Source of the DNA: Labilibacter sediminis
GTDB taxonomy: Bacteria; Bacteroidota; Bacteroidia; Bacteroidales; Marinilabiliaceae
Length of the DNA stretch: 64,000 bases
Direction: 5' to 3'
NCBI RefSeq assembly: GCF_005877885.1
Contig: NZ_VCHY01000014.1
Location: 1 to 64,000, forward strand
Shown here: piece by piece, positions 1 to 64,000 of the stretch
Layout of the letters: every line of letters starts with the position of its first letter
How positions within the stretch are numbered: position 1 is the first letter of the stretch
Notes under the pieces: model-generated
Database searches by the model: none
What the model was told of the DNA's origin: nothing
The model's input: the letters and a program-made list of their open reading frames with translations, nothing else
Position numbers and translations under genes: made by a program

Positions 1-150
1 AGTTTTACCGGAGTTAAACGTTGCGAGGGTTCCTTTTTATGGAAGGCTCCCTGGACAGATAGTTCACCGAGGCCTGATGTATGGATGGCATTCAGAACAA
101 AGGATGAGCAGTTGATGAGTGATAGTTTATGCATAGAGATTAGTGGCTAA
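1..150 (+). CDS. C-terminal end of an unknown protein, possibly DUF6266-like (partial)
   Basis: An open frame runs from the first base to a TAA at 148-150 and gives the last 49 residues of a protein whose start lies outside the window. The tail contains DVWMAFRTKDEQLMSDS. This resembles the closing beta-strand pattern of DUF6266, a Bacteroidota family of unknown function whose members end in a similar 'vyvaFvsaDgk-vSnS' segment. The resemblance is from memory and the fragment is short, so the family call is tentative. No neighbour helps to define a role. Confidence 0.4.
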   Translation, partial: SFTGVKRCEGSFLWKAPWTDSSPRPDVWMAFRTKDEQLMSDSLCIEISG

Positions 151-179
151 TTTTTGCCTGGATCCAGAAAACGGATCTG

Positions 180-482
180 ATGTCTAATCGTCGGTATCAA
201 AAGCCCTCTGCATATTCCATCTCTAAATCATCATCACCATATTCTTATGATTTAAACTCAAGTGCATCAACTTTTACTATTGCTCTTTTACGAGAAAATT
301 CATTTTCTGCTTATAGTATTTTGATGAAATACTTAAGTGTTAAGCTTGCATTTTTATTAGGGTTTACGTTGTTTCTACTTTCGTTAAAAGCAATAAAACT
401 TATAGCTATAACAACAATTACTATCCCTGTTATTTTTTTATTTTATGTGTTTGTTGTTGAATCATCTCATTTGAAATGTTAA
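180..482 (+). CDS. small ORF with hydrophobic segments, doubtful gene
   Basis: A 100-codon frame follows the preceding stop by 30 bases. The N-terminal half is Ser/Tyr rich. The C-terminal half is strongly hydrophobic, with two possible membrane segments at about residues 50-67 and 70-92. I recognise no family, see no ribosome-binding signal and no promoter motif. It may be a small membrane protein or a chance frame in AT-rich DNA. Confidence 0.2.
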   Translation: MSNRRYQKPSAYSISKSSSPYSYDLNSSASTFTIALLRENSFSAYSILMKYLSVKLAFLLGFTLFLLSLKAIKLIAITTITIPVIFLFYVFVVESSHLKC

Positions 483-669
483 CCCTAAGGCAGAAGGCTT
501 TTAGGAGATTGGTCTTTTAAAGTATTATTGTAAGAATTTCAGAAAAATAAGTTTATGCCATGATTTAAGACAAGTGATCTCCATCATGTATGATAATGAG
601 ATAAGATGTGTATTTTTAAGGTCGTTAATTATTTAATAGTAATCTAAAGCAGAGTAATTAAAGTAGTTG

Positions 670-1380
670 ATGAAAGTAAGAATGGGCAACTTATTAAGAG
701 AGAGATTACAGAGCCAGGGGGTAAATATGATTCACTTCGTTGATATCTCCGGTATGTCCCCAAATCAAAACAGAGGTTTTTCTTCTGCAATACTTTTAGG
801 AATGACTTTATCTCTTCAATATCTTAAAATAGTAAGTAATTCAGATGACTATGTAGGCCAAATGAAAATGGATGGTTTAATTGATCAGGATGAATTTCAT
901 TTAAAAGAATTAGCAACCGACCGTATTGCTGATGAATTAGCTAAATATATTACGGATAGCGGGTATGAAGCATTTTCCCAGTCTGAAAATAATCTGTTGA
1001 ATGAAGGAGTATATAATGAAAAATATAAAAGTACTCCTCTGCCACATAAAACCATTGCATTAATGGCTGGGTTGGGCTGGATTGGAAAGAATAATTTATT
1101 GGTTACTCCTGAATATGGCTGCGCTATTTCCATGTGTTCAGTTTTAACAAATAGTCCTTTAAATACTGTTTGGAATTTGCCAACCAAAAGTCAATGTGGA
1201 GATTGTTCTATCTGTGAAAATAATTGTAACGTAGATGCGCTCAAAGGGCAAACCTGGGGCATTTGTGCTTCACGCGACAGGTTAATTGATGTTTTTAAAT
1301 GTACGACTTGTTTAAAATGTATGGTCAATTGCAGATATACACAGGCATATGTTACGAAAGAATTAGGAATAACGTGCTGA
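670..1380 (+). CDS. QueG-like double 4Fe-4S protein (epoxyqueuosine reductase family homologue)
   Basis: The C-terminal third carries two ferredoxin-like motifs, CGDCSICENNC and CTTCLKCMVNC, each CxxCxxCxxxC and suited to a [4Fe-4S] cluster. Just before them is a segment typical of the QueG/COG1600 family (LMAGLGWIGKNNLLVTPEYG). At 236 residues it is shorter than true QueG and lacks the cobalamin-domain length and HEAT-repeat tail, so it is probably one of the stand-alone paralogues of unknown electron-transfer role. A TTG at 667 immediately precedes ATG 670; I chose the ATG. The TGA stop lies inside the left arm of the large inverted repeat at 1376-1559, so the last residues could have been altered by that element. 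Confidence 0.75.
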   Translation: MKVRMGNLLRERLQSQGVNMIHFVDISGMSPNQNRGFSSAILLGMTLSLQYLKIVSNSDDYVGQMKMDGLIDQDEFHLKELATDRIADELAKYITDSGYEAFSQSENNLLNEGVYNEKYKSTPLPHKTIALMAGLGWIGKNNLLVTPEYGCAISMCSVLTNSPLNTVWNLPTKSQCGDCSICENNCNVDALKGQTWGICASRDRLIDVFKCTTCLKCMVNCRYTQAYVTKELGITC

Positions 1381-1559
1381 AGGCACAGCTTATCCCAGCC
1401 CCATGCAACGCATGGGGTTATGCAAGAAGGGAATCAGCGTCCTGAAGGGACAATTTAACCCTACTTTTAGCTGTCCCTTCAGGACGCTGATTAACAAAAC
1501 TGACAAACCCCAGGTGTCACTGCGTTTTACCTGGGGCTGCGATGAGCTAGGCCTTCAGC
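1376..1559. repeat. 184-bp interrupted inverted repeat with nested hairpins
   Basis: Outer arms GCTGAAGGC (1376-1384) and GCCTTCAGC (1551-1559) pair perfectly. The pairing continues inward with a few mismatches to CAGCCCC (1396-1402) against GGGGCTG (1533-1539). The centre holds a perfect 21-bp inverted repeat (1432-1452 with 1472-1492, 19-base loop). Two alternative hairpins compete with the outer pairing: CCCCATGC/GCATGGGG (1399-1417) and CCCCAGGT/ACCTGGGG (1508-1536). The left arm includes the stop codon of the upstream gene. It could be a strong terminator, a REP-like element or the remains of a non-autonomous element; no target duplication is visible. Confidence 0.75.
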
Positions 1560-2076
1560 CTGCATTTGTTTGATTCTTGACGATTTATATGTATAAAAGA
1601 TGAGAAAAAGGGTAGGTCCGAACAATATAGTTATTAGCCTGACGGCTATGACCGGTAGGCAGGTTCTTGTGTGCCGTGCATGGTAAATAGCTAGGCGGTG
1701 AAAGTCCGCTGTGGGGGTTTGTAGTAGCCAACCACTAGCTTAAGGCAAGGGTGCTTGCCGTGAGGTATAACCTGAAGGAAGCCGGCGGCAAAGTTCCGAC
1801 CCGAGGGACACGAACATCATCAGGCATACCTGTTGGGATGAGTTTGCAAGACAAAACGAAGTCCAAATACTACACGGACAATGGGGTGTAAATGGTGCGG
1901 GTGCATGGAATGAAAGTTATTTACCTTACCGCGGGAGGTCTCACGGACGTACTGAAACAGCATATGAAGTACGGTCGCAAAAGGTTTGTCGTGAGGAGTC
2001 AGCCGAGGCCATAGTATTCGGCATTCGCCGGAGAAGGGCTGAATCTCAATTAACAGTATTAAATGAAAGTTACCAT

Positions 2077-3477
2077 ATGGTTGGCATAAAACAGAATACT
2101 TTGGAAACAACCAAAGCCTACTTGCGCCTACAAGGTGCGGAACACGGAGGACGTGCAAGAGGGTTTACATCTGTATGGATAACTGAAAACAATGCTGTAA
2201 CACCGCCCGAAGAAGATGGGCTTATTGGAAAGATATTGTGCCCTTATAATCTGAACAAAGCTTATTTAAAGGTCTGCAGGAACAAGGGTAACCATGGGGT
2301 TGATGGATTAAAGATCGAGTCATTAAAAGATTATCTTGTCAACCATGGGTCAGAACTGGTATGCTCCATCAGAAACGGGAAGTATCGTCCGAACCCAGTG
2401 CGTAGGGTTGAAATTCCTAAAGACGGGCACTCAACACGCCCTCTCGGGATTCCGACAGTAGTAGACAGGTTGGTTCAGCAGGCGATACACCAGGTTTTAT
2501 CACCTATTTACGAACAGCAGTTCTCGGATAACAGCTTTGGTTTCCGGCCAAAGCGAAGTGCCCACCATGCACTATTTCGCAGCAAAGAAATAATATCAGA
2601 AGGATATAATTACGCTGTGGACATGGATATGGAGAAATTCTTTGACACGGTGAACCATAGTAAGCTGGTAGAGGTATTGTCACGAACCATTAAAGATGGT
2701 CGGGTAATCGCGTTGATACACAAGTACCTTAATGCGGGTGTGGTAGTTAATCATGAGTTCGAGGATACAGAACAGGGGGTTCCGCAAGGAGGTCCGCTTA
2801 GTCCACTGTTGAGCAATATTGTTCTAAACGAATTGGATAAGGAATTAATTGCTCGAGGCCACCGTTTTGTTCGATATGCAGACGATATGGTTATCTTTTG
2901 CAGGAGCAAACGGGCAGGCGAACGCATCAAGATAAGCGTCACCAGTTTTATCGAGAACCGTCTGTTTCTAAAAGTAAACAGGGATAAAACATCAGTAGTC
3001 TACTTTTCCAATATCAAGTTATTAGGCTACTCTTTCTACCAAATTAAAGGTGAGGTTCGATTTCGGATTCATCCCAAGAGCATACAGAAGATGCGATCCA
3101 AAATCAAGGAACTCACAGGTAGGAGCAATGGACTAGGAAACGAGGCACGCAAGAAGAAGTTATCCTACTTTATAAAAGGATGGATAAACTACTTTAAGTA
3201 TGCAGATATTAAGAACTTGCTGATTAAAACAGATTCTTGGTATCGTCATAGGTTACGGATAGTTATCTGGAAACAATGGAAGGAAATCAGGGCAAAGTGG
3301 CGTAATCTTGTCAAGCTTGGTATTAATAAATTCAAAGCTTGGGAATATGCCAATACCCGAAAAGGATATTGGCACATCGCTAATAGTTATATTCTTACCA
3401 AGAGTATTACCAATAACCGACTATGTCAAGCTGGTTATACAATGTTTTCGGATTATTACAAACTGGTGCGGGTGTGA
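2077..3477 (+). CDS. ltrA: group II intron reverse transcriptase/maturase
   Basis: This 466-residue intron-encoded protein promotes splicing of its own intron and reverse transcription into new target sites. Visible features are the RT N-terminal blocks (GVDGLKIESLKDYL, RPLGIPTVVDRLVQQA), fingers/palm motif QGVPQGGPLSPLLSNI, catalytic RYADDMVIF at about residue 265, and a C-terminal maturase domain (WINYFKY, WKQWKEI, AWEYANTRKGYWHIANS). No H-N-H endonuclease domain follows, so retrohoming would depend on other sources of primer. The frame is intact and the YADD box is complete, so the protein could be active. Start ATG 2077 is the first in frame after the structured 5' RNA; a later start is possible. 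Confidence 0.93.
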   Translation: MVGIKQNTLETTKAYLRLQGAEHGGRARGFTSVWITENNAVTPPEEDGLIGKILCPYNLNKAYLKVCRNKGNHGVDGLKIESLKDYLVNHGSELVCSIRNGKYRPNPVRRVEIPKDGHSTRPLGIPTVVDRLVQQAIHQVLSPIYEQQFSDNSFGFRPKRSAHHALFRSKEIISEGYNYAVDMDMEKFFDTVNHSKLVEVLSRTIKDGRVIALIHKYLNAGVVVNHEFEDTEQGVPQGGPLSPLLSNIVLNELDKELIARGHRFVRYADDMVIFCRSKRAGERIKISVTSFIENRLFLKVNRDKTSVVYFSNIKLLGYSFYQIKGEVRFRIHPKSIQKMRSKIKELTGRSNGLGNEARKKKLSYFIKGWINYFKYADIKNLLIKTDSWYRHRLRIVIWKQWKEIRAKWRNLVKLGINKFKAWEYANTRKGYWHIANSYILTKSITNNRLCQAGYTMFSDYYKLVRV

Positions 3478-3484
3478 TTGGGAA

Positions 3485-3516
3485 ACCGCCGTATACGGAA
3501 CCGTATGTACGGTGGT
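3485..3516 (+). ncRNA. group II intron domain V hairpin
   Basis: ACCGCCGTATACGG and CCGTATGTACGGTGGT form a hairpin of about 32 bases, 7 bases after the maturase stop. The 5' strand contains CGC, a known variant of the catalytic AGC triad. Size, position and the internal bulge fit domain V. The next 50 bases (GTGGGAGGTGCACCAGTGAG paired with CTCACTGG...CTACCC) fit domain VI. Confidence 0.8.
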
Positions 3517-3632
3517 GTGGGAGGTGCACCAGTGAGGCTTACTCTCTCACTGGCCATCTACCCGATTGATTTTAGTGTATTGATTTGGTTTTTAGTAATT
3601 TTATCATCAGGCGGCGCAAATAGCAGTGCAAT

Positions 3633-3705
3633 TTGTGTTTACTTTTTTCTGCTGTAGGAGAATTAGAGCAAAGCGCTAATCACGAACACAAAAAAGAAAA
3701 CACAA
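3633..3705. repeat. 16-base inverted repeat (15 of 16 matched)
   Basis: TTGTGTTTACTTTTTT (3633-3648) pairs with AAAAAAGAAAACACAA (3690-3705) with one mismatch. The loop contains a weaker hairpin, ATTAGAGC against GCGCTAAT (3662-3680). It lies 66 bases past the intron's 3' end and may be a terminator or structured RNA of the pre-intron locus. Confidence 0.5.
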
Positions 3706-3858
3706 GTGAGCTAAAAGTAAAAGCCCGTCTGGCTCAATGACAATTATTCAAAAAATACCTGTAAGAAATTTGATGGCACAATAGTGGTTTATAAACAATA
3801 TACTGTTCATAAATATAGTTGCATGTTGGAGTTTTTTTTAAACGCAGTGGCCAAAATT

Positions 3859-3924
3859 AAAAATGGACAGCAGGATTTTTAAAAATGGATAGCAGGAAAA
3901 TCAAAAATCCTGCTGTCTGTTTTT
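3859..3924. repeat. repeat cluster: two direct copies and one inverted copy of an AGCAGGA motif
   Basis: AAAAATGGACAGCAGGA (from 3859) is repeated directly as AAAAATGGATAGCAGGA (from 3881) and inverted at 3903-3924. The first and third copies pair over 22 bases with two mismatches. The structure could be a terminator-like hairpin with a duplicated arm or a remnant of an element. Confidence 0.6.
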
Positions 3925-4121
3925 AAGGAGTCATATGCTGCTTGATTTACAGGTGTTTATAGAAGTATAAAAATGCATGTTTCAAAACCTAAAATGTTAA
4001 AGCTGTTTATTAAAATTGTGTAGGGTGTATATAATGTCTAATTTACATAAAGTATGTAGTTCGCCTATATATTTTTGTGTTAGTTAGAGTAGTCTTTATA
4101 CTTTTGTCTAGGTACTTTATA

Positions 4122-5027
4122 CTATTTACTAATATTCAGCCAGTTGATACCCTTTTTGAGCAGTTGCTGTGTTTCATATTCAGTAGAGCCTTTTTCCGGT
4201 TGGTAATCATATTCCCATTCGGCCAAAGGAGGCATGCTTACCAGTATAGATTCAGTATTCCCACCCGACTCTAAACCAAACTTTGTTCCCCTGTCATGAA
4301 TTAGATTAAACTCAACGTATCTTCCTCTTCTAATATTTTGCCATTGCTTTTGCGCTGGCGTAAATTTAAGATCTCGTTTTTTATCCATGATATCGTAGTA
4401 AATATTTGGATATGCAGAAGCTAAATCCATCGTAAAATTTAAAAACTCATCTAATTTAGTATCATTCTCCGGTTGAACCCGATCAAAGAATATTCCTCCA
4501 ACACCCCGTGTTTCGTTTCTGTGATTTAAATAAAAGTAATCATCAGCCCAGGCTTTATATTTCGGGTAGAAACTATCATCGTACTTATTACAAATATCAA
4601 ATAAGGTTTGATGAAACCACTGAGCTTCTTCTTTATGAATATAGTGTGGTGTTAAGTCAATACCGCCACCAAACCAACATGTTCCGTTATCCAGTTCAAA
4701 AAAGCGAACATTCATGTGAATGATTGGAATTAGTGGATTGTTAGGATGTATAATGGAAGAGATTCCGGTTGCAGAATACCGTTTAGCTTTCATGCCTAAA
4801 ATAGCTTCCATTTTTGGCGTAAATTCACCTTCAACATGCGAAAAGTTTAATCCGGCTTTTTCAATTACATTTCCATTTTTCATTACGCAGGTTAAGCCCG
4901 AACCCAACTCTTTACTCCAGGGTACTTCTAAAAATGTTGCTTTGCCGTCACCTTTTTCCAGTTGCCTGCACATTTGTTGTTGAAGCTTTTGGTAAATAGA
5001 GGCTATTTTTTGCGTTTTCTGCATCAT
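4122..5027 (-). CDS. hemF: oxygen-dependent coproporphyrinogen III oxidase
   Basis: HemF oxidatively decarboxylates coproporphyrinogen III to protoporphyrinogen IX, using O2, in the cytoplasm. The 301 residues match the family length. Signature segments are WFGGGIDLTPHYIHKEEA (about 118-135), GVGGIFFDR, and the C-terminal RRGRYVEFNLIHDRGTKFG followed by ESGGNTESILVSMPP. It is the last gene of the heme cluster, 114 bases after DUF6787. The oxygen-dependent enzyme implies at least microaerobic heme synthesis. No oxygen-independent HemN is visible in this window. Start: two consecutive ATGs (5027 and 5024); either is possible. Confidence 0.97.
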   Translation of the reverse strand: MMQKTQKIASIYQKLQQQMCRQLEKGDGKATFLEVPWSKELGSGLTCVMKNGNVIEKAGLNFSHVEGEFTPKMEAILGMKAKRYSATGISSIIHPNNPLIPIIHMNVRFFELDNGTCWFGGGIDLTPHYIHKEEAQWFHQTLFDICNKYDDSFYPKYKAWADDYFYLNHRNETRGVGGIFFDRVQPENDTKLDEFLNFTMDLASAYPNIYYDIMDKKRDLKFTPAQKQWQNIRRGRYVEFNLIHDRGTKFGLESGGNTESILVSMPPLAEWEYDYQPEKGSTEYETQQLLKKGINWLNISK

Positions 5028-5141
5028 AGTTTAAGAGGATCAAATAAATATTAATGTATTAGAAAAAGAGGTAAGAGGTTATTTGAGATGCCTGATTACT
5101 AATGAAACTTCTCATTCAAAAGCATAATTTCATGTACTGAT

Positions 5142-5459
5142 TTAATTTTCTACAGTATCATCAGCTTTTTTACTCCTGACAAATCTTCCAAAGCTCTTTT
5201 TCTGAAAATTATAGAAGAAACGAAACTGACCGAAAATTGTTCCCACAACCAATAAAAGAATTTGGTAGGATGGAATGATGGTGATAATATACATGGGGAT
5301 TTTAATCCATAACGAAGTGTCGGCATCGATGTTTAATAAATCGAAAATGATTTTTTTTACATAAACAGCAGCACTTCCTGTTACAGAAAATACTATGAGA
5401 ATGAGAATAATCTGAAAATTAGAATCTATTCCCCACCTTAATTTTAGTTTGTTGAGCAT
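5142..5459 (-). CDS. DUF6787 small membrane protein
   Basis: This 105-residue protein has two predicted membrane helices (about residues 17-40 and 51-75) and a basic C-terminal tail. The N-terminal KLKLRWGIDSNFQIILILI and the FGQFRFFYNFQKKSFGRF segment fit DUF6787, a Bacteroidota family of unknown function sometimes mislabelled as diacylglyceryl transferase. It lies on the heme-cluster strand between hemE and hemF with gaps of 86 and 114 bases, so it may be co-transcribed. Nothing in it suggests an enzymatic role. Confidence 0.8.
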   Translation of the reverse strand: MLNKLKLRWGIDSNFQIILILIVFSVTGSAAVYVKKIIFDLLNIDADTSLWIKIPMYIITIIPSYQILLLVVGTIFGQFRFFYNFQKKSFGRFVRSKKADDTVEN

Positions 5460-5545
5460 GTATTAATTTTTTCTAGATCTTGTTAGGTAAAAGATAATCT
5501 TAAAGCCTGCAAAGATGATCTTCACAGGCTTAAGAATCTATAGTT

Positions 5546-6577
5546 TTATCTTCTCCAATCCGTTCTTTTTATCCAATCAGCTAAAAACTTAGCGTTTTCA
5601 TACGGAATGTCAGGTAAAAAGCCGTGACCTAAATTGATAATCCAATTGTGGTTTTTACTCCCAAAATCGATGTATTTATTCAATGAATTTTCAATGGTTT
5701 TTTGGTCTGAATACAACAATCGGGGATCAATATTTCCTTGTAAACCAATGTTGTCATCTACTAGTTGACGTGCTACTTCAATAGGCGTTTGCCAATCAAT
5801 GCTGATATAATCGCACATATCAGGGGTAACCTGTTGTACGCCTGTTCCCAAATCCTTAGGGAAGAAAATAAAAGGTATGCCTTCTTCGCGAACAGCCTGT
5901 GCAATACGTTTAACTGCAGGGAAAAACAACTCTTTATATAAATCAAATGGGATTAAACCAGCATGCGTATCAAACAACTGAAATGTTTTAATACCGTTTT
6001 TAATTTGTTCTTTAGCGTAAATAATCGATAAATCAGTAATGGCATCAATTAATTGTTTAACGGTTTCTTTATTCTGGTATAAATACTTTATTGTTACCGG
6101 AAAATCTTTACTTCTTCCAATCCCCTCCAGCATATAACAAAGCACAGTTAAGGGAGCTCCACAAAACCCAATTAACGGAATGTTTGATGGCTTTGTGGCT
6201 ACAATTTTTTGAATCACATTGTATATATAGTTTAGCTTTTCAGGATCAGGGTTTAAAGCAGCCAATGGATCAGCTCTTTCACTTAAAGGAATATCAAATT
6301 CAGGCCCTCTGTCGGTAAATTCCAAACCCATACCCATGGCATATGGTATCACTAAAATATCAGAAAAAAGGATAGCTGCATCTACACCTAAATCATCCAC
6401 AGGTAGTAAAGTAACTTCAGCACCTAAATCAGGGTTTTGCATCATCTCCCAAAAAGTATGTTTTTCCTTCAGTTTCATATATGAAGGAAGCACTCGGCCA
6501 GCCTGACGCATGAACCAAAATGGAGGTCTTTCTGTTTTTTCTCCTGCCAGTGTTTTTAAAAATATAGAATCGTTCAT
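5546..6577 (-). CDS. hemE: uroporphyrinogen decarboxylase
   Basis: HemE removes four carboxyl groups from uroporphyrinogen III to give coproporphyrinogen III. The N-terminal signature ERPPFWFMRQAGRVLPSYM (about 16-34) holds the substrate-binding arginines, and ILFSDILVIPYAMGMGLEF and LIGFCGAPLTVLCYMLEG follow in the usual order. The 343-residue length is normal. It starts 6 bases after the hemL stop, which indicates translational coupling within the heme operon. All conserved regions are present and I see nothing odd. Confidence 0.97.
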   Translation of the reverse strand: MNDSIFLKTLAGEKTERPPFWFMRQAGRVLPSYMKLKEKHTFWEMMQNPDLGAEVTLLPVDDLGVDAAILFSDILVIPYAMGMGLEFTDRGPEFDIPLSERADPLAALNPDPEKLNYIYNVIQKIVATKPSNIPLIGFCGAPLTVLCYMLEGIGRSKDFPVTIKYLYQNKETVKQLIDAITDLSIIYAKEQIKNGIKTFQLFDTHAGLIPFDLYKELFFPAVKRIAQAVREEGIPFIFFPKDLGTGVQQVTPDMCDYISIDWQTPIEVARQLVDDNIGLQGNIDPRLLYSDQKTIENSLNKYIDFGSKNHNWIINLGHGFLPDIPYENAKFLADWIKRTDWRR

Positions 6578-6583
6578 AAACGC

Positions 6584-7879
6584 TTATTGCTTGAGTTGTT
6601 GTAATGCTTTATAACTATTGTCGATTGTGGTTTGTAGGTCTTCCTGCGTATGGGCTATTGATACAAAACCGGCCTCAAATTGAGAAGGGGCGGTATAAAT
6701 TCCACTTTCCAATCCAAGTCTAAAGTATTTGGCGTACATATCAGTATCGCATTTCATTACATCAGAAAAATTATTGACTTCTTTTTCCTCCGTAAAGAAT
6801 ACCGTGAACATTGAACCAACACGATTAATAACAGCCGGGAAGTTTAAATCGTCCAGATTTTTCTGTAAGCCAGCTACTAAAAAGGCTGCTTTTTCTCCAA
6901 GCTCCTCATAAAAACCTTCTGTATGGTGAAGCTTTTTTAAAGTGGTTAATCCTGCTGCCATGGCCATTGGATTACCCGATAGCGTTCCGGCCTGGTATAC
7001 CGGCCCGTTTGGAGCCAGATGATCCATAATTTCTTTTTTACCACCATATGCACCTACTGGTAAACCTCCACCAATAATTTTACCTAAAGTGGTTAAATCC
7101 GGTGTTATGCCTAAAATCTCCTGGGCACCACCTTTGGCTACTCTAAAACCGGTCATCACCTCATCAAAAATTAGTAAGGCACCATTATCAGTACAGGCCT
7201 TTCTGATACCCTGAATAAATTCATCTGTAGGACGAACAACACCCATATTACCTGTTACGGGTTCAAGGATAACTGCTGCTATCTGATCTTTATATTCAGC
7301 AAAAAGTTGAACAACAGAATCCAGGTTGTTGTAGCTAGCCGTTAATGTATCTCTGGCCGTTCCTTTCGTAATACCAGGAGAGTTAGGTGTACCCAGCGTT
7401 AAAGCTCCTGATCCTGCTTTTATTAAAAAGCTATCGCCATGACCATGGTAGCATCCTTCGAATTTGATGACCAAATCGCGCTGTGTATATCCACGAGCCA
7501 ATCGTAAAGCACTCATGGTGGCCTCTGTACCAGAGTTTACCATTCTTACGCTTTCTATTGAAGGAATCATTTCACAGATAAGCTCTGCCATCTCGGTCTC
7601 CATTAAAGTAGGTGCACCAAAACTGGTACCTTTAATGGCTGCTTGATGCAACGCTTCAACAACATCAGGGTGGGAGTGGCCCAGAATCATTGGCCCCCAT
7701 GAACCTACATAATCAATGTATTCATTTTTATCTATATCGGTTACCTTACACCCTTTTGCACTTTCAATAAAAATAGGGTCTCCGCCTACAGAATTAAATG
7801 CGCGTACAGGAGAGTTTACTCCTCCCGGTATATGTTTGACTGCCTGTTTGTAGGCTTCTTTACTATTTTGTGTATTCAT
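6584..7879 (-). CDS. hemL: glutamate-1-semialdehyde 2,1-aminomutase
   Basis: HemL converts glutamate-1-semialdehyde, the product of HemA, to 5-aminolevulinate using pyridoxal phosphate. It is a class III aminotransferase of 431 residues. It begins with the typical [14 protein letters not shown], has [13 protein letters not shown], the cofactor region [13 protein letters not shown], and the Schiff-base lysine in [18 protein letters not shown]. Its 5' side is separated from hemB by 117 bases containing six AGTATAA units, so it may have its own promoter or simply read through from hemB. Start ATG is the only one that fits the family's N-terminus. Confidence 0.97.
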
Positions 7880-7885
7880 TGTTTT

Positions 7886-7932
<47 letters not shown>

Positions 7933-7996
7933 CTTGATTAAACCACTTTTATAAATTGAGTCTTTAATCTTTCGTCTTTATACTTTTGTCTAATGC

Positions 7997-8965
7997 CTAT
8001 AATTTTTCTACAACATCTTGTGTATGATATGAAATAATAATATCCGAACCTGCTCTTTTTATAGATGTTAGTATTTCAAGAGTAATCCTGTCTTCATCAA
8101 TCCATCCTTTTTCTGCAGCTGCTTTTACCATAGAGAACTCTCCACTTACGTTGTAAGCCGCTATAGGAATGTTAAAGTTTTCTTTCACTTTAGAGATGAT
8201 ATCTAAATAACTTAATGCCGGTTTAACCATCACAATATCCGCTCCTTCAAAAATGTCAAGTTCTACTTCGCGTAAAGCTTCCTGGCTATTGGCCGGATCC
8301 ATCTGATAAGTGGCTCTGTTTCCAAATTGAGGAGCACTTTCTGCAGCATCTCTAAACGGTCCATAATAAGCCGATGAGTATTTAGCTGAGTATGCCATAA
8401 TAGGCATGTTTGTAAATTTATTGTCATCAAGAGCTTTTCTGATAGCTCCTACACGACCATCCATCATATCACTGGGGGCAATCATATCAACTCCTGATTC
8501 CGCTAGCGAAACGGATTGTTTTGCAAGGGTTATGATGGTTGAATCATTATCAACATCTCCATTTATAATCGTTCCGCAATGACCATGTGTTGTATATTCG
8601 CAGTTACAAACATCAGCAATAACAAAAAGTTCTGGAATTTCCTTTTTTATGGCTCTAGTTGCTTGTTGTACAATCCCATTTTCCTGACACGCTACCAAAC
8701 CATGTTCATCTTTATGTTCCGGAATTCCAAACAAAAGCACCGATTGAACACCTTTATTGTAGAGTTCTTTACACTTTTCAACTAACAAATCAACAGAAAG
8801 TTGAAAGTTACCCGGCATTGAATTTATCGGATTTTGAATTCCTTTACCCGGTCGAACAAATAAAGGCATAATAAGATCGTTTCGGGTGAGTTGTGTTTCC
8901 CGAATCATGTTTCTGGTTACTTCATTTTGTCTTAATCGTCGAAGTCGTGTTATAGGAAATGCCAT
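7997..8965 (-). CDS. hemB: porphobilinogen synthase (delta-aminolevulinic acid dehydratase)
   Basis: HemB condenses two 5-aminolevulinate molecules to porphobilinogen. The zinc-binding cysteines are present in DVCNCEYTTHGHCG (about residues 120-133). Both active-site lysines are present: AYSAKYSSAYYGPFRDAAES and VMVKPALSYLD. This is therefore the Zn-type enzyme. At 322 residues it has the normal length. It begins 4 bases after hemD ends, in a tight operon with hemA, hemC and hemD. Confidence 0.97.
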   Translation of the reverse strand: MAFPITRLRRLRQNEVTRNMIRETQLTRNDLIMPLFVRPGKGIQNPINSMPGNFQLSVDLLVEKCKELYNKGVQSVLLFGIPEHKDEHGLVACQENGIVQQATRAIKKEIPELFVIADVCNCEYTTHGHCGTIINGDVDNDSTIITLAKQSVSLAESGVDMIAPSDMMDGRVGAIRKALDDNKFTNMPIMAYSAKYSSAYYGPFRDAAESAPQFGNRATYQMDPANSQEALREVELDIFEGADIVMVKPALSYLDIISKVKENFNIPIAAYNVSGEFSMVKAAAEKGWIDEDRITLEILTSIKRAGSDIIISYHTQDVVEKL

Positions 8966-8969
8966 AATG

Positions 8970-9749
8970 TTATTTTTGTTTTGTGAATTGGTTCTGTGAG
9001 TAATATTGTATTAAAGCTTGTAAAAGGCCATTTGCATTAGGCTCCAAAGCAATAGCTTTGGGTTGTAAACCTTTTGCTCTAACAGCAGATGCAGATGTTT
9101 GTCCGATGCAAGTAATATTTAAATTATTGATGTCAATATAGTTGCTCAGATGATTAATAGCCGAAGGGCTGGCAATAATAATCATGTCGTATTGGTTGTT
9201 TTGAATAAGCGTTAATAGTTCATGATTAACATTTTTTGGTGCTGTATTTTCATAAATATTTAACCGGGCAATTTGCATGTTGCTTTTTAGGTTTTCTATG
9301 AAAGTATTAGGAGATAGATTTCCTGTTGGCCATAATATATTTGCTTTTTCATTACCAATGTGATGAGCTAGTTTTTGGGCAAATTCTCTTCCATCTCTGG
9401 CATTTGCATTAAAATCAATCTGAATGCCGTAATTCTTAATGATTTCAGAGGTACGATACCCAATGGAAGCAATTTTTATATGTTCGAGGTTTTCTTTATA
9501 GAAGGCTGTTTTCGAAATCTTATCATAAAAAAAACGGAAAGCATTACCGCTTGTAAAGGCAATATGGGTAAAACTCTTAAGTTGCTTTAGGACTTTATTT
9601 ATTTCATCAGTGTTTTGACTCCCTGAAAGTTCAATCATGGGCAGTTCATACAGTGTAGCTCCGTGCTTTTGCAGAAGCTCCTGTAGGTCCTTAGATTTTC
9701 CCTGAGGACGTGTTGAAATAATAATTTTGCCGTTTAAAACAGAGCTCAT
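8970..9749 (-). CDS. hemD: uroporphyrinogen-III synthase
   Basis: HemD closes hydroxymethylbilane into uroporphyrinogen III with inversion of ring D. The family is poorly conserved, but the two-domain Rossmann-like pattern is visible: IIISTRPQGKSKDLQELL at the N-terminus, FTHIAFTSGNAFRFF at about 64-78, and MIIIASPSAINHLSNYI with ITCIGQTSASAVRAKGL towards the end. The 259-residue length fits. Its position between hemC (8-base gap) and hemB (4-base gap) supports the assignment strongly. Confidence 0.93.
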   Translation of the reverse strand: MSSVLNGKIIISTRPQGKSKDLQELLQKHGATLYELPMIELSGSQNTDEINKVLKQLKSFTHIAFTSGNAFRFFYDKISKTAFYKENLEHIKIASIGYRTSEIIKNYGIQIDFNANARDGREFAQKLAHHIGNEKANILWPTGNLSPNTFIENLKSNMQIARLNIYENTAPKNVNHELLTLIQNNQYDMIIIASPSAINHLSNYIDINNLNITCIGQTSASAVRAKGLQPKAIALEPNANGLLQALIQYYSQNQFTKQK

Positions 9750-9757
9750 TCCGGTAG

Positions 9758-10693
9758 TTAAGAATTAGTGTTTCTTATTTTTTGAAGAATTACATTTGCT
9801 CCTTTATCAATTAGGTTTTGTGCCAACTGAATACCTAATTCTTTCGCTTTGGTTGTATCACCAACCATCGATTCCTTTAGGTATTCTTTCCCATCAAGAG
9901 CAGAAACAAAACCTGTAAGTGTAATTTTATTGTCGTAAACAGTACTGTATGCACCAACGGGAACCTGACAGCCTCCCATTAAGGTTTTCATGAACGACCT
10001 TTCAGCAGTTACTTCATCTAAAGTAGCCTGGTGATTTAGTAACTGAAGGAACTTATTAATCTTAGAGTTGTCAGATAGGGTTTCTATAGCAATAGCGCCT
10101 TGAGCCACAGCAGGAATAAATGTAGCGGGCTCTAATATTTCTGTTATGTAATGGTCAAGCTCAAGTCTTTTAAGTCCGGCTGCAGCCATTATCATAGCAT
10201 CGCAATAACCATCTTCCATTTTTTGCAAGCGGGTGTTTACATTACCACGTATGTCTACTATGGTGAAATCAGGGTTCACCCTTTTTAATCCGGCAATGCG
10301 TCTTAAGCTGGAGGTTGCAATTTTATGCTCAGGTGTTAATTCATTAAGTTTTTCACCTTTGCGACTTACCAGTGCATCTCTATAATCGGCTCTTTCCAAT
10401 ACAGCACCAACACAAAATTCCTGCGGTAATTCAGTTGGAAGATCTTTTAGGCTATGTACTGCCAAATCAACTTCTTTATTTAACAGGGCTACTTCCAATT
10501 CCTTGGTAAATAATCCTTTATCTCCAATTTTAGAAAGAGCTACATCTAAAATTTTATCTCCTTTTGTTTTTATGATTTTAACATCAACCTGAATGGAGGA
10601 GGAGATTTTTTCTATTTCAGATTTTACTTTGTATGCTTGATACAAGGCCAGTTTACTGCCGCGTGTACCAATGGTTATTTTGCCTGGGTGCAT
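9758..10693 (-). CDS. hemC: porphobilinogen deaminase (hydroxymethylbilane synthase)
   Basis: HemC polymerises four porphobilinogens into hydroxymethylbilane on a covalently bound dipyrromethane cofactor. The N-terminus TIGTRGSKLALYQAYKV, the catalytic aspartate region DLAVHSLKDLPTELP and the cofactor-attachment cysteine in KTLMGGCQVPVGAYS are all present. Length is 311 residues. It lies 20 bases downstream of hemA and 8 bases upstream of hemD on the same strand. Nothing is missing or unusual. Confidence 0.97.
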   Translation of the reverse strand: MHPGKITIGTRGSKLALYQAYKVKSEIEKISSSIQVDVKIIKTKGDKILDVALSKIGDKGLFTKELEVALLNKEVDLAVHSLKDLPTELPQEFCVGAVLERADYRDALVSRKGEKLNELTPEHKIATSSLRRIAGLKRVNPDFTIVDIRGNVNTRLQKMEDGYCDAMIMAAAGLKRLELDHYITEILEPATFIPAVAQGAIAIETLSDNSKINKFLQLLNHQATLDEVTAERSFMKTLMGGCQVPVGAYSTVYDNKITLTGFVSALDGKEYLKESMVGDTTKAKELGIQLAQNLIDKGANVILQKIRNTNS

Positions 10694-10713
10694 ATATTAA
10701 GCCTGATAATTTA

Positions 10714-11979
10714 TTATTTGTTTTTATTCTCGAAACTAAAAAGTTGTTCTATTACATCCAACGAATCTGTTGAGTTTCCATTATCGGTAGCATCTTTGAG
10801 ATTCTTTATGAATAATCGGATGTATTTTTGGGTGAGAAGGTTCGTATACTTGTCTATTTGTTTAACAGCTTCGTTATCCATGTTTTTGCGGTACTCCACC
10901 AATTCATTCTGGCTAAGTTGTTGCATATTAGAGGTGATGGTCTTTATTAACGGACGTAATGTTCTGCTATTTAACCAACTCAACGACTCTTCAACAAGTT
11001 CGTTGATAATAACACCAGCGTTGGCCACACTCATCTCTCTCATTTCCTTGTGATCATCTAAAATTTGTTGAAGATCATCAACGCAAATAAGCTTTGTGTG
11101 TTCTAATTCAGCAATAGCCATATCTATATTACGAGGAACAGAAAGGTCAATGAAAAGTTGTTTCTTTTCTTTTCTGATATGCTGAATGTTTTTAATGTCT
11201 TTTTTATTGATCAAATATTCTCCAGAACTGGTAGCCGTAATTATGATATCAAATTGAGCGAGATGGTCTTTGTAATTATTAAAGAGAATTGGATTGGCAT
11301 TCTTCTTTTTGGCAACCTCTAATGTTTTTTCGTCAGTTCTATTGGTAATCGAAATATTGTTGACTCCTCTTTTCTTTAAATCACGCAGAGCGAGTTGTCC
11401 TGTTTCCCCAACGCCAATAATTAATATGTTTTTTTGCTTTAGGTTTTTGAAAACTTTTTCACACAAATCTATAGCTACATAACCAATGGAGGTAGCGCCT
11501 TGTTGAATGGAGGTTTCCGTACGTACGCGTTTGCTGCATTCAAATGCTTTTTGAAACAAGCGCATTAAGATGGCATCAGTTAAATTGGCCTCGGTACAAA
11601 ACACGTAGGCTTTTTTAATCTGGTTTACAATCTGGTTTTCTCCAATTACCATTGAGTCTACACCCGAAGTAACCTTAAAAAGGTGAGTGATAGCATCAGC
11701 ATTTGCAAAATGATAAAAGTTTTCGCTGTAGTCTTTTTCTATACCTAAAAAATTATGAAGCTTTTTTAGCAGTTTATCTTTGGTATCTTCATAATGCCAC
11801 TGTTCTTTAGAATAGTACACTTCAGTTCTATTACAAGTGGCTAAAACGACGACACCTGATATTTCTGTAATTTGCAAAAATCCTTCTGATAAAGGGATTA
11901 TATCATCGCAAGGAATAGCAAATTTGTCTCTGATATTTAAAGCGGCTGTTTTATGATTTATGCCTAGTACACCTAACAT
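10714..11979 (-). CDS. hemA: glutamyl-tRNA reductase
   Basis: HemA reduces glutamyl-tRNA(Glu) to glutamate-1-semialdehyde with NADPH, the entry and usual control point of the C5 route. The catalytic cysteine lies in VVLATCNRTEVYY (about residue 49). Then come VTSGVDSMVIGENQI, the dinucleotide-binding IGVGETGQLALRDL and a C-terminal helical dimerisation domain. The protein has 421 residues. It is the first gene of the minus-strand heme cluster, so its leader probably carries the main promoter and any heme- or iron-dependent control. Confidence 0.96.
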   Translation of the reverse strand: MLGVLGINHKTAALNIRDKFAIPCDDIIPLSEGFLQITEISGVVVLATCNRTEVYYSKEQWHYEDTKDKLLKKLHNFLGIEKDYSENFYHFANADAITHLFKVTSGVDSMVIGENQIVNQIKKAYVFCTEANLTDAILMRLFQKAFECSKRVRTETSIQQGATSIGYVAIDLCEKVFKNLKQKNILIIGVGETGQLALRDLKKRGVNNISITNRTDEKTLEVAKKKNANPILFNNYKDHLAQFDIIITATSSGEYLINKKDIKNIQHIRKEKKQLFIDLSVPRNIDMAIAELEHTKLICVDDLQQILDDHKEMREMSVANAGVIINELVEESLSWLNSRTLRPLIKTITSNMQQLSQNELVEYRKNMDNEAVKQIDKYTNLLTQKYIRLFIKNLKDATDNGNSTDSLDVIEQLFSFENKNK

Positions 11980-12008
11980 TTATAAATGTTTTTAGATGAA
12001 TAATAAAG

Positions 12009-12035
12009 CGTAGCTAAAATGACAATAAAGCTACG
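12009..12035 (-). promoter_or_regulatory. 7-bp inverted repeat in the hemA leader
   Basis: CGTAGCT (12009-12015) and AGCTACG (12029-12035) flank a 13-base spacer, about 30 bases upstream of the hemA start. It could be an operator or a leader hairpin for the heme operon. No repressor is identified, and the promoter itself is not clear. Confidence 0.3.
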
Positions 12036-12078
12036 GTTAAATTAACATGTAAGCCAGCATAATCTGACTTTATAAAAA

Positions 12079-12429
12079 CTAGGCAAATATTGGTGAAGGT
12101 CTTGTGATATTAGGAAGAGAGCTGTTGTACTTTGTCCAATTTAAAGTGTCAATAATTTTAAATTTCTGTCGTTTAGGATTTAAAACATGATACTGTTCCT
12201 TCTTTTGGATTGAGCAGGATTTAATACATTCTTTACAATCTTCAAAGTGAAAATCTTTACTTGTATCAATGCTTTTGTCATCAAGGTTTACAAAAATCGT
12301 TTTCTGGGAATCAATTTCTTCTGATTGATTTTTCTTGTAGTTAAGCGCATACGTACCATACCCAAAGATATAAACTAAGGCTAGTATGATATATGTGATG
12401 TGTGTAGAAAATACTCCGACTAATAACAC
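12079..12429 (-). CDS. hypothetical single-pass membrane protein
   Basis: I do not recognise this 116-residue protein. It has one strongly hydrophobic N-terminal segment (about residues 8-28) followed by a polar, lysine-rich tail. A cysteine cluster CKECIKSC lies at about residues 65-72, which could bind metal or form disulfides. It lies upstream of hemA on the same strand with a 99-base gap, so co-transcription with the heme genes is possible but unproven. The start is uncertain, since the first ATG is followed almost at once by the hydrophobic segment. Confidence 0.5.
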   Translation of the reverse strand: MLLVGVFSTHITYIILALVYIFGYGTYALNYKKNQSEEIDSQKTIFVNLDDKSIDTSKDFHFEDCKECIKSCSIQKKEQYHVLNPKRQKFKIIDTLNWTKYNSSLPNITRPSPIFA

Positions 12430-12524
12430 TGTGCGCTATATTTTATTCTAATAGGTTTAATTCAAATGTAACATTAACATTTTAAAAAGCAAAACGTTTA
12501 ATACTAACTCAAAAAAAACTGCAT

Positions 12525-12562
12525 AAAAAAAGATGATTTGCAAATATACAAATCATCTTTTT
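12525..12562 (-). terminator. hairpin terminator after the DUF349 gene
   Basis: AAAAAGATGATTTG and CAAATCATCTTTTT form a perfect stem with an 8-base loop and U-rich flanks on both strands. It lies 25 bases past the stop of the DUF349 gene at 12587. Confidence 0.85.
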
Positions 12563-12586
12563 AAATTATATGGATATATACATATT

Positions 12587-14602
12587 TTATTCTTCCATAT
12601 GATCAAGCATTTTTATTTTTTCTTGTAAAAGCTTAATGTTTCGTTTACCATTTTCAATTTTGTGTTCAAAATCTTTTACTAATGATTCAGAGCTTTTGCT
12701 TTTTGCAAAGAAGCCAATGTTATTTTCCCAAACAGTAATGTCTGTTTCAAGCTGCTTAAGCTTAGTGATAAGCTTATGTCTTTCGTGTGAAACTTTATCA
12801 TCAGTATGTCCTGAGTTTTTGATATTCTCAATTCTATTTCTGAATTTTTGAACATTTTTATGATACTCATCCATATTCAGATTGTCAAAATGCTTATTGA
12901 TTTCGTTTCTGAATTCCTGATTTACCTTATCTTTTTCTTTAAAAGGAACGTGCCCTATTTCAGAAAATTTACGCTGATAACCCTGAAGAAGCTTAAATGT
13001 TTCTTCGTTGTCTTCAAAATTTTCAATATTCTTTAGTTCTTTAATAAGAGCAAGTTTAAGTTTTAGGTTCTCATCCTGTGACTCATCAACTTTGCTAAAG
13101 AATTTCGATTTATTATCGAAGAATGCATCACAGGCTTTTCTGAATCTATGCCAGATGGCATCTGATTGTCTGCGCGGAACCGGACCAATTTCTTTCCACT
13201 GTTTTTGAATTTTGATGTATTCGTCTGTGGTTTTTTTCCAGTCGGTACTGTTTAGCATTGCTTCAGCTTTTTCGCATAATTCAGTTTTTTGAACTAAGTG
13301 CTTTTGCTGTTCACTCTTATAATGCTTAAAGAATTCTCTTTTATTCTCAAAAAACTTATCGCAAGCACTTCTGAAACGCTCATAAATGGCATTATTATCT
13401 TTTTTAGGAGCAAAGCCAATTGTTTTCCAGGATTGCTGTATTTCAATAAGTTTTTTACTCTGCGCCTCCCATTCTTTTGGAGAACTAACAGGTTGCTCAA
13501 CGATGGCCTCTGCTTTTTCGCAAAGATTGGTTTTAAGCTTTAAGTTTTCCTTCAGTTGATCCTTAAGCCCTTCAAAGTACTCTTGGTGTTTTTGATTTAT
13601 TTTTGTTGTAGCAGCTTTAAAACGCTCCCACAATTCGTCTTTTTTCTCTTTAGGTACCGGACCAATTTCACGCCATCTGTCGTGATATTTTTGCAGAGTC
13701 TTAAAACTACTGACAACAGAAGTTTCATCAACAAGCTTTTCTGCCTTCTCGCAAAGCTCAATTTTAAGTGTCAGGTTCTTTTTTAAATCAAGATCTCTGA
13801 GTTCCTTGTTGATTTTTACGTAGTTGTAAAAGTTTTCGATGTGCAGGTTGTAAGTATCCCATACATCTCTAACCTTATTTTGAGGAATGGAGCCAATGGC
13901 ATGAAAACGTTGCTGTAGTTCTCTAAAATCATTGAATGTGTCGTTCAATGATTCTTGTCTGTTAACAAGATTTTTAATGGCATCAATAATTTCGAGTTTG
14001 GCAGTAAGGTTATGTTCCTTTTCCTCTTCAAGCTTATTGAGGTATACCGACTTCTTATGTTTGAAATCCTTAAGAAGGTTTTTTATATCTATTTCATGAC
14101 GATCAGCAGGAGGAGCGAAGTTTTCTTCCGGTTCTCCGGTGGCAAGAAAACGTTTTTTTAGCTCTTCAACTTCTTCATTGTAGAGTTTATAAAAGAGAGA
14201 TTTAATTTCTTCAACTTCATCTTTTATTAAAGGAACTTCAAAGTTTTTATTTAAATATAAAAGACGAGCAACTAAATTTTCTCTGCTGAGTTGTGTTAGA
14301 TCTATTTTTTCTAAAATTGGTGCATCTTCAGTTTCTTTCTTTTCATCTGAAGATTCCACTTCTTCCTTTTCAACTGTTTCTGATTTATCTTCTTCAGCAG
14401 AAGATTCTTCAGTTTTATTGTTTTCGCTTGTCACAGGAGTTTCCTCTGATTCTGAGGTATCTGTGCCTTCTGCAATATTTTCTGTTGAATCGTTACTTTG
14501 TTCTACAGGCGGTGTGGGATTATCCTGCGCATTATCAGTAGGATTAACTGCATTCAAATCTTTTTCGTTTTCACCAGATTTGTTTAGATCATTAGCTTCC
14601 AT
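12587..14602 (-). CDS. DUF349 repeat protein
   Basis: A 671-residue cytoplasmic protein with no signal peptide. The first 95 or so residues are an acidic Glu/Ser/Thr-rich low-complexity region. The rest is helical and contains about five DUF349 units of about 75 residues, each recognisable by an IG-x-P followed by an aromatic-rich helix: FHAIGSIPQNKVRDVW, WREIGPVPKEKKDELWERF, WKTIGFAPKKDNNAIYERF, WKEIGPVPRRQSDAIWHRF and FSEIGHVPFKEKDKV. The molecular role of DUF349 is not established. It stands alone with its own terminator. A short GGTGGAT/ATCCACC palindrome (14633-14647) lies in its leader. Confidence 0.9.
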   Translation of the reverse strand: MEANDLNKSGENEKDLNAVNPTDNAQDNPTPPVEQSNDSTENIAEGTDTSESEETPVTSENNKTEESSAEEDKSETVEKEEVESSDEKKETEDAPILEKIDLTQLSRENLVARLLYLNKNFEVPLIKDEVEEIKSLFYKLYNEEVEELKKRFLATGEPEENFAPPADRHEIDIKNLLKDFKHKKSVYLNKLEEEKEHNLTAKLEIIDAIKNLVNRQESLNDTFNDFRELQQRFHAIGSIPQNKVRDVWDTYNLHIENFYNYVKINKELRDLDLKKNLTLKIELCEKAEKLVDETSVVSSFKTLQKYHDRWREIGPVPKEKKDELWERFKAATTKINQKHQEYFEGLKDQLKENLKLKTNLCEKAEAIVEQPVSSPKEWEAQSKKLIEIQQSWKTIGFAPKKDNNAIYERFRSACDKFFENKREFFKHYKSEQQKHLVQKTELCEKAEAMLNSTDWKKTTDEYIKIQKQWKEIGPVPRRQSDAIWHRFRKACDAFFDNKSKFFSKVDESQDENLKLKLALIKELKNIENFEDNEETFKLLQGYQRKFSEIGHVPFKEKDKVNQEFRNEINKHFDNLNMDEYHKNVQKFRNRIENIKNSGHTDDKVSHERHKLITKLKQLETDITVWENNIGFFAKSKSSESLVKDFEHKIENGKRNIKLLQEKIKMLDHMEE

Positions 14603-14782
14603 CAGCGTATAAGTTCGTGGTACATGAATTTCGGTGGATTATCCACCAAAACGTTTCATTATAATTATTGTACGAATATATCATATATACTTAAATTGTC
14701 AAATTTTTTGGGCTATTATTGTAAAGGCGTGTATAGTTATGAAAACTTCTGGTATTAGCTTACCGAAATGGACTTGATTAAT

Positions 14783-14790
14783 TATATTTG
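14783..14790 (+). promoter_or_regulatory. putative trmD promoter -7 element (TATATTTG)
   Basis: TATATTTG fits the Bacteroidota -7 consensus TAnnTTTG and lies 18 bases before the trmD ATG, which leaves a very short leader. No convincing -33 TTG at the right distance was found. Confidence 0.45.
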
Positions 14791-14808
14791 CAGTAAATTA
14801 AAATTATA

Positions 14809-15483
14809 ATGCGAATAGATATTTTAACCTTGTTTCCGGAAATGTTTCAAGGTCCTTTTAGTGAATCAATTATTAAGCGTGCACAGGAAAAAGGTGTGGC
14901 GGAATTACAATGTCACAATATTAGAGATTACTCTACAAATAAACACAAAAAGGTAGATGATTATGCTTTTAGTGGAGGAGCTGGTATGGTGATGTCTATA
15001 GAACCAATTGCCATATTGATAGAGAAATTAAAGGCAGAACGGGATTATGATGAAATAATATATGTTACTCCTGATGGAGAACAGTTAAACCAAAGCATCT
15101 CTAATCAATTGTCCCTGAAAGGTAATATTATGATTTTGTGTGGACATTATAAAGGTGTTGATCAACGTGTTCGTGATCATTTTATAACCCGGGAAATTTC
15201 AATAGGAGATTATGTATTAACAGGAGGAGAACTTGCAGCAGCAGTTATAGTTGATTCTGTAATTCGATTGATTCCGGGTGCTATTTCAGACGAAACATCA
15301 GCGCTTACAGATTCTTTTCAGGATAATCTGTTGGCACCGCCGGTTTATACACGACCGGCCGATTATAAAGGAATGAAAGTGCCTGATATTTTATTGTCTG
15401 GAGATGGGAAGAAAATTGAAGCCTGGAAAGAGCAACAAGCCTACGAACGAACAAAAAAAAGAAGACCTGATCTTTTAAAATAA
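14809..15483 (+). CDS. trmD: tRNA (guanine-N1)-methyltransferase
   Basis: TrmD methylates G37 of tRNAs that read CNN codons, using S-adenosylmethionine, and prevents +1 frameshifting. The SPOUT-fold signatures are clear: [17 protein letters not shown] at the start, [18 protein letters not shown], the knot region [14 protein letters not shown] and [17 protein letters not shown]. The 224 residues are standard. It is monocistronic here, divergent from the DUF349 gene and convergent with the AddB-like nuclease gene, with a shared terminator in between. Confidence 0.97.
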
Positions 15484-15487
15484 AACT

Positions 15488-15535
15488 AAAAAGTGATCAG
15501 TTAAGAGAAAAAATACTGTTTCCTGATCACTTTTT
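15488..15535. terminator. bidirectional terminator between trmD and the nuclease gene
   Basis: AAAAAGTGATCAG (15488-15500) pairs perfectly with CTGATCACTTTTT (15523-15535). A and T runs on the two sides serve both convergent genes. Confidence 0.9.
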
Positions 15536-15542
15536 ACCTGTA

Positions 15543-18446
15543 TTATTGTTTACCGCAAATACTTTTGTAATTGCACGAAAGGCAATTGTCGGCATGTTCA
15601 GTTTGAGTAAAAGCAATGTCCTTATTAAACAGGTTATTTAGGTGATCTTTTAAGGTATTTATATATTCATCTTCTACCGTTTTTAAAGTTAAAGTTTCGT
15701 TGTTTGTAGCAGTGCCTTTTTTTAACGAATAATCGGGTGAAGTGAATATTTTTTTAACCCAAACAACACCCGGGTAATATGCTTGCATGTTATCTTTATT
15801 TTGCTTTAATATATAGCTGTAAAGTAAGGTCTGAAATATTGCTTTTTTAGATTTATGTTTCGTTTGTAGAAAGAGTTCTTCTATATGATTAAAGTATTCA
15901 TCACCGTTTCCTGTTTTGTAATCAATTACTCTAATTTTACCGTCTCGTTCATCTAATCTGTCAATTGTTCCGCCAATGTTTATACATTGATTATTGGCGA
16001 TGGTAATGGTAGCAGCCACTTCTTTTTCGAGGCCTGTTAAATAAAAAGGAGCATATTTTTTTTCCACCTGTAAAAACTGAAGTACATACTTTTTTATGAT
16101 ATCATAAACCAGGATATTTTTCCCTTGTATATCTTTGAAATCACTTTGGTTTAATTGCTGGCTAAAATAACGGTTAAAACTTTCTTGTAAGGCCTGATTG
16201 ATAATGTTTTTATTACTGATTAATTGTTGTATGTCTTCAGGGAGTACTTCTTTACCAACAAAGCCTTTATATATTTCTTCAACTGTTTCATGAAAGATGG
16301 TGCCAAATATTCGGGGATCAATATCTTCAGTAATTTCATCAGGCTCCGAAGCCTTTAAAATGTACTTGTAATAGAATCTTAGGGGGCATTCAAAGTAAGT
16401 GCTCAGCGCACTTGGTGATAACTTGCGTGTTCCGTTTTTTAAATACTGATGAAGCACCTTCATGGTATCTTCATTTTTATCTACGTAGTAGTTTTGGGTG
16501 TTGGATATATTAATGTGATCAACTGCCGTTGAAAAGCTCAGTTTATCTACCGGATATTCATACTTAAGTTGAAACAAAAATCGACTCATTTCACCTGTTT
16601 GCATTCCCTGAGCCGAAGAGTTGTAGAGAAGCTGAACATTTTTAGCTCTATGAATAAGACGATAAAAGTAATAGGCAAAAATAGCATCCTGATGTTCAAT
16701 GGTTGGCAGTTCAAATGCACTGCGCAAACTATAAGGAATCAGTGAATTGCTGGCTCCTGATTGAGGGAAGGTTCCTTCATTCATATTCATGATAATCAGG
16801 TTGTCGAAATCCAGGGCCCTGGTTTCCAGTATACCCATTACCTGAAGTCCTTTCAAGGGCTCTCCGTTAAATGGGATACTTTTAAGTTCTGCCGTTCGTT
16901 TAAAAAGTTTTATCCAGGTATCCATATTTATTTCAACCTGCAGTTTGCCAATTAAGTCGGCTAAATGTTTTACCGATAAGTATAACTGGTAGATAAATTC
17001 TTTTTCAATGCTTTGGTCTTCTGCATCACTGTTTTCTATATTGCAATAGATATGATGAAGAAGGTTTGTAAGGTAATCTGAAAATTGATCGCTCTTTTCT
17101 ACTAAATTAAATATGGAGCCAAGTAGTTTGCTTTTATCTAACTCATGGGCTTCAATATACGTTTTATTCTGCCTGGTGATAGTTTGGGTTAATTCTTTAT
17201 GTAATTCTGAACTTAAAGGCTCAATGTATTGATGGGTTAGAATAGGTAATACGTTTCTAAAATAAAACCACGTTTTTCCGGCTTTGGTTTTTCTGCAATT
17301 CTTTTGCAAATCAAAGATCAATTCCAAAAGGCCATAGGCAGGAGTGTTTTTTATAGGGTAACCCATGGTTATATTTACCTTTTTGTTTTCTTCCGGAATA
17401 GCATGAAGAACAGGTAAAAGCATGGTTTCGTCAGTTAGAATGACTGCCGTTTTAAGAGCTGAAGATAATTCTGATTTATTGGAATTATCGACGGGTATTT
17501 TTTGTAGATACTGATTAATTATTTGTGTTTGGGCTGTATCCGAAGCTACAGAGGTAATTTTAATGTCCGGAAGTTCTTTGTTCTCCGGAAATTGCCAGTC
17601 GCGAGGAGGAGGGAAGTTTTGAATGTTCTCCTCAATAAAACGAATAGCCTCGTGTTCTTTAGTTTTTTCAAAGGATGATTTTATTCCCGACTGATCTTTA
17701 ATTAACCAGGGTGAGTAGTCCCAAATAAAATCAGCTTTGTTGCTAATCATTAAATGATTAAACAATTTCTTTTCGCATTTATTCAGGGCATTAAAGGCTA
17801 CAAATACAACTTTTTTATATTTAATATTTAGCGGTTTTTTGTCCTGAATATCTTGTGCTATGGACCGGTATACAGCACCTTCGTATGTAATATTTTGCTC
17901 CTGAAGTCTTTGGTTAAATAATTCATATACATCATATAACCTTTCCCAAATTCTGATAAATTCGTTTTGGTGGTCAGATAAACGGTGAGGATTAAAACTA
18001 TGCCAAAAGCTTTGAATTGTTTTTACCTGCTCTTCAGTAAGGAAGCTGTAATCATCTTCAATAGCTTTAATAGAAAGCAGGTTTGAAAAAACCTGTTTGG
18101 GATTGGCTCTGTATTTATCTATATCATCAAAATCATTTAAGATTATTTCTCCCCAGGGCAAAAACTCATCAAAACTGGTGCCTGTTTGGTAAATTTCTTC
18201 GTATACTTTGTACAACTCAAATACTAAAGTCACTTTATCGGCAATCTGAAAAGAGCTAAAATCCTGAATAAATTCGTTGATTGTTGGCGTAGCAGGCGAC
18301 CATATTGGATTTTTAATGAGGGTACTTAAATGTTGCTGAAAAAAAAGTCCTGATCTTCTTCCTGGAAAAACAAAACAAAAATCAGATATATTGGTTTGAT
18401 AACTATCGAAATAATATTGTGCTAACTGTTTTAAAAAGTTATTCAT
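15543..18446 (-). CDS. AddB-like PD-(D/E)XK nuclease with C-terminal Fe-S cluster motif
   Basis: A 967-residue protein of the AddB/RexB type, the partner of AddA in double-strand-break end resection in many bacteria. The N-terminus CFVFPGRRSGLFFQQHL is the degenerate ATP-site helicase-like region. The C-terminal nuclease domain contains SPSALSTYFECPLRFYYKY, FGTIFHETVEEIY, GGTIDRLDERDGKIRVIDYK (the D...DYK active site) and AIFQTLLYSYIL. The cysteine in YFECP together with CLSCNYKSIC near the end fits the AddB iron-sulfur cluster. No addA gene is adjacent. This stand-alone arrangement and annotation as 'PD-(D/E)XK nuclease family protein' are common in Bacteroidota. Confidence 0.88.
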   Translation of the reverse strand: MNNFLKQLAQYYFDSYQTNISDFCFVFPGRRSGLFFQQHLSTLIKNPIWSPATPTINEFIQDFSSFQIADKVTLVFELYKVYEEIYQTGTSFDEFLPWGEIILNDFDDIDKYRANPKQVFSNLLSIKAIEDDYSFLTEEQVKTIQSFWHSFNPHRLSDHQNEFIRIWERLYDVYELFNQRLQEQNITYEGAVYRSIAQDIQDKKPLNIKYKKVVFVAFNALNKCEKKLFNHLMISNKADFIWDYSPWLIKDQSGIKSSFEKTKEHEAIRFIEENIQNFPPPRDWQFPENKELPDIKITSVASDTAQTQIINQYLQKIPVDNSNKSELSSALKTAVILTDETMLLPVLHAIPEENKKVNITMGYPIKNTPAYGLLELIFDLQKNCRKTKAGKTWFYFRNVLPILTHQYIEPLSSELHKELTQTITRQNKTYIEAHELDKSKLLGSIFNLVEKSDQFSDYLTNLLHHIYCNIENSDAEDQSIEKEFIYQLYLSVKHLADLIGKLQVEINMDTWIKLFKRTAELKSIPFNGEPLKGLQVMGILETRALDFDNLIIMNMNEGTFPQSGASNSLIPYSLRSAFELPTIEHQDAIFAYYFYRLIHRAKNVQLLYNSSAQGMQTGEMSRFLFQLKYEYPVDKLSFSTAVDHINISNTQNYYVDKNEDTMKVLHQYLKNGTRKLSPSALSTYFECPLRFYYKYILKASEPDEITEDIDPRIFGTIFHETVEEIYKGFVGKEVLPEDIQQLISNKNIINQALQESFNRYFSQQLNQSDFKDIQGKNILVYDIIKKYVLQFLQVEKKYAPFYLTGLEKEVAATITIANNQCINIGGTIDRLDERDGKIRVIDYKTGNGDEYFNHIEELFLQTKHKSKKAIFQTLLYSYILKQNKDNMQAYYPGVVWVKKIFTSPDYSLKKGTATNNETLTLKTVEDEYINTLKDHLNNLFNKDIAFTQTEHADNCLSCNYKSICGKQ

Positions 18447-18694
18447 AAATAATGAGTATCAATTATGCGGTACAATTATGCCGAAATTTAAGACGACTTA
18501 TTGTAAATGTTATTTTCAGTTTTTAAATAAACTGCAATTTGCAAAAAAATAAAATAAGTTATTGAAGATTTTTTTGATACAATTAGAGCAAGAATTAAGG
18601 TTTAATGAGTATTACAAATACTTATTTTACATATCTTGCAAATTAGACATTAACAAATCTACTATTATAAACATCTCGCGTAAGGAATTATTCT

Positions 18695-21514
18695 ATGGAA
18701 GAATTTTCATTTGTAGGAAATAGTGAAATTGATACTATTGAGGAGCTGTATAAAAGCTATTTGAAAGATCCGGATTCGGTGGATGAGAGCTTTAAATTGT
18801 TTTTTAAAGGTTTTGATTTTGCGAGGAAAAACTATGCTGTTTCTACTCAAGGAGTAGTCGGTAAGGAGTTTAATGTGGCCAATTTAATTCATGGTTACAG
18901 GCAAAGAGGTCATCTTTTTACTAAAACAAATCCGGTGCGCTCTCGTCGTCAGTATTTTCCAACGTTGGATATTGAAAATTTTGGTCTGAATCAGGCAGAT
19001 TTAGATACAGAATTTGAAGCCGGGGTGGATTTAGGAATTGGTAAGGCTAAATTAAAGGATATTATATCGCACTTACAACAGACCTATTGTCAATCTGTAG
19101 CCGTTGAATATTTATATATTCGTCACCCGGAAGTGGTACAATGGCTTAAGGAGAAAATGGAGAAGGTACGTAATACACCTGATTTTTCTCCGGAGAAAAA
19201 AAAGTTAATATACGATCAGCTTAATGTTTCCGCAGGTTTCGAAAGTTTTATTCATAAAAAATTTGTCGGACAAAAACGTTTTTCACTTGAGGGGAGTGAA
19301 GTTGTAATACCTGGTTTACATGCTCTAATCCGTAAAGGGGCAGAAATGGGCGTGAAGGAAGTGATGATCGGTATGGCACATCGGGGACGATTAAATGTGC
19401 TGGCCAATATTCTGAAAAAACCATATGAAAACATCTTTAAAGAGTTTGTGGCTGATGAATATGAGGATGGTATATCTTTGGGAGATGTAAAGTATCATCT
19501 TGGATACCAGAATGATATTATGACGGATGACGGTAAGCAGGTTAGGGTGAATCTGGCTCCAAATCCCTCTCATCTTGAAACAGTAGGGCCTATTATTGAA
19601 GGTATTACACGATCTAAAATCAATAATAAATACGATGAAGATTACAGTAAAGCTATTCCTGTAATTATTCATGGTGATGCAGCCATCGCAGGTCAAGGTG
19701 TGGTTTATGAGGTGGTTCAGATGAGTCAGCTCAAAGGATATAAAACAGGAGGAACTATACATGTAGTTGTAAACAATCAGGTTGGCTTCACAACAAATTA
19801 TCTGGATGCAAGATCAAGTACTTACTGTACCGACGTAGGTAAGGTTACCCGCAGTCCAGTGTTTCATGTTAATGGTGATGATGCAGAGGCCATCGTTTAT
19901 GCTCTGGAATTGGCAGTAGAGTTTCGTCAAACTTTTAATGCTGATGTATTTATTGATGTGTTATCGTATAGAAAATATGGGCATAACGAAGGAGATGAAC
20001 CTCGCTTTACACAACCAACACTTTATAAGGCCATAGCAAAACACCCGAATGTAAGAGATCTTTATGGTCAGCGATTACTCGAGGAAAAAATATATAAGAA
20101 AGAAGAAGTTGAGGCTTTACAGAGTGGATATGATACATATCTGGAAAAGCAACTGGATGATTCTAAAAAGATAAATAAAGTTGTTATTCAAAGGTTTTTG
20201 GAAGATGATTGGGTTGGGTATCGTTATTCTGAGCCTAATGATTTTCTTGAATCAGTTAAAACCGGAGTTGATAAAGATAAACTATTGGCTTTAGGTGAAA
20301 AGCTGACTACATTACCTGATGACTTGCCGTTTTTCCGGAAGGTTCATAAAATTATGGACGATCGAAAAAAGATGGTTGAAAAAGAGAAGATTGATTGGGC
20401 AATGGGAGAGCAGTTAGCTTATGCAACTTTGGTTACTGAAGGTCATCAGGTTCGATTAAGTGGTCAGGATGCCGTGAGAGGAACCTTTGCACACCGTCAT
20501 GCTGGTTTAACAGTAGAGGATTCTGAACAGTTATATTTCCCCTTAAAGAATTTATCTGAAGATCAGGCTCGTTTTAATGTATATAATTCTCATTTATCTG
20601 AGTATGGAGTGATGGGATTTGATTATGGTTATGCTTTAGCTACACCAAGTGGTTTAACAATTTGGGAAGCTCAATTTGGAGATTTCTATAACGTAGCACA
20701 GGTAATCATTGATCAATATATTAGTTCGGCAGAAGAGAAATGGGGTTTAATGAATGGATTGGTGCTTTATTTACCCCATGGTTTTGAGGGACAGGGGCCA
20801 GAGCATTCCAGTGCAAGGATTGAGCGCTTTTTATCTATAGCAGCTAACAATAATATGCAGGTGGTTAACTGTACAACACCGGCCAATTTTTTTCATGTAT
20901 TACGTCGTCAAATTCATCGTGATATAAGATTGCCACTGGTGATATTTACTCCTAAAAGTTTATTGCGTCACCCTAAATGTGTTTCTACGTTGCAAGATTT
21001 ATCAGTCGGACGTTTTAAAGAAGTAATTGATGATGATCATGTGGATGTAGATAAAGTAAGAAGGGTTGTGTTTTGTAGCGGAAAGGTTTATTACGATTTG
21101 TTGGCTCGCAAAGAAGAGCTGGATGCCAAAGATATTGCCTTAGTGCGTATTGAGCAGATGCATCCTTTTCCAAAGGATCAACTAAATGCGATTGTTGCCA
21201 GATATAGGAATGCTTTGTTGCATTTATGGGTGCAGGAGGAACCAGAGAACATGGGACCTTGGAAATATATTCGTGGAATGTTTAAAGGAGTTAAGTTAGT
21301 TCCGGTTGCACGTCTGGCAAGTGGTAGTCCGGCTACTGGATTAAACGGTTTGCATATGGTTGGACAAAAAGAAATTGTAGATAAGGTATTTAAAAAGTGC
21401 CACTGTGAATTGCGCAATAAATATTGTGGTTTACAGTGTGTGGAAGGAAAAGATCGTAAAGAAATATTGAAACAGCATAAGTATTTTTCTGAGAAATCCA
21501 GATTCTCAATTTAA
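18695..21514 (+). CDS. sucA: 2-oxoglutarate dehydrogenase E1 component
   Basis: SucA is the thiamine-diphosphate-dependent decarboxylase of the 2-oxoglutarate dehydrogenase complex in the TCA cycle. The 939-residue protein begins with the short E2-binding arm ([20 protein letters not shown]). It contains [18 protein letters not shown], the cofactor region [19 protein letters not shown] with [12 protein letters not shown], and the transketolase-like C-terminal half ([31 protein letters not shown]). The last 40 residues carry a cysteine-rich tail, [14 protein letters not shown], which I recall from Bacteroidota homologues and which is not part of the catalytic core. It is followed after 11 bases by sucB. 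Confidence 0.96.
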
Positions 21515-21525
21515 AAGGAATTAGT

Positions 21526-22788
21526 ATGATTATTGAAATAAAAGTACCGTCGCCGGGAGAGTCTATTACCGAAGTTGAAATTGCAAGCTGGCTGGTAAAT
21601 GATGGAGATGTTGTTGTTAAAGATCAGGATTTGGCCGAAATAGAATCAGATAAGGCAACATTAACCTTAAATGCAGATAAAGCAGGTAAAATAAAAATAT
21701 TGGTGGATGCAGAGCAAAGTGTGGCAGTGGGAGAAGTAGCCTGCACAATCGACACCTCAGTTGCTCCAACGGAAGAAACACCTGCTGTTGAAGAGGCTGA
21801 GCAAACAGGTGGGCCTGACAAGGTTGAGGAGAAGGAAAAAGTAGCTAATAAGGATAAAACGACTGTTGCTAAAGAATATGAGAAAGTAAAAATAACTCCG
21901 GTTGCTCAAAATTTAATGGAAGAAGAGGGGTGGAGTTTAGAAGATGTGATGAACGGACTTCATCGTATATCAAAGAAGGATATTCAAGCCATCAAAAATC
22001 AACCGGCAGAGGAAGTTTCCGGCTCATTAAGTCAAGGTTTAGCTTCCGTTCCTAAAGAACGAGAGGTAGAAAGGCAAAAAATGAGTTCACTTCGGAAGAA
22101 ATTAAGTGCTCGTTTGGTTGCGGTTAAGCAGGAAACGGCTATGCTTACCACCTTTAATGAGGTGGATATGAGTAGTGTGATGGCTATGCGTAAAAAGTAT
22201 CAGAATCTTTTTGTGGAAAAACATGGCGTTAAACTGGGTTTTATGTCTTTTTTCATAAAAGCCTCAGCCTTGGCTATGCAAAAGCACCCTATGGTAAATT
22301 CAATGATTGATGGTGATGAAATAGTTACACCTAACTATGTAGATATTTCAGTGGCTGTGCAAACACCTAAGGGGCTTATGGTACCAGTTATACGAAATAC
22401 AGAATCGTTAAGTCTGGCTCAGATAGAGGATACATTAAAACAACTGGCACAGAAAGCACGTTCAGGTAAAATTAGTTTAAATGAAATGACTGGAGGTACC
22501 TTTACGGTAACCAATGGAGGTGTGTTTGGTTCTATGTTATCAACACCATTAATTAATCCGCCACAGTCGGCAATATTAGGAATGCATAATATTGTGGATC
22601 GTCCTATGGCGGTAAATGGTAAAGTTGAGATACGACCAGTTATGTACACGGCCCTATCTTACGATCATCGGATTATTGATGGTAAAGATTCGGTAGGATT
22701 TTTAGTGACTTTAAAAAAGATGCTTGAAAATCCTGAGTTAATGCTCACAGGAGGCGATGAATTAGAAAAGTTAGTTTTAGATCTATAG
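21526..22788 (+). CDS. sucB: dihydrolipoyllysine succinyltransferase (E2 of 2-oxoglutarate dehydrogenase)
   Basis: SucB moves the succinyl group from E1 to CoA. It contains an N-terminal lipoyl domain with the lipoylated lysine in [10 protein letters not shown] (about residue 44), an acidic linker, a peripheral subunit-binding domain ([19 protein letters not shown], about 122-140) and a catalytic domain ending in [18 protein letters not shown] with the active-site histidine. Length is 420 residues. It forms an operon with sucA, ended by a strong terminator. The E3 subunit is not in the window. Confidence 0.96.
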
Positions 22789-22798
22789 CAAAAAAAAA

Positions 22799-22821
22799 GC
22801 TGCCCTTGGGCAGCTTTTTTT
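22799..22821. terminator. terminator after sucAB
   Basis: GCTGCCC, a TT loop and GGGCAGC are followed by seven T residues. A preceding A run makes it usable for the convergent DUF4293 gene too. Confidence 0.95.
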
Positions 22822-22837
22822 AGTTATTTCTATGATG

Positions 22838-23299
22838 TTATCTGATGCGATCCATAGAACGAACCAGAGCTTCATCTTTTCCTATTCCTCTTAATGCCAG
22901 AAAACTCATAATTGCACCTGCTATAGGGAAAACCATACTTACTTTATAAGTAACAACTGCCGAAAGTTCTTTTTCGCCAACTGTGCCAAAATAGTAGATT
23001 AAGGCAGTAGTTCCAATTAATAAACCAATGTTGGCAGCACATAATCTAATTTGGATCATTCTTTTCTTATACAAAAGAATAGTACCAAGAGAAACCAGAG
23101 GTGTTAGCGTAAGTAGGATACTTAAGGCAATTGTAGGTATAGTAGTGGAAGTATTGTCAATATTATCAGCAATAATTCCTTTGTAATTTAAAAAATAAGA
23201 AGCTGTTTCTGTCGTAAATTCAATTTGGTTACTAAAAAACATTGAAGCTCCAAAAGCCAGAGCTATTAAAAGGTAAATAGTTTGTATTCTTTGTATCAT
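22838..23299 (-). CDS. DUF4293 membrane protein
   Basis: A 153-residue protein with four predicted membrane helices (about 7-23, 52-75, 83-105 and 119-137). The start MIQRIQTIYLLIALA and the KKRMIQIRLCAANIGLLIG segment are characteristic of DUF4293, a Bacteroidota membrane family of unknown function. It ends with the short basic tail typical of the family. It is convergent with sucB and shares its terminator. No operon partner is evident. Confidence 0.85.
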   Translation of the reverse strand: MIQRIQTIYLLIALAFGASMFFSNQIEFTTETASYFLNYKGIIADNIDNTSTTIPTIALSILLTLTPLVSLGTILLYKKRMIQIRLCAANIGLLIGTTALIYYFGTVGEKELSAVVTYKVSMVFPIAGAIMSFLALRGIGKDEALVRSMDRIR

Positions 23300-23374
23300 G
23301 ATTTATTTTTTTTCAAAAATAGAAAGAAAATTGTAAGGATTTCCACTTTTGACATCAAAATCATTCAATAATTA

Positions 23375-23410
23375 AATACCCTTGAAAAGTATGGCCCTTT
23401 CAAGGGTATT
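23375..23410 (-). terminator. hairpin terminator after the TPR protein gene
   Basis: A 13-bp perfect stem, AATACCCTTGAAA with TTTCAAGGGTATT, and a 10-base loop, starts 10 bases after the stop at 23420 on the minus strand. The downstream side reads TTTAATTATTG, moderately U-rich. Confidence 0.8.
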
Positions 23411-23419
23411 GGGAGTTTA

Positions 23420-24580
23420 TTATTCAATAAAATTAGTGGTTTCAATAGCCTGTATGACCTTCCATTTATCATCCATTAACATCCAAACCAAACTCCAAAA
23501 GCCTTCTGCTTTTATAGATGTGCCATCTTTTTTTGATACTGATATATCAAATTTTTGTGTAGATACAGCACACTCGTCATTAATCACATTGGTCATTTGC
23601 TTTTTGAGTTCAAAACTAAAATCATCCCATTCTTTTTGGTTTTTGTAATCCATCTTCATCATTTCTTTCAGGGAGTTGTTTTCTTCTCCATTCCAGATAA
23701 ACTTGAAAGATGCATGATGATTAAAGTAGCTGTGGTATTTTTTTAAATCTCTGGCTATAAATGCATTTAGGATATCGGTGGTATGTTTGTCGATTATTGG
23801 TTTAATTTTATCGGAGCTGATTAACCACTTTGCTTTATCAGCTTTTTTTCTGGATATTTCAAATTGATTATTCATTGAGTAGGCTTTTTCAAAACTCTTT
23901 AGCGCCTTGTTATATTCTTTGGTAGCCATATAGTAATCTCCTTTTGAATCATATGGATTTGCTATATCCGGAGCAAGCGCAATGTATTTGTTGAAAGCAA
24001 TTTTTGCCTTTTCGTAATTTTCCAGTCTGAGGTAAGCATAACCCATTAAATTTTGGGTTGGTGGCCAGTCTGGTTTTAATTTTATGTTGGTGTTTAAGTA
24101 AGTCAGAGCTTCTTCCGGTTTATTTTCGTTCATTAAGTAAAAGGCAAGCATATTGTTTGCAAAAAGGTTTTTTTTGTATGCTTTTGCAATATCTCTTGCA
24201 TATGGAACAGATGAAGCTTTCGGATCTTTAATATTGGCTGCTGCCATATTTTTTAATATTTTTTCTCCTTTGTTAAGTTTGGCATTATAGTCAGCCATCA
24301 ATTTTAGGTATTTGACACGTTCATCCTTATTATTGGTAAAAGTTTTAATAAAATAACCCATAAAGAAATTAGGATCTGCTTTTAAAGCTTTATCTGCTAA
24401 TTGTTGTCCTTTTTGAATATCAGCTTGAAGCATGGCATCTATTGATTGCTGATACATTTCTTTGATTTCTTTTGATTTTGTAGAAGAGGGAAGGTAAACA
24501 TCCTGCGCAAACAGAGAAATCATTGAAGAAATGAAAATCGCAGTTAACAATAGCCGGGGGAGTAAAGGTGATGTTTTCAT
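23420..24580 (-). CDS. secreted TPR protein with NTF2-like C-terminal domain
   Basis: The 386-residue protein starts with a Sec signal peptide (about residues 1-26, cleaved after LFAQ) and no lipobox, so it is probably periplasmic. Tetratricopeptide-type repeats fill the middle: NMLAFYLMNENKPEEALTYL, QNLMGYAYLRLENYEKAKIA and GDYYMATKEYNKALKSFEKA. The last 115 residues (IIDKHTTDILNAFIARDLKK onward, ending GFWSLVWMLMDDKWKVIQAI) look like a SnoaL/NTF2-like fold. No catalytic residues can be assigned. It is probably a scaffolding or ligand-binding protein; the precise role is unknown. Confidence 0.75.
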   Translation of the reverse strand: MKTSPLLPRLLLTAIFISSMISLFAQDVYLPSSTKSKEIKEMYQQSIDAMLQADIQKGQQLADKALKADPNFFMGYFIKTFTNNKDERVKYLKLMADYNAKLNKGEKILKNMAAANIKDPKASSVPYARDIAKAYKKNLFANNMLAFYLMNENKPEEALTYLNTNIKLKPDWPPTQNLMGYAYLRLENYEKAKIAFNKYIALAPDIANPYDSKGDYYMATKEYNKALKSFEKAYSMNNQFEISRKKADKAKWLISSDKIKPIIDKHTTDILNAFIARDLKKYHSYFNHHASFKFIWNGEENNSLKEMMKMDYKNQKEWDDFSFELKKQMTNVINDECAVSTQKFDISVSKKDGTSIKAEGFWSLVWMLMDDKWKVIQAIETTNFIE

Positions 24581-24808
24581 AAGACATTATTTATTAGATG
24601 AATAAAACGCAAAGTTACCAGTATATTGGTGCTTTTGTCAAGTATGGATAAGATTAGGCTTGTTAACAAAAATAAAACCCCTTCATTAGGTGTTATCTTA
24701 AAAAATGATACCTTGGAGTTTTAAATAACACCGCTAAATCAGGCATCAAAAGCTAAAGACTTAGTTTGTTTGTATTTATGTGTTTTTGCGTAATGAAAAT
24801 TATAGTTT

Positions 24809-25690
24809 ATGAATAGAAGAATAGAGGAATCAGAACTTATAATTAATAATGATGGAAGTATTTTTCATCTACATTTAAAGCCTGGAGAAATAGCGGATAA
24901 TATTATTTTGGTGGGGGATCCGGGCAGGGTTGAGGTGGTTGCATCTTTTTTTGATTCAATAGAACTAAAGCGAAGTAATAGAGAGTTTGTCAGTGTAACA
25001 GGTCAATATAAAAATCAACGTATTACAGTTGTAGCCACTGGAATTGGTACCGACAATATAGATATTGTTTTAAATGAGTTAGATGCCTTGGTTAATATTG
25101 ATTTCGAAAGTAGAACTGTAAAAAAGGAACTGAAAAGTTTAAATCTTGTACGTATTGGAACGTCCGGTTCTTTGCAAAAAGACCTGCCTGTAGACAGTTG
25201 TTTGTTAAGTGAAAAAGCCATAGGTTTTGATGGCTTATTAAATTTTTACGCCAATCGGAATGAAGTTGTTGATTTAGATTTTGAGAGGGACTTTAAAGAT
25301 AAGCTTGATTGGAATCCTTTGCTAACATCGCCATATGTTGTTGATGCTTCTGATGAGTTGGTTAAAAAGCTTAGTGAAAATAATTTTAATGCAGGGGTAA
25401 CCGTTTCTGCACCTGGGTTTTATGGCCCACAAGGTAGGGTGGTGCGATTGAATATTGCAGATATGGATATTAATGAAAAAATCAGTAAATTTAGTCATAG
25501 GCAATTTAGAATTACAAATTACGAAATGGAATGTTCTGCTATTTATGGATTGGCTAAGCTATTAGGACATAAGGCAGTTACGGTTTGTGCTATTATTGCC
25601 AATAGAAAAGCAGGAGAGTATAGTAAAGATTATAAACCTGTTATTAAGGACACCATTGAAAAAGTTTTAAATAGTTTACTTACAAAGTAA
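24809..25690 (+). CDS. nucleoside phosphorylase, probably uridine phosphorylase type
   Basis: Phosphorolyses nucleosides to base and (deoxy)ribose-1-phosphate. The PNP_UDP_1 fold shows ADNIILVGDPGRVEVVASFF (phosphate-binding GDPGR), the VVATGIGTDNIDIVLNEL segment, RIGTSGSLQKDLPVDSC and the sugar-binding EMECSAIYGLAKLLGHK near the C-terminus. Length is 293 residues. Sequence alone does not fix uridine against purine specificity, though the overall pattern is closer to uridine phosphorylase. It is monocistronic or weakly coupled to the next gene 113 bases away. Confidence 0.88.
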   Translation: MNRRIEESELIINNDGSIFHLHLKPGEIADNIILVGDPGRVEVVASFFDSIELKRSNREFVSVTGQYKNQRITVVATGIGTDNIDIVLNELDALVNIDFESRTVKKELKSLNLVRIGTSGSLQKDLPVDSCLLSEKAIGFDGLLNFYANRNEVVDLDFERDFKDKLDWNPLLTSPYVVDASDELVKKLSENNFNAGVTVSAPGFYGPQGRVVRLNIADMDINEKISKFSHRQFRITNYEMECSAIYGLAKLLGHKAVTVCAIIANRKAGEYSKDYKPVIKDTIEKVLNSLLTK

Positions 25691-25803
25691 AAGGTTCTCA
25701 GCAGTCATTTAAGATGATTGGTAATTGAGTTTGATAAATACGGCGAGGGGATTTGTTAAATTCAGAAAGATAGAAGAAGTTTGGATATTGGAAAAACAGA
25801 GCT

Positions 25804-26670
25804 ATGGATAAATCAAAAGTGCATGCGCTAATTTCGTTGTTAGATGATCCTAGTGAGGTTGTTTTTTGTTCTGTTGAAGAGGAGTTGTTAAAGGAGGAGG
25901 TTGAAATAGTAGACGAATTAGAAAAAGCCTGGGAAGATTCTCATAATGATATGTTTCAACGTAGAGTTGAAAATATTATACATCACTTACAAATTAAAGA
26001 TGTAAAAAGTCTTATGGCCAAATGGATAAATGAAGGTGGTAAAGACTTATTTTACGGAGCTTTCCTTGTTGCAAAATATCGTTATCCTGATTTAAACTTT
26101 GAAGAGTTAAATGAAAAGGTGAATCGTATTCGGCGTGATGTTTGGTTAGAGCTTAATAATCATTTAACCTCACTTGAAAAAGTGAGAATTATAAATCATA
26201 TTCTATTTGATTTAAATAAGTTTGCGCGTAATAGTAGCAACTTTTTTGCACCTCAAAACTCATATATTAATGACGTTTTAGATTCCAAAAAAGGAAATCC
26301 GATTTCTTTATCAATATTGTACTCGGTTATTGCGCAGCGTTTAGGATTACCAGTTTATGGTGTAAACCTGCCTAAAAACTTTATTCTATGTTACCTTGAT
26401 GAAAACATCGTACAAGAAACGGGAAATGAAGATGTGGACAGAGTGATGTTTTATATAAATCCTGTTAACAAAGGAGCAATTCTTGGCCGTAAGGAAATAG
26501 AGTATTTTATAAAGCAACAAAAGTTAAAAGAACAATCAAGTTACTTTAATCCATGTTCTAATATTGAAATCATTAAACGTGTTTTGTTTAATCTTATTTA
26601 TGCCTACGAAAATCAAGGCGATGAAGAAAAGATGTTGGAAATTAAAGAGTTGATGAAGCTTTTTAACTAA
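25804..26670 (+). CDS. SirB1-family transglutaminase-like protein
   Basis: A 288-residue cytoplasmic protein. The core LNKFARNSSNFFAPQNSYI followed by VLDSKKGNPISLSILYSVIA and QRLGLPVYGVNLPKNFILCY matches the SirB1/COG2912 transglutaminase-like family (often with C-terminal TPR). The catalytic triad of true transglutaminases is not evident, so an enzymatic role is uncertain. The C-terminal 50 residues form a short TPR-like helical pair (IKRVLFNLIYAYENQGDEEK). It is followed by pepD on the same strand after a 182-base gap. Confidence 0.85.
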   Translation: MDKSKVHALISLLDDPSEVVFCSVEEELLKEEVEIVDELEKAWEDSHNDMFQRRVENIIHHLQIKDVKSLMAKWINEGGKDLFYGAFLVAKYRYPDLNFEELNEKVNRIRRDVWLELNNHLTSLEKVRIINHILFDLNKFARNSSNFFAPQNSYINDVLDSKKGNPISLSILYSVIAQRLGLPVYGVNLPKNFILCYLDENIVQETGNEDVDRVMFYINPVNKGAILGRKEIEYFIKQQKLKEQSSYFNPCSNIEIIKRVLFNLIYAYENQGDEEKMLEIKELMKLFN

Positions 26671-26852
26671 AACTGATATTAAAACTTCGCATATTTAGTA
26701 TATCTCATTATTTACTTAACTGTTTAATTTTATCTTTATCGTAATAATTTTAAATAAGGAGTATAAACCTATGTTCAATAATTTGGTTACATACTCTGAA
26801 GTAAGTTTAAAAGAGAATAAAATAAATAAGAAAAAGGTTAAAGACTATAAAT

Positions 26853-28313
26853 ATGAATCCATTAAGCAAGTTAGAACCATCCATAGTTTGGAGTTATTTT
26901 AATGATATCTGTAAAGTTCCCCGTCCTTCAAAAAAGGAAGAAAAGATGATTTTATTTTTGGAGGAATTTGCCAGGGAATATAACCTTGATTATAAAAAGG
27001 ATGAGATTGGAAATGTTTTGATTTCAAAACCTGCTACCAATGGTTTTAAAGATGTTAAACCTGTGTTGTTACAATCGCATATCGATATGGTTTGTGAGAA
27101 GAATGCCGATGTGAGGCATAATTTCGAGCATGATCCTATCGTTCCTGTAGTAGATGGAGAATGGGTTAAAGCAGCAGGAACAACTCTTGGAGCGGATGAC
27201 GGTATTGGGGTAGCCGCTCAGTTGGCATTATTAGCATCAAAAGATATAGAACATGGACCCATAGAGTGTTTGTTTACGGTTGATGAAGAAACAGGATTAA
27301 CCGGAGCATACAATTTGAACGATGACTTTTTTGAAAGTAAAATTTTGTTGAATCTGGATTCAGAAGATGATGGTGAGCTATTTATTGGTTGTGCCGGAGG
27401 GATAGATACAGTAGCTACTTTTGATATGCAATTGACTGAAACACCGGCAAACTATTTTGCCTTTAAAGTTGAGGTGTCAGGACTAAAAGGTGGTCATTCG
27501 GGAGATGATATTGATAAGGGGCTGGGCAATGCCAATAAAATATTAAATCGTTTTCTGTGGCAGACAACTCGCGATCTGGACTTAAAGATTCATCATTTAG
27601 ATGGGGGTAATTTAAGAAATGCCATAGCTCGTGAAGCATCAGCCATTGCTCTGGTTCCAATAGAAAAAAAGGAAGCCATACGTGTTACCTTCAATATATT
27701 TTACGATGAGCTTTCTTCCGAACTGGAAGTAACAGATTCTGGTTTAAAAATGCATTTAGAATCATGTGATCTACCGGATACAATATATGAAGCAGGTTTT
27801 CAGGATGCGGTGTTAAATTCATTATATGCTTGTCCGCACGGGGTGATTGAAATGAGTAGGAAGATTGAGGGATTGGTGGAAACATCAACAAATCTTGCAT
27901 CGGTTAAGCAAAATGCCGACAGTTTGATTGTGACCACAAGTCAAAGAAGTTCTGTTGAAACTGCTAAGGAGAATGTAGCGGCAATGGTGCGTAGTGTATT
28001 TGAGCTGGCTCAGGCCGAAGTGGTTCATGGGGAAGGTTATCCAGGTTGGGCACCTAATATGAATTCAGAAATTTTAGATATTACCAGGGATTCTTATAAG
28101 CGGTTATTTAATGAAGAGCCTGTTGTTAGAGCCATTCATGCAGGTTTGGAATGTGGCTTGTTTTTGGAAAAGTATCCGGGTCTTGACATGATTTCGTTTG
28201 GCCCAACCATTAGAGGAGCACATTCTCCTGATGAACGAATTAATATTGAAACAGTCCGTAAATTTTGGATTCATCTTCAGGATGTATTGAAAAATATACC
28301 TACACAGAATTAA
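26853..28313 (+). CDS. pepD: aminoacyl-histidine dipeptidase (M20 family)
   Basis: Hydrolyses Xaa-His and related dipeptides in the cytoplasm; two zinc ions per site. The metal ligands are visible in order: LQSHIDMV (His), LGADDGIGVA (Asp), VDEETGLTGAYNL (catalytic Glu and ligand Glu), LNLDSEDDGE, and RGAHSPDERI (C-terminal His). The dimerisation 'lid' domain lies between (GLKGGHSGDDIDKG). The 486-residue length is the family norm. It is followed by a good terminator and then the divergent-function ars operon. Confidence 0.95.
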   Translation: MNPLSKLEPSIVWSYFNDICKVPRPSKKEEKMILFLEEFAREYNLDYKKDEIGNVLISKPATNGFKDVKPVLLQSHIDMVCEKNADVRHNFEHDPIVPVVDGEWVKAAGTTLGADDGIGVAAQLALLASKDIEHGPIECLFTVDEETGLTGAYNLNDDFFESKILLNLDSEDDGELFIGCAGGIDTVATFDMQLTETPANYFAFKVEVSGLKGGHSGDDIDKGLGNANKILNRFLWQTTRDLDLKIHHLDGGNLRNAIAREASAIALVPIEKKEAIRVTFNIFYDELSSELEVTDSGLKMHLESCDLPDTIYEAGFQDAVLNSLYACPHGVIEMSRKIEGLVETSTNLASVKQNADSLIVTTSQRSSVETAKENVAAMVRSVFELAQAEVVHGEGYPGWAPNMNSEILDITRDSYKRLFNEEPVVRAIHAGLECGLFLEKYPGLDMISFGPTIRGAHSPDERINIETVRKFWIHLQDVLKNIPTQN

Positions 28314-28324
28314 GATTTTCTACT

Positions 28325-28356
28325 GCCGTTGTTTTTTCGAATAACGGCTTTTTTTT
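28325..28356 (+). terminator. terminator after pepD
   Basis: GCCGTT (28325-28330) pairs with AACGGC (28343-28348), extended by further A-T pairs with one mismatch, and is followed by eight T residues. Confidence 0.88.
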
Positions 28357-28364
28357 ACCTGATT

Positions 28365-28411
28365 TTTGAGATTATAAAAAAACATTTACCTTTGTTCGTG
28401 AATTAACGAAC
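28365..28411 (+). promoter_or_regulatory. ars operon promoter with overlapping ArsR operator O1
   Basis: TTTG (28365-28368), an 18-base spacer and TACCTTTG (28387-28394) fit the Bacteroidota promoter pattern. The last G of the -7 box begins a perfect palindrome GTTCGT-gaatta-ACGAAC (28394-28411) just ahead of the ArsR start. A repressor bound there would cover the transcription start. The same 18-base layout occurs at 28734-28751. Confidence 0.75.
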
Positions 28412-28415
28412 TGAT

Positions 28416-28712
28416 ATGAATTTAGATCCCAACGCAATTGATCATCAAAAGTTAGCCAGGTATGCTAAAGCTTTATCACATCCTATCAGAATATATGTGT
28501 TAAAGTTATTGTCGCAGCAAGCGTGCTGTTATAGCGGAGATCTTAGTGAGGAGTTGCCTATTGCAAAATCTACATTATCGCAACATCTAAAGGAGCTTAA
28601 AGATGCAGGATTGATTCAGGGAGAAATAGAAACACCAAGAATTAAGTATTGTACAAACAAAGAAAACTGGCAGGAGGCGCAGCAGTTATTTAAAGGTTTG
28701 TTTGATCTGTAA
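28416..28712 (+). CDS. arsR: ArsR-family winged-helix repressor
   Basis: A 98-residue DNA-binding protein. The winged helix is clear: ALSHPIRIYVLKLLSQQ, then SEELPIAKSTLSQHLKELK as the recognition helix, and wing residues up to GEIETPRIKYC. Cysteines 37 and 38 (QQACCYSGD) sit before the recognition helix and, with Cys at about 82 (KYCTNKE), are candidate As(III) ligands, though this is not the classical ELCVCDL box. ArsR repressors leave DNA on binding the metalloid. It overlaps its own operator region and heads an operon with ArsE-, ArsF-, ArsG- and ArsP-like genes. Confidence 0.92.
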   Translation: MNLDPNAIDHQKLARYAKALSHPIRIYVLKLLSQQACCYSGDLSEELPIAKSTLSQHLKELKDAGLIQGEIETPRIKYCTNKENWQEAQQLFKGLFDL

Positions 28713-28733
28713 TAAAAAAAATTTAAATATAAT

Positions 28734-28751
28734 GTTCGTTGTTTTGCGAAC
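28734..28751 (+). promoter_or_regulatory. second ArsR operator O2 upstream of the thioredoxin gene
   Basis: GTTCGT-tgtttt-GCGAAC has the same arms (one base changed) and the same total length of 18 bases as O1 at 28394-28411. It lies in the 74-base gap between arsR and the thioredoxin-like gene. It may control an internal promoter or increase repressor occupancy. Confidence 0.7.
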
Positions 28752-28786
28752 AACTATTTAAAATCATTATTAAAAACTTGAATAGT

Positions 28787-29017
28787 ATGGATATTAAAGT
28801 ATTAGGTACAGGTTGTGCTAAGTGTAACACGCTTGAAAAAGTGACCAAAGAGGCCATAGCTGAATTAGGTATTGATGCAACAGTAACAAAGGTTGAGGAT
28901 TTTATTAAAATTTTAGAGTTTGGCGTAATGACAACACCAGCTTTGGTAGTTGATGGCAAGGTGGTAGTTAAAGGTAAAGTACCAAAGGTGTCCGAAATCA
29001 AAGAACTCTTAAAGTAA
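28787..29017 (+). CDS. ArsE-like small thioredoxin-fold protein
   Basis: A 76-residue redox protein of the glutaredoxin/thioredoxin-like TM0996 family. The CxxC is in GTGCAKCNTLEKV (Cys10 and Cys13). The cis-proline is in GVMTTPALVVDGKVV, and the end KGKVPKVSEIKELL is typical. In arsEFG clusters described in Shewanella, a small thioredoxin-like protein works with ArsF in reduction of nitroaromatic arsenicals; the same gene order here suggests the same role, which is inference. A longer frame is open to 28739, but ATG 28787 matches the family start. Next gene begins 29 bases on. Confidence 0.88.
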   Translation: MDIKVLGTGCAKCNTLEKVTKEAIAELGIDATVTKVEDFIKILEFGVMTTPALVVDGKVVVKGKVPKVSEIKELLK

Positions 29018-29046
29018 AAAAGGTATTCACTAATTAAAATTAAGCT

Positions 29047-29544
29047 ATGAACTCTATTGTATCCAGTGCACTGGTTGTATTTGTTTTATTATTGTCAGGT
29101 TGTAATTCATCCACAAAAAAAGTGGCTCAAAGTAGTGAGAAGGCAGAATGTTGTGCCCCTAAAGAAGTTGTAAAAACTTCGTGTTGTTCTTCCGGCCATA
29201 ACACTAAAAATGAAAAATCCGAGGATGTTGTGTCAGACTCTAAAGTGATGGTCTATTATTTTCACGGAACTCGTCGCTGCGAGACTTGCCAGGCAGTTGA
29301 GAAGGTAACAAGAGAAACTGTTCAATCTGTATTTCCGGATCAAGCTATTTTTACTTCGTTAAGTCGTGATGATGAGAAAGTAAAGAGTATGTTGGAAAAA
29401 TATTCTGTAAGCGGACAAACATTAATTGTTGTGCAAGGGGATAAGGTGAAGAATATTACCAATGAGGCCTTTTTATATGCGCGTAGCAATCCCAAGAAAC
29501 TGCAGGCAAAGTTGACTTCTACCATAGAATCAATACTTAAATAA
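29047..29544 (+). CDS. arsF: ArsF-like lipoprotein (nitrophenyl compound nitroreductase subunit family)
   Basis: A 165-residue lipoprotein with signal peptide and lipobox LLSGC (Cys19). It has paired cysteines CC at 35-36 and 46-47 and a CxxC in GTRRCETCQAVEKV (Cys78, Cys81). The VYYFHGTRRCETCQAVE segment marks the family annotated as ArsF, proposed to reduce nitro groups of aromatic arsenicals together with ArsE. The CC pairs may bind As(III) or other soft metals. It is exported and tethered to a membrane. It ends one base before the ArsG-like start, so the two are coupled. Confidence 0.85.
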   Translation: MNSIVSSALVVFVLLLSGCNSSTKKVAQSSEKAECCAPKEVVKTSCCSSGHNTKNEKSEDVVSDSKVMVYYFHGTRRCETCQAVEKVTRETVQSVFPDQAIFTSLSRDDEKVKSMLEKYSVSGQTLIVVQGDKVKNITNEAFLYARSNPKKLQAKLTSTIESILK

Positions 29545-29545
29545 G

Positions 29546-30256
29546 ATGGAAATTTTAAATAGCCTTCTTGAAAATTCTCAATTCCCGATTTTATCTGCTT
29601 TTATATTGGGACTTATGACAGCCATAAGTCCCTGCCCAATGGCCACCAATATTACCGCTATTGGTTTTATCAGTAAAGACATTGAAAATCAGAAAAGAGT
29701 ATTTTTTAATGGAATCATTTATACTTTAGGACGTGGAGTTTCTTATTCCTTAATTGGCATTTTATTCTTTTTGGGAGCCAGTCAGTTGGCTTTGGGCGAT
29801 TTCTTTCAAACTTGGGGTGAGCGTATTATCGGGCCTCTTCTTTTGTTAATTGGTCTTTTCATGTTGGGCGTGATAAAAATTAACTTACCGGGAGGATTAT
29901 CCATAAACAATAAATTGGAGAATATCTCTAAAAAAGGTTTTATAGGTGTTTTTTTATTGGGATTGGTATTTGCCCTGGCCTTTTGTCCGTATAGCGGAGT
30001 TCTTTATTTTGGAATGTTAATACCTATCACCATTAGTCATGCAGGAGGTTTGTATTTACCCGTTGTTTTTGCAATAGCAACTGGTCTTCCCGTTATATTA
30101 TTTGCATGGATATTAGCTTTCAGTATTGGCTCTGTCGGTACCTTTTATAATCAAATGAAGAAGTTTGAAATATGGTTTCGACGAATAATTGCCTGTGTTT
30201 TTATACTGTTTGGCCTTTACTATATCCTCATCATATTTTTAGGCCTGCAACTATAA
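29546..30256 (+). CDS. arsG: ArsG-like efflux permease (CcdA/DsbD-type membrane protein)
   Basis: A 236-residue membrane protein with six predicted helices. It has the DsbD/CcdA-like loop GLMTAISPCPMATNITAIGF with a single Cys in each half (SPCP and FCPYSGVL), separated by three helices. This is the family annotated as aromatic aminobenzylarsenical efflux permease ArsG. The cysteines may relay thiols to, or accept substrate from, the ArsF lipoprotein. It starts one base after arsF ends and is followed directly by the ArsP-type permease. Export of reduced arsenicals is inferred from the operon, not shown by the sequence. Confidence 0.82.
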   Translation: MEILNSLLENSQFPILSAFILGLMTAISPCPMATNITAIGFISKDIENQKRVFFNGIIYTLGRGVSYSLIGILFFLGASQLALGDFFQTWGERIIGPLLLLIGLFMLGVIKINLPGGLSINNKLENISKKGFIGVFLLGLVFALAFCPYSGVLYFGMLIPITISHAGGLYLPVVFAIATGLPVILFAWILAFSIGSVGTFYNQMKKFEIWFRRIIACVFILFGLYYILIIFLGLQL

Positions 30257-30286
30257 TTGGGAGTTTCAGAATATAATTTTAAAGTG

Positions 30287-31321
30287 ATGCAAAAATTAAT
30301 TTCATTGAATAAAAGTGTTTGGACATTTCCTGTATTATTGTTGCCCATATGGATATTACTATATGTAAATCTTTGGTCAATGGCCGATTTTTTAACCTAT
30401 TCGGTTTTAAATTTTAACCAAGGAGAGCACTTAACAGAGTCCGTTTTTTTCTTTATATATGAAGTGCCTAAAGTTATGTTGTTACTGGTACTTATTATAT
30501 ATGCTGTTGGCGTATTACGTACCTTTTTTACAACAGAAAAGACACGAAAAATATTGGAGGGAAAATCCTTATTTACCGGAAATGTAATGGGAGCTGTTCT
30601 GGGAGTACTAACTCCATTTTGTTCATGTTCTGCCATTCCTTTGTTTCTTGGTTTTGTTGAAGCCGGCGTACCGCTGGGTGTAACTTTTTCGTTTTTAATA
30701 GCGGCTCCAATGATTAACGAAGTGGCTCTGGTACTGTTAGCTGGTTTATTTGGATGGAAAGTAGCATTAATATATGTAGGTACAGGATTGTTTATTGCTA
30801 TTTTTTCAGGTTGGTTAATAGGTAAATTAAAACTCGAAAAATATGTGGCAGACTGGGTTTACCAGATAAAGACAAACGCTGAAGAAACCGAATCAGAACA
30901 ACTTACCTTTAACGACAGGATAATCGGTGGTTTTACTGCAGTGAAAGAAATTGTAGGAAAAATATGGATTTATATTCTTATTGGTATTGCTATTGGTGCC
31001 GGAGCTCATGGTTATGTTCCTGAAGATTTTATGAGTAACTTATTAGGGGCTGATAATTGGTATGGTGTACCATTGGCTATATTGATTGGAGTGCCTATGT
31101 ATTCAAATGCGGCAGGCATAATTCCTATAGTTAGCGTATTAATTGAAAAAGGGGTTTCATTAGGAACCGCACTCGCTTTTATGATGTCTGTGATCGCTTT
31201 ATCATTGCCTGAGATCATAATTCTGAAAAAAGTTTTAAAATGGCAATTGATAGCTGCTTTTGTAGGTATTGTTGCCACGGGAATAATTGTGGTAGGATTT
31301 GTTTTTAATTATCTGATATAA
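30287..31321 (+). CDS. ArsP_1/YraQ-type permease
   Basis: A 344-residue membrane protein with about eight helices. It carries the family motif TPFCSCSAIPLFLGF (Cys-Ser-Cys) followed by AGVPLGVTFSFLIAAPMINEVA, a second half with GVPMYSNAAGIIPIV and a SLPEIIILKKVL end. ArsP permeases export trivalent organoarsenicals. In this operon that role is likely, and some relatives serve other soft metals. An upstream TTG at 30257 is open in frame; I preferred ATG 30287 because the protein then starts like its relatives. It ends the operon. Confidence 0.85.
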   Translation: MQKLISLNKSVWTFPVLLLPIWILLYVNLWSMADFLTYSVLNFNQGEHLTESVFFFIYEVPKVMLLLVLIIYAVGVLRTFFTTEKTRKILEGKSLFTGNVMGAVLGVLTPFCSCSAIPLFLGFVEAGVPLGVTFSFLIAAPMINEVALVLLAGLFGWKVALIYVGTGLFIAIFSGWLIGKLKLEKYVADWVYQIKTNAEETESEQLTFNDRIIGGFTAVKEIVGKIWIYILIGIAIGAGAHGYVPEDFMSNLLGADNWYGVPLAILIGVPMYSNAAGIIPIVSVLIEKGVSLGTALAFMMSVIALSLPEIIILKKVLKWQLIAAFVGIVATGIIVVGFVFNYLI

Positions 31322-31328
31322 AATATGC

Positions 31329-31367
31329 TTCGAGGAACTTCTCTTTTACATGGCCAAGTTCCTCGAA
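31329..31367 (+). terminator. terminator-like hairpin after the ars operon
   Basis: TTCGAGGAACTT (31329-31340) pairs perfectly with AAGTTCCTCGAA (31356-31367) around a 15-base loop, 8 bases after the permease stop. No long T run follows, which is usual for this group of bacteria. Confidence 0.75.
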
Positions 31368-31411
31368 ACATAAATGGAAGCTGACTTAAATTAATGTTTA
31401 AAGTCAGCGTA

Positions 31412-32556
31412 TTAGGCTCTTCCGCAACATACTTTAAATTTCTTACCGCTATTACATGGGCATGGACAGTTTCGGCCAATACTTAAGTTCTTTTTATTCA
31501 GGTCTCTTGCTGTCATATCCTGTTGAAATATCTTTTCAAGAAGATCATATAATTCAGGATGGTTTTTTTCAAGTAGTTTGGGGCGTTCAAAAAAGTACTC
31601 ACTTATTACCGAAAAGAATTCGGCTCTATTGGTCCCTCCATAAGGGTTGATATCAGAATTTTGCTCATATATTTCGTCAATCTTTTTATTAACCTGAGTT
31701 CGACATAAAATTATTGGCTCAGACCGCTTATTAATATTGAGTTTCAAGAAATATTTGTGAAGGTATAGCGGGCTATATCAAACAAATATGACGCAGAAAA
31801 TCGATGTTAATAAGTGGTTTTACTTGAACTTTTTATTAAAACACTAATCTACTGCATAAAATAATATTAACATAGCTCGCTATGCCAATATTATTTTGCT
31901 TGTATATCAGTATTTTAGATAAAATCTGAGTTAAATAATTTTAATCGAACTCAGGTTATTGATTAAATCAATCCAGGGAATTGAATATTGCTTATCCAAA
32001 AGAAGGGAAGGAATACCATCAATGGTTCCGTCTGTTTTATCTATCAAATACACAAACTCATGAATAGAAGTGTTTTTTTTATCCGATGTGTTTTTAAAGC
32101 ATGTCTTAGTGCTTGCTGCGATAACACCATTTTGCCTTCCATGTATCCACTACCAACCATTCCAAGTATTTGTCGGTTTTCTCCAGCCGTTTCAAATTTT
32201 TCATTGAAAGATGAAGGATAAAGCAATACCTCATTAATATTTGAATATTTCCAATCGTTAAAATTAAAAATTGGTATAACAGCACTTGATGCTACTAGTA
32301 TTTCATCAACGGTTTCAACTTTTGTTTCAATACCGGTAATTTTACAATTCAGTAAAAACTCATGGACTTTAAATTCAAATCTTTCTTTTTCCTCTTTGCT
32401 AAGAGAATTATAAAACAATACCTCCCGGATTAATATGTTTCTCCATTGAGGTGGGAAAGGTGTTTTGGGGGTTTTCCATGAAGAATCTGAACGGTTATAT
32501 TTTTTGAAAATTAGGAAACCGATTACCGCAATAATAAGTAAATATAAAACATTCAT
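31412..32556 (-). pseudogene. mtfA: mtfA-like zinc peptidase gene with SEC-C tail, inactivated
   Basis: MtfA proteins are zinc metallopeptidases (M90; in E. coli linked to Mlc control). The N-terminal part reads from 32556: FPPQWRNILIREVLFYNSL and VLSQQALRH. At about 32100 a one-base loss shifts the frame (an expected HGFKN becomes HALKT) and the ORF stops at 32044. In the other frame the protein continues as NTSDKKNTSIHEFVYLIDK, where the second zinc histidine of HExxH is Tyr (32048-32062). A 267-bp element (31691-31957) then splits the gene. Deleting it and one 3-bp duplication joins PWIDLIN to KKIDEIYEQNSD in frame, leading to NPYGGTNRAEFF and a C-terminal SEC-C motif (CPCPCNSGKKFKVCC). 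Three lesions make it a clear pseudogene. Confidence 0.92.
31691..31957. mobile_element. 267-bp MITE-like element inserted in mtfA
   Basis: Terminal inverted repeats of about 24 bases, AACCTGAGTTCGA... at 31691-31715 and its complement at 31934-31957, match except for an indel and a substitution. The 3-bp duplication ATT flanks it (31688-31690 and 31958-31960). It has no ORF of its own. Two internal hairpins are TATAGC-GG-GCTATA within ATATTTGT/ACAAATAT arms (31751-31789) and CATAGC-TC-GCTATG within AAAATAATATT/AATATTATTTT arms (31858-31897). The mobilising transposase is not in the window. Confidence 0.9.
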
Positions 32557-32628
32557 ATTAAGTGATGTAAAGCTTGGGAGTGACTAGATGTTTGTATTAA
32601 TCGTTTTAGAGCTTTAGGAGATTAAATG

Positions 32629-32967
32629 TTATCGTCGTCTGATCATATATGAATTAAATGCTTTTGTGGCATTTATTTGTTGTTTCCAAAATAGCAGGGG
32701 AATGCTAATACTTATAGTTCCAATAGCACCGTAAAAATTCCATAATATTGCAGTAGCTACTATTCCCAATCCTACGCTAATTAGGATGAGTTTTTGATTG
32801 GGTTCAGCCTTAAAATCATTCACATGTTTATTTTCTGTGTTACCACAATTAAGACAATCAACTTTAATTTCATCTCCCTTCTCCATTTGCAGATCCGGGC
32901 GAGTAGATGCACTAGTTTTAATTTTTATATCTGCTTTACAGGAATTACAATGCGTTACAATTTTCAT
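32629..32967 (-). CDS. small zinc-ribbon membrane protein, function unknown
   Basis: A 112-residue protein with a probable zinc ribbon: CNSC at residues 7-10 and CLNC at residues 38-41. Two hydrophobic segments follow at about 59-77 and 80-94, then a basic end with MIRRR. It looks like a two-helix membrane protein with a cytosolic metal-binding head. I do not recognise the family. It lies upstream of the mtfA pseudogene on the same strand, 72 bases away, so the two may once have been co-transcribed. Confidence 0.6.
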   Translation of the reverse strand: MKIVTHCNSCKADIKIKTSASTRPDLQMEKGDEIKVDCLNCGNTENKHVNDFKAEPNQKLILISVGLGIVATAILWNFYGAIGTISISIPLLFWKQQINATKAFNSYMIRRR

Positions 32968-33000
32968 AAGATTTAGTTTAGATGAATAAGATTCAGTTTA

Positions 33001-33380
33001 ACCCGGATTATCAATGTCGTTTAGTTAAGAAATTCATTTCATGAATTTCTTAAGAATGGGACTTTGTCCCATACCCTACTTCCTTTTTGTCATTGCCACA
33101 AAAAGGAAGCAAAAAAGTCTAGTCGAGGAGAATGCCAACCCGCTCTTCCCGATTGTTTATAATTCTATAGAAGTAAGTGTTCTTTCAAACACAAGGACAA
33201 GCCCCTTCTATGAATTATATAACAATCGGAAATGCACTGCCACCATAGGCCTTCAACTCCTCGACAGGCCTACGCGCCCCTTTACTATCGTGAGTTAAAA
33301 TGTTATAAACAGCTATGATATACTTAACTAAACCACATTGCCCGGATTATGCAATAGGAATTCTATTACATATTGCGGGT
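33001..33380. mobile_element. 380-bp structured repeat element with ACCCG termini
   Basis: The ends are ACCCGGATTAT (33001-33011) and ATATTGCGGGT (33370-33380), imperfect inverted repeats, flanked by TTA on both sides (32998-33000 and 33381-33383). Inside are perfect hairpins: TTAAGAAATTCAT/ATGAATTTCTTAA (33025-33053), TGGGAC/GTCCCA (33057-33071), CTTCCTTTTTGT/ACAAAAAGGAAG (33079-33109), a long-range pair GTCGAGGAG/CTCCTCGAC (33122-33265) and a 25-base near-perfect pair from CCGATTGTT to CAATCGG. A second internal copy of the end (CCCGGATTATG at 33340) suggests a nested or composite element. It resembles repeats scattered in Bacteroidota genomes. Confidence 0.7.
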
Positions 33381-33559
33381 TTAATATCAAACTTCATTAT
33401 GTGTAGAAGTTTGAGTTATTGGTGGGCTAAAATAATAATTGACGGTTAATATATAATAACAGAAAGCTTTTTTTGTATAAAATATGATTACCTGTTATTA
33501 AGTAGGAGTTTAATGCTGGCGATACAGTTATTGAATTCATACTCTTTTAAACTATTTAA

Positions 33560-33815
33560 CCCTGTATGTTCTCTGGTTAATGCTTTTTAGTGTCTGGTTG
33601 CCTTTTTGCCGCCTTTAAAGCGCATTTCTCCCTGTTCGGTAGGCTCTTTGTCCGCTTTAATGTGCATGTTTACCTGTCTGGTAAACCTATTAACCTGTCT
33701 GGTAAACATTTTGTCCCCTCTGGTAGGTGTTCTAACCTCTTCGGTAGGTTTAACTACCCCTCTGGTAGCTATTTTTACCTGTCTGGTAGGTTCTATAACT
33801 TCTCTGGTAGCTCTA
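33560..33815. repeat. 21-bp-period minisatellite, 12 phases
   Basis: The hexamer TCTGGT (or TTCGGT) occurs at 33572 + 21n for n = 0, 1, 3, 5, 6, 7, 8, 9, 10 and 11; phases 2 and 4 are degenerate. A fuller unit looks like nnnnnACCTGTCTGGTAGGT. Because the period is seven codons, the minus strand reads as a heptapeptide repeat (TRQV-xxx) and the plus strand as another. No ATG start with supporting signal is seen, so it is treated as a DNA repeat. Confidence 0.85.
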
Positions 33816-33902
33816 AAAACCAAATATTATAGCCTTATAAAATCAATAGATTGTAATTTTATCATGGATATATGAAGGATAAAGGTTTTGTAATAAAAGT
33901 AA

Positions 33903-33934
33903 AATGCTCGTTGGTTATTTACCTAACGAGCATT
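33903..33934 (-). terminator. hairpin downstream of the HMA protein gene
   Basis: AATGCTCGTT and AACGAGCATT form a perfect 10-bp stem with a 12-base loop that can pair a little further. It lies 87 bases past the stop at 34021 and probably ends the metal cluster transcript. Confidence 0.65.
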
Positions 33935-34020
33935 AATATTATCAAATTGTCTTCCGGTTAAAAAATGCTTAATCTATTATTTCGGAAAGCAAGTAGCGCA
34001 GATGCATATACATCAATAAC

Positions 34021-34326
34021 CTATTTCTCTTCCTCCGGTTTTACCTCAGCCTTATAGCCAAGTTTTTCAATGGCTTTTTCTATGCCTTCACTTGTATTTT
34101 TATCTTCTTTAAATGATACGGTTACCTGCTGTTTTTCCATATCAACAACTACTTTTTTAACGCCTTTTTCATATGGAATATTTTTCATTATTTTTTCCTT
34201 ACAACTATGACAGTCAATACTACAGCTATAGGTTACCTCTTTCACTTTAGGTTTGTTTTGAGCAAACGTTGTAGTAATTCCTACGAATAAAATCATCGTA
34301 GCTAAATAAAATTTCAAATTTTTCAT
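34021..34326 (-). CDS. secreted heavy-metal-associated (HMA) domain protein
   Basis: A 101-residue protein with a signal peptide (about 1-22, cleaved after TFAQ) and one HMA domain. The metal site is CSIDCHSC, in place of the canonical GMTCxxC, so the site is CxxxCxxC. It ends with a charged tail. HMA domains carry Cu(I) or other soft metals. It is the last gene on the strand that holds feoAB and the TonB receptor, 75 bases after the receptor, and is probably a periplasmic metal chaperone for it. The metal is not determined by sequence. Confidence 0.85.
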   Translation of the reverse strand: MKNLKFYLATMILFVGITTTFAQNKPKVKEVTYSCSIDCHSCKEKIMKNIPYEKGVKKVVVDMEKQQVTVSFKEDKNTSEGIEKAIEKLGYKAEVKPEEEK

Positions 34327-34401
34327 GGTGTTTAGTTATTTTATATTCTACTTAAGTATTTTTGTTTTTTATCTTAAAAATCAATCCTTAAGGAATTGTT
34401 T

Positions 34402-36615
34402 TTAATCTTTGTTTAAGTTGTATTTAATACCCACATAAATCATTCCACCGTATAGCGGGCCCCATATCCGCGTGGCGTCAAACTCATTACCAAAAGGATC
34501 ATCAGGTGCTATAATGGCATTCTTCTGCGTATAGCTGCCAATGTTTTCTCCTCCAAGATAAAAGCTCCAGTTACGGTAGTTTTTAGTTACCTGTGCCAGC
34601 AATACCACATATGACTCAGAACGATCTGCACGACTATTTTCCGGACTGTTATCGCCGGTAGAAGGTAGTCTTTGGTCGCCATTGAATTGGGCTGTAAAAT
34701 CAAATTGCCATTTATCCTGATTGGTTCGGTAGGATGCAGAGAGTAACCCTTTGTATTTATTTACAAAAGGGGCCTCTTGTAAATCTCCGTTATATGTGCT
34801 TTTAACATCGTTATAACGGTATGCGGCAGTTAAATCAAAACGGTTAAATAACTCATAGCTGCTTTCTACCTGAAATATATTTGAATATGATTTACCATCT
34901 AAATTATAGAAATGCACCTCCTGGCTGTTTTGATCCATATCAACCACTAGCTGATTGGTGAAATCAGTACGATAAAATTCAATATTAAAATTGAGATTTT
35001 TAGCACCAACGGGTATTTCATTTACGATACTAAAACCATAATTCCAGGCTTCTTCCTGCTCTATTTTTTCATCAAAAATAAATGTTTTAGAACTGGCTAA
35101 GAAGTTTGAGTTTTCACTTAATGCATCAGCTGTTCTGTAGCCTTTACCTGCACTAGCCCTTAGTGTCGTATTCTTCGAAAGAATATACTTAGCATGAACC
35201 CGTGGAGTGAAGAAACTACCATGAAGGCTGCTATAATCATATCTTAAGCCAGATAAGAAAGTGAATTTATCATTAGGCATATATGTGTACTCAGCAAAAA
35301 CACCGGGGGTAGTTTCTTTAAACCCCACATTTTCGGTATCACCATTAAATATAGCATCATTGTTATCGTGCACTAAACTTATCCCGGTGTTGTATGTATG
35401 ACGGGTATCGCCGATGTACGACTGATAAATAACATTTGCAAATACATTTTGTTGGTTCACATCGTAGGTATTGTGTCCGTAATACGATTGACGGTCGAAA
35501 TAATTGTATGATAAGATAACTCCCAGACTGGTGGCTTCACGATCAAAAATAAAACCGTTTTTTGCAAAAGCATTGAATCGTTCAACATCAATGTTAATAC
35601 CATATAATGACTGATCAATTTGCGGTTTACTATGATCATATCCTACTTGTCCGCCTTCTCGGTTCTCCTGTAAATAGGAAATGCCAAATTTAGAGCTTAG
35701 CCTGTCAGAATTATAAGTCCATTGGTTAATAAAAGTACCCATACGAGTCATGGGCTTATCCAGAAAGCCATCATCATTCATATCCAGCTCTCTTAAATTA
35801 CCGCTGCCCTGAACCATTAGCGATGTGCTCCATTTATCATTTAAGTCCATGGCATAACCAAAGGTTGACTCCACTTTTCCATCTTGATTACCATAGGTGT
35901 AAAAGTGAAGCTTTTCATCATCATCAGGCTCTTTAAGTTGAACATTAATTTGACCTGTCATAGATTCAAAACCGTTTTTAACAGCAGCAGAACCTTTTGA
36001 GATTTGTATGCCATTCAACCAGGTTCCTGGTATGTACTCTAAGCCAAAGGCAGATTCAGCACCTCTTAAAGAAGGAATATTGCCCACGGTAAGTTGCGAA
36101 TATCTTCCTGATAAACCTAACAGTTGTATCTGCTTAACGCCTGAAACCGCATCAGCGTAAGCCACATCAACAGAAGCATTTGTTTCAAAACTTTCAGACA
36201 GATTACAACAAGCGCATCTTTCAAGCTCTTTTTGTGAGACTTTTTGTACCATTAAAGGATTTAGTTTCGAAATAGAAGTGGCTGCTGTTCTGTGCGTAAC
36301 TGTTACTTCCTCAATGGCTTCACCCTGAGTCATAATTATGGTTAAAGGGTTGTCTTTGTTAATTTTAATTGTGTCGGTTTGATATCCAACATAACTAAAT
36401 ACCAGGTATCTGTATTGGGTATCAGGATTATCGATAGTAAAATTTCCTTTTTCATCGGTTATAGTACCGATGGTGGTTTCAGCCCAATATACATTCACCC
36501 CTAAAAGAGGAATTTGCTTGTTTGCTTTCTTCTCGTAAACAATTCCTTTTACATCAGCTGCAATTGCAGGTATGCATAATAGCATCGACAACACGACGCC
36601 ATAAAATATTTTCAT
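34402..36615 (-). CDS. TonB-dependent receptor with cysteine-bearing plug, probable metal uptake
   Basis: An outer-membrane receptor of 737 residues. A signal peptide (1-20) is followed by a carboxypeptidase-regulatory-like beta domain (about 22-95: VKGIVYEKKANKQIPLLGVN), a plug domain and a beta-barrel ending in YNLNKD. The plug starts at the conserved IEEVTVTHRT and carries an unusual CACC at residues 134-137, then the typical GLSGRYSQLTVGNIPSL. Such receptors often sit with HMA proteins in Bacteroidota and are thought to import metals or metal chelates; the substrate here is inferred from the neighbours feoAB and the HMA protein. Confidence 0.9.
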   Translation of the reverse strand: MKIFYGVVLSMLLCIPAIAADVKGIVYEKKANKQIPLLGVNVYWAETTIGTITDEKGNFTIDNPDTQYRYLVFSYVGYQTDTIKINKDNPLTIIMTQGEAIEEVTVTHRTAATSISKLNPLMVQKVSQKELERCACCNLSESFETNASVDVAYADAVSGVKQIQLLGLSGRYSQLTVGNIPSLRGAESAFGLEYIPGTWLNGIQISKGSAAVKNGFESMTGQINVQLKEPDDDEKLHFYTYGNQDGKVESTFGYAMDLNDKWSTSLMVQGSGNLRELDMNDDGFLDKPMTRMGTFINQWTYNSDRLSSKFGISYLQENREGGQVGYDHSKPQIDQSLYGINIDVERFNAFAKNGFIFDREATSLGVILSYNYFDRQSYYGHNTYDVNQQNVFANVIYQSYIGDTRHTYNTGISLVHDNNDAIFNGDTENVGFKETTPGVFAEYTYMPNDKFTFLSGLRYDYSSLHGSFFTPRVHAKYILSKNTTLRASAGKGYRTADALSENSNFLASSKTFIFDEKIEQEEAWNYGFSIVNEIPVGAKNLNFNIEFYRTDFTNQLVVDMDQNSQEVHFYNLDGKSYSNIFQVESSYELFNRFDLTAAYRYNDVKSTYNGDLQEAPFVNKYKGLLSASYRTNQDKWQFDFTAQFNGDQRLPSTGDNSPENSRADRSESYVVLLAQVTKNYRNWSFYLGGENIGSYTQKNAIIAPDDPFGNEFDATRIWGPLYGGMIYVGIKYNLNKD

Positions 36616-36698
36616 TGTAATAGTTTTTTGCGATTAAAAAAATAGATTGATTCAAGTCAATACATAATTGACTCAAAAAGATTTTTAAGAGCAAAAGG

Positions 36699-37196
36699 TT
36701 AACAATGTAATTTTAAAGTATGATTGAATGTAACGATTTCCCGCCCCGAGTGTAAGTAAATAGGGAGTTCGGGAGGAAGTTCTTTGAATATAGTTCTGTC
36801 TTCAGTGTATTCAATTAACTCAACCGGAGTTTTGATGTTCAAGACCACGATGGCTATTGGTTTTGGAAGGGTTAACTGATTTGAGAAAGTATAAACTGTA
36901 TTTATTTTAGCGGTAGTGTAACTGCTTTTATGTTCATGGTTACAGTTATCTGTTTCGTGATGTAAATCTTTCGCTTCGCTAATGCAACATATATGCTCGT
37001 GTGAATGAGAGTTTTCATCACATTCAGAATGTGAGGCTTCACAGAGTTCTGCAGTGGCATCAATGTATAATGAAACAAACACCTTATTCGCATGCATGCA
37101 GGTATGGTGAAAGAGAATCATTCCGCCCGTACTCATCAAAAATAAGCAAAGCGTAACGGCTATAATTAAACGTTTATATAATTCTCTCAATATCAT
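36699..37196 (-). CDS. Cys/His-rich exported protein, possibly HYC_CC_PP family
   Basis: About 165 residues. It begins with a hydrophobic export segment (RLIIAVTLCLFLMSTGGMIL). A metal-binding-looking section follows, with FHHTC, HSECDENSHSHEHICC and HHETDNCNHEHKSS. Near the end are PPELP and a closing HC. The order of a His-Cys, a CC pair and a PP fits the HYC_CC_PP family of Bacteroidota, but this is a loose match. It could hold iron, copper or zinc in the periplasm. The frame is open to 37259, which would overlap the next gene by 17 bases; I chose ATG 37196 because it places the hydrophobic segment at the N-terminus. Confidence 0.65.
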   Translation of the reverse strand: MILRELYKRLIIAVTLCLFLMSTGGMILFHHTCMHANKVFVSLYIDATAELCEASHSECDENSHSHEHICCISEAKDLHHETDNCNHEHKSSYTTAKINTVYTFSNQLTLPKPIAIVVLNIKTPVELIEYTEDRTIFKELPPELPIYLHSGREIVTFNHTLKLHC

Positions 37197-37242
37197 GCTG
37201 CGAAGTAAGTAAAAAAAATATTCAATCTTAGTTAACGACATG

Positions 37243-37464
37243 TTAACGATGGTGCTCAACCATTCGAAAACTATGTTGGTTTTTTGTAACGTTTTTAAAA
37301 TTAATTTGCTTCAATAGATCTGTTTTTGCGCTACAGCTTCCACAACTGCTACTACAAGCGCTTTGTTTTTCGTGAAATGTATTCCAAATGATTTTACCTA
37401 AAGAGTAAAAAGCATATCCAAAGGCTGAAATCACACATATCCACATTAAAATAACTTGTCCCAT
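37243..37464 (-). CDS. FeoB-associated Cys-rich membrane protein
   Basis: A 73-residue protein with one N-terminal membrane helix (about 3-22) and the cysteine cluster CSSSCGSC (about 37-44). This is the FeoB_associated family found next to feoB in many bacteria, with an unproven supporting role in ferrous iron uptake. It starts 2 bases after feoAB ends and so is coupled to it. The tail HSFRMVEHHR may also bind metal. Confidence 0.88.
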   Translation of the reverse strand: MGQVILMWICVISAFGYAFYSLGKIIWNTFHEKQSACSSSCGSCSAKTDLLKQINFKNVTKNQHSFRMVEHHR

Positions 37465-37466
37465 CT

Positions 37467-39968
37467 TTAAAAAATTAAGTTACCAATTTGATATACAATA
37501 AATGACATGAGCCATGCTAATGCAGTTGTATAAAAAACGGTAAAAATGGCCCACTTCCATGCACCGGATTCTTTATGTATAGTAGCTATTACACCTATAC
37601 ATGGAAAATATATAAGAATAAATACCAAAAAACTTATGGCGATAATTGGCGTAAATGATTTATTGCCTTCTGAATCTTTAGCATTTCTCAAATTATCAGT
37701 TAAGCTGTTTTGAACCTCTTCTCCTTCCTCATGTTCGCGATGATATATAACAGCCATCGTACTCACCACAACTTCCTTTGCGGCTACACCACTCAATAAA
37801 CTAACACCCATTTTCCAATCGAAACCTAAAGGGCGAATGACCGGCTCAATCACATGGCCTATCTGCCCAATGTATGATTGCTCTTGCTGCTCACTAATTT
37901 TTATTGTTTCAATACGGTTCACATTACGATTGTACTCTTCAGTTAAACGCACGATGGTACTATCTGGTTCATCAGATGTTAAATTAACTTCCTGCTGTTG
38001 TTCAAGAGTGTTAAGAACGGCATCGTAATTTTTACTGTATTCAACTTCTTTAGGGAAGTTTTGTAAAAACCAGATAATTATAGAAGCAACCATAATAATT
38101 CCGCCTACTTTTTTCAGATATTGAAATCCCTTATTCCACATATGTCTAAGGGTAGATCGAAGTGTTGGCATTCTGTACGGAGGGAGCTCCATCACAAATG
38201 GTACATCCTTTTCTCGGAATAATATCTTACGAAAAATTCTGGCAACAATAATGGCAAGTAAAATACCTAAGCCGTATATGGCAAAAAGTATGGTGCCTGA
38301 ATGCGTTGGAAAAAATGCTCCAATAAATAAAATGTAAACAGGTAATCGTGCACTACACGACATAAAAGGATTAATTAGCATGGTAATTAACCTGTTGTTT
38401 TTGTCTTCTATAGTACGAGTGGCCATTATGGCGGGAACATTACATCCAAAACCCATGATTAACGGAATAAATGATTTTCCGTGTAAACCCATTTTATGCA
38501 TGAGCTTATCCATGATAAAAGCAGCCCGGGCCATGTAACCGGTATCTTCCATAAAGGAGATAAAGAAGAACAGTATTAAGATATTTGGCAGAAATACTAC
38601 AACACCACCCATTCCACTAATTATACCATTGATCAATAGATCTTTAAATGGACCGGCAGACATGGTGTGGTCAAGTAGATTCATTAGTAATTCTACTCCG
38701 TTTTCAATCCATGTCATAGGGTATTGACCCAGTGAAAAGGTAGATTGAAACATAAGCCACATAAAAAAGAAAAATATCGGGAAACCGAATAGTTTATGCG
38801 TTAAAAAGGTATCCAGTACTTCCGACTTACGAACTTTAATGGTAGGAGATTCTTTGTAGGTCTCACGTAGTGCACCTGCAATAAAACCGTATTTAGCATC
38901 TGTAATTATAGTTTCGGTATCTTCGTTTAAATCAGATTCTATTTTTGTAACAATATCTTTAGTGAAGCTTTTAAGATCGGCTAGTTCAGCTTTATTTAAA
39001 AGTTTTTTTTCAAATTCAGCATCCTTCTCCAATAATTTTAAAGCTAAGAAACGAGGTGAAATGTTTTTAGGTAATTCGTATTTATCCTGAAATTCGTTCT
39101 GAAGTTTGCTTATACCTTTTTCTATGGTTTCCCCATAATTAATATGAACCTTACGCTGGTTAGGAGTGCTATCTTCGTATACCTCTATGATTTTATTGAA
39201 AAGGTTATTGATTCCCTGACGCCTGGAACTTACTGTAGGAACAAAATTAAGTCCCAACATATTACCCAAATCTTCATGTTTAAACTGATCTCCTTTTTTT
39301 TGAAGTTCATCATACATATTCAGAGCCACAACCACCCTTATATCCATATCTATAAGCTGGGTAGTTAAAAATAAGTTACGCTCAATATTTGAGGAATCAA
39401 TTACGTTTACAACAATATCGGGAGCTTCCTCCAGTATATGTTTTCTAACAAAAAGTTCCTCAGGAGAATAGGCAGACAAGGAATAAGATCCTGGTAAATC
39501 TACAATATTAAAAGTATATCCGTTATGTGTAAAAACACCTTCTTTAGAGTCTATGGTTACTCCGCTGTAATTACCTACATGTTCTTTTGCGCCACTAACG
39601 TAATTAAACAAAGTTGTTTTACCGCAATTAGGATTTCCAATAAGAGCAATGTTAATGGTTTTTCGCTTTTTAAAAGCATATTCTCTCAGAAACTCATCAG
39701 ATATGGTTCCCTCAAAAGGAGTGCTGCCAATGTTTAAGGTTTCTTCTTTAGAGATTACTTCCACCAATTCAGCCTCACTTCTTCGTAAAGAAACCTTATA
39801 GTCCATTATTTTGTATTCGATAGGGTCTTTTAAAGGGGCATTTTTTACCACTTTAACTTTTTTCCCTTTTACAAAGCCCATTTCAATGATGCGCTTTCTA
39901 AAAGCCCCATGTCCCTTAACTTTAACAATAACAGCCTCTTCACCTGTATGTAGTTCCGATAAATTCAT
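37467..39968 (-). CDS. feoB: ferrous iron transporter FeoA-FeoB fusion
   Basis: Imports Fe(II) across the inner membrane. The 833-residue protein fuses an N-terminal FeoA domain (residues 1-75, SH3-like) to FeoB, as usual in Bacteroidota. The G-protein domain shows G1 GNPNCGKTTLF (111-121), G3 DLPGSYSLSAYSPEE, and the NMYD/SSR G4-G5 positions. The membrane domain contains the two gates with GFGCNVPAIMATRTI and FMSCSARLPVYILFI. It heads the metal cluster feoAB, FeoB-associated, Cys/His-rich, TonB receptor and HMA gene, all on the minus strand. A promoter and a palindrome lie upstream. Confidence 0.96.
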   Translation of the reverse strand: MNLSELHTGEEAVIVKVKGHGAFRKRIIEMGFVKGKKVKVVKNAPLKDPIEYKIMDYKVSLRRSEAELVEVISKEETLNIGSTPFEGTISDEFLREYAFKKRKTINIALIGNPNCGKTTLFNYVSGAKEHVGNYSGVTIDSKEGVFTHNGYTFNIVDLPGSYSLSAYSPEELFVRKHILEEAPDIVVNVIDSSNIERNLFLTTQLIDMDIRVVVALNMYDELQKKGDQFKHEDLGNMLGLNFVPTVSSRRQGINNLFNKIIEVYEDSTPNQRKVHINYGETIEKGISKLQNEFQDKYELPKNISPRFLALKLLEKDAEFEKKLLNKAELADLKSFTKDIVTKIESDLNEDTETIITDAKYGFIAGALRETYKESPTIKVRKSEVLDTFLTHKLFGFPIFFFFMWLMFQSTFSLGQYPMTWIENGVELLMNLLDHTMSAGPFKDLLINGIISGMGGVVVFLPNILILFFFISFMEDTGYMARAAFIMDKLMHKMGLHGKSFIPLIMGFGCNVPAIMATRTIEDKNNRLITMLINPFMSCSARLPVYILFIGAFFPTHSGTILFAIYGLGILLAIIVARIFRKILFREKDVPFVMELPPYRMPTLRSTLRHMWNKGFQYLKKVGGIIMVASIIIWFLQNFPKEVEYSKNYDAVLNTLEQQQEVNLTSDEPDSTIVRLTEEYNRNVNRIETIKISEQQEQSYIGQIGHVIEPVIRPLGFDWKMGVSLLSGVAAKEVVVSTMAVIYHREHEEGEEVQNSLTDNLRNAKDSEGNKSFTPIIAISFLVFILIYFPCIGVIATIHKESGAWKWAIFTVFYTTALAWLMSFIVYQIGNLIF

Positions 39969-40307
39969 TCAATACCTGATCAAAATGTTTCGAATTGAAT
40001 ATTAATTATCCAATAAACACACAAAAGTATAAGTATAACTGAATATAGCCAATAGCTATATGTAGGGATTTTGCTTGTTTCGGTTAATAATACATTTCGT
40101 GTTTTAAAATCATTTTCTGAATTATAGTTGGAATAGGATAGAGCTTGAAAACATTTTATATTTTTGCATCGATTTATTTTATTGATATGAAACAAGTATG
40201 TCAATTTAATTATCCAAATTGACACACGGGCGGATGATAAAATTTATTTGAGAGTTCCCAGCCTGTCGGCTAACAGGCATCTGACCATTGAAAATAAATA
40301 TAAACAA
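39969..40307. other. 339-base intergenic region, divergent promoters
   Basis: Between feoAB (minus) and the hypothetical gene at 40308 (plus). It holds the feoAB promoter and palindrome (39994-40052) and the shared leader repeat (40203-40307). A minus frame of 81 codons through the middle lacks any family signal and is not called. Confidence 0.6.
39994..40052 (-). promoter_or_regulatory. feoAB promoter with a downstream 21-bp palindrome
   Basis: On the minus strand TTG (40052-40050), a 20-base spacer and TACTTTTG (40029-40022) match the Bacteroidota promoter pattern. Eight bases beyond is a palindrome, ATTGGATAATTAATATTCAA (40014 to 39994), where 17 of 21 positions are self-complementary. 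It is AT-rich like Fur or DtxR operators and could mediate iron repression of the cluster. Confidence 0.5.
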
Positions 40308-40310
40308 ATG
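40203..40310 (+). repeat. leader repeat copy 1 (blocks B and A)
   Basis: A 56-base block from AATTTAATTATCCAAATT to GAGTTCC (40203-40258) is followed by a block that runs GTTCCC, a CCTGT/ACAGG hairpin, GGCATCTGACCATTGAAAA and then the start codon. Both blocks recur ahead of the gene at 45845. The positions relative to the ATG are the same. Confidence 0.75.
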
Positions 40311-41060
40311 AAAGAAGAAGTTGATTTTAATCAAGTATATAATAAAATACAAGATCTTATTCACCAGGGGAATAATACTATTTCAGTTTTGGAGGACCAG
40401 ATTGACATAGAGTTACAGGTAGAGTATTTTAAGCAATCGAAAAAGATTATTAAAAATCTGGATAAAGAGGTTGCCTTTATGGGTAAGGATGATTTGTTAG
40501 ATCCAAATGTCGACCTTGATGTAAAAAAGGAATTGTTACTTTCTATAGCAAAACTCGATATACCGGAAGCCTACAGGATGCTGGAAACCTATGCAGCAAA
40601 TCCGGATAAAGAATTGGAGCAATGGTCTAAGCTTGCTTTACAGGAGTCCAAAATGGTTTTGGAAACTTCATTGTTGGGAAAGGCGCCTATTTTTATTTCA
40701 ACTGGTTTGGGCGGCCAGGGAGATAAGCTTCGATATTTTATGGTTTTATTTGGAAAAGAGGATAAGGCCTTTGAAGAATGGCAACAGAACCTGGTTAAAA
40801 CAGAATTAGAGTATAGTATTCATAAGCATAAAGGCATACTTGAAAATATAAAAGTTGATGAGGATAAGGTTTTGGTTACTTCTCTCTTACCAATTGCAAC
40901 CAATGTTCAAGAAGCTGTATCTGCCGTTCTAAATGAGTGTAATCAGATGGGAGAGTTTTTGATGTCTTCATTTATTGTTACCAATGTAAAGAAGCTTGGT
41001 TCTGAAGAGATACAAAAAATGGTGGATCAGTATCGTTCCAATACAACTACTGAAGAATAA
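40308..41060 (+). CDS. hypothetical cytoplasmic protein
   Basis: A 250-residue soluble protein with no signal peptide or membrane segment. The first 130 residues look helical (EDQIDIELQVEYFKQSKKII, SIAKLDIPEAYRMLETYAAN). The second half has beta/alpha content, with IFISTGLGGQGDKLRYFMVL. I recognise no family, though a protein of this kind is common in Bacteroidota. The frame extends upstream to 40248, but ATG 40308 is preferred because the upstream part lies in the shared leader repeat. The gene for the thiamine-binding protein follows after 69 bases. Confidence 0.7.
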   Translation: MKEEVDFNQVYNKIQDLIHQGNNTISVLEDQIDIELQVEYFKQSKKIIKNLDKEVAFMGKDDLLDPNVDLDVKKELLLSIAKLDIPEAYRMLETYAANPDKELEQWSKLALQESKMVLETSLLGKAPIFISTGLGGQGDKLRYFMVLFGKEDKAFEEWQQNLVKTELEYSIHKHKGILENIKVDEDKVLVTSLLPIATNVQEAVSAVLNECNQMGEFLMSSFIVTNVKKLGSEEIQKMVDQYRSNTTTEE

Positions 41061-41129
41061 ACAGTGGAAATACATTTTGTGAAGGATTTAGCTGAATGTT
41101 ATATTGTTTGAATTTTGACTTTAGAAAAG

Positions 41130-41438
41130 ATGAGAGATTATTTAAATGAAAATAAGGTAAACGTTGCCGTGCAGGTGTTGCCGGTTTCAAATACCAAAGA
41201 AGTGTATGATATTGTTGATGCTGCTATTGCAGAAATACATAAGTCAGGAATAAAGTATGTTGTTTCGCCCTTTGAAACAGTGATGGAAGGTAGCTATGAT
41301 GAATTAATGGATGTGGTTAAAAGGGTGCAAAATATATGTTATGCATCAGGCGCAGAAAAGGTAATGTGTTATGTAAAAATACAGTCGAACGCTAATAATT
41401 CTGTAACCATTGATGATAAGATAGGTAAGTACCAATAG
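41130..41438 (+). CDS. thiamine-binding protein, MTH1187/YkoF family
   Basis: A 102-residue ferredoxin-like fold protein. VAVQVLPVSNTKEVYDIVDA, GIKYVVSPFETVMEGSYDEL and MDVVKRVQNICYASGAEKVM match the MTH1187/DUF77 (Thiamine_BP) family, which binds thiamine or related ligands and is often found near thiamine transport genes. No thiamine gene is adjacent here. The open frame starts at a TTG (41115), but ATG 41130 is the likely start. Confidence 0.85.
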   Translation: MRDYLNENKVNVAVQVLPVSNTKEVYDIVDAAIAEIHKSGIKYVVSPFETVMEGSYDELMDVVKRVQNICYASGAEKVMCYVKIQSNANNSVTIDDKIGKYQ

Positions 41439-41457
41439 ATAAAGTTAAAGCATAAAA

Positions 41458-41489
41458 AAAGCCACCTTAATTTAGGTGGCTTTCTTTTT
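41458..41489. terminator. bidirectional terminator between the thiamine-binding and PUR genes
   Basis: AAAGCCACCT and AGGTGGCTTT form a 10-bp stem around a 6-base loop, with A and T runs on both sides, serving two convergent genes. Confidence 0.92.
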
Positions 41490-41501
41490 ATATTGTAGTT
41501 G

Positions 41502-41870
41502 TTATTCTACCAAATCTTCAAATTCAACGTTTGTATATTCGTTGCCGCTGATTGCTTCAACCAGCTCTTCTCTAGGTTCTTCTGTGTATGGTTGGTTTTG
41601 TTTAATGTAGTTTACGACATCTTGTAAACCATCGGCAAATTTATCAAAATCCTCTTTGTAGAGAAAGATTTTATGTTTTTCAAAATGAAATCTTCCATCT
41701 TGTTCAAACTTCTTTTTACTTTCTGTAATTGTAAGGTAGTAATCATTTTTACGAGTAGCCTTAACATCAAAAAAGTAGGTTCTTTTTCCTGCTCTTACCG
41801 CTTTTGAAAAGATTTCTTCTCTGTCATTCTTTTCAAAACCTTCTTTTTTCTCATATCCTTCCATCTTCAA
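41502..41870 (-). CDS. PUR-type single-strand nucleic-acid-binding protein (DUF3276)
   Basis: A 122-residue protein with a PUR domain. KAVRAGKRTYFFDVKATRKN, then YYLTITESKKKFEQDGRFHF and KHKIFLYKEDFDKFADGL, match DUF3276/PurA-like proteins of Bacteroidota, which bind single-stranded DNA or RNA. The C-terminal 30 residues are acidic. A second ATG two codons in (41864) is an alternative start. It is monocistronic, divergent from nusB. Confidence 0.9.
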   Translation of the reverse strand: MKMEGYEKKEGFEKNDREEIFSKAVRAGKRTYFFDVKATRKNDYYLTITESKKKFEQDGRFHFEKHKIFLYKEDFDKFADGLQDVVNYIKQNQPYTEEPREELVEAISGNEYTNVEFEDLVE

Positions 41871-42232
41871 TAATTTGTTGTTTGATAAATTTCACTGATT
41901 TTGTTTGCCTTTCAAAAGTGGGAATTATTTTTTAATTATTCTAAAAAATATGAGCAAAAAAATAGTATTATCGATAATGGATCCCAATTATTATTGTTTT
42001 ATTTTTCTATAACCACCATTAAACAAGGGGTAAGAGACTATATTTTTATTTTCAAAACTTTGTTCATGTTTAATAAAATTTTTAGGAATTTAATTTTGGA
42101 GGGTACTATTTCATACATCATCCACATAAAAAGAATAAAAGTTAGTAGCCTTAAAAAATGTTTTTTTTGTGGATTCATCGAAAAAAGACCTATTTTTGCG
42201 GCATAGATTAAAAATTAAAAGTTCTTTTCAGA
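41871..42232. other. 362-base intergenic region upstream of nusB
   Basis: The region holds the start-side DNA of the PUR gene (minus) and the nusB promoter (plus). It is very AT-rich. An open plus frame through it shows no family signal and is not called. No repeats or hairpins of note. Confidence 0.6.
42166..42198 (+). promoter_or_regulatory. nusB promoter (TTTG-N21-TATTTTTG)
   Basis: TTTG at 42166-42169, a 21-base spacer and TATTTTTG at 42191-42198 match the Bacteroidota promoter consensus. The start codon lies 34 bases further on. Confidence 0.65.
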
Positions 42233-43177
42233 ATGTTAAACAGAAGGCTGCTTAGGGTTAAGGTGATGCAAGTTTTATATGCACACTTTCAGAATAGTGA
42301 TAACTCCATTAAGAATACGGAAAAAGAGTTGTTCCATAGTATCTCAAAATCACTGGATCTTTATTATCTATATATTCTCCTGCTTCTTGAGGTTAGAGAT
42401 TATGCCATTGGAAGAATAGAGTTTGGTAAAAACAAAAAGGTGCCTTCGCCGGAAGAGCTTAATCCCAATACCCGTTTTGTAACCAATAAAATATTCTCAA
42501 AGCTTGCCGAATGTGAAGAGGTAAATAAATACATTGAGAAGAACGGTAACAATTGGGTCAACTTTCCTGAAATTATAAAGAATTTGTATAGTAATATTGT
42601 TGAGTCTCAGCAATACATTGATTATATGAATAGTGAAGATGATTCGTTTGAGGTAGATAAACGTTTTGTTGCAAAGCTACTTGAAAAGGTTATAGCTTAT
42701 TTTGAGCCTATATACCCAACGTTTGAGGAGCAAAGTATTTACTGGAACGATGAGGTTGAGTTTGTATTAAGTATGGTTGTGAAAACCATAAAGAGTATTC
42801 CTGAAGATGGAGAGGTAAAGCTTATAGGTGAGTTTAAGGATGAAGAAGATAGGGACTTTGTGAAAAGATTATTCAGAAAAGCAGCCTTAAACCATGCCGA
42901 ATATCTTGTACTCATTAAAAAATATTCTAAAAACTGGGATGTTGATCGTGTTGCTTATATGGATATTGTGTTAATGCAGATAGCGTTGGCAGAACTTACT
43001 GAGTTTTCAAATATTCCAATTAAAGTTTCGATGAATGAGTATATTGAAATAGCAAAGCATTATTCTACCGAAAAAAGTGGTGTTTTTATTAACGGTATTT
43101 TAGATAAAGCTATAAAAGAGTTAACAGAAAACAAAACCATCGTAAAAAAGGGTAAAGGTTTAATAGAAAATGCTTAA
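42233..43177 (+). CDS. nusB: transcription antitermination factor NusB
   Basis: NusB with NusE binds boxA RNA and prevents premature termination of rRNA operons. The start LNRRLLRVKVMQVLYAHFQ is the family's first helix. The C-terminal half has LFRKAALNHAEYLVLIKKYS, DVDRVAYMDIVLMQIALAEL and IPIKVSMNEYIEIAKHYSTE followed by GVFINGILDKAIKEL. The protein has 314 residues, about twice the E. coli size, because of a central insertion typical of Bacteroidota. It overlaps the next gene by 8 bases. Confidence 0.95.
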   Translation: MLNRRLLRVKVMQVLYAHFQNSDNSIKNTEKELFHSISKSLDLYYLYILLLLEVRDYAIGRIEFGKNKKVPSPEELNPNTRFVTNKIFSKLAECEEVNKYIEKNGNNWVNFPEIIKNLYSNIVESQQYIDYMNSEDDSFEVDKRFVAKLLEKVIAYFEPIYPTFEEQSIYWNDEVEFVLSMVVKTIKSIPEDGEVKLIGEFKDEEDRDFVKRLFRKAALNHAEYLVLIKKYSKNWDVDRVAYMDIVLMQIALAELTEFSNIPIKVSMNEYIEIAKHYSTEKSGVFINGILDKAIKELTENKTIVKKGKGLIENA

Positions 43178-43601
43178 GAAGCTCGGTTTTATAATTGTAT
43201 TGTGTACTTTGCTTTTTGTATGGGGATGTAATATATCTTCAAAAAAAGCGGAAAATCATCAACAACATGAGAGCGTTGATAAAACTAAAAATGCAGTTAT
43301 AAAATTTAATAAAAAGCATCATCAGTTTGGAGATGTTAAGCAAGGAGAAACAGTAGGTTGTTATTTTACTTTTACAAATGAAGGTGAGTATCCTTTGTTT
43401 TTATTTAAGGTAAAACCAGGTTGTGGTTGTACTGCAGTTAATTATCCCAAAGAACCTGTTTTACCCAAGGAAAAGGGGGAGATAGAAGTTCGTTTTGATA
43501 GTAAAGGATTTTCGGGAAGGCAGTATAAAGTAATTAAGGTAGAAGCAAATATTGAAAACAAAATAAAAGAATTGGTTGTTTCAGCCAATGTTATTAATTA
43601 G
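43170..43601 (+). CDS. DUF1573 lipoprotein
   Basis: A 143-residue lipoprotein: signal peptide and lipobox with Cys20 (LFVWGC). The DUF1573 domain is clear: FGDVKQGETVGCYFTFTNEG, the signature VKPGCGCTAVNYPKEPVLP and FSGRQYKVIKVEANI. DUF1573 is an Ig-like fold of unknown function, often near envelope genes in Bacteroidota. The start overlaps nusB by 8 bases and yajC follows after 15 bases, so it is part of a nusB-DUF1573-yajC operon. Confidence 0.92.
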   Translation: MLKKLGFIIVLCTLLFVWGCNISSKKAENHQQHESVDKTKNAVIKFNKKHHQFGDVKQGETVGCYFTFTNEGEYPLFLFKVKPGCGCTAVNYPKEPVLPKEKGEIEVRFDSKGFSGRQYKVIKVEANIENKIKELVVSANVIN

Positions 43602-43616
43602 ATAAAACAATAAACA

Positions 43617-43937
43617 ATGAACTTACAAAGTATCTTTTTACAGGCGGCACCAACAGGGTCGTCAAATATTTTTTCATCAATTTTACCTTTTCTTTTAATT
43701 ATTGTTGTATTCTACTTTTTTATGATTCGCCCTCAGATGAAGCGTCAAAAAGAGTTAAAGAAATATCGCGAAGAGCTAAAGAAAGGTGATAAGGTAATAA
43801 CTACCGGCGGGATTTATGGAAAAGTAGCTGAGATTAAAGAAGCTCACGTAAATGTTGAGATAGCTAACGGTGTTGTAATTAAAATTGATAAGTCTGCTAT
43901 CATCATGGATATGTCAGACGCTCAGCAAAAGCGCTAA
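43617..43937 (+). CDS. yajC: preprotein translocase subunit YajC
   Basis: YajC is an accessory protein of the SecDF complex in the inner membrane. It has one N-terminal membrane helix (about 20-38, LPFLLIIVVFYFFMIRPQMK) and the RPQMKRQKELKKYREELKKG and GDKVITTGGIYGKV signature. At 106 residues it has normal length. It closes an operon with nusB and the DUF1573 gene and is followed by a terminator. Confidence 0.96.
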   Translation: MNLQSIFLQAAPTGSSNIFSSILPFLLIIVVFYFFMIRPQMKRQKELKKYREELKKGDKVITTGGIYGKVAEIKEAHVNVEIANGVVIKIDKSAIIMDMSDAQQKR

Positions 43938-43954
43938 GCAAAAAATCTTTATAT

Positions 43955-43992
43955 AAAGCCAATAACTATAAGTTTTAGTTATTGGCTTTTGT
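43955..43992 (+). terminator. terminator after yajC
   Basis: AAAGCCAATAACTA and TAGTTATTGGCTTT form a perfect 14-bp stem with a 7-base loop and T-rich flank. Confidence 0.9.
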
Positions 43993-44024
43993 TATATTAG
44001 GAGGTTTTAAACGGAAATTGTATA

Positions 44025-45044
44025 ATGGATTTAAAAGCTAACATTAATAAGTGGGCCGAAACTTTTAAAGCAGGTCTTAAAAAAATCAAGCAGAACAGGG
44101 ATTTGCTGGTTTTTTTAATGTTTTTGGTATTAGCTACATTCTTATGGTTTTTAAATGCCTTACGCAAAGAGTATACCACAACTATTTCGTACCCTGTTAA
44201 GTATGTGGAGTTTCCTGATGATTATATCTTGCTGGGAAAACCCCAACGGAAGCTTCAGTTGAAAATAAAATCTCTGGGTTATACGGTTTTGCCTTATCAT
44301 ATGGGTAAAATTTTAACACCAGAACTGCTAAATGTATCAGAATTTAAGCGGATGCGTAATGGCAATCATAATGGAGCATTTGTACCTACCAGAGAGTTAA
44401 TAAAGAATTTTTCGGATAAGTTAGCCAACGGAGTGGAATTGGTAGAGATTTATCCTGATACATTGTTTGTGCACTTCGAAAAAAAGCAACGTAAAGTTGT
44501 ACCTGTTCAGTTTAATTCGTCATTAAGGTTTGAACAACAGTTTTATCAATCTGGTGAAATAGCTATAAAACCTGATAGTGTTGAGGTATCAGGACCTGCG
44601 TCAATTATTGATTCCATCTTGTTTGTAAGTACCGAGTTTTCAGAGTATGAAGGATTAAACGATTCATTGGTTAAAAATGTAAATATTGCCAGGCAAAATC
44701 ATGTTCATTTTAATCCTGCCAAAGTAGAAGTATGTGTTCCCATTGAACCATTTACCCAAAAGAAAATAAAAGTGCCTATTCAACATGTTAATGTGCCCGA
44801 TAGCTTAAGTTTGAAAAGTTTTCCGGGAGAAGTAAATGTTTCTTTTACAGTAGCAGTGAGTCAATTTAATCATATATCATCAGAAGATTTTGTAGCCGAG
44901 GTTGATTATAATTCTAAAACTTCAAATCATTTGCCTGACAGGTTGAAGGTGAAATTGCATAGTTATACCAAAGGAATAAAGAATGTAAACTATTCTCCTT
45001 TGTTTGTTGAATGTTTGTTTGAGAAAATAAATTCTAATGATTAA
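44025..45044 (+). CDS. YbbR-like domain membrane protein
   Basis: A 339-residue protein with one N-terminal membrane helix (about 27-43) and an extracytoplasmic part made of YbbR-like beta-domains. The repeats are suggested by PVKYVEFPDDYILLGKPQRK, PDSVEVSGPASIIDSILFVS and VPIQHVNVPDSLSLKSFPGE. In Firmicutes YbbR (CdaR) regulates a diadenylate cyclase; no cyclase gene is adjacent here, so its partner is unknown. It overlaps coaE by 8 bases. Confidence 0.88.
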   Translation: MDLKANINKWAETFKAGLKKIKQNRDLLVFLMFLVLATFLWFLNALRKEYTTTISYPVKYVEFPDDYILLGKPQRKLQLKIKSLGYTVLPYHMGKILTPELLNVSEFKRMRNGNHNGAFVPTRELIKNFSDKLANGVELVEIYPDTLFVHFEKKQRKVVPVQFNSSLRFEQQFYQSGEIAIKPDSVEVSGPASIIDSILFVSTEFSEYEGLNDSLVKNVNIARQNHVHFNPAKVEVCVPIEPFTQKKIKVPIQHVNVPDSLSLKSFPGEVNVSFTVAVSQFNHISSEDFVAEVDYNSKTSNHLPDRLKVKLHSYTKGIKNVNYSPLFVECLFEKINSND

Positions 45045-45627
45045 GGTTGGGATTACAGGAGGTATCGGAAGTGGCAAGTCAACTATCTGTAAGGTGTTTG
45101 AAACACTGGGGATTCCGGTTTATAATTCCGATTTAGAATCCCGGGTTTTAAGTAATATCCACCCTGTTATAATAAAAGAAACAAAGAAACTGTTTGGTGA
45201 TCACATATATGTCAATGATGTATTGGATCGTAAGGCTGTAGGTGAAATAGTTTTTGCTGATAAATCAAAATTACAGGCTCTTAATAGTATTATTCATCCG
45301 GTCGTAGCCGGTCATTTTAATGAATGGTTGGAAAGGCATTCTGGTGCACCATATATTATTAAAGAGACAGCTGTTTTATTTGAGAGTGGAGCGGATAAGA
45401 ATGTGGATTATATTATTTCTGTAATTGCACCCCTTGAATTAAGAGTTAAACGTGTGGTTTTGCGTGATGATATCACAGAGGAAGAGGTGTTGAGCCGTGT
45501 AAATAATCAAATTAAGGATGAAGAAAGAGTTCGTTTATCCAATGATACAGTTTTATGTGATGATGTAGAATTAGTCATTCCACAGGTGTTGAAAATTCAT
45601 CATAAATTACTGAATTTGTATTCTTAA
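45037..45627 (+). CDS. coaE: dephospho-CoA kinase
   Basis: Phosphorylates the 3' hydroxyl of dephospho-CoA, the last step in CoA synthesis. The P-loop GITGGIGSGKSTICKVF starts at residue 5. YNSDLESRVL and LNSIIHPVVAGHFNEWL follow, as does the lid region (RVVLRDDITEEEVLSRVNNQ). At 196 residues it is normal. The start overlaps the YbbR gene by 8 bases, so the two are translationally coupled. Confidence 0.96.
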   Translation: MIKVGITGGIGSGKSTICKVFETLGIPVYNSDLESRVLSNIHPVIIKETKKLFGDHIYVNDVLDRKAVGEIVFADKSKLQALNSIIHPVVAGHFNEWLERHSGAPYIIKETAVLFESGADKNVDYIISVIAPLELRVKRVVLRDDITEEEVLSRVNNQIKDEERVRLSNDTVLCDDVELVIPQVLKIHHKLLNLYS

Positions 45628-45690
45628 AAAGTAAGATGTTGTGTAGAGAGCTATTAGATAATGTTTTCATTGTGAGGATGTTTCTTATAA

Positions 45691-45850
45691 GTTCCCTGTC
45701 AGCCGACAGGCTGGCATCTGACCATTGAAAAATATATTTAGACAGATGAAACGATCATGTAAAATTTAATTATTCATGTTTACACACAAGCGAATGATTA
45801 AAATTTCTTGGGAGTTCCATGCAGCAATTGAAAATTTTAAACGCATGAAA
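45691..45850 (+). repeat. leader repeat copy 2 (blocks A, B and a partial A)
   Basis: GTTCCC, a CCTGTC/GACAGG hairpin and GGCATCTGACCATTGAAAAA (45691-45750) are followed by the 56-base block AATTTAATTATTCATG... to GAGTTCC (45763-45818) and by a shorter version of the first block ending at the ATG of the next gene (45827-45850). The same blocks lie ahead of 40308. Confidence 0.75.
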
Positions 45851-46579
45851 AATTTTAAAATATCCGGTTCATCATTGTTAGGAGCCGGTTTAGGATGGTG
45901 GTTTTTAGGGCCGGTTGGTGCTTTATTGGGATTTGTAATGGGAACCTTAGCAGAAGGTTTGTCGGATGAGTTTACCGGCACTCAGGCGGAAGGTAATCCC
46001 AGAGATGGTTTTTTGGTTTCGTTGCTTGTGCTGATAGCGGCAGTAATGAAGGCAGATGGAAAGATTGTAAAAGCAGAGTTGGATTTTGTTAAGATTTATC
46101 TTCGCAGGAGCTTGGGAGAACAAAAGGCTTCACAAGCTCTGTTAATGCTTCGCGAAATATTAAAAAAGCAAATAGTATTAGCAGAAGTATGTCACCAAAT
46201 ACGAAGTCATGTAGATTATAATGCGCGTATAGAATTAGTGCATATGTTATTTGGTGTAGCCAATTCTGACGGTCACCTGCCAACTAGTGAATTACATGTG
46301 ATTCAGCAAATAGCACTAGCTTTAGGCATATCTACTCCCGATTTTCAATCTATTCAGAATATGTATCAGAAGAATACGGATTCAGCTTATAAGGTTTTGG
46401 AAGTAGGTAAGTCAGCAAGCGTAGAAGAGGTCAAGAAGGCATATAAAAAAATGGCAATCAAGTTTCATCCCGATAAGGTAGCGCATTTGGGTGAAGAGTT
46501 TCAGGAAACAGCCAAAGAGAAATTTCAAAAGGTAAATGAAGCTTTTGAGAGCATAAAAAAGGAGCGAGGTTTCAATTGA
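45845..46579 (+). CDS. TerB/DnaJ co-chaperone, DjlA-like
   Basis: A 244-residue protein. A short Gly-rich hydrophobic segment near the N-terminus (GAGLGWWFLGPVGALLGFVM) may anchor it to the membrane. The middle is a TerB-like helical domain (LLVLIAAVMKADGKIVKAEL). The C-terminus is a J domain with the helix SVEEVKKAYKKMAIKFHPDK, including the HPD motif. J domains stimulate DnaK-type ATPases. The layout is that of DjlA. The frame is open to 45776, but that part lies in the leader repeat, so ATG 45845 is chosen. Confidence 0.88.
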   Translation: MKNFKISGSSLLGAGLGWWFLGPVGALLGFVMGTLAEGLSDEFTGTQAEGNPRDGFLVSLLVLIAAVMKADGKIVKAELDFVKIYLRRSLGEQKASQALLMLREILKKQIVLAEVCHQIRSHVDYNARIELVHMLFGVANSDGHLPTSELHVIQQIALALGISTPDFQSIQNMYQKNTDSAYKVLEVGKSASVEEVKKAYKKMAIKFHPDKVAHLGEEFQETAKEKFQKVNEAFESIKKERGFN

Positions 46580-46734
46580 TTTAGTTTTTAATCAGGGATT
46601 TGATAAGAATGTTTATTAATTAGGAATAAAAATTTAAAACATCTTTCATGTTTATTCTATTCTGTTATTTTTGCACTGATTTTTAAATAAACCTGTATGT
46701 GTTGCAGGATTTTAAACTGGTAAAAAGTATTGTA

Positions 46735-47166
46735 ATGAGTGAAATGTTAAAGGGAATATTAGCTGTTTCTGGTCAAAGTGGTCTATATAAATTAATATCG
46801 CAAGCTAAAAGCAGCATAATTGTTGAGTCGTTAAAGGATGGAAAGAGAATGCCTGCTTATGCAACATCAAGAATTAGTGCATTAGAGGACATCTCTATTT
46901 TTACCGAGGAAGGTGATGTAAAATTGATAGATGTTTTTAAAAATATCTTCGAAAAAGAAAACGGTGGTCAAGCTATTAGTCACAAGTCTTCAGGAAATGA
47001 ATTGAAAAAGTATTTTGAAGGGATTTTACCTGATTACGATAAGGACAGAGTGTATGTGTCAGATATTAAGAAAGTATATATGTGGTACAACTTATTGTTA
47101 GAGAAAGATGTTTTTAAGTTTGATGAAGAAGAAGCAACAGAAGAATCTAAAGAAGCTGATGCTTAA
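46735..47166 (+). CDS. DUF5606 protein
   Basis: About 143 residues, cytoplasmic. MLKGILAVSGQSGLYKLISQ and MPAYATSRISALEDISIFTE are the hallmark segments of DUF5606, a Bacteroidota family with unknown function. The rest is helical with an acidic C-terminal tail rich in Glu. The open frame begins at 46699, but family members start with the M(SE)MLKG segment, so ATG 46735 (or 46744) is preferred. It is followed by a terminator. Confidence 0.88.
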   Translation: MSEMLKGILAVSGQSGLYKLISQAKSSIIVESLKDGKRMPAYATSRISALEDISIFTEEGDVKLIDVFKNIFEKENGGQAISHKSSGNELKKYFEGILPDYDKDRVYVSDIKKVYMWYNLLLEKDVFKFDEEEATEESKEADA

Positions 47167-47193
47167 TTGAACTAAACAGCATATAGAATACAG

Positions 47194-47225
47194 AAGGTAA
47201 TGTCAATTTTGGCATTACCTTTTTT
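47194..47225 (+). terminator. terminator after the DUF5606 gene
   Basis: AAGGTAATGTC and GGCATTACCTT form a stem with one G-U pair and a 6-base loop, followed by a T run. Confidence 0.85.
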
Positions 47226-47236
47226 GTTAGTATTGA

Positions 47237-47403
47237 ACCCGCAATATGCGTTAGAAAACCTATTATGTAATGAAACTACTGCCAATCAAGGCGTAAACTA
47301 ACTTGTTTCAACTCACCATAGCGATGCTATGAGTCGTCTCAACAAGTCCTTGTTTGTTTGCACTTTCATTCCTCATAACGATGTTCTAACACATAATCCG
47401 GGT
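47237..47403. mobile_element. 167-bp MITE-like element with ACCCG termini
   Basis: The ends ACCCGCAATATGCGTTAGAA (47237-47256) and TTCTAACACATAATCCGGGT (47384-47403) are inverted repeats with 3 mismatches. They are flanked by TGA on both sides (47234-47236 and 47404-47406). There is no ORF. The middle holds a hairpin with core CATAGC-GAT-GCTATG and flanking pairs including ACTTGTT. The element shares its end sequences with the element at 33001-33380 and the CATAGC/GCTATG core with the mtfA element. Confidence 0.85.
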
Positions 47404-47470
47404 TGAACTAGCTTTGTTATCTTGTTATTTTTAGGGGAGAGAGATTTCTTCTATTTATTAGAATTGAAGA

Positions 47471-48811
47471 TTATTTGCTGTGTTGAATCACTCCTTTGCC
47501 TTTCCACTTTCCGCTTAAGTAATAGAATAATGAGCCAAACATACCCATGCTCCAGCCGGCTGGTATGGCCCACCAAATTCCATCTACACCAATTCTTTCC
47601 GAGAAAAATACAGCCAAAGGTATACGAATTAACCAAAGCGAAAGAAGAGTGATAAACATTGGTATTAGTGTTGCTCCGGCTCCGCGCAAGGTGCCGTGTA
47701 AGACAAACATAGTTGAAAAAACCAGGTAAAAGGAACTGACAATCACTAAATAACTCGATCCATATTCAATTATCTCCTGACTGTCTGAAAATAAGGTCAT
47801 CAGCTCTTTGCCAAATAAGTATGCAACGCCCATTACAACAATACTAATTGACCAAGCCATAAGTAAGGTAGCCCACAATCCTTTTCGTATACGATCAATG
47901 CGGTTGGCGCCGAGATTTTGACCAACAAAAGCCGATAAGGCAGAAGCTAAATTTAAGGCAGGTAATGCAGCTAGTGAGTCAATTCTTCCTGCGGCAGTAA
48001 AGGCTGTAAGAACAGAGGAATCAAAATTGTTTACAATACGAATGAGTGCCATAAATCCTAGGGCAACAAAGGTTTGTTGAAATCCTGTAGGTAAACCTAT
48101 TTTAATGCTCTGTTGAAAAAGCTTTGTGTCGAAAACCCATTTTCTCAGGTTAAAAGAAATAATGTGTTGCTTTTTCTGAAGGTATATGATGGCTCCTATA
48201 AAGGCTGAGAATTGCGATATTACTGTTGCAAAAGCAACAGATTTAATACCCCATTTAAATATAACAACAAATAAAATATCCAATACAATATTTAATATGG
48301 TAGCAAATATCAGGAATTTTAAAGGAGTTTTGGAGTCACCTAATCCTCTTAAGACTGAAGAGGTTCCATTAAAACCAAAAAAGGCAATCATTCCTGTCAT
48401 ATAAGCAGTAAAATATTCGATGGATTGAGGTAATACATTCTCACTTACATTTAAAAGTTCAAATATTTCTTTACTGAAGTTGATGCCTATATACATAATA
48501 AGCAAGCTGGCAAAAAACAAGAAAATATAGATGGTGGTGATGGTACGTTTAACCTTTTCAGTTTCTTTTGCTCCAAAATACTGTGATATAACAATGGTTG
48601 CTCCACTGCCAATGCCAATTACAAAAGCAATTAAAGTATAAAAAATAGGGAAAGAGGCACCAACAGCAGCCAAGGCATCGTCGCCCAAAAATCGACCTAC
48701 AATGATACTGTCAACAACATTAAAAAGCTGTTGGAACAGGTTGCCAAGTACCATGGGTAAAGCAAAGTTAAATATCAGTTTTGCTTCATTTCCTACTGTT
48801 AGGTCTTTCAT
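47471..48811 (-). CDS. MATE-family efflux transporter
   Basis: A 446-residue inner-membrane protein with 12 predicted helices and two MatE halves. The opening FNFALPMVLGNLFQQLFNVVDSII is typical, with GRFLGDDALAAVGASFPI next, and the second half has ASALSAFVGQNLGANRID. MATE proteins export cationic drugs or metabolites in exchange for Na+ or H+; the substrate cannot be told. It is alone on its strand. Confidence 0.93.
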   Translation of the reverse strand: MKDLTVGNEAKLIFNFALPMVLGNLFQQLFNVVDSIIVGRFLGDDALAAVGASFPIFYTLIAFVIGIGSGATIVISQYFGAKETEKVKRTITTIYIFLFFASLLIMYIGINFSKEIFELLNVSENVLPQSIEYFTAYMTGMIAFFGFNGTSSVLRGLGDSKTPLKFLIFATILNIVLDILFVVIFKWGIKSVAFATVISQFSAFIGAIIYLQKKQHIISFNLRKWVFDTKLFQQSIKIGLPTGFQQTFVALGFMALIRIVNNFDSSVLTAFTAAGRIDSLAALPALNLASALSAFVGQNLGANRIDRIRKGLWATLLMAWSISIVVMGVAYLFGKELMTLFSDSQEIIEYGSSYLVIVSSFYLVFSTMFVLHGTLRGAGATLIPMFITLLSLWLIRIPLAVFFSERIGVDGIWWAIPAGWSMGMFGSLFYYLSGKWKGKGVIQHSK

Positions 48812-49011
48812 TAAAATATGAGCTTATATGGTAGCAATAAAATTAAATCTAATGTTGATCGGTGTTTCTGATAGCACTGATCATTCAATAGGTGATGAGT
48901 TTAACTAAGGCTTTAAAAATTAAAAAGTTCATCCTTTTATTAAATGCGCCACAAAAGAACGGAAATTAAAAGGATAAATCAAGAATATTCCCTACGTAGC
49001 TTTTTACTTTT

Positions 49012-49380
49012 TTAGGTGCTAAAGGTAATGTAGTAATTGGCCAGAAAGTTCCAGATGGTTGTTACGATAATGGCCAGAAATTTAGCAATATAAAAGTTTG
49101 TTTTTTTCTCAAATAATGAAAGGAAAAGATTGTTGATGGCTAAACCTATTAGAGAGATGATAAAAAAACTGCTGTATTCTGTTAATATGTCTTCGTTTTC
49201 ACTTTGAAACGTAAATAGTCTGTTTAAGTAATAATTGGCACTGGCAGCTGCAATAAAGCCAAGAGAGTTAGCAATGAACCTTTGAAATTTAAGTCTTTCT
49301 TTAAATAAAAAGGTTAATGCAAAGTCAATAAAAAGACCAACGAATCCTACGAGTATAAATTTTATAAGTTTAAACAGCAT
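49012..49380 (-). CDS. GtrA-like membrane protein
   Basis: About 122 residues with four predicted helices. LIKFILVGFVGLFIDFALTF and ANYYLNRLFTFQ (the GtrA 'N-R-x-x-T-F' motif) identify the GtrA/DPMS family, involved in moving polyprenyl-linked sugars across the membrane. The open frame begins at 49434, but ATG 49380 removes a non-matching extension that runs into the 49413-49456 palindrome. No glycosyltransferase gene is adjacent. Confidence 0.85.
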   Translation of the reverse strand: MLFKLIKFILVGFVGLFIDFALTFLFKERLKFQRFIANSLGFIAAASANYYLNRLFTFQSENEDILTEYSSFFIISLIGLAINNLFLSLFEKKTNFYIAKFLAIIVTTIWNFLANYYITFST

Positions 49381-49412
49381 AAGTTTAAAATCAATAATAA
49401 TGGCAGTGCAAT

Positions 49413-49456
49413 ATATACAGATACGCCTCTGCATGTGCAGAGGCGTATCTGTATAT
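49413..49456. repeat. perfect 21-bp inverted repeat with 2-base centre
   Basis: Arms 49413-49433 and 49436-49456 match base for base around a TG centre; the core is ACGCCTCTGCA. It starts 12 bases downstream of the purine permease stop on the minus strand, and is the likely terminator of that operon, although no T run follows. Confidence 0.85.
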
Positions 49457-49467
49457 TAGATCATGAA

Positions 49468-50772
49468 TTAGTCTATAAAGAACTTTAATATAAATAAAGC
49501 AGCAAGTAGATAATTAATAATAGTTATCTCTTTGAATCTACCTGTTAGTACTTTAAGAATTACATACCCTAACATTCCAAAAACAATGCCCTCTGCTATA
49601 GAGAAAGTAAATGGCATCATTACAATAGTTAAAAATGCAGGGATAGCTTCTGTAAAATCAGATAAGTCAATTTTTGTGATAGGGGTAAACATCATCACAC
49701 CTACTAAAATTAATGTTGGAGCTGTTGCAGCTGATGGTATCATTAAAAATAATGGCGAAAAGAATAAGGCCAATAAAAACAATACACCGGTAGTTGCCGC
49801 TGTTAATCCTGTTCTACCACCTTCTCCAACACCAGCTGCACTTTCTACATAAGTAGTAACTGTTGATGTTCCTAAAAAAGCACCTAATGTAGTACCAATT
49901 GAGTCAGCAAAAAGTGCTTGTTTTACTCTTGGAATTCTTCCTTTCTCATCCAGCATATTTGCTTTTGAAGATACTCCAATTAAAGTACCTACAGTATCAA
50001 ATAAGTCAACAAATAAGAATGTAAGTAGGACTAAAGCCATGTCAATGGTAAAAATATGATTCCACTCAAATTTACCCATAATTGGTGCTAAGCTAGGGGG
50101 AGTTAGCTCAAATGACGAAGGTAGATTTGTTAATCCGAAAGGAATACCCAATACTGTACCTACTAAAATACCAATTAAAAGTGCGCCTTTAACTTTGCGA
50201 GCCAATAAAGCTCCTGTAATAACCAATGTTATTAAGGCTACAAGAGGAGCTGCATTATGGCTAATGTCAATAACACTACCTAAGCTTACAAGTGTTGCCT
50301 GATTGTCAACTACAATACCAGCGTTTTTAAAGCCAATAAGCGCAATAAACAAACCAATACCAACAGATATGGCGTGTTTGATGTTAATTGGAATAGCCTT
50401 AATAATTAGCTCACGGATATTAAAAGCGGTAAGTAATATAAAGATAATACCTTCAAGGAATACTGCGGTAAGTGCAAACTGCCAAGTATGACCCATTCCT
50501 AAACAAACACTAAATGCAAAAAAAGCATTTAATCCCATGCCTGGAGCAAGAGCAAAAGGAAGTTTTGCCAAAAGTGCCATCACCAAAGTAGCTACGGCAG
50601 CTGAAAGTGCTGTGGCTGTAAATACAGCGCCTTGATCCATTCCCGCTTCAGCTAATATTCCGGGGTTAACCGCCAGAATATAGGCCATTGTCATAAAAGT
50701 AGTAATACCCGCAATAATCTCAGTGCGTACTGTGGTATTATTCTTTTTAAGTTGAAAAAATTTCTCTAACAT
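49468..50772 (-). CDS. NCS2-type purine permease (AzgA-like)
   Basis: Imports adenine, guanine or hypoxanthine with protons. The 434 residues hold about 12 membrane helices. The signature TEIIAGITTFMTMAYILAVN with PGILAEAGMDQGAVF, the ALAPGMGLNAFFAFSVCLGM segment and DLFDTVGTLIGVSSKA match the AzgA/GhxP branch of NCS2. It lies 10 bases downstream of the DUF5020 gene on the same strand, so the two form an operon that probably links outer- and inner-membrane passage of purines. Confidence 0.93.
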   Translation of the reverse strand: MLEKFFQLKKNNTTVRTEIIAGITTFMTMAYILAVNPGILAEAGMDQGAVFTATALSAAVATLVMALLAKLPFALAPGMGLNAFFAFSVCLGMGHTWQFALTAVFLEGIIFILLTAFNIRELIIKAIPINIKHAISVGIGLFIALIGFKNAGIVVDNQATLVSLGSVIDISHNAAPLVALITLVITGALLARKVKGALLIGILVGTVLGIPFGLTNLPSSFELTPPSLAPIMGKFEWNHIFTIDMALVLLTFLFVDLFDTVGTLIGVSSKANMLDEKGRIPRVKQALFADSIGTTLGAFLGTSTVTTYVESAAGVGEGGRTGLTAATTGVLFLLALFFSPLFLMIPSAATAPTLILVGVMMFTPITKIDLSDFTEAIPAFLTIVMMPFTFSIAEGIVFGMLGYVILKVLTGRFKEITIINYLLAALFILKFFID

Positions 50773-50782
50773 ATATTAAATA

Positions 50783-51493
50783 TTAAAAAGTCCACTTTAC
50801 GGCAAGAGTTGGATTGACAACGAAGTCGTTAGATACAAAGTTGCTGCTCATTTCTATTTCACCACCGAAAGAAAATTTTTCTGTTGCGTTATACCAGATT
50901 TGCGGTTCTGTTAAGAAAATGTATTCTTTGTCTCCGAAAAATGTGTCTTGCTTCCAGAAATCAGCAAAACCTACAAAAGATAATTTTCGATCTAAAAAAT
51001 GAAGGCCCCAAACAGCAGTTAGCTGAAACCCTGTAAGATTATCCAGATCACCATTATCATCTATTTGGCCATTTTTAATATGCTTAAGATTTGCTTGTAG
51101 AGTTAAAACTTTTGAAAAATCCGCATTGTTAAAAGTGTATTGTCCTCCGACTAACCATGCATTATTTATAGGAAAGGTAAATCCTTTTCCTCTGCCAACG
51201 CCACTGTTGAATTCCACACGAGGTTCAAATTTTTGAGATTCATTCCATTTAAAACTACGGGCAATTTCCCAGTAAGCTAAAGATACACCATTATCAGTGC
51301 CTCTATAATCTTCATTGCTGTAATCCATGTCTACAAAGAAGAATGTACTACCATACTTGTCTGGTTTAAACATTTCCAATGTGGTTGTGATCATCTTACG
51401 CTCGTCTCCGAAATCGTAATGTACTTGTAAATTCTGTGCAAATGCTAAGATACCAACGGTAACAAACATTGCTAAAAATAAAATTCTTTTCAT
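50783..51493 (-). CDS. DUF5020 outer-membrane channel, Tsx-like
   Basis: A 236-residue outer-membrane beta-barrel protein with a signal peptide (about 1-20, ending LAFAQ). QVHYDFGDERKMITTTLEMF and TFFFVDMDYSNEDYRGTDNG are typical of DUF5020, which resembles the nucleoside channel Tsx. Many aromatic strand residues and a C-terminal phenylalanine (AVKWTF) fit the outer-membrane insertion signal. The open frame extends to 51556, but ATG 51493 places the signal peptide at the N-terminus. Confidence 0.85.
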   Translation of the reverse strand: MKRILFLAMFVTVGILAFAQNLQVHYDFGDERKMITTTLEMFKPDKYGSTFFFVDMDYSNEDYRGTDNGVSLAYWEIARSFKWNESQKFEPRVEFNSGVGRGKGFTFPINNAWLVGGQYTFNNADFSKVLTLQANLKHIKNGQIDDNGDLDNLTGFQLTAVWGLHFLDRKLSFVGFADFWKQDTFFGDKEYIFLTEPQIWYNATEKFSFGGEIEMSSNFVSNDFVVNPTLAVKWTF

Positions 51494-51530
51494 TGATATA
51501 AGTGTTTTTAATTGATGTGTGTAAAGGGCA

Positions 51531-51558
51531 CAAAAGTAATTGAAAAAACATTTCAATT
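51531..51558 (-). promoter_or_regulatory. promoter -7 box and inverted repeat for the purine uptake operon
   Basis: On the minus strand TACTTTTG (51538-51531) fits TAnnTTTG, and the palindrome AATTGAAA-n5-TTTCAATT (51538-51558) lies directly upstream. A regulator bound there could control the DUF5020-NCS2 operon. No -33 box was found at the right distance. Confidence 0.4.
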
Positions 51559-51781
51559 AAAAAAAATGCCTTAAAATACGTCAACACAATATAACGATTG
51601 TATAAAAGATGGTTTTTGATATTGCAGTATAGTAAGTAATGTTTTGATTGAGAGTTGGTTGTTTTGGATTAAAACAGTTAATTGTAAATTGTTAAGAAAG
51701 ACGATGTGTGTTTTTTCAATTGTGGATCATAGGGGATTCACTTGGCTTTGTTTTTTTATGTTTCTCCGAAACTTTTTTTTC

Positions 51782-51789
51782 TATCTTTG
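51782..51789 (+). promoter_or_regulatory. Porin_10 gene promoter -7 element (TATCTTTG)
   Basis: TATCTTTG fits TAnnTTTG and lies 6 bases before the ATG at 51796, which would give a nearly leaderless message. A -33 box is not evident. Confidence 0.45.
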
Positions 51790-51795
51790 CCGATA

Positions 51796-53847
51796 ATGAA
51801 AACAAAATGGACATATCTACTACTCATGCTCCTTGTGTCAACAAGTCTTTTAGCACAAGTTCCGGGTGCGGAAGAAGGGTATAAGGAAGATGAAAATTCT
51901 CAGGAAATAGATCCAAAGGACCGTATGTGGTCGTGGCAGTTAATCGATGATTTTACTTTTGTTGATAGTGTGCAAATAGATACCATGACGACAGGGGTTC
52001 ACCAATATGATCCTATATTTAAAGAAAGCTTTTCAAATGTTTTTTTAGGGAATAAGGGGTCTGCATATACTTCAAATTTACTCTCGCATAAAACTGACTT
52101 TAACGAATTCATATTTTTAAATTCACTGCAATTGCATTTTATGCAACCTGAGGATTTAAAATATTTTAATACCAAAACACCATATACTAACCTGACCTAT
52201 TATTATGGTGGACCAGGACGTAGGTCAGAGGAAAATTTTAGAGGATCATTTACCCAAAATATCAATAAAAAGCTGAATTATGGTGTGATGTATAATTTGG
52301 TGTCATCCATTGGTTTATACGAAGCGCAAAAGGTAGATAACAGGAATTTTAATTTTAAAATGAGTTATCAGAGTGATAAATATTCCATACATGGAGCAGT
52401 ACTTTATAATTCGGCTAATCATCTTGAAAATGGTGGGATTGATGGTAATAATCATGACTTTATTTGGAATCCTGACGATTACGACTATGGACAAGCTGAG
52501 AATATTCCGGTAAAATATATGACTGCGACCAATAATGTTGAGAATTTTCAGTTTTTCACGCATCAGTCATTAGGTATTGGTAAAATAAAATTTAAAAATA
52601 ACACGCTGGAACCACCCGTAGATTCTCTTGTGCAAAATGAAGATGAATATTTGGAGGAGGTTGAATTACCGGTTAGTACAGTTTTTCATACTTTACATGT
52701 AAGTTCGTATAAGCGTAGTTATAATATTGAAAATTTAAACAGCTATTACGATACAGACGATATTTTACCTTTATATGATAATGTTTATGTTGATTCTCTT
52801 CGAACTGCTGATTCTACAAGGTATTCGTCTATTAAAAATACAATTCAAATCAGGTTTAATGAAGAGGCAAATTCATTGTTAAAATTTGGATTGAGAGCGT
52901 ATATATCTAATGAGGTAAAGAATTACACCTACCACACCAAACATGATTCGTTAAAGGTGGATAGTGAGGATGAAGAATATGAACTTCATTATAGATCGAA
53001 GGATACTACATTAGTGACAACCTATATTGGTGGACAAATATTTAAAAATTTAGGAGAAAATTTTTGGTGGAATGCCGGAGCAAGGCTTTGTGTTCAAGGA
53101 TATAAAGCAGGTGATATAGATCTGGAAGGAAACATTAATTCGTTGTATCCTGTATTTAAGGATACAGCCGGAGTATATGCCAGAGGCTTGTTTCAATTAA
53201 GAACAGCGGAGTTTTTGCAGGAAAACTATTATTCTAATCACTTTAAGTGGGACAGAAATTTCAGACAGGAGAAGAATGTTAATTTTGAGTTTGGCCTAAA
53301 TATACCAACACGAAACCTAAGATTATCCTGGGAATCAAAGTTAATGACGGACCATATATACTGGGATGAATATGCTATGCCTCAACAAACAGAGCAATTA
53401 ATAAATGCATTTCAAATTACCTTGCTTAAAGATTTTACATTAGGCGCATTTCATAGCGATAATAAACTTGCATATCAATATTCAAATAATCAGGATTTGT
53501 ATCCGGTACCTGACTTTGCCGGTTTTTCATCGAACTATTTTAATTTCTATTTAGCAAAAAAGGTGTTGCAAGTGCAGGTTGGGGTTGATGTTCGCTATCA
53601 CACCTCATTTTATGCACAGGCATATATGCCTGCTACAGGGCAATTTTATTTGCAGAAGGAGCAAAGAATAGGAAATTACCCGTTTATGGATGCTTTTATG
53701 AATTTGCAATTAAAGCGAGCCAGAATTTTTGTTAAGTTCGATCATTTTAATCAAAGCTTTATGGATAGAAACTATTTCTTAACATTGGGCTATCCATATG
53801 CGCCAATCCGTTTTAAATGGGGTGTTTCGTGGAATTTTTATGATTAA
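51796..53847 (+). CDS. putative porin (Porin_10 family)
   Basis: A 683-residue outer-membrane protein with signal peptide (about 1-21, LLMLLVSTSLLAQ). FTFVDSVQIDTMTTGVHQYD followed by SNVFLGNKGSAYTSNLL, and PYTNLTYYYGGPGRRSEENF, are characteristic of Porin_10 (PF14121), a Bacteroidota family. The remaining part is a long series of aromatic-rich amphipathic strands ending in FKWGVSWNFYD. The transported compound is unknown. A longer start at 51742 is open but lies before the -7 box, so ATG 51796 is chosen. Confidence 0.88.
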   Translation: MKTKWTYLLLMLLVSTSLLAQVPGAEEGYKEDENSQEIDPKDRMWSWQLIDDFTFVDSVQIDTMTTGVHQYDPIFKESFSNVFLGNKGSAYTSNLLSHKTDFNEFIFLNSLQLHFMQPEDLKYFNTKTPYTNLTYYYGGPGRRSEENFRGSFTQNINKKLNYGVMYNLVSSIGLYEAQKVDNRNFNFKMSYQSDKYSIHGAVLYNSANHLENGGIDGNNHDFIWNPDDYDYGQAENIPVKYMTATNNVENFQFFTHQSLGIGKIKFKNNTLEPPVDSLVQNEDEYLEEVELPVSTVFHTLHVSSYKRSYNIENLNSYYDTDDILPLYDNVYVDSLRTADSTRYSSIKNTIQIRFNEEANSLLKFGLRAYISNEVKNYTYHTKHDSLKVDSEDEEYELHYRSKDTTLVTTYIGGQIFKNLGENFWWNAGARLCVQGYKAGDIDLEGNINSLYPVFKDTAGVYARGLFQLRTAEFLQENYYSNHFKWDRNFRQEKNVNFEFGLNIPTRNLRLSWESKLMTDHIYWDEYAMPQQTEQLINAFQITLLKDFTLGAFHSDNKLAYQYSNNQDLYPVPDFAGFSSNYFNFYLAKKVLQVQVGVDVRYHTSFYAQAYMPATGQFYLQKEQRIGNYPFMDAFMNLQLKRARIFVKFDHFNQSFMDRNYFLTLGYPYAPIRFKWGVSWNFYD

Positions 53848-53885
53848 ATCGCTGAGAGTCTTAGGTTTCGTCTGTCAAAACCTGC

Positions 53886-53915
53886 TTGTTTGCAAATATT
53901 TTTAACCTATCTTTG
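53886..53915 (+). promoter_or_regulatory. mltF promoter (TTG-N19-TATCTTTG)
   Basis: TTG at 53886-53888, a 19-base spacer and TATCTTTG at 53908-53915 match the Bacteroidota promoter consensus well. The start codon at 53938 follows 22 bases later. Confidence 0.7.
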
Positions 53916-53937
53916 CCGGTTCAATATAATCTTGTTT

Positions 53938-55362
53938 ATGAGATATTTTGCAAAGATATGGATACTTGCCTTAGTATTTTTGGCTTCATGTCAGCCAGGA
54001 AATAAAACAGAAAAAGCAAGTGAAGAGGAAAGTGAAGTAAGTTTTGATCTGGATGCAATAACAAAGCGCGGTAAACTTAAAGTTGTTACAGATTATAATT
54101 CTACGAACTATTTTATTTATAAAGGTCGCCCAATGGGCTATCAGCTCGAATTACTTAATGAATTTTGTAATAATTTAGGCATTAAATTAGAGGTTTCAGT
54201 AAGTAATGATGTAGCCGATAATATAAAGGATTTAAAGACTGGTAGGGTCGATTTAATTGCTCAAAATTTAACGGTCACCAGGGAGAGAAGTAAGGTAATT
54301 CAGTTTACAGAACCTCATACATTTGCTCGTCAGATACTTGTTCAGCGAAAAGAGAAAAAAAGAGAAAAAAGCAAAAAATCACATCTGTTTAATGATTTAA
54401 TTAGAAATCAACTTGACTTAGCCGGGAAGACCATATACGTTCAAAAAGGATCTTCGCATGTAACCAGATTAATGCATTTGTCTGATGAAATTGGGGATAG
54501 TATCAATATTGTTGAAATACCCGATTATGAGGCTGAGCAATTAATAGGTTTGGTTGCCGAGGGAGAAATTTCCTATACGATTTGTGATGAGAATTTGGCT
54601 AAGGTAAATAAGAATTACTACGACAATATTGACATTGAAACTGCCATAAGTTTCCCTCAAAAAATTGCCTGGGGGGTTAGACGAAATTCACCGGACCTTC
54701 TCCATGTTATAAATAACTGGATTATCAGATTTCGTAAATCTGCCAAATACAATATCATATATAAGAAGTACTTCTTAAACAGACGTTCTACACATATCGT
54801 AGATAGTGGTTTTAATTCTTTAAAAGGTGGTCTGGTTTCACAATATGATGATATCATTAAAAAAGAAAGTGAAAGTATTGATTGGGACTGGCGCTTGATA
54901 GCGGCATTGATATATCAGGAATCACGATTTTTACCGGAGATAAAAAGTTGGGCAGGAGCTCAGGGACTCATGCAGTTAATGCCTGAAACAGCAAAGTTGT
55001 TTGGGGTAGAGGATGTTAACTCTCCGGAACAAAATATCAGAGGAGGTATTAAGTTTATTAAATGGCTCGATTCAAGATGGGCTTTGCGTATTGATGATCC
55101 CGAGGAAAGGACTAAATTTATTTTGGCATCTTACAATGTAGGATTAGGTCATGTACTTGATGCAATGCGTTTGGCTGAAAAGAATGGGAAAAATCCCCTA
55201 ATATGGGAAGATAATGTGGATTATTACCTACTAAATAAGTCGAAGCCAATGTATTTTAATGATCCGGTTGTTCAGTTTGGTTACTGCAGAGGAGATGAAC
55301 CATACAATTACGTTACTGAGATTTTGGAACGTTATGAGCATTATAAAAACTTGATGGACTAA
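53938..55362 (+). CDS. mltF: membrane-bound lytic transglycosylase F
   Basis: MltF cleaves peptidoglycan glycan strands, leaving 1,6-anhydro ends. The 474-residue lipoprotein has a lipobox with Cys18 (FLASC), a SBP_bac_3-like solute-binding domain (about 45-285, RGKLKVVTDYNSTNYFIYKG) and a C-terminal SLT domain with the catalytic Glu in ALIYQESRFLPEIKSWAGAQ and GLMQLMPETAKLFGV. The order is that of E. coli MltF. Its 3' end overlaps the convergent Nudix gene by 50 bases. Confidence 0.95.
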   Translation: MRYFAKIWILALVFLASCQPGNKTEKASEEESEVSFDLDAITKRGKLKVVTDYNSTNYFIYKGRPMGYQLELLNEFCNNLGIKLEVSVSNDVADNIKDLKTGRVDLIAQNLTVTRERSKVIQFTEPHTFARQILVQRKEKKREKSKKSHLFNDLIRNQLDLAGKTIYVQKGSSHVTRLMHLSDEIGDSINIVEIPDYEAEQLIGLVAEGEISYTICDENLAKVNKNYYDNIDIETAISFPQKIAWGVRRNSPDLLHVINNWIIRFRKSAKYNIIYKKYFLNRRSTHIVDSGFNSLKGGLVSQYDDIIKKESESIDWDWRLIAALIYQESRFLPEIKSWAGAQGLMQLMPETAKLFGVEDVNSPEQNIRGGIKFIKWLDSRWALRIDDPEERTKFILASYNVGLGHVLDAMRLAEKNGKNPLIWEDNVDYYLLNKSKPMYFNDPVVQFGYCRGDEPYNYVTEILERYEHYKNLMD

Positions 55363-55987
55363 CTTCCAGCTTTTGAATAATCTCTTTAAGTTCGCTAATG
55401 ATCATTGCTGTAGCTCCCCATATTTGATGATTTTTAATATTAAAATAGGGAGCTTCTATATTGTGGTTGTTGATGTTTTTTTTAAATTTTTCTATCGTGT
55501 TCGGATCAACAAGTTGTCTTAAAGGTGCCTCTATAATACTTTCTACCTCAAAGTTATCAGGATAAAAAGAAGGACTGCCTTTAAAAAAACCCACGAAAGG
55601 AGAAACATTAAAATTGCTGTTAGGAATAAAAATACTTGTTAAGCAGCCAAGTATCTCAATATTATCTTTGTTTATGCCTATTTCTTCCTCAGTTTCTCTT
55701 AATGCAGTATCCAAAGCACTGTTATCATAGTCTTCTGATTTACCTCCCGGCAAACTTACTTGTCCGCTATGAGCACCTTTGTATTGGGGTCTTTTTATAA
55801 ATGGGATATGTAATTCACCATTTTTGAGATATAGCATGATCAAAACACTACTTTCACGTGTGTTAGTTTTATTGGGTTTGAGCTTTCCGGTAAATCGAAC
55901 ACTAGGAGACATTATACTGTGCGCCTGGAGTCCGGGTAGTTTTTCTCTCAACTGATTCTTAAGTGTATTTATAAATAATCTTGGCAT
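55313..55987 (-). CDS. Nudix hydrolase, CoA pyrophosphatase type
   Basis: A 224-residue hydrolase. The CoA-family lead-in RPQYKGAHSGQVSLPGGKSE is followed by a Nudix box (GGKSEDYDNSALDTALRETE then EEIG), in which the usual first Glu position is Asp, a mild deviation. These enzymes split CoA or its derivatives to phosphopantetheine and 3',5'-ADP. The start MPRLFINTLKNQL is typical. The 3' end overlaps mltF by 50 bases on the opposite strand. Confidence 0.9.
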   Translation of the reverse strand: MPRLFINTLKNQLREKLPGLQAHSIMSPSVRFTGKLKPNKTNTRESSVLIMLYLKNGELHIPFIKRPQYKGAHSGQVSLPGGKSEDYDNSALDTALRETEEEIGINKDNIEILGCLTSIFIPNSNFNVSPFVGFFKGSPSFYPDNFEVESIIEAPLRQLVDPNTIEKFKKNINNHNIEAPYFNIKNHQIWGATAMIISELKEIIQKLEVSPSSFYNAHNVPKSQ

Positions 55988-56152
55988 AATATCTTAGGTC
56001 GAATGTATACTTTAATATACTAAAATAAACTGAAGAGCATTCATGATTGTTCAAAAAAATAACATTAAGAATTAATGGATCAAGGCAATTGTTTGGTGCT
56101 TTTATGAGTTCTTAAAAATCAATAGAGCCTTAAGGCTTAGGTTAAATAAAAA

Positions 56153-56178
56153 AAAATGCCGGGCGTTCCCGGCATTTT
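56153..56178. terminator. GC-rich hairpin terminator
   Basis: AAAATGCCGGG and CCCGGCATTTT form a perfect 11-bp stem around CGTT, with A and T flanks on both sides. No gene ends close to it: the nearest, the Nudix gene, is transcribed away from it, starting at 55987. Its stability suggests it ends an unseen RNA. Confidence 0.75.
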
Positions 56179-56367
56179 CTTCATTGTCTTGTCTTTAATT
56201 TAAACCTTTTGTATAAATACATAACATATACCTTAAAAACCGTGCCAAAAATAGATAGAGCTTACTTTTTTCATATGTGAATATGTAAAGAGGCTGGTAA
56301 TTAGGGAGGTGTGGTTTGTAAAAAAGTTATATTGAAATTATTGGTCTAAATCCGTATAAAACACAAT

Positions 56368-56404
56368 TGTTCATTGTCGGGCAATTAGTGTTCGACAATG
56401 AACA
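56368..56404 (+). promoter_or_regulatory. 12-bp inverted repeat in the region before pyrG
   Basis: TGTTCATTGTCG (56368-56379) pairs perfectly with CGACAATGAACA (56393-56404) around 13 bases. It lies 286 bases before pyrG. It could be an operator or part of a small RNA. Confidence 0.45.
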
Positions 56405-56630
56405 GATTTGGAAAAGTTAATTGCTTTTCCGGATTCCTTCGTTTTTATGAAATAGGTTTGGATGAATAGATATAGAAACTGCATAATTATATTAATGACT
56501 TGTATGAAGAGGTAGAATTATGATCTTCTTAAATTTTATGTACGTTGTTTAAGATGTGTAAAATATTTGTTTTTTATAGGTTTTCGTTGACCAGCGTAAA
56601 CTTCCTGCTTTTTATTTACCCATTAATTTT

Positions 56631-56638
56631 TACCTTTG
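56631..56638 (+). promoter_or_regulatory. pyrG promoter -7 element (TACCTTTG)
   Basis: TACCTTTG fits TAnnTTTG, 51 bases before the GTG start of pyrG. No clear -33 box was found. Confidence 0.5.
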
Positions 56639-56677
56639 TATTTTCAAAATTTGGCGAAAATTTTAGGTTTAATTTAA

Positions 56678-58291
<1,614 letters not shown>

Positions 58292-58330
58292 TCATTTCTA
58301 AAATTTAAAACTAGAAAATCATAATCTAAG

Positions 58331-60205
58331 ATGGATAAGAATTCCGTTACCGGGATGGTTCTCATTGCCCTGATTATTGGGGTGTTTATGTGGATCAATC
58401 AACCAAGCCAAGAGCAAATTGAGGCTAAAAGAGTACAAGATTCGCTAAGGACTGTTGAATTAGCAGCACAAAAGGAAACTGCAGATAAAAAAGCAAAGGA
58501 AATTGCTGAAGTTACTACAGAACAAGAACTTGCTCTTCCAGATAGTATTATCAATAAGGAATTGGCAGATAAATACGGTTTATTTGCTGATGTAGTTAAA
58601 GGAGAATCTAAGTTTTATACACTTGAAAATGATTTACTGAAAGTTACTTTAACCAACAAGGGTGCAAAGGTATATTCAGTAGAGCTAAAAGAGTTTAAAA
58701 CACATGATGGAAACCCTCTTGTTTTGTTTGATGGAGATAAAAATGAGTTTGGATTTAATTTCTTTCATAATACCAGAATCTTAAATACAAACAATCTTTT
58801 TTATAGCATTGATGAGTTAGCAAGCAATGATTCAACGATAAGATTTAAACTTACATTGGGAGATGATGAATATATGGCCTTTGATTATACCCTGGCCAAA
58901 AACTCCTATATGTTAGACTTTGATATTGTTCAAAACAATATGGATGATATTATTCAATCCAACAGAGGTGGTTTTGATTTAGATTGGAAAGTTGATCTTA
59001 TAGCTCAAGAAAAAGGAAGAAAATTTGAGGTTCAATATTCTGGAGTATATTATAAATATGACCAGGACGAGGTAGATGATATATCAGGAAAGTCGGGAGA
59101 GGAAGATTTCAGAACACCCGTAAAATGGCTGGCATATAAAGATCAGTTTTTCTCGTCTATATTTATTGCTAAGGATAAATTTTCTTCAGGTAAAGTTTCA
59201 ACAACCCTGTATACCGAAGAAGATAATACTCCGTTGTTGAGCTCTAATGTATCTTCGTTGGTTGTTCCATACGCTGGAGGAAATCAGACAACAAATTCTT
59301 TCCAGTTTTATTATGGTCCCAATAGTTATAAAATTTTAAAACAATATAAGGGTCTTGATTTAAAGGAGGTTATTCCATTAGGGTGGGGGATTTTTGGCTG
59401 GATTAATAAATTTGTAGTTATTCCAATATTTAACTGGTTAGAAGGTTCAATTGCCAGTTATGGTTTAATTATCCTAATTCTTACATTAATCATTAAGCTT
59501 GGATTGTTTCCTTTGACTTATAAGTCATATATGTCATCAGCAAAAATGAGAGTATTAAAACCTCAAATTGATGAGATTAATGAAAGAATTCCAAAGGAGA
59601 AAGCCATGGAGCGCCAGAAAGCTACTATGGCATTGTATAGCAAGGCAGGAGTAAGTCCATTGGGCGGTTGTTTACCTATGTTACTGCAAATGCCAATTTT
59701 ATTTGCAATGTTCCGCTTTTTCCCTGCATCCATTGAATTAAGACAGGAAAGCTTCTTGTGGGCAACAGATTTATCTTCATATGATTCTATTTTTTCATGG
59801 AGTACTAATATTCCGTTGTTAAGTAGTTTTTATGGTAATCACATCAGTTTATTTACTTTATTGATGTCTGTTACTAACCTGGTTTATACGCGAATGAATC
59901 AGGAAATGACTCAGTCAACTAGTCAGATGCCAGGTATGAAAGGAATGATGTATATGATGCCATTCATGTTCTTATTCTTCTTTAACAACTATGCATCAGG
60001 ATTAAGTTATTACTATTTTATATCTACTTTAATCACCATATTACAGACTGTATTAATTCGTAGATTTGTTGATGAAGAAGCTATTTTGGCTAAACTTAAT
60101 GCCAACCAAAAGAAACCTAAAAAGAAAAGTGGTTTTCAGGCACGTTTAGAAGAAATGCAAAAGCAACAGCAAAAGCAACAAGCGCAAAGAAAAAGAAAGA
60201 AGTAA
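58331..60205 (+). CDS. yidC: membrane protein insertase YidC
   Basis: Inserts and folds inner-membrane proteins, with or without SecYEG. The 624 residues show an N-terminal helix (MVLIALIIGVFMWINQ), a large periplasmic domain (about 75-360) and the conserved five-helix core, with LFPLTYKSYMSSAKMRVLKP, LGGCLPMLLQMPILFAMFRF and the final LSYYYFISTLITILQTVLIR. A Gln/Lys-rich basic tail (QKQQQKQQAQRKRKK) may bind ribosomes. It is in a likely operon with pyrG. Confidence 0.97.
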   Translation: MDKNSVTGMVLIALIIGVFMWINQPSQEQIEAKRVQDSLRTVELAAQKETADKKAKEIAEVTTEQELALPDSIINKELADKYGLFADVVKGESKFYTLENDLLKVTLTNKGAKVYSVELKEFKTHDGNPLVLFDGDKNEFGFNFFHNTRILNTNNLFYSIDELASNDSTIRFKLTLGDDEYMAFDYTLAKNSYMLDFDIVQNNMDDIIQSNRGGFDLDWKVDLIAQEKGRKFEVQYSGVYYKYDQDEVDDISGKSGEEDFRTPVKWLAYKDQFFSSIFIAKDKFSSGKVSTTLYTEEDNTPLLSSNVSSLVVPYAGGNQTTNSFQFYYGPNSYKILKQYKGLDLKEVIPLGWGIFGWINKFVVIPIFNWLEGSIASYGLIILILTLIIKLGLFPLTYKSYMSSAKMRVLKPQIDEINERIPKEKAMERQKATMALYSKAGVSPLGGCLPMLLQMPILFAMFRFFPASIELRQESFLWATDLSSYDSIFSWSTNIPLLSSFYGNHISLFTLLMSVTNLVYTRMNQEMTQSTSQMPGMKGMMYMMPFMFLFFFNNYASGLSYYYFISTLITILQTVLIRRFVDEEAILAKLNANQKKPKKKSGFQARLEEMQKQQQKQQAQRKRKK

Positions 60206-60224
60206 TAGAATATATTTATAAAAG

Positions 60225-60253
60225 AAAAGGAGAACTATTTTAGTTCTCCTTTT
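60225..60253. terminator. bidirectional terminator between yidC and the lipid kinase gene
   Basis: AAAAGGAGAACTA and TAGTTCTCCTTTT form a perfect 13-bp stem with a 3-base loop. It overlaps the last codons of the convergent lipid kinase gene. Confidence 0.9.
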
Positions 60254-61220
60254 TTAGTTTCCATATATTTTCAATTGACATTCCTTCTTTTAGGTTGGGG
60301 ATGATATCTTTTAAAGGATCGAGGATTGAGTTTTCGATCAAATGTTTAGGCGGTACAATAACCTTTAACGACAGAGGGTTAATTTCTATAATGGCCTGTT
60401 TGCCCAGAGTAACGGGTTCTCCATCAATATGAGCTTTAATAATGTCAGGGTGATTGATCACTACTTTCTTAGTCCTTAGTATTTCTTCTTTTTCATCTTT
60501 ATTAATAGATCGCTCTATTAATTTATAAATCATTGCAGGTGCAGTAAACTTAGGGAAATCATCAATGATACAGACATCCATTAAGCCGTCATCAATTTTA
60601 GCATTGGGAGCAATATGTATATTGTTTCCATACTGAGAGGAATTGGCAAAGCTGATTAAAAAGGCTTTTCTTTTAAGCAATGAACCATTTATGTTCATGG
60701 AATAAGTATCGGCTTTATAGGTGCCAAATTCTGTCGTTATTAGTTGTAGGTATCCCAACGGACCTCTTAATTTTCTTCCTTCAAAATTATGGCTTATATG
60801 CGCATCAAATCCAATACCTGCTACATTTACTGAGCAATATTGATTTACTTTTAGTGTATCTATTTTTTTTTCGTTAAACCAGTTTAATGATTGAATGGCT
60901 TTGGTGAGTCGCATTGGTATGTGAAGAAAACGGGCTAAACCATTACCAGAGCCAGTAGGAATAATTGCTAATGCTGTATCTGTACCAACCAGTTTAGAGG
61001 CAACTTCATTAACTGTTCCATCACCTCCAACAGCTACAACTGCATCGTATTTGCCAACAGCTTGTCCGGCAATTTCTCGGGCATGTGCTTTGTATTTGGT
61101 ATATTCTATAGTTACCTCTAGTTTTTCCTTGTCAAGTTCAGATTCAATTAGTTTTTCAACTGTTTTTTGTCTGCCATGTCCTGAAACCGGATTAATGAGA
61201 AAAAGGATTTTTTTAGTCAT
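60240..61220 (-). CDS. diacylglycerol kinase-family lipid kinase
   Basis: A 326-residue cytoplasmic lipid kinase of the DAGK catalytic domain (YegS/DgkB) family. The signatures are ILFLINPVSGHGRQKTVEKL, AVVAVGGDGTVNEVASKLVG (nucleotide-binding GGDGT) and AIIPTGSGNGLARFLHIPMR. The C-terminal half has IAPNAKIDDGLMDVCIIDDF. The exact lipid cannot be told. The frame is open to 61277, but the extra residues do not fit the family, so ATG 61220 is chosen. It is divergent from the PAP2 gene. Confidence 0.93.
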   Translation of the reverse strand: MTKKILFLINPVSGHGRQKTVEKLIESELDKEKLEVTIEYTKYKAHAREIAGQAVGKYDAVVAVGGDGTVNEVASKLVGTDTALAIIPTGSGNGLARFLHIPMRLTKAIQSLNWFNEKKIDTLKVNQYCSVNVAGIGFDAHISHNFEGRKLRGPLGYLQLITTEFGTYKADTYSMNINGSLLKRKAFLISFANSSQYGNNIHIAPNAKIDDGLMDVCIIDDFPKFTAPAMIYKLIERSINKDEKEEILRTKKVVINHPDIIKAHIDGEPVTLGKQAIIEINPLSLKVIVPPKHLIENSILDPLKDIIPNLKEGMSIENIWKLKKEN

Positions 61221-61334
61221 TGTTATGATAAAACTATTTTTAAGCAAAGCTACAAAACAAAGTAGAATTACTTTCATGTTTTTTTTAGTATTAAAAAAGA
61301 TATATTTTTAGGCGCACTTATAAAATAAACATAA

Positions 61335-62027
61335 ATGGAGTTTCTTTTAGAATTAGATAGTCAGTTATTATTATTATTGAATTATTTCCATAGTGATTTT
61401 TGGGATTCAGCTAACTGGTTAATCTCAAGTACGCAAATATGGTTGCCTATGTATATCATGATTATATATGCAATGGTAAAAGGTCAGAAAATGCAAAGCT
61501 GGATATCTATTGTGGCAGTTATTGTGTTGGTTGTTTTATGTGATCAGATATCAACAGAAGTTTTTAAATATGGTTTTGAAAGATTAAGACCCACACATAA
61601 CCCGGATCTAAAGGATATTGTAAAGACAGTAAATGGTTATAGAGGAGGTAAATTTGGTTTTGTTTCTTCTCATGCTACCAATACTATGGGAATAGCGGTT
61701 TTAACGTCTTTAATTTTCCGTAATAGGGTCTACACTACTTTTATTATTCTATGGTCTTTAATTGTGTCTTATTCTCGTATTTATCTGGGCGTTCACTTTC
61801 CGGGCGATATACTTGGGGGGCTATGTTTAGGAACAATACTTGGTGTAGTTGTTTATAAGCTTTATGCCTTGGTAATACCAAGGTTTGTGAGACTTACTTA
61901 TTTTAATAAGAAGGGATTGCACAGAGGAATAGCTGAGCAGTTTGGAAGGCAGGAAGTATTAAGAATAGTTTTTACAGGAGTGTTAATTTTTACAGTTATC
62001 CTGCTGGCCTCAAAGGTGCTAAAATAA
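61335..62027 (+). CDS. PAP2-family phosphatase
   Basis: A 230-residue inner-membrane phosphatase with about five helices. The three motifs of the PAP2 superfamily are present: KYGFERLRP, SSHATNTMG and SRIYLGVHFPGDILGG. These enzymes remove phosphate from lipid or undecaprenyl (pyro)phosphates. It is divergent from the lipid kinase gene, which may suggest a linked role in lipid phosphate turnover. Confidence 0.92.
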   Translation: MEFLLELDSQLLLLLNYFHSDFWDSANWLISSTQIWLPMYIMIIYAMVKGQKMQSWISIVAVIVLVVLCDQISTEVFKYGFERLRPTHNPDLKDIVKTVNGYRGGKFGFVSSHATNTMGIAVLTSLIFRNRVYTTFIILWSLIVSYSRIYLGVHFPGDILGGLCLGTILGVVVYKLYALVIPRFVRLTYFNKKGLHRGIAEQFGRQEVLRIVFTGVLIFTVILLASKVLK

Positions 62028-62164
62028 GCTTGCATTGCGTTTGGTGCTTGATAATTAACAAGCAATTAATCTTTATCTGTCTTATTTTAACGTTAAATGA
62101 ATTTTAATTTTTGAAATATAATAACTATATTTAAAACACTTCAAATTTTAAAATCATATGGCTT

Positions 62165-62434
62165 ATGAGCACTACAATCACATTCAATCAGCTTAGGAAA
62201 TTAAAAGACAGTTTACCTAACGGAAGTATGAGAACCATAGCAGATGAATTACACCTTAATGTAGAAACAGTACGGAATTATTTTGGAGGTAAAAATTACG
62301 ATAGGGGCAAAAGTGTTGGCTTCCATATCGAACCAGGTCCTGACGGGGGCATTGTAGAATTAGATGATACAACAATTTTAGAATACGCAAAAGATATTTT
62401 AGAAGGAAAAAAACATGTTCATCAGTATAACTAA
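62165..62434 (+). CDS. small helix-turn-helix DNA-binding protein
   Basis: An 89-residue protein. GSMRTIADELHLNVETVRNY is a likely helix-turn-helix, followed by FGGKNYDRGKSVGFHIEPGP, a wing-like section, and a C-terminal helix (TTILEYAKDILEGKK). I recall homologues of this size in Bacteroidota annotated as DNA-binding or hypothetical; the targets are unknown. It is monocistronic and followed by a terminator shared with nhaA. Confidence 0.75.
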   Translation: MSTTITFNQLRKLKDSLPNGSMRTIADELHLNVETVRNYFGGKNYDRGKSVGFHIEPGPDGGIVELDDTTILEYAKDILEGKKHVHQYN

Positions 62435-62454
62435 GTTTGTAAAACATTATATAC

Positions 62455-62483
62455 AAAAAAAGGTGCTATTAGCACCTTTTTTT
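62455..62483. terminator. bidirectional terminator between the HTH gene and nhaA
   Basis: AAAAAAAGGTGC, a short loop and GCACCTTTTTTT form a strong hairpin with A and T runs for both convergent genes. Confidence 0.93.
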
Positions 62484-62500
62484 GTATCCATATGGTAAGT

Positions 62501-63862
62501 TTATTTTATTTTACTTCCTCTATTTACCATTTCTTCATCTTTCCTTAAGGAATGTTTTAATAGATAAAATCCTGCCACACCCGCTATGATTGATCCAACA
62601 AAAATTCCCACTTTGGCTTGATTTAAAAATTCACTTGAATAAGCAAGGCTAGCTATAAAAATAGACATAGTAAAACCTATACCACCCAATAAACCAAGTC
62701 CGGCGAAAGAAAGCCAGGAAGATCCTTTAGGTTTTATGGCAAACCCAAGACGAACAGCCAGCCAGGAAAATAGAGTAATTCCGATTACCTTACCAAATAC
62801 AAGACTAAATGCAATAGCAAAAGAAACCATGGTAAACACTTCAGTACCCTCTCCACCACTTAAATATACACCAGCATTAGCTAAGGCAAACACGGGTAAA
62901 ACAAATATACTAATAAAACCATGAAATTGGTGTTCGATGTATTGAAGCGGACTGCGTACTTTTTTTACTGCATATTCTATTTCATCTACAGAATGAAGTT
63001 GTTCATCAGTTAAAACAATTTCATGTGCATTTTTCGGTATGTTACTAAAGTGTTTTAATCCCTTGTTTATCCTTGGTAAAAAATTATCAATATGCACCTT
63101 AGGTCTGGCAGGTATGGTAAACGCAATTAGAACACCTGCAATGGTGGCATGTAATCCACTTCCCGGACCGTCAACACCTGATTCAAGGAATAAGTACCAG
63201 ATGATAAAGCCTAAGAAGGTATATATTTTTAAATCCTGAATGTTTTTAAGGTTAGCAAAAACTAGTATTAAAAGTAATACCAGTGCAATAATAAGATATG
63301 TCCATTGTAATTCTCCGCCGTAAAATAGCGCAATAACCAGCACAGCACCTAAATCATCAACAATTGCCAATGCAGTTAAAAATACTTTTAAACTTAAAGG
63401 AACTCTTTTTCCAAGCATACCTAGTATACCTAATGAAAAAGCTATGTCAGTAGCCATTGGAATACCCCATCCACTATTTGCTTCACCTTTTAATCCAAAA
63501 GAGAAGAATAAAATGATAGGAATGACCATTCCTCCAATAGCTGCAAATATTGGAAGAGAGGCTTGTTTAAAAGAACTTAATTCACCGGCAAGGAATTCCC
63601 GTTTGATCTCCAATCCTACTACAAAGAAGAATATGGCCATTAATCCATCATTGATCCAATGATGCCAGCTCATTTTAAGGTGAAACATATTTACATCAAT
63701 AGCCAATACATCGTGCCAGGTATGCTCGTAAAAATGATGCCCTACATTGGCCCAAACTACAGCAATAAAAGTTGCGATCATTAAGAGCGCACTTCCACTG
63801 GTAATGGCTTTAAAAAACCTTTGGAAATAGCTCTTGCTTTTTACATTTTCTACATTAGTCAT
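62501..63862 (-). CDS. nhaA: Na+/H+ antiporter NhaA
   Basis: Exports Na+ or Li+ in exchange for protons at the inner membrane. The 453 residues contain about 12 helices. WHHWINDGLMAIFFFVVGLE (start of helix II), GWGIPMATDIAFSLGILGML and the ion-binding pair in LTALAIVDDLGAVLVIALFY (Asp-Asp) are all intact. Such antiporters fit a marine or saline habitat, though they occur elsewhere too. It lies 30 bases downstream of a nucleotidyltransferase gene on the same strand. Confidence 0.96.
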   Translation of the reverse strand: MTNVENVKSKSYFQRFFKAITSGSALLMIATFIAVVWANVGHHFYEHTWHDVLAIDVNMFHLKMSWHHWINDGLMAIFFFVVGLEIKREFLAGELSSFKQASLPIFAAIGGMVIPIILFFSFGLKGEANSGWGIPMATDIAFSLGILGMLGKRVPLSLKVFLTALAIVDDLGAVLVIALFYGGELQWTYLIIALVLLLILVFANLKNIQDLKIYTFLGFIIWYLFLESGVDGPGSGLHATIAGVLIAFTIPARPKVHIDNFLPRINKGLKHFSNIPKNAHEIVLTDEQLHSVDEIEYAVKKVRSPLQYIEHQFHGFISIFVLPVFALANAGVYLSGGEGTEVFTMVSFAIAFSLVFGKVIGITLFSWLAVRLGFAIKPKGSSWLSFAGLGLLGGIGFTMSIFIASLAYSSEFLNQAKVGIFVGSIIAGVAGFYLLKHSLRKDEEMVNRGSKIK

Positions 63863-63892
63863 TTTGTATGTAATTATTTATCAATTATTGTT

Positions 63893-64000
63893 CTACTTAA
63901 TATTTTCATAAAATTTATTGGCTTCTGCTAATTTTTCCGGTGTCCCTATATCAAACCAGTGTTCATTCCAGTCTTTCCATCCGTAAATAGCATTCGTGCC
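63893..64000 (-). CDS. C-terminal end of a nucleotidyltransferase (partial)
   Basis: On the minus strand a frame open at the window edge gives 35 residues ending at TAG (63893-63895). The text includes YGWKDWNEHWFDIGTPEKLA, which matches the end of sugar-phosphate nucleotidyltransferases (GlmU/RfbA-like, for example MurNAc-1-phosphate uridylyltransferase), where a 'WFDIGTPE' motif precedes the last helix. The rest lies beyond base 64000. It is upstream of nhaA with a 30-base gap, so the two may be co-transcribed. Confidence 0.8.
   Translation of the reverse strand, partial: GTNAIYGWKDWNEHWFDIGTPEKLAEANKFYENIK

Follow-up and report, generated by a model that had tools for sequence, protein, structure and literature searches.

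An M90 metallopeptidase gene of Labilibacter sediminis, very probably inactivated recently by three lesions that include an IS982-type MITE

Do the short open reading frames on the minus strand at positions 31412–32556 of our window, a 64,000-nucleotide stretch of the Labilibacter sediminis genome, encode separate proteins or are they the remains of one gene? An initial annotation, made from the letters alone, had warned that ORF calls would list two small proteins where there is one decaying zinc peptidase gene. Profile comparison confirmed that this region holds three out-of-register pieces of a single M90 (MtfA-type) peptidase gene with a SEC-C motif. Searched separately, the three minus-strand pieces align to successive parts of the 243-position profile of Peptidase_M90 (PF06167): the 5′ piece (32044–32556, a 170-aa ORF whose homology ends at a frame break near 32100) at positions 9–146 (E = 5e-24), the middle piece (31962–32062) at 152–185 (E = 3.6e-05), and the 3′ piece (31412–31686) at 190–243 (E = 4.4e-19). 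The outer pieces score 85.6 and 69.5 bits against a family cut-off of 26.2; the middle piece alone scores slightly below it at 23.9 bits, and a longer middle stretch reaches 32.6 bits. The proposed likeness to MtfA therefore stands, with the family corrected from DUF980 to M90, and the order of the pieces along the profile replaces the reading of two small proteins with that of one pseudogene. The 3′ piece also matches SEC-C (PF02810) at its C-terminal end; this tail, previously described as intact, is present and reads CPCNSG, as opposed to CPCGSG in homologues of the congener G005 (L032), Marinilabiliaceae MAG16 (L033) and an uncultured Carboxylicivirga (L088).

Each of the three lesions that had been proposed for this gene is real by comparison with homologues. 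The segment HGF.N.SDKKN.. lies in a single frame in L032, L033 and L088 and is split over two frames in the window, with one change seen in this comparison set, a one-base frame break near 32100 (approximately 32092–32106, minus strand) where a frameshift had been predicted. Slippage at an A8 run was considered as the source of the frameshift and rejected: L088 has an A8 run of identical length and in identical register, and the break comes before the run. We regard it as unlikely, though well short of negligible, that the break is an assembly error and that only the MITE and the exchange of His for Tyr disrupted the gene: the assembly is a draft in 372 contigs, but the break sits in mixed sequence and not in the nearby A8 run. 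The other two lesions are independent of the frame break and would stand even if this single-base difference were an error of assembly.

The second lesion is at 32048–32062 (minus strand), the start of the middle piece, where the window gene reads HEFVY and has lost a zinc ligand, as first noticed. HExxH is found in 80 of 80 homologues (the best 80 of at least 522), comprising 66 with HEFVH, 10 with HEFIH, one each with HEFAH and HEFTH, and two further loci reading HEFSH (L154) and HEFVH (L160); the homologue loci were chosen with a pair of peptide patterns, of which one requires IHEF and neither requires the second His. Across 81 homologues (the best 80 of at least 522 plus L032; L084 and L033 are one protein), conservation reaches 95% or more in 63 columns, and the window pieces differ at a single one of them, the second His of the motif (81/81), replaced by Tyr. 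With HEFVY where M90 proteins carry HExxH, the window gene is, judged by its sequence, a descendant of the M90 family and not a working member.

Relatives preserve intact versions of the gene. The nearest M90 homologue among the best 80 of at least 522 comes from an uncultured Carboxylicivirga, and the 5′ piece is 67.6% identical to L088 across 145 residues. The homologues in L032 and L088 are uninterrupted and carry HEFVH, and L088 DNA is continuous through the MITE target site; these intact homologues support the view of a decaying gene taken in the initial annotation, which had suggested looking in relatives for an intact allele. When 40 relatives were queried with the N-terminal piece, five matched at E ≤ 1e-5, every match in a stop-free frame, including a distant member (G023) with 26% identity that reads HELAH. 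The split arrangement in relatives, which the initial annotation had set as a refuting outcome, was not seen in this search. Relative-rate counts against L088 with four outgroups (27:16, 19:22, 26:19 and 21:27) reveal no clear amino-acid acceleration, and the decay would therefore be either recent or invisible in sequence; dN/dS is uninformative because of saturation at synonymous sites (pS 0.80 against L088). These counts, and the retention of 62 of the 63 strongly conserved positions, would also fit domestication, whereby one end of the gene, either the N-terminal piece of 170 aa or the C-terminal piece with SEC-C, survives as a small working protein. We consider this very improbable, since slow divergence is equally expected for a young pseudogene, the single changed conserved position is the zinc ligand, the C-terminal ORF as called (31412–31747) starts within the inserted MITE, and the split gene occurs in none of the five matching relatives among the 40 searched.

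A family search of the genome itself recovered the three window pieces and no other M90 locus, and within the genus M90 matches occur in two of nine genomes, the window genome and G005, with none in the other seven. On these grounds we take the enzyme to be dispensable and its gene here to be a young pseudogene, whose loss of function would be recent. The explanation that we hold with high confidence is that the locus is a recently inactivated M90 zinc metallopeptidase gene with a SEC-C tail, bearing three lesions, of which one is a MITE likely moved in trans by an IS982 transposase. Beyond the M90 gene, no ORF of at least 80 codons in the flanking DNA of 10 relatives matches the window. Convergent with the dead peptidase gene, genes for an ArsR-type regulator, two small cysteine-containing proteins, a DsbD_2 protein and an ArsP_1 permease lie in a row at 28416–31321 (plus strand). 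Elsewhere in the window, a group II intron at 1754–3566 (plus strand) is matched in order by Rfam RF02001, RF01998 and RF00029, and diverged 21-bp tandem repeats at 33677–33768 produce repetitive small ORFs on both strands.

What, then, interrupted the gene? The third lesion had been described as a 267-bp insertion accompanied by an ATT duplication. The insertion is there and the 270-bp sum is unchanged, but its parts divide differently: a 265-bp element at 31692–31956, with ends ACCTGAGTTCGA and TCGAACTCAGGT, lies between a left target copy TATTA (31687–31691) and a right target copy TATTG (31957–31961), which agree at four of five bases. The target has thus gained the element together with a 5-bp duplication that contains one mismatch, all ends being set by the IS982 convention (start AC). 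Chance match is excluded for the insertion because copies 97% identical to it lie elsewhere in the genome. At least 69 places in the genome match the element at E ≤ 0.01, partial and opposite-strand matches included and 40 of 87 first-look candidates scored. We examined 22 full-length copies, setting aside partial copies (L022–L024 and L026–L028) and two opposite-strand matches of included copies (L029 and L030). These copies span 260–284 bp at 28–33% G+C and contain no gene, the longest open stretch being 62 codons, and their ends show 0–2 mismatches in 13 of the 22. Short, multi-copy, bounded by terminal inverted repeats and free of transposase, the element has the features of a MITE.

Target duplications point to transposition of this element. 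Exact abutting duplications of 5–7 bp flank 17 of 22 copies, compared with a mean of 4.3 and a maximum of 12 when flanks were re-paired (10,000 trials), and 16 of the 17 have the form TA..TA; five copies, the window copy among them with its 4/5 bases, are without an exact 5-bp repeat. This count replaces an earlier one with AACC ends, in which 19 of 22 copies had duplications of at least 3 bp. Set against a consensus of the three copies nearest to it, the window copy has three private differences in 265 bp, as suits a young insertion. ORFs of at least 80 codons overlap no copy at 18 of 22 loci and overlap by 2 to 18 bp at four, a comparison in which a gene split by an insertion is invisible. 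At three loci (L008, L011 and L013) the stop codon of an adjoining ORF lies at the MITE edge, and the MITE may supply it. The outward promoter motif TAnnTTTG, a Bacteroidota motif, was absent from both strands of the five of 22 copies that were scanned. We found no literature on this peptidase/MITE locus in searches on Carboxylicivirga transposable elements, MITE compensatory hairpins and M90/MtfA pseudogenes.

The MITE is distributed across related genomes. With at most 18 candidates scored per genome, it was found in seven of 41: five of the nine genomes of the genus (the window genome included), one genome of another genus (G019) and, more weakly, one of another family (G028). The G028 matches number 18, at 68–75%, from 18 of 192 first-look candidates scored. 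The five genomes searched that hold intact M90 genes gave no MITE match, in a search run without a control. Spread on plasmids was considered and is not supported, as none of 72,556 plasmid records matches the element. Palindromes of about 40 bp resembling two MITE-like ends set back to back occur at L064 (1044–1083), L057 (near 1054) and L066 (near 875), and are possibly minimal elements or deletion products.

A candidate driver of the MITE is present in the same genome. Contig C332 of the window genome carries an element of approximately 1 kb (1028 bp by AC ends) with ends TAACGTGAGTTCGA and a single transposase, which matches NF033520 (transpos_IS982) at 273.6 bits against a cut-off of 130. 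AC-starting ends are common to the MITE and this IS982 element, and the MITE end ACCTGAGTTCGA is one base apart from the IS982 end ACGTGAGTTCGA; no complete IS982 element with exact MITE ends was found in the window genome, this one-base difference being the nearest. The exact MITE end TAACCTGAGTTCGA occurs in a truncated IS982 element of the congener G008, approximately 110 bp before the transposase start. The target duplication of the sole complete copy in the window genome is not clear by eye, and a relative of this element in G001 (L071) is flanked by TATTTTA on each side. IS982-like ends also occur no more than 80 bp from three further contig ends, which suggests additional IS982 copies that broke the assembly. 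Queried with the transposase of the window genome, six of 21 genomes match at E ≤ 1e-10. The MITE or weaker relatives of it occur in G003, G005 and G028, yet these three gave no match to that transposase at this threshold, which counts against the proposed driver.

From these likenesses we infer that the IS982 transposase of the window genome, or its kin, moves the MITE. In the scenario that we propose, the M90 gene would have, in whichever order, acquired a one-base frame break, exchanged the second His ligand of HExxH for Tyr and received a non-autonomous 265-bp MITE; an IS982-family transposase most likely recognizes the ACCTGAGTTCGA ends and moves the element in trans, and each transposition would duplicate 5–7 bp of TA-rich target. 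The insert, whose identity the initial annotation lacked, is by its ends and copies a mobile, multi-copy IS982-type MITE. This names the agent as a MITE family that is present in two or more genera of a single bacterial family and whose targets take the form TA..TA.

The 22 MITE copies have a common consensus fold of a terminal stem and two hairpins. With coordinates placed by hand from alignment columns, the terminal stem of the window copy is formed by 31692–31723 (left strand) and 31925–31956 (right strand; helices 1–2), the first internal hairpin occupies 31724–31817 (helices 3–6) and the second 31834–31921 (helices 7–9). The fold comprises 90 pairs with 96.6% of cells paired, and 28 of the 90 pairs have compensatory, both-sided changes. 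None of 500 shuffles, which ignore relatedness, reaches the values of the fold; in slid controls pairing never exceeds 38.5%, and no more than 10 pairs change on both sides. A FastTree tree of the copies requires a minimum of 40 switches between Watson-Crick types at 29 pairs, the types being counted slightly differently there. In four other genomes (G001, G003, G005 and G019), six copies folded separately show both-sided changes at 26 of 98 pairs; two of the eight relatives' loci (L041 and L043), which have no matching end pair, were left out. We consider this evidence for the fold strong and not strictly independent, as the six copies are related to the 22 and the fold was derived from the same alignment on which it was tested. 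Hairpin tips are CATAGC/GCTATG-like, and in three copies (L020, L021 and L025; alignment A3 columns 77–97) a CCTGC..GCAGG-like palindrome adds 21 bp close to the tip of what is, in A3 orientation, the first hairpin.

Selection on structure and arm-to-arm template switching alike predict the compensatory pattern. We offer only tentatively the idea that the MITE is more than a deleted IS, with a three-way fold under selection or active self-correction as a recognized cruciform in DNA, a structured RNA that is transcribed or a transposition intermediate; on that still doubtful reading, copies within one genome would keep pairing while their sequences drift. Should selection lie behind the compensatory changes, such bacterial MITEs would count as functional elements with a structure of their own, and would offer a natural test system for the upkeep of long imperfect palindromes. 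That the insert is instead a structured RNA or regulatory element merely resembling a MITE would suit the strong fold and its compensatory changes but is scarcely credible, given the IS982-type inverted repeats, the exact target duplications in 17 of 22 copies, the copy inside a gene, the resident IS982 transposase with ends one base different, and the lack of any Rfam family matching the element at gathering score. A regulatory role may exist on top of mobility, and we retain the mobile IS982-type MITE as the identity of the insert.

Both parts of the locus resemble described systems. The gene pieces match successive parts of the profile of peptidase M90, the family of MtfA (Mlc titration factor A; PDB 3dl1, 3khi and 9srw); the intact relative L033 matches the MtfA structure 3dl1 at 3.9e-14, with HEFVH aligned to HEVAH of 3dl1, whereas the window copy, with HEFVY, carries a frame shift and an interruption. 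Among M90 relatives, the SEC-C tail is present in L032, L033 and L088 and absent in L034 and L035. Like the IS982 family as described in PMC7335449, the MITE has ends that start with AC (so do 57 of 69 elements there) and short direct repeats that vary in length (2–10 bp in the family, when present); unlike it, the MITE has no transposase. The left end printed for Porphyromonas gingivalis MITE239, ACGTGAGTTCGATATAAAGGAA, is one base from the window MITE over its first 12 bases and identical there to the IS982 element of the window genome, a comparison of printed ends made by eye and exclusive of the body; in that source, the IS elements matching P. gingivalis MITE ends are all assigned to the IS5 family (PMC4596501). 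Cardinium cOegib has MITECca01, a derivative of ISCca4 (IS982 family), which is likewise transposase-less and multi-copy (approximately 240 bp, 169 copies); its inverted repeats closely resemble those of an IS982-family element that the Cardinium genome also carries, and its host and IS are different ones (PMC9769881). IS982-derived MITEs are thus already published from Cardinium (PMC9769881), and the MITE family described here is a further member of that kind.
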